A stretch of DNA of 12,001 nt. Source: Fimbriimonadaceae bacterium. GTDB taxonomy: Bacteria > Armatimonadota > Fimbriimonadia > Fimbriimonadales > Fimbriimonadaceae. The translations under genes and the position numbers were made by a program. The DNA is taken from the NCBI GenBank assembly GCA_019694835.1, contig JAIBBE010000150.1:1-12001 (forward strand), given 5' to 3'. Each line of letters starts with the position of its first letter. Position 1 is the stretch's first letter. The notes beneath the pieces are model-generated. The model did not search any database. It was not told the DNA's origin and was given only the letters and a program-made list of their open reading frames with translations. Positions 1 through 12,001 of this stretch are shown here, in pieces.

Positions 1-80
1 CGGGTTGGGTGGCGATGACCGGCGATGACTGGGATCAACCCTACGCCGTTCCGGCACCTGCCAGCTTCACCGTACTATGA
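1..80 (+). CDS. C-terminal end of an upstream phage protein (5' end outside window)
   Basis: The third frame is open from the left edge to a TGA at 78-80 and encodes 26 residues ending in ASFTVL. The stop overlaps the ATG of the next gene in an ATGA arrangement (77-80), the same coupling seen at several later junctions. That is the main reason to believe it is a real gene end. It is presumably another tail protein. The piece is too short to assign to a family. Confidence 0.5.
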   Translation, partial: GWVAMTGDDWDQPYAVPAPASFTVL

Positions 81-1612
81 CTCTGGGCATCTCGCTCGCC
101 CTCACGCTGGGGGCGGGGCTCTACGCAGACTCGGGGCCAACCGTCCTCAAGCGGCGGTTCGAGACCGCGTGGGGCAAGACGGAAGTATTCGTGGCCAATG
201 CTACACCGTGGGAACTGGCTCGGGAGCGGGCGTGGCAGCACACGGAAAGTTGGTCGATCCGATTTGCACAGAATCTCCAGTCGCCCTACGGGCTGCGGCT
301 CGAGGGTGGAAGCCGGTATCCCTACGGTGACATGCGCCAGCACCGCCGGAGCATTTTGGCGGCCTGGGGCGACGTGCATCAGACCAAGGCGCGCCACGTC
401 CTTCCGTATACCGATCTCGGTACCTGTCGGAAATCGATGCGGGCCGCGTACTGGCTGACCCGGCAGGTCTCGGCCAGACAGGTTCTCGGGTATGACGTGA
501 CCAACGTCGATCCGGTCGCCAAGCGACTCACAGCGTCCTGGTCGATCCTCGACGACGCCCGTCTGCAGGCAGTGGTTAACAGCCCGGAACTCGTCTGGCA
601 CGACCAGCGGATTCGCATCGTCGAGGCGACGCTCTCCTGTGACGAGGAGAGCCCGGTCTGGATCGCACGGGTCGAGATCGCGGCCATCACCGATTTCGCC
701 GCCATTGGCATCGGCGACACGATTACTCTTGTTCTGGGGCTGGAGACCTTTGTGCTAGTGGTCGATGGCAAGACGCTGTCGCGTGCCTCGGTCGCCGAAC
801 AACGGATGGAGCTGACAGCAGTCTCGCCCGTGGCGCTGCTCGATTCACCCTTCGCCGGCACGATCCGCTACTACGAGGCTGGTGCGGTTTCCCCGCGTGC
901 AGCGGTGGAGTTCCTGATCGGCCCGGTGGACTGGCAACTGCCCGACTGGATCATCCCGGCAGGCCGGTTGATGCTGGAAGGAACGACGCCGCTCACGGCC
1001 GCCCGCAATATCGTCGCGGCCATCGGCGGCATCGTCGAGAGCAACCCGGACGGTGGAGTAGTCTGCCGCCGCCGGCACCCAGTCAGCATCCCACAGTACG
1101 GGCAAGCCGTCGTCGCCCACAGTCTGTTCGACGCGGATGTGATGTCGGCACAGGCGCAGATCGCGCCGATGCGCGGCTACAACCGAGTGACCATCGCTAA
1201 TGAGGATGGCGGTACGGGCGCGTCCGCCGACCGGATCGAGTACGTGGCTGATGCCGATGACGCCTACCAGGGCAAGGTGCGCGCCTATCTCGCCACCACA
1301 CGCGCGGTGGTGCTGGCCCACACCGGGCATCCATCCACGGTCATCGCGACCCTCGGTGCAATCACCCGCACCGAGACTGAGACGGTCGAGTTCATTGAGG
1401 GGCAGGCGAGCACCCGATACCCGGTGACCACCATCGTGAATCTCGCCTGGCAGCACACCGGTTTGGGCGACGTGACCGCCTCGGGCCAGAGCCTCACGGC
1501 GGCCACCAGTGGTTACAGCCTGCTTCGAATCACCTACACCACCACGTCACTCGACTGGCGCGTCGCACTTCCCATCGATGAGGAAGTGCAGTTCGTGCTG
1601 GTCGATGCCTGA
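77..1612 (+). CDS. Phage tail protein, probable hub or distal-tail protein
   Basis: The product is 511 residues. The start at ATG 77 is supported by the 4-base overlap with the preceding stop; the frame has a stop at 26-28, so it cannot extend much further upstream, and no strong ribosome binding site is seen. The sequence is rich in beta-type segments and has no catalytic motif or convincing membrane segment. Residues of roughly 215-350 resemble phage tail hub proteins: a segment on entry into a 'VDGKTLSR'-like strand, then an LTAARNIVAAIGGIV-type helix followed by GGVVCRRR, as in domains that form the ring under the tail tube. Position after an upstream tail gene and before small tail-end proteins fits. 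Family assignment is from pattern memory, so it is tentative. A general minor tail protein is the alternative. Confidence 0.6.
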   Translation: MTLGISLALTLGAGLYADSGPTVLKRRFETAWGKTEVFVANATPWELARERAWQHTESWSIRFAQNLQSPYGLRLEGGSRYPYGDMRQHRRSILAAWGDVHQTKARHVLPYTDLGTCRKSMRAAYWLTRQVSARQVLGYDVTNVDPVAKRLTASWSILDDARLQAVVNSPELVWHDQRIRIVEATLSCDEESPVWIARVEIAAITDFAAIGIGDTITLVLGLETFVLVVDGKTLSRASVAEQRMELTAVSPVALLDSPFAGTIRYYEAGAVSPRAAVEFLIGPVDWQLPDWIIPAGRLMLEGTTPLTAARNIVAAIGGIVESNPDGGVVCRRRHPVSIPQYGQAVVAHSLFDADVMSAQAQIAPMRGYNRVTIANEDGGTGASADRIEYVADADDAYQGKVRAYLATTRAVVLAHTGHPSTVIATLGAITRTETETVEFIEGQASTRYPVTTIVNLAWQHTGLGDVTASGQSLTAATSGYSLLRITYTTTSLDWRVALPIDEEVQFVLVDA

Positions 1613-1621
1613 GGACACATC

Positions 1622-2128
1622 ATGGCCAATGCCACCATTCGCGTTCAATTCGGCAATCCGGACAGCTCAGGTTCGGACGGTCACCTCTCGGCCGAGGTCG
1701 ACACCCGGCCCGATGGCCTGAACGGCGGCCGCAGTTCGTTCAGCCCGGGCGAAACTGCCTACATCCTCGTCTACAAGTCCGACAACGTTAGCATCACCGA
1801 CACCATCTGCTCGGCCGGGTCGCTCTCGGCGCAAGGCAGCTCTGTGGTGACGGTGACCGAGGAACTGATGTTCGAGGATGCCGATACGGCGACGCTGGGC
1901 AAGCCGGCGCGCTCCAGCCTCTCGCAGTCGGTCTGGTATGGGCGCAGCCTCGGTGGTCTGACGCTTCAGTCCGACAAGGTTACGGTGAAGGCATCGAGTA
2001 AGGGCGTGGCGGTGGCCAAGGTCACCTACGACGCCCTGGCGCTGGTCTATGCCCTGTCGTCGCCATCCACGCTCAACGGCGAGACGGACTTTTCCATCCT
2101 GGCCCTGATCAAGGGGACGGCATCGTGA
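1622..2128 (+). CDS. Hypothetical phage structural protein, 168 residues
   Basis: I do not recognise the family. The ATG at 1622 is preceded by GAGGA at 1611-1615, 6 bases away and overlapping the previous stop codon. The protein is rich in Ser, Thr, Val and Gly with alternating hydrophobic and polar residues, which suggests a beta-sandwich. It has a single Cys and no signal peptide or membrane helix. The gene lies 9 bases after the putative hub gene, and its stop overlaps the start of the next gene in a GTGA arrangement. It therefore belongs to the same tail operon and is probably a virion-associated tail-tip or decoration protein; that role is inferred from position and composition only. 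Confidence 0.7.
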   Translation: MANATIRVQFGNPDSSGSDGHLSAEVDTRPDGLNGGRSSFSPGETAYILVYKSDNVSITDTICSAGSLSAQGSSVVTVTEELMFEDADTATLGKPARSSLSQSVWYGRSLGGLTLQSDKVTVKASSKGVAVAKVTYDALALVYALSSPSTLNGETDFSILALIKGTAS

Positions 2129-2421
2129 TCATCGAGGTCTACCGGGGCGACGGTGCGCGTGAGGGTTCGCACATCGTCGAGCCGCTGCTCGCCGACGATG
2201 CACTGATCCATCGGGGTGTGGCCGAGATGGACGCCAATGCACACGCCTTCAACCGGGTCGAGATGGCGGTGGTCTTCCAGCCGGGGATACGCCTCGGGCA
2301 GATCGTCGAGGCGACCGACCCTTCCACGGCGAGCCCCTATCGCGCCAAGGTGACGGGTATCCAGATCACGGTGTCGGAAGCGGCCATTGAAACTCAACTC
2401 TCCCTGGAGCAGCCGCGATGA
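2125..2421 (+). CDS. Small hub-like phage tail protein, 98 residues
   Basis: The start is GTG at 2125, overlapping the previous TGA by 4 bases, with a purine-rich AAGGGGA about 9 bases upstream. The C-terminal half carries the order 'pGirlGQIVEATD', then 'SPYRAKVTGIQITVS', then 'ETQLSLEQP'. That resembles the small beta-barrel end of tail hub proteins of the gp27/gp44 type, where a surface-loading strand is followed by a 'RVTGI' strand and a terminal 'TLERP' strand. It could be a separately encoded piece of the hub, acting with the 511-residue protein. This comparison is by eye. There is no catalytic motif. Confidence 0.65.
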   Translation: MIIEVYRGDGAREGSHIVEPLLADDALIHRGVAEMDANAHAFNRVEMAVVFQPGIRLGQIVEATDPSTASPYRAKVTGIQITVSEAAIETQLSLEQPR

Positions 2422-2636
2422 GCTTTGCGTTGAAGGAACTCTCCCGTCTGCTGGCCACGGATACGCCGGTGGTGGGCGCAGTGGTCGGCATCGACGGGGC
2501 GGTCGTGCGCGTGGCCACCGAGCGGGGGGCGGTCACCGCCCGGACGCTCGATGTGGTGGTCGTTGGCGACCGCGTGCAGGTCAAGAACGGCATCGCCACC
2601 AAGGCACCGGTGGCAAAGCAGGTCTTTCCCGTTTAA
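2418..2636 (+). CDS. Small beta-rich phage tail-associated protein, 72 residues
   Basis: The ATG at 2418 overlaps the preceding TGA by 4 bases, and GGAG lies about 10 bases upstream. Residues of about 18-60 form a valine-rich series of short strands (PVVGAVVGIDGAVVRVAT, then ARTLDVVVVGDRVQVKNG), consistent with a small SH3- or OB-like barrel. There is no membrane helix or catalytic site. Position directly after the hub-like protein suggests a tail-tip or spike-associated role. I cannot name a family, and the function is unknown. Confidence 0.65.
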   Translation: MSFALKELSRLLATDTPVVGAVVGIDGAVVRVATERGAVTARTLDVVVVGDRVQVKNGIATKAPVAKQVFPV

Positions 2637-2644
2637 CGACAATT

Positions 2645-2650
2645 GGAGGA
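2645..2650 (+). promoter_or_regulatory. Shine-Dalgarno site fixing the GTG start at 2657
   Basis: GGAGGA sits 6 bases before GTG 2657. The reading frame is open further upstream, to 2387, but this strong site and the stop of the preceding gene at 2636 show that translation begins at 2657. Confidence 0.75.
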
Positions 2651-2656
2651 ATCGAA

Positions 2657-2890
2657 GTGAAGCAAGCGATGACATTTCTGGAGCGGGTCAGGCCCGCCAT
2701 CGACGCCCTGCCTGATGGGGCCGACAAGGACACGCTGCTGGCCCTGGCCGAAGCACAGGACACCATCGAGCGCGGTGACGTGCATCCGAAGCAGCGGGCC
2801 CTGGCCATGCGTCGGCTGGTAGGCGGCGCTGCCGTCGTGGCCAGCAGGAAGGCAGGGCGTTCAGCCCAAGGACGCGGCAAGAAGCCGTAG
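2657..2890 (+). CDS. Hypothetical phage protein, 77 residues
   Basis: The start is GTG at 2657, chosen for the strong GGAGGA site. An in-frame ATG four codons later (2669) is a weaker alternative. The protein is mostly helical and charged, with an acidic/amphipathic N-terminal half (FLERVRPAIDALPDGADK) and a strongly basic C-terminal tail (RKAGRSAQGRGKKP). The tail hints at nucleic-acid or membrane-surface binding. No known domain is recognised. It is the last gene before a terminator, between the tail genes and the lysis cassette. Confidence 0.65.
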   Translation: MKQAMTFLERVRPAIDALPDGADKDTLLALAEAQDTIERGDVHPKQRALAMRRLVGGAAVVASRKAGRSAQGRGKKP

Positions 2891-2919
2891 CGACAAGGCA
2901 ACCCCAATTCACACCCCCG

Positions 2920-2941
2920 AACCCGCCCACGAGGCGGGTTT
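2920..2941 (+). terminator. Intrinsic terminator between tail and lysis genes
   Basis: AACCCGCC at 2920-2927 pairs perfectly with GGCGGGTT at 2933-2940 around a 5-base loop (CACGA). The 8-base GC-rich stem is followed by a short, interrupted T-rich stretch (TTCGCATTTCT). The U-tract is poor, so termination may be partial, letting some late transcription reach the lysis genes. It lies 29 bases after the stop of the 77-residue protein. Confidence 0.7.
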
Positions 2942-2962
2942 CGCATTTCTGGAGGACGAAAA

Positions 2963-3256
2963 ATGGATTCGACCCAAACCGAGCGCCGGAAGATGGTGAC
3001 CATCCCGCAGGAAGAATTCGAGGCGATGCTGGAGCGTGCCGCCGAGCGTGGAGCCCGGCATGCACTGCATGAGGTTGGACTTGATGGCGAGGACGCGGCC
3101 CATGACATCCGCGAACTACGCAATCTGCTCGACGCGTTCAACGAGGCCAAAAAAACCGCCGGCCTGACCATCGTGAAGATGCTGGTTACAGGTCTGGTGA
3201 TGGCGCTGCTGGCCGGCGCGTTCCTGAAACTCAAACTGTTCGGAGGTGGGCAATGA
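2963..3256 (+). CDS. DUF6127-like small phage membrane protein
   Basis: The product is 97 residues. ATG 2963 is preceded by GGAGGA at 2951-2956, 6 bases away. The layout is a polar N-terminus (about 1-15), a charged helical region (EEFEAMLERAAERGARHAL, then IRELRNLLDAFNEAKKTA), and one membrane segment at about residues 67-90 (GLTIVKMLVTGLVMALLAGAF), ending in a short basic/glycine tail. This resembles DUF6127 proteins, small phage proteins of unknown function found next to lysis genes. The gene overlaps the holin gene by 4 bases, so a role in lysis (holin partner or antiholin) is plausible but unproven. Confidence 0.7.
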   Translation: MDSTQTERRKMVTIPQEEFEAMLERAAERGARHALHEVGLDGEDAAHDIRELRNLLDAFNEAKKTAGLTIVKMLVTGLVMALLAGAFLKLKLFGGGQ

Positions 3257-3729
3257 TCGAGACACTGCTTGGTGGCCTCCTCGGCGGGGCATTCCGTCTC
3301 GCCCCGGAAATTCTGAAATGGATGGATCGCAATGGCGAGCGCAGCCACGAACTGGCCATGCAGGACAAGGCGCTGGAGTTCGAGAAACTGCGCGGGACGC
3401 AGCGGATGGAAGAGATCGGTGCCGCTGCCGATGCGGCATGGAATACCGGGGCAATCGAGGCGCTGAAGGAAGCCGTTGCTGCCCAGGGACAGCGATCCGG
3501 TGTGCGCTGGGCCGATGCACTGTCGGTCAGCGTGCGACCGGTGATCACCTACTGGTTCATGGCACTCTACTGCGCGGCCAAGACAGCGGCGTTTGCCGCT
3601 GCCGTGACGGCTGGTGCTGGTTGGGGCACGGCGATCCTGCACGCATGGACGGAGGCCGATCAGGCGCTGTGGGCCGGGGTGTTGAACTTCTGGTTCCTTG
3701 GGCGCGTGTTTGACCGGGTGCGGCCGTGA
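3253..3729 (+). CDS. 3TM-type phage holin
   Basis: The product is 158 residues. ATG 3253 lies in an ATGA overlap with the previous gene, and GGAGGTGGG at 3242-3250 is a strong ribosome binding site. Hydrophobic stretches are seen at about residues 3-20 (short, glycine-rich), 97-122 (VRPVITYWFMALYCAAKTAAF) and 127-150 (around FWFLGRVFDRV). Between the first and second lies a long charged helix (ELAMQDKALEFEKLRGTQRMEE). This layout, with the RPVITY and FDRVRP signatures, fits the 'holin of 3TMs' family known from gene-transfer agents and prophages. It would form the inner-membrane pores that release the lysozyme. The next gene, a lysozyme, overlaps its stop. The holin role is inferred from family and position. 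Confidence 0.75.
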   Translation: MIETLLGGLLGGAFRLAPEILKWMDRNGERSHELAMQDKALEFEKLRGTQRMEEIGAAADAAWNTGAIEALKEAVAAQGQRSGVRWADALSVSVRPVITYWFMALYCAAKTAAFAAAVTAGAGWGTAILHAWTEADQALWAGVLNFWFLGRVFDRVRP

Positions 3730-4187
3730 TTGCGGTGCCGCAGGCGGCCATCGATCTCGCCAAGCGTTTCGAAGGTTTCGAACGCAAGGCAAAGCGTGGG
3801 GTTGAAATCACCGCAATTCCCTACATCTGCCCGGCGGGTTACTGGACGATTGGCTTCGGCCACTTATGCGACCCGAAGCATCCGCCGATCACCGAAGCGG
3901 AGGCCGAGGGTTATCTGGTACGTGACCTGCAAACGGCACTGGAAGCGACTCTGCGTTATTGCCCGGTGCTGGCAACAGAGCATGAGGGGCGACTCGCAGC
4001 CATCGTCGACTTCACTTTCAATCTCGGTGCAGGACGATTGCAAACTTCTACTTTGCGGCGACGGATCAATCAGCGGGACTGGGCTGCAGCCGGACAAGAA
4101 CTGCGCCGATGGGTCTATGGCGGCGGGAAAGTGTTGCCCGGACTCGTCACACGACGAGAAACGGAAATGTTGCTTATGCGGAGTTGA
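3726..4187 (+). CDS. Phage endolysin, T4-type lysozyme (GH24)
   Basis: The 153-residue product should hydrolyse the beta-1,4 bond between N-acetylmuramic acid and N-acetylglucosamine in peptidoglycan. The start is GTG 3726, overlapping the holin stop by 4 bases. Catalytic-site features are visible: Glu16 in FEGF, then Cys35 and Thr41 in YICPAGYWTIGFGH, matching the Glu-Asp/Cys-Thr triad of this family. A second conserved block occurs at about 94-105 (AIVDFTFNLGAG), and LPGLVTRRETEMLL closes the fold. There is no signal or SAR anchor at the N-terminus, so release depends on the holin. The spacing Glu16-Cys35 is longer than the usual eight residues because of an insertion with KRGVEITA. It is the last phage gene in view. 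Confidence 0.92.
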   Translation: MIAVPQAAIDLAKRFEGFERKAKRGVEITAIPYICPAGYWTIGFGHLCDPKHPPITEAEAEGYLVRDLQTALEATLRYCPVLATEHEGRLAAIVDFTFNLGAGRLQTSTLRRRINQRDWAAAGQELRRWVYGGGKVLPGLVTRRETEMLLMRS

Positions 4188-4203
4188 GCAAGATAGCAAC
4201 TCC
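4180..4203. terminator. Possible hairpin terminator between convergent genes
   Basis: GGAGTTG at 4180-4186 pairs with CAACTCC at 4197-4203 around a 10-base loop. It overlaps the lysozyme stop codon and lies within the 27-base space between convergent lysozyme and KAP genes. Neither strand has a good U-tract after the stem, so it is a weak candidate that might act on both transcripts. Confidence 0.35.
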
Positions 4204-4214
4204 ATAAGTTTCCG

Positions 4215-5612
4215 TTACTCGCGAACCATAGCAGCCAGGTCGATCTTAGCGGCGACAGGAGCTAGGCTGACTCCCATCCGCATGCCTCCGTTAATGTGTC
4301 GCTTCATCTCCAAGAGGTCAGCAGCACGACGTCTGGTCTCTTCGGGTAGTTTTTCGTTTTCCACATCGTTACGCAGCTGATCTTCCAAACCTTTTGCACG
4401 CTCATGGTCTCGGTCTGCCGCCAGAAGATAGGCGTGTATGACAGTGCCCGGGCGACCGGTCTGGAATTCTTTACCTCCAGGCAGGGATACCAAGAACTTC
4501 ATCACCGTCTCAGCCGATGCTTCACCACTTATTACGCGCGTAAAGAGATCGGCATTATTGGATCGCAATACAATCAGTAACGCCACCAAAATGGGATCGA
4601 GGTAGTGGTTGGAAGGCGTTTGATCCATAACGACCCGCAGCCGGGTGATACATCGCTCTCGGGCTCGCAGCGAGAGTCCCACTGCATTGGCGAGTAGCGT
4701 AAAAAATTCGACGAAATTATTCCTGTCGTATGCGACTTCTGCTCCTTTTCGTTCTGCGAAAATCGGATCCAAGTCAAAACGCTTCATTAGGTTTTCCGTG
4801 TAGCGTTTAGAGTTTGCGGCAGGGATTCCGTATTCCAAATCGATGAATCGGCGAAGGTATTCCGTTGCGTTGATCGCCGCCCCATAGACAGCTGCGGTAC
4901 TGGCTTCGAGTTGCTGCTTGTCGATGGAAAGAACGAAAATAATATTCGGGATGTCGAAGAGGTGTTTGATCCGTTCCAAGAGCTCAATGGCAAAGTTCGG
5001 TCGGCACCGGTCTAGTTCGTCAATGAAGACGACGAGGTTAGACTCCTTGCCAGCCACTGGTAGCTGGGACACAGCGGCGGTCAACTCGGCTCGGAATTTT
5101 TCCAGCAACTCACTTTCACGATTGAACGCATTGACGAGGTCGCCAACCGTGTCACCGGCTAATTCTGAGGCTACTGATTCGATTTCTTCCTCAACGTCGA
5201 GCGCTCCCAGGGTCAATGCCTTGGCACCGGCAATCACAACCCGCTTTGCCACCAAGTTGGTGACCTTCTTGACGGTATTCAGACGCTCGCGGAAGGTGCT
5301 GTTCGCCTCATCGGTACCGAGGTCAACTCGATCAATCGAAGAGACCATTGCAACCAGCGGGTCGGTGACGTAGTCCACCTTCCATGCGTTGAAGTACGTG
5401 CACTGAAAGTTTTTCCCCTTGAGATCCTCCATCATCATTCGGACAAGGGTGGTTTTCCCGGTGCCCCAGGGGGAGTCGAGTGCCATCACGAACGGGCCAT
5501 TTAGGCGCTTGATTAGTCCGGAGAGAAACTCGACCAAAGGCCGTCGTTCGAGCGAGTCATATCGAAATGGGTCGCCGGCTGGCACCTCAAGTTCATCGAG
5601 TCGGTAAGTCAT
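4215..5612 (-). CDS. KAP-family P-loop NTPase
   Basis: The product is 465 residues. Walker A lies at about residues 47-55 (SPWGTGKTT, Lys53). A YFNAWKVDY segment follows at 73-81. Walker B is at 194-202 (VVFIDELDR, Asp198/Glu199) and is followed by CRPNFAIELLERIKHLF and an 'FVLSID' strand. EYLRRFIDLEY at about 251-261 is also typical of KAP proteins. These ATPases of the STAND/AAA-like class are often found in phage-defence loci and some are membrane-associated. Here only a weak hydrophobic stretch (about 121-137) is seen, not a clear membrane helix pair. The gene starts 41 bases after brxL and may share its transcript; the ribosome binding site is weak. Its base composition looks more AT-rich than the rest of the operon, hinting at separate acquisition. 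It could be a BREX accessory or an independent defence gene. Confidence 0.85.
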   Translation of the reverse strand: MTYRLDELEVPAGDPFRYDSLERRPLVEFLSGLIKRLNGPFVMALDSPWGTGKTTLVRMMMEDLKGKNFQCTYFNAWKVDYVTDPLVAMVSSIDRVDLGTDEANSTFRERLNTVKKVTNLVAKRVVIAGAKALTLGALDVEEEIESVASELAGDTVGDLVNAFNRESELLEKFRAELTAAVSQLPVAGKESNLVVFIDELDRCRPNFAIELLERIKHLFDIPNIIFVLSIDKQQLEASTAAVYGAAINATEYLRRFIDLEYGIPAANSKRYTENLMKRFDLDPIFAERKGAEVAYDRNNFVEFFTLLANAVGLSLRARERCITRLRVVMDQTPSNHYLDPILVALLIVLRSNNADLFTRVISGEASAETVMKFLVSLPGGKEFQTGRPGTVIHAYLLAADRDHERAKGLEDQLRNDVENEKLPEETRRRAADLLEMKRHINGGMRMGVSLAPVAAKIDLAAMVRE

Positions 5613-5653
5613 TTTTCGTCAAGCCCACCCATTTTCCAGATTCGTCATTACGA

Positions 5654-7747
5654 CTATGCTTTGAAAATATCCACCTTGGTCTCAAGGCATTTGCGCAGGC
5701 TCAAGTCATTAGCGCCGACCTCGAACCAGCCCCCTGGCTTCTGATAGAAATCCAGACCCCGGCCGATTTTTATCACCCAGCCGTTATCGATCCGGATTTC
5801 GCGGTCGTGCATATTGGGGTTGAGCTTCACTTCCAGCTCCACGTCGAGTTCTAGGAGACTCTGCTTTAGCTCCTCCAGTTTTTCCGCGATATCGGCGAGT
5901 TGCGTGTTGTCGTCATAGCCGGTGATCAAGCTGATCTTTTTCACCGAGGGCGTCTTCAGAAGGGTTTCACAGAAGCGGACAAAGTTCTGGATCTGGTGTT
6001 GAAGCCTGATATACGGGTCTTCGATGACGACGGCCTTCGCGCCGCGCAGATATGGGCCGAGGATCGACTCGTAGCTGTGTCCGGTATCACCATAGAGAAT
6101 GGTGAAGTGCTGTTCCTTGAGATCAGCAACGACAGCTTCAGCAACCGAGGCGCTTGGCGTGACCGGCGCAGGTACGGGCGTCGGCGCATTCTCTGCCGCG
6201 ACTGGAACTTGTGTGGCAGGGGGCACAGCAACTACCTCGGCTGGCGGTGCCTGGAGCTCATTCAGTCGCCTCCGAGCAGGTTCCTGGGTGGCCGTTGCAT
6301 CCTTCGACTCTGGGCAATAGACGACGACCTCTTCACCACTCGCCTTGAAATAGGACAAATTGATGTGCGCGAACTCGTCATCTGGTTTGCGCTTGTTCAT
6401 CTGTTCTTTCACCCGGCGTCGGCTTTCGATCGCGTAGGCAACGTATTCTTCGAACTCCTCGTCCGTGGGCGTACCGCTAGGATGCAGAATCTTCAGGAAA
6501 GCGCAGACCGTTTTCTTCACGCCTTTTTCGTCCCGCCCCTCGATGGATTTACCAAGGCGAATGCGCTTGCTGACTTCCTCGTACCGATTGGTGTGCTTGA
6601 ACTGGTAGTGGAAGGCCTCGGCCAGGTAATCGGTAATGAATCCGTAGCGGCTGGTGAGAAACTCGCTGCTATTTTTGGGCATTTCCCAGCCAGGAATGTA
6701 AGCAGCGAATCGGTCTTGGATGGCGTAGTCGAATTCCGCCGGCAACGGCAGGAACAGGTCGTGCTGAGGCGAGTTCACAACCTGCTGCACTGACTCATCA
6801 AAATTCCCGACGAAACTCAAACTTGCATCGGCAATGACCTCGGCCCCCCGCGAAAAGCGGCCGTTGGCCATGAAGTCCTTCATGATCTGGATGGTGTCCG
6901 GATCCTTGACCTTGATTCCGCCCACCTCATCGAAGGCGACGGTATCCCAATAGCCCACCAGACCCACCTTGCGGCGCGCATTGTTGTAGAACAGCGTTGA
7001 TTTGGTCGCCTGGCCGCCAGATATCAGCGTGGCGTAGGGCGAAAACTCGCTGAAGAAATACGATTTCCCGGTCCCGCGTGGTCCCAACTCGATGTAGTTG
7101 TAGTTTGGCTCGACCAAGGCCGCCAACCGCGCGATGAAGTGCATCCTCACGCGGGGCGACAGCTTGTTGGGCTCCAAACCCACTGACCGCAGAATGGCTG
7201 CAATCCACTCATCGCGCGTGAATGCCGCGCGGCCTTCGGTGTAGCGTTCAAAATCGAAGCGCGAAAGCTGAATCGGTCGCAGGTCTTCAATGTAGAACGC
7301 GTAGTCGTCATCCTCGATGTCGTTGTGCGCGAGCGTGACCTCTGCCCAAATTCCACCCTCCAACAGGCGGTCGTTGTCGCGATAGAACTTTTCATTGATC
7401 GCGATACGCTGCGAATTGAAATTCTCCAACGAAGCCCAGTGGCGCTTTTCCTTCTCGACGTAACGGACATGCACCTTGTCGATAAATCGGTGTTTTCCTT
7501 TTGTCGCCACCTTGGATTGCGCCGCATTGGCCTCGTCGGGACGAACGTAGTTCTCTTGCAGCGAGGAGAGCACCGCCTCCATGCCTGCGTCCATTTCGGC
7601 TTGATCGTTACTGGCGCAATACTTGGCCAGGAGAAACTCCAGCACGAACGTCGGGACGTTGGTGCCTTTCTTGATTCGGTGCAGCAAGTCCTTGCGCAGA
7701 ACTTTGCCGTCGAAAGTTGAGTTCAGCTTTTGGTCAAGTTCGTCCAT
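5654..7747 (-). CDS. brxL: BREX AAA+ ATPase BrxL with C-terminal MITD1-like domain
   Basis: The product is 697 residues. The N-terminal half matches the BrxL family: Walker A at 222-229 (GPRGTGKS, Lys228), the ISGGQATKSTLF segment after it, and Walker B with D273-E274 in VAFDEVGG. BrxL forms hexameric/dodecameric DNA-binding AAA+ rings needed for phage exclusion. After about residue 480 comes a Pro/Ala/Val-rich linker, then a domain at about 545-697. Its end has HDREIR (647-652), NGWVIKIGRGLD (655-666) and a terminal VDIF. Those motifs match the C-terminal phospholipase-D-like domain (MIT_C) of animal MITD1 from memory. No Lon-protease Ser/Lys motif is seen. The ATG lies 5 bases after the pglZ stop with no strong ribosome site, implying translational coupling. 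The start is supported by a typical BrxL N-terminus (KLNSTFDGKVLRKDL). Confidence 0.92.
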   Translation of the reverse strand: MDELDQKLNSTFDGKVLRKDLLHRIKKGTNVPTFVLEFLLAKYCASNDQAEMDAGMEAVLSSLQENYVRPDEANAAQSKVATKGKHRFIDKVHVRYVEKEKRHWASLENFNSQRIAINEKFYRDNDRLLEGGIWAEVTLAHNDIEDDDYAFYIEDLRPIQLSRFDFERYTEGRAAFTRDEWIAAILRSVGLEPNKLSPRVRMHFIARLAALVEPNYNYIELGPRGTGKSYFFSEFSPYATLISGGQATKSTLFYNNARRKVGLVGYWDTVAFDEVGGIKVKDPDTIQIMKDFMANGRFSRGAEVIADASLSFVGNFDESVQQVVNSPQHDLFLPLPAEFDYAIQDRFAAYIPGWEMPKNSSEFLTSRYGFITDYLAEAFHYQFKHTNRYEEVSKRIRLGKSIEGRDEKGVKKTVCAFLKILHPSGTPTDEEFEEYVAYAIESRRRVKEQMNKRKPDDEFAHINLSYFKASGEEVVVYCPESKDATATQEPARRRLNELQAPPAEVVAVPPATQVPVAAENAPTPVPAPVTPSASVAEAVVADLKEQHFTILYGDTGHSYESILGPYLRGAKAVVIEDPYIRLQHQIQNFVRFCETLLKTPSVKKISLITGYDDNTQLADIAEKLEELKQSLLELDVELEVKLNPNMHDREIRIDNGWVIKIGRGLDFYQKPGGWFEVGANDLSLRKCLETKVDIFKA

Positions 7748-7752
7748 ATTGT

Positions 7753-10281
7753 CTATTCCGTGTAGTCCGTTTCAATCGCCAGAGCGCTGTACGCGGCAAG
7801 TGTGGTCGGATTGAGTGCCTTAATCGAAAACTTGCCCCGGAACTCATCATCCATTCGTAGGGCGATTTGTTTGCGTTGGCCCGGCATCAACGTCACCGTT
7901 CGGGTTGCCGGATTTACGTCGCCACCCGGGCGCGGCTCACCCACCACGTTGCCCTTGCTGTCCTGAGCTTCCAGTAAGATTTCCACACTCGTGCCTTGCG
8001 AGAAAATATCGTCGGAAACCAGTATCACTTCGATGACCGGCAGCCGCGTAGTAATTCTTTTCGCGCCGTTCTTGTAGCTGATCTCAACCAGCACTTTGCG
8101 CACATCGGGCTGCTCAGCGGCGTCGAGACGCGCCACCAAGATCGGCACCACGGCTTCGGCCAGCGAAGCACCTCCGTGAAAATACAGATGCCCAGCGCGA
8201 TACGGAGCCATGCTGCGCGGTATCGCCACCTGCGCAAAGTCGCCGCGAATGCCGACCTTGTCAGCGCCAACCACCAGGCTATGGCCATCGCTCGTGCCAT
8301 TGCCCAACATCATTCGGTCATGCGCGGTAATCGGCCAATTGCCCTGGGGCTTGATGCATACATCGCCGGCTTCGGCCTGGGCGTTGAGGAAGAAACCGTG
8401 GTCAGTCACAATCACAGCTTCCTTGAAGCCCATGCCCCGCAACTTGTGCAGCGCCACCCGAATCAGTTTGAGCGTGCCGGGGATCAAACCCAGCGTCGTT
8501 TCCGGGTTGCTTTCCAATTGGCTGTCGATCTCAGTTGAGCGCAACACCAACAGGTCCACCGTCTCCGCAATCTTGGGCTTGCCGCGCACAAAGTCGTTGA
8601 GTGGCATCTCATCGAAGCGATCGCCGAGGCGCTTGCGCATTGCCTCCATCCGTTGGGTGACGTTGCCGACCGAAGCGCCAGCCAACTTCGGGATCATTGC
8701 GCCGTTCTCAAGCGCCAAGGTCAAATCGCCGCGTGCTCCGGGGAGGAGACTTGCCATTCCAACCGGCGTAATGGTCGGTAGCTGTGCGTAGGCAGCTTGA
8801 AGCTCAACCGGTCCGTCTTCGGACAACAACTTTTCCAGTGCCACACCCAACTCATAGCGCAGGGCGTCCACCATCAAATACGCTACCTTGCGGCCGTTTT
8901 CCTTCAGCCGGTCTGCCAACAGGCGATCAAACGCATCGGCGTTGGCCATACGTCCCGACGGTGGCCATCCGGTAGTCTCAACGTATTTCACAAATACGCC
9001 TTGCACCTTCTCTGCCAGACGACGATAGCGGTCGCGGGCCTGCTGAATAACTTCGTTCATCAGCCCATGCGGGTCAAGAAAATCGCCTACTGCCTGTTCA
9101 AACTCACGCTGTAGTCGATCTGCTTCTCGCAGACTGCCAAGATAAAAGTCCAGGAGATCGGCCTGCGAGCGCGAATGTTCTGGTAGCTGGCGCTCGAAGT
9201 CCTCGCAGGATTCCACCAGACTGAGGCCGGCACGCACCAACTCCCACTGCGCCTGGCTTTCACCCATGCCGAGCCACACCGAATTCTTGCGGCGAGACAG
9301 AATGGAACGAACTAGGTCGGTATCCCCCGCAGAAATGCCCTTGATGGCCGTGCGCAGAAATGTCCGCTCTTCGAATGGAAAGGTGTCACGCACGCCCAGG
9401 TCGTCAATGTCACCACACAGTTGCGCGAGATTCAGTTCCTTTTCAACGTTTTCGGCGCGCTCGATGTAGCTGGAACGCGTCTTGGGGTCGCTACGCAAGC
9501 GTTCGCAAACATCCTCAACGATCGGCCTGGCTTCCATCGGTGCGTGCGGCACACCCTTGAGGGTTTCCGGCAACGCCACCGGCAAGTCGAAGACGAATTC
9601 GCTGAACAGCACGTAGCGCCAAAGCTCGTCAGCCAAACTCGTCCACGTCTTGCCTCGGGTCTTGACCGTCATGGCCAGTGTTGCCCGGAGGAAGTCTCGG
9701 GCCTCTTGTACCCATCCCTCTTGCGCCTTCAGCGCCTCGGCCTGGTGCGCATTGGGCGCCAGCAATGCCGCCAAAATCTCGCGGCCCGACACCGCATCCA
9801 AGGTGGCACGCAATTGCGGCCAACTGACGCCGCCGCCAATCGCGTCGATGACTGCAAATGCAGGGCCAGTCGGGGTCTTGGAAAATACCCGGCGAATATC
9901 CGTGGCGTGATCGGGCTTGGCGCGCAAGCACAGGCTTAGGTATTCGTCACCATCGTCTTGCGGAAATACCGCGCCACACTCGGCGTAAAGCGCAAAAGGA
10001 TCGATCTGTTTTTGTTCGTCGGTCTGTGGCCGTTTGCCAGGCACATAGATCAGCACCGCTTCGGTCGGTGCTTTGGGTTGTCCGACCTCGCGCAGCGCCT
10101 GTAAGGCTAACTCACGACTTTCGATACTGCTGTCAGTCGTATCGACCACGCGCACCTTTTCGGCACCCAGGTCAAAGCACTGCTCGCGATAGCGCTTATC
10201 GGCGTCATACACCACCAGGCATCCCCACTGCTTCAGTCGTGGGCGCAAAACACTCTCGCGAATAAACTCGGCAATGCTCAT
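7753..10281 (-). CDS. pglZ: BREX phosphatase-fold protein PglZ
   Basis: The product is 842 residues, the usual size for BREX type 1 PglZ. The PglZ domain (alkaline phosphatase superfamily) is clear: a YLMVDALRYELG strand with metal-ligand Asp472, the LPTITPVGM segment with candidate nucleophile Thr503 or Thr505, and VTDHGFF with Asp627/His628. The N-terminal 450 residues are helical with a long charged stretch, and the C-terminal 100 residues form a beta-rich domain. PglZ is essential for BREX and works with the PglX methyltransferase and BrxC/BrxB. Its enzymatic activity in defence is not settled. The ATG overlaps the stop of the brxU-like gene by 4 bases and has a good Shine-Dalgarno site at 10289-10293. 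Assignment to the type 1 subfamily rests on length and neighbours. Confidence 0.93.
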   Translation of the reverse strand: MSIAEFIRESVLRPRLKQWGCLVVYDADKRYREQCFDLGAEKVRVVDTTDSSIESRELALQALREVGQPKAPTEAVLIYVPGKRPQTDEQKQIDPFALYAECGAVFPQDDGDEYLSLCLRAKPDHATDIRRVFSKTPTGPAFAVIDAIGGGVSWPQLRATLDAVSGREILAALLAPNAHQAEALKAQEGWVQEARDFLRATLAMTVKTRGKTWTSLADELWRYVLFSEFVFDLPVALPETLKGVPHAPMEARPIVEDVCERLRSDPKTRSSYIERAENVEKELNLAQLCGDIDDLGVRDTFPFEERTFLRTAIKGISAGDTDLVRSILSRRKNSVWLGMGESQAQWELVRAGLSLVESCEDFERQLPEHSRSQADLLDFYLGSLREADRLQREFEQAVGDFLDPHGLMNEVIQQARDRYRRLAEKVQGVFVKYVETTGWPPSGRMANADAFDRLLADRLKENGRKVAYLMVDALRYELGVALEKLLSEDGPVELQAAYAQLPTITPVGMASLLPGARGDLTLALENGAMIPKLAGASVGNVTQRMEAMRKRLGDRFDEMPLNDFVRGKPKIAETVDLLVLRSTEIDSQLESNPETTLGLIPGTLKLIRVALHKLRGMGFKEAVIVTDHGFFLNAQAEAGDVCIKPQGNWPITAHDRMMLGNGTSDGHSLVVGADKVGIRGDFAQVAIPRSMAPYRAGHLYFHGGASLAEAVVPILVARLDAAEQPDVRKVLVEISYKNGAKRITTRLPVIEVILVSDDIFSQGTSVEILLEAQDSKGNVVGEPRPGGDVNPATRTVTLMPGQRKQIALRMDDEFRGKFSIKALNPTTLAAYSALAIETDYTE

Positions 10282-12001
10282 GCTTCAGCCTCCGGCGCGG
10301 TTGAATCGGCCTCGGCGAGGTGCGCAGACCACAATGCTTCCAGTGTCGGACTGTTGCCAGATGTCAGCGCGTTCATTGCAGCGACCACCAGCTTCGCGCG
10401 ATCACGCAGAAACCCATTGAAATCTTCGGTCAGCTTTTTCTTGAATGATGCCTCGTCGAGATTCGCGTAATGCGCTTTCGACAACAGATCGAAAGAGATC
10501 AAGTGAGATCTCAAGCGCTCACGCACTACAGCCTCATCGGCCCATTGAACACGTTCCTGCAAGTACTCCAACGGATCCTTTCGCCCAATCATCCGATTGG
10601 TCTTCCATGTGATCAGGGCACAGTTCAACGCCAAGTAGCTCGGAATCTCGGCCTCTGAGAGCAAAGCATCCGGGAATACGTGGTGGTACTCGCGTTTCTG
10701 AATGCTGTCGAAAGTCGCCGTCTTGTGATCCGCAAAATCGATCGCACCAAGATAGGTGGTTACTGCGAGAACCGCTCGGGCTTCAATACCCGCCGCCTTC
10801 GGCCAGCCAGCCGCCATCAAGGAATCGACATCCGCCAGTGGGTAGTCGGTCCGGTTCAGTGACGGTACCGTGCTGATCTCGTCATCCGTAAAGCCGGGCT
10901 TTTTGAGCAGCGCTTTGATTGCCTTGAAATCGGCAAACGCCCGCGTCGGTGCGGCATTTTCGTAACGATCGGAAAAGAAGGCAGACCAAAGATATCGGCG
11001 CAATAGCTTCTCCGCCTTGGCCAGGAAATCACCGTTATCGGGGATCAGCTCATACGCAGCGGCGATAACGGCCAAGACCGCGTTGGTGGGCAGTCGGGTT
11101 TCGTCGAAAACTCGCTGGCCTTCAAGGAACGAAGCCATGCGCTCAAGACCACGCTCCAGTTTCGGCCAATTGGCAAGCAACTGCTTCTTGTCCATCTCGA
11201 TCATGCCGCGCGTATTCGGCAACTTCTCCTGGAGCAGCGCCGAAGTGGACAGGATGAGATCCGAAACGTTGCCATATCGGCTAGCGTTCGGACATTTGTC
11301 GATCAAGCTGGCTTCAAGCGCATGGAGCGATTGCTCCGCAACGCTTTCAACCTCAGCAACGATGATGTCGTAGAGCGACAGCGGCTTGCTGTTGGTGTTC
11401 ATGTTGATGAACACTTGCAGCGCCACGTCCTTGCTGGTGTCCGCAGGCAGCGATAGATACGGCAGGTTGAAATGTGTCACCCGCTCACGCAGCGTGGTGA
11501 TCTCCTCATTGATGCGCTTCTTTGTCTCATTGAATGCTTCTAGCTTGGCGAACGCATTGTCATCCGTGGGTAGTGGTTTCAATGGCCTCGTTGCATCGTC
11601 AAGCCAGCTATCGATCTTCTTCGAGAGATCGCCTGGCCGCAGCAGAGAGACGGGGACCATGCCGCGCTCAAGACACTTCGCCGGTTCCTCGGCCCAACGC
11701 GGCATGCGCAGTTGGTTTTTATTCGTCCAACGGGGGATGCAGCGAATTTCTACCTCCGAGCCGGATTTGCTCTCGCCTCGGTCAAACTGAGGCAAATAAA
11801 CAAAGAAGGTTTCCCATTCGTAATTGTTGTGAATCGAGCGCCAAAACGCGGTCAGTCGTTGTTGGCCATCCAGAAGATGCTGCGTCACCGTGCCCGGCGT
11901 TTCCGGGTCGGAGGTCACGATATAGCGCGATTCGAACTTCTCCGGACCTGCAACCTCAAGTGCCAAAGTCACACCGACCGGCAGGTTATTGATGATGGTG
12001 T
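10278..12001 (-). CDS. brxU: DUF262/DUF1524 GmrSD-type restriction protein, BrxU-like (5' end outside window)
   Basis: The frame is open through the right edge, so the true start is missing. The residues just inside the edge (TIINNLPVG) are typical of a DUF262 core that begins further upstream. LLDGQQRLTAF, encoded near 11845-11880, is the hallmark DUF262 motif, associated with nucleotide hydrolysis and related to the DNA-sulphur or modified-base sensing GmrS half. Near the C-terminus, EYHHVFPDALL (about 10675-10690) and NCALITWKTNRMIGRKDP fit the DUF1524 His-Me finger nuclease (GmrD half). Such proteins cleave phage DNA carrying modified cytosines. In the E. fergusonii BREX operon, BrxU lies between pglX and pglZ; here it likewise directly precedes pglZ and overlaps it by 4 bases. 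The symbol is therefore by analogy. It could be another DUF262 nuclease with a different target. Confidence 0.8.
   Translation of the reverse strand, partial: TIINNLPVGVTLALEVAGPEKFESRYIVTSDPETPGTVTQHLLDGQQRLTAFWRSIHNNYEWETFFVYLPQFDRGESKSGSEVEIRCIPRWTNKNQLRMPRWAEEPAKCLERGMVPVSLLRPGDLSKKIDSWLDDATRPLKPLPTDDNAFAKLEAFNETKKRINEEITTLRERVTHFNLPYLSLPADTSKDVALQVFINMNTNSKPLSLYDIIVAEVESVAEQSLHALEASLIDKCPNASRYGNVSDLILSTSALLQEKLPNTRGMIEMDKKQLLANWPKLERGLERMASFLEGQRVFDETRLPTNAVLAVIAAAYELIPDNGDFLAKAEKLLRRYLWSAFFSDRYENAAPTRAFADFKAIKALLKKPGFTDDEISTVPSLNRTDYPLADVDSLMAAGWPKAAGIEARAVLAVTTYLGAIDFADHKTATFDSIQKREYHHVFPDALLSEAEIPSYLALNCALITWKTNRMIGRKDPLEYLQERVQWADEAVVRERLRSHLISFDLLSKAHYANLDEASFKKKLTEDFNGFLRDRAKLVVAAMNALTSGNSPTLEALWSAHLAEADSTAPEAEA
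10289..10293 (-). promoter_or_regulatory. Shine-Dalgarno site for pglZ
   Basis: On the minus strand GGAGG lies 7 bases before the pglZ ATG (10281), inside the last codons of the brxU-like gene. It supports that start and the coupled translation of the two genes. Confidence 0.7.

Follow-up and report, generated by a model that had tools for sequence, protein, structure and literature searches.

A BrxL protein with a MITD1-like, phospholipase D-fold domain in place of the Lon-like C-terminal domain

Introduction

How BREX systems stop phage is unsettled, and the contribution of BrxL differs from system to system (PMC12839542). In Lon-type BrxL the Lon-like C-terminal domain is non-catalytic and mediates ring dimerization (PMC10164562; PMC12839542), coupling two rings tail to tail (PMC10164562), while Type-4 BrxL is described without C-terminal extensions (PMC12839542). 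A further form of BrxL, ending in an ‘HKD-endoDNase’ tail whose motif reads HRD, was reported in 1030 of 2913 Type-1 BREX taxa (Rakesh and Krishnan, NAR 2026, PMC12839542). Judged by its description, we take this tail to be the MIT_C domain of Pfam (PF16565), which is listed among BREX genes under its Pfam title (PMC12715929). Database entries likewise already label such proteins ‘MIT C-terminal domain-containing protein’. Both the BrxL fusion, as a putative nuclease, and the MIT_C label on BREX proteins were known before, and the locus described here adds one member.

Human MITD1 is a cell-division (abscission) protein whose tail binds membrane phospholipid. The window analyzed here is a stretch of 12,001 nucleotides from a Fimbriimonadaceae bacterium (contig JAIBBE010000150.1), and a first-pass annotation had proposed that its BrxL ends in a MITD1-like, phospholipase D (PLD)-fold domain that might serve membrane binding, phosphodiester chemistry or the docking of a partner. 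Of these three, the evidence presented below leans towards phosphodiester chemistry.

Results

The genes on the BREX side of the window run along the minus strand in the order GmrSD_N, pglZ, brxL and KAP NTPase (Table 1). A single brxL frame contains BrxL_N (residues 11–140; PF20442, E 7.1e-44) and the BrxL ATPase (residues 151–463; PF13337, E 1.2e-117), the PADLOC BrxL model PDLC02508 spans residues 1–696, that is, the whole protein, and pglZ adjoins directly upstream, as expected of BrxL in a BREX operon. The complete operon is visible in relatives, the genes upstream of GmrSD_N falling outside the window.

Table 1. Features of the window; residue numbers refer to BrxL.
Feature	Position	Strand	Basis
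Phage tail-type and lysis genes	77..4187	(+)	
Stretch with 75.7% DNA identity to Acidithiobacillus phage AcaML1	3018..4126		
Endolysin gene	3726..4187	(+)	PHROG E 2e-44
KAP-family P-loop NTPase gene	4215..5612	(-)	PADLOC candidate defence family PDC-S20, nearly full length
brxL, 697 aa: BrxL_N, BrxL_ATPase, linker, MIT_C tail	5654..7747	(-)	ORF, Pfam, PADLOC
MIT_C / PLD-fold tail, residues 556–696	5660..6082	(-)	Pfam
R685, invariant, close to the C-terminus	5693..5695	(-)	Alignment
W657...R663-G-L-D666, invariant, after the HxR motif	5750..5779	(-)	Alignment
Degenerate HKD motif HxRxxxxD (H647, R649, D654)	5786..5809	(-)	Alignment
R581 and Q585, invariant (DPYIRxxHQ)	5993..6007	(-)	Alignment
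Pro/Ala-rich linker, about residues 482–540, low predicted order	6128..6304	(-)	Translation, pLDDT
pglZ, 842 aa, type found with group A BrxL	7753..10281	(-)	Pfam PglZ E 9.8e-10; PADLOC PDLC02561 1–841
GmrSD_N (DUF262) restriction gene within the operon, incomplete at the window edge	10278..11999	(-)	Pfam E 2.7e-12

A gene similar to GmrSD_N, which lies directly upstream of pglZ, occurs in 9 of 80 related loci (best 80 of 138), and a search with the KAP protein of the window, encoded directly downstream of brxL, found a KAP gene after brxL in 2 of them. The phage genes stop 27 bases before the convergent KAP gene, so that the BREX operon either abuts a prophage or rides in one. A 42-base piece had no exact match among viral contigs, and searches of phages and plasmids yielded only relatives.

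Residues 546–697 of BrxL (5654–6112) contain the motifs on which the first-pass annotation had relied, namely HDREIR, NGWVIKIGRGLD and VDIF, the last within a terminal VDIFKA. The Pfam MIT_C match to this region is complete and far above the curated cut-off, with residues 556–696 aligned to positions 1–142 of the 142-position profile (E 1.3e-51; 174.7 bits, cut-off 25). The domain thus lies where it had been placed, but starts about 10 residues inside the proposed interval, after a Pro/Ala-rich linker. In a PDB sequence search the tail matched human MITD1 (2ymb, E 4e-39; 4a5z, E 5.6e-39) and the next entry stood at E 0.77; identity to human MITD1 is 47%, and the predicted fold of the tail is the MITD1 fold. 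A chance resemblance was rejected on the Pfam E-value, the PDB matches and the fold. The N-terminal MIT domain (PF04212) expected of a MITD1 orthologue is absent from the whole protein in a Pfam scan up to E 1. The Pro/Ala-rich residues that separate the core from the tail probably form a flexible linker, the pLDDT being below 50 at residues 482–540 in an AlphaFold2 model of full-length BrxL, a poor model (pLDDT 51) used solely for this low confidence.

A Lon-type tail was considered and rejected. The Lon-type BrxL structure 8emc/8emh aligns with residues 3–468 alone in the PDB sequence search, and the Lon-type NCBIfam model TIGR02653 matches 2–481 of 675 only, under its cut-off. The likeness to Lon-type BrxL (8emc; PMC10164562) is therefore that of the N-terminal region and AAA+ core, whereas the non-catalytic Lon fold at the C-terminus of that protein returned no alignment to the MIT_C tail. 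No Lon-type fold was seen, and the replacement suggested at first pass stands: a C-terminal PLD-fold MIT_C domain of ~140 residues occupies the place where other BrxL proteins have their non-catalytic Lon-like domain.

The fusion is not peculiar to this locus. Among proteins 0.55–1.75 times the length of BrxL, 3842 matched the tail at E ≤ 0.001, and 120 of 120 relatives among the matches listed carry MIT_C together with the BrxL ATPase according to the precomputed Pfam column. Samples of three phyla showed MIT_C above the cut-off in 20 of 345, 3 of 251 and 5 of 299 genomes, each count including one centre genome already known to carry it. Twenty-six of the 30 above-cut-off matches in these samples sit on a BrxL core, the other four being a Sel1-repeat protein (L083), a weak partial match (L084) and two unfetched matches (G246, G378). 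Tail and core share one frame at 78 of 80 genome-scan loci (best 80 of 138 confirmed), with shorter, tail-only frames at L044 and L071, and at 35 of 36 viral-contig loci, some of which are near-copies of one another. In the sampled prokaryotes MIT_C is found mostly on BrxL. The rarity of the fusion that the first-pass annotation implied is contradicted by these relatives and samples and by the 1030 of 2913 taxa cited above (PMC12839542).

Seven MIT_C matches below the cut-off (20.2–22.7 bits; L085–L091) were set aside. Alignments were inspected for all but L087; L085 aligns with a different part of the profile, and five of the six aligned matches resemble, by eye, what we take to be ABC-transporter ATPases. 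Two loci carry MIT_C in other settings. At L083 (15113–18307, plus strand) it occupies residues 233–370 of a 1065-residue Sel1-repeat protein, whose gene adjoins large frames that by eye are helicase-, methylase- and restriction-like, likely another defence island. At L142 (2321–4231, plus strand) a stretch that looks PglZ-like is fused with the MIT_C tail in a frame with no BrxL-core match; PglZ was found at the locus, and the fused frame is the product of either an internal deletion or misassembly.

We aligned 38 tails, comprising 15 of group A and 16 of group B (the two groups described below), L094, the Sel1 protein and five vertebrate MITD1 proteins. Eight residues are invariant in all 38: R581, Q585, H647, R649, W657, R663, D666 and R685. 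Because they are common to bacterial tails and vertebrate MITD1, the strong conservation across kingdoms claimed earlier is borne out. D577 is Asp in 37 tails and Glu in one, and the position of D654 holds Asp or Asn, the latter in 5 of 5 MITD1 proteins. In a wider set of 114 rows, taken from 115 tail-bearing frames after leaving out one row of fewer than 120 residues, H647 is His in 113 rows and R649 and W657 are Arg and Trp in all; these rows hold 101 distinct sequences, eight loci having entered twice. This set has three exceptions, one at the His, one at a Gly and one at an Arg, and no row has more than one of them.

The HxK(x)4D motif of PLD-superfamily nucleases is thus kept in a degenerate form, HxR(x)4D/N, matching what is described for the BrxL-HKD class (PMC12839542). 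A sequence profile search of the PDB aimed at PLD nucleases returned MITD1, malate dehydrogenase at 0.015, which was taken as chance, and otherwise only noise. As no PLD nuclease was reached, motif and fold order are the basis for equating H647 with the catalytic His in SauUSI and BfiI.

The Arg that stands for the catalytic Lys in 38 of 38 rows is an objection to catalysis, and pocket-like residues are retained in vertebrate MITD1 as well. It is possible, though less likely than not, that the PLD-fold tail is a pseudo-enzyme that simply pairs rings, holds DNA or does both, leaving the cutting to PglZ or other proteins. The uniform change from HxK to HxR would fit such a role, as would FAM83B, whose PLD-fold domain has the common fold and is inactive. 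Moreover, the Lon-like domain that was replaced is itself a non-catalytic ring dimerizer (PMC10164562; PMC12839542). A structural role alone, however, leaves unexplained eight polar or aromatic residues that are invariant between groups only ~31% identical. It is also conceivable that the tail binds phospholipid like MITD1 and so keeps the BrxL ring close to the site of phage DNA entry, the inner membrane. We consider such an anchor unlikely, and less likely than a phosphodiesterase or nuclease module, since other fold neighbors are nucleases and Tdp1 and since the HxR pair, for which membrane docking would seem to have no need, is among the residues that never vary.

The tails fall into two main groups, A, which includes the window, and B, with a mean A–B identity of 31%. 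Identity to the window tail exceeds 45% in 92 of the 114 rows and is below 39% in the other 22, which are group B, L094 and the Sel1 protein. The groups also differ in their association with BrxE. The scan for BrxE took in 50 group A loci from the set of 80 (49 genomes, longer contigs preferred, L013 left out). A same-strand BrxE gene occurs upstream of 47 of 51 group A tails, at 12.9–21.1 kb, two further divergent tails being excluded from the count; of the four remaining tails, two are in genomes with BrxE on another contig and two in genomes with none. By contrast, BrxE was found in none of 21 genomes comprising 20 with group B tails (one also with L094) and that of the Sel1 protein, using a model that did match in 47 of the 49 group A genomes. 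BrxE as a marker of every MIT_C-bearing BrxL was accordingly rejected. One group A genome, that of Tepidimonas fonticaldi (L020, G916), carries a BREX tandem duplicate with two BrxE and two MIT_C of equal scores about 21.7 kb apart. In a haloarchaeal plasmid BREX system of Halomarina (L124, 2422–18016, plus strand), BrxE accompanies a BrxL annotated as Lon-related, so BrxE can also occur without a MIT_C tail.

The contrast between 47 of 51 group A tails and 0 of 20 group B genomes could mean that the tail is a dock recruiting a BREX protein specific to the subtype, for instance BrxE or the group's own PglZ. This we regard as very unlikely, because the invariant residues are common to MITD1 and to group B, where no BrxE was found, and because BrxE also adjoins the Lon-type BrxL of Halomarina.

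With respect to subtype, the PglZ of the window has BREX_PglZ_6 as its best NCBIfam model, at 170 bits against a cut-off of 400, and the type-6 model is likewise best but under its cut-off for the PglZ of two relatives, L001 (a plasmid locus of Thioflavicoccus mobilis) and L002. Any brxE belonging to the system itself would lie beyond the window; the BrxE proteins of these two relatives score above the broad BrxE model but reach 27.5 and 19.6 bits with the type-6 BrxE model, against 80. The system therefore resembles Type 6 in the upstream BrxE of its relatives and in the nearest model of its PglZ, yet falls short of both Type 6 cut-offs and has a BrxL. Group A appears to be a BrxE-bearing subtype with BrxL, near Type 6 but outside it.

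The mean identity of MITD1 is 45% to group A and 31.5% to group B. In a tree of the tails, built from 157 usable columns with some long branches and with five MITD1 sequences, all vertebrate (from the best 120 of 954), MITD1 and group A join with support of 100/100, group A itself having 96/90 and MITD1 94/93. A grouping of every BrxL tail that leaves out MITD1 and the Sel1 protein was rejected (p-AU 0.0005), as were MITD1 with group B (p-AU 0.0018) and group A with group B (p-AU 0.0066). The MITD1 tail is the sister of group A, within the sampled BrxL-tail radiation, a position that carries no information on the direction of transfer. For the BrxL cores, no branching order can be given among group A, group B and the Lon-type proteins, since A with B has support of 64/70 and neither A with Lon (p-AU 0.485) nor B with Lon (p-AU 0.523) is rejected.

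L094 combines the same tail with a very divergent BrxL core on a very long branch, which would fit a second tail acquisition or an exchange of tails between BREX types. Its locus (98–14926, plus strand) encodes an Eco57I-type methylase, DUF4007, a PglZ-domain protein that is under the Pfam cut-off, BrxL-MIT_C and AIPR. It is like Type 4 in its DUF4007; in the stretch seen, a methylase is present and PAPS reductase absent, and the system may be a hybrid between BREX types.

Discussion

We give an even chance to the view that the tail is a PLD-fold phosphodiesterase or nuclease module that is completed by dimerization and acts on a phosphodiester, likely in phage DNA. The tail would hang off the AAA+ ring by its probably flexible linker, and two tails would pair so that two HxR motifs form one pocket, as in the single-motif PLD enzymes SauUSI and BfiI. 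In SauUSI the PLD nuclease domains dimerize, and each protomer contributes its HxK motif to the site (PMC7913695). Pairing of BrxL rings, as in Lon-type BrxL, would also complete the pocket. Since Lon-type C-terminal domains join rings, a pairing PLD tail would retain the ring pair and gain a reaction site. Such a pocket would attack a phosphodiester, most likely in phage DNA that the ring holds or has threaded, and BrxL would then act as a restriction effector alongside PglZ. The invariant pocket offers mutants for testing DNA cutting by BrxL in about a third of Type-1 systems.

The sister position of MITD1 invites a further, tentative suggestion: its C-terminal domain may have been captured from a BREX BrxL tail, both retaining one unrecognized pocket for a phosphodiester or phosphate ligand (HxR plus R/Q/W/R/D/R), which would make MITD1 kin to a phage-restriction nuclease, either still active or retired. 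Transfer in reverse, of a eukaryotic domain to BrxE-type BrxL, is possible. If the pocket is real, the ‘membrane-binding fold’ of MITD1 becomes a candidate enzyme or phosphate-binding site, kin to bacterial defence.

What is new here is the set of eight invariant residues, the two tail groups with their BrxE link and the position of MITD1 as sister to group A. The whole words MIT, MITD1 and ESCRT have no matches in the main text of PMC12839542, a paper also absent from those found to contain BrxL together with MIT_C, and neither that text nor our literature searches, supplements and subscription papers aside, yielded a comparison of BREX tails with MITD1 or its place in a tree. Likewise, the BrxE link of one tail group was not found in that main text or in a literature search.

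Among known proteins, the C-terminal domain of human MITD1 (4a5z, 2ymb) is like the BrxL tail in family and fold, and all eight invariant residues are present in the five vertebrate MITD1 proteins; it differs in its fusion partner, which is an ESCRT-III-binding MIT domain and no AAA+ ring, and in having Asn at the D654 position. The PLD-type restriction nucleases SauUSI, BfiI and NgoAVII are all about 12% identical to the tail, and SauUSI has HxK where the BrxL tail has HxR. The BrxL-HKD-endoDNase fusion (PMC12839542) shares the BrxL core, a PLD-superfamily tail where the Lon-like domain would otherwise be, and the K to R change in the motif. The main text of that study names BrxE once, for Type 6, whereas the tails compared here divide into two groups, one of them linked to BrxE.
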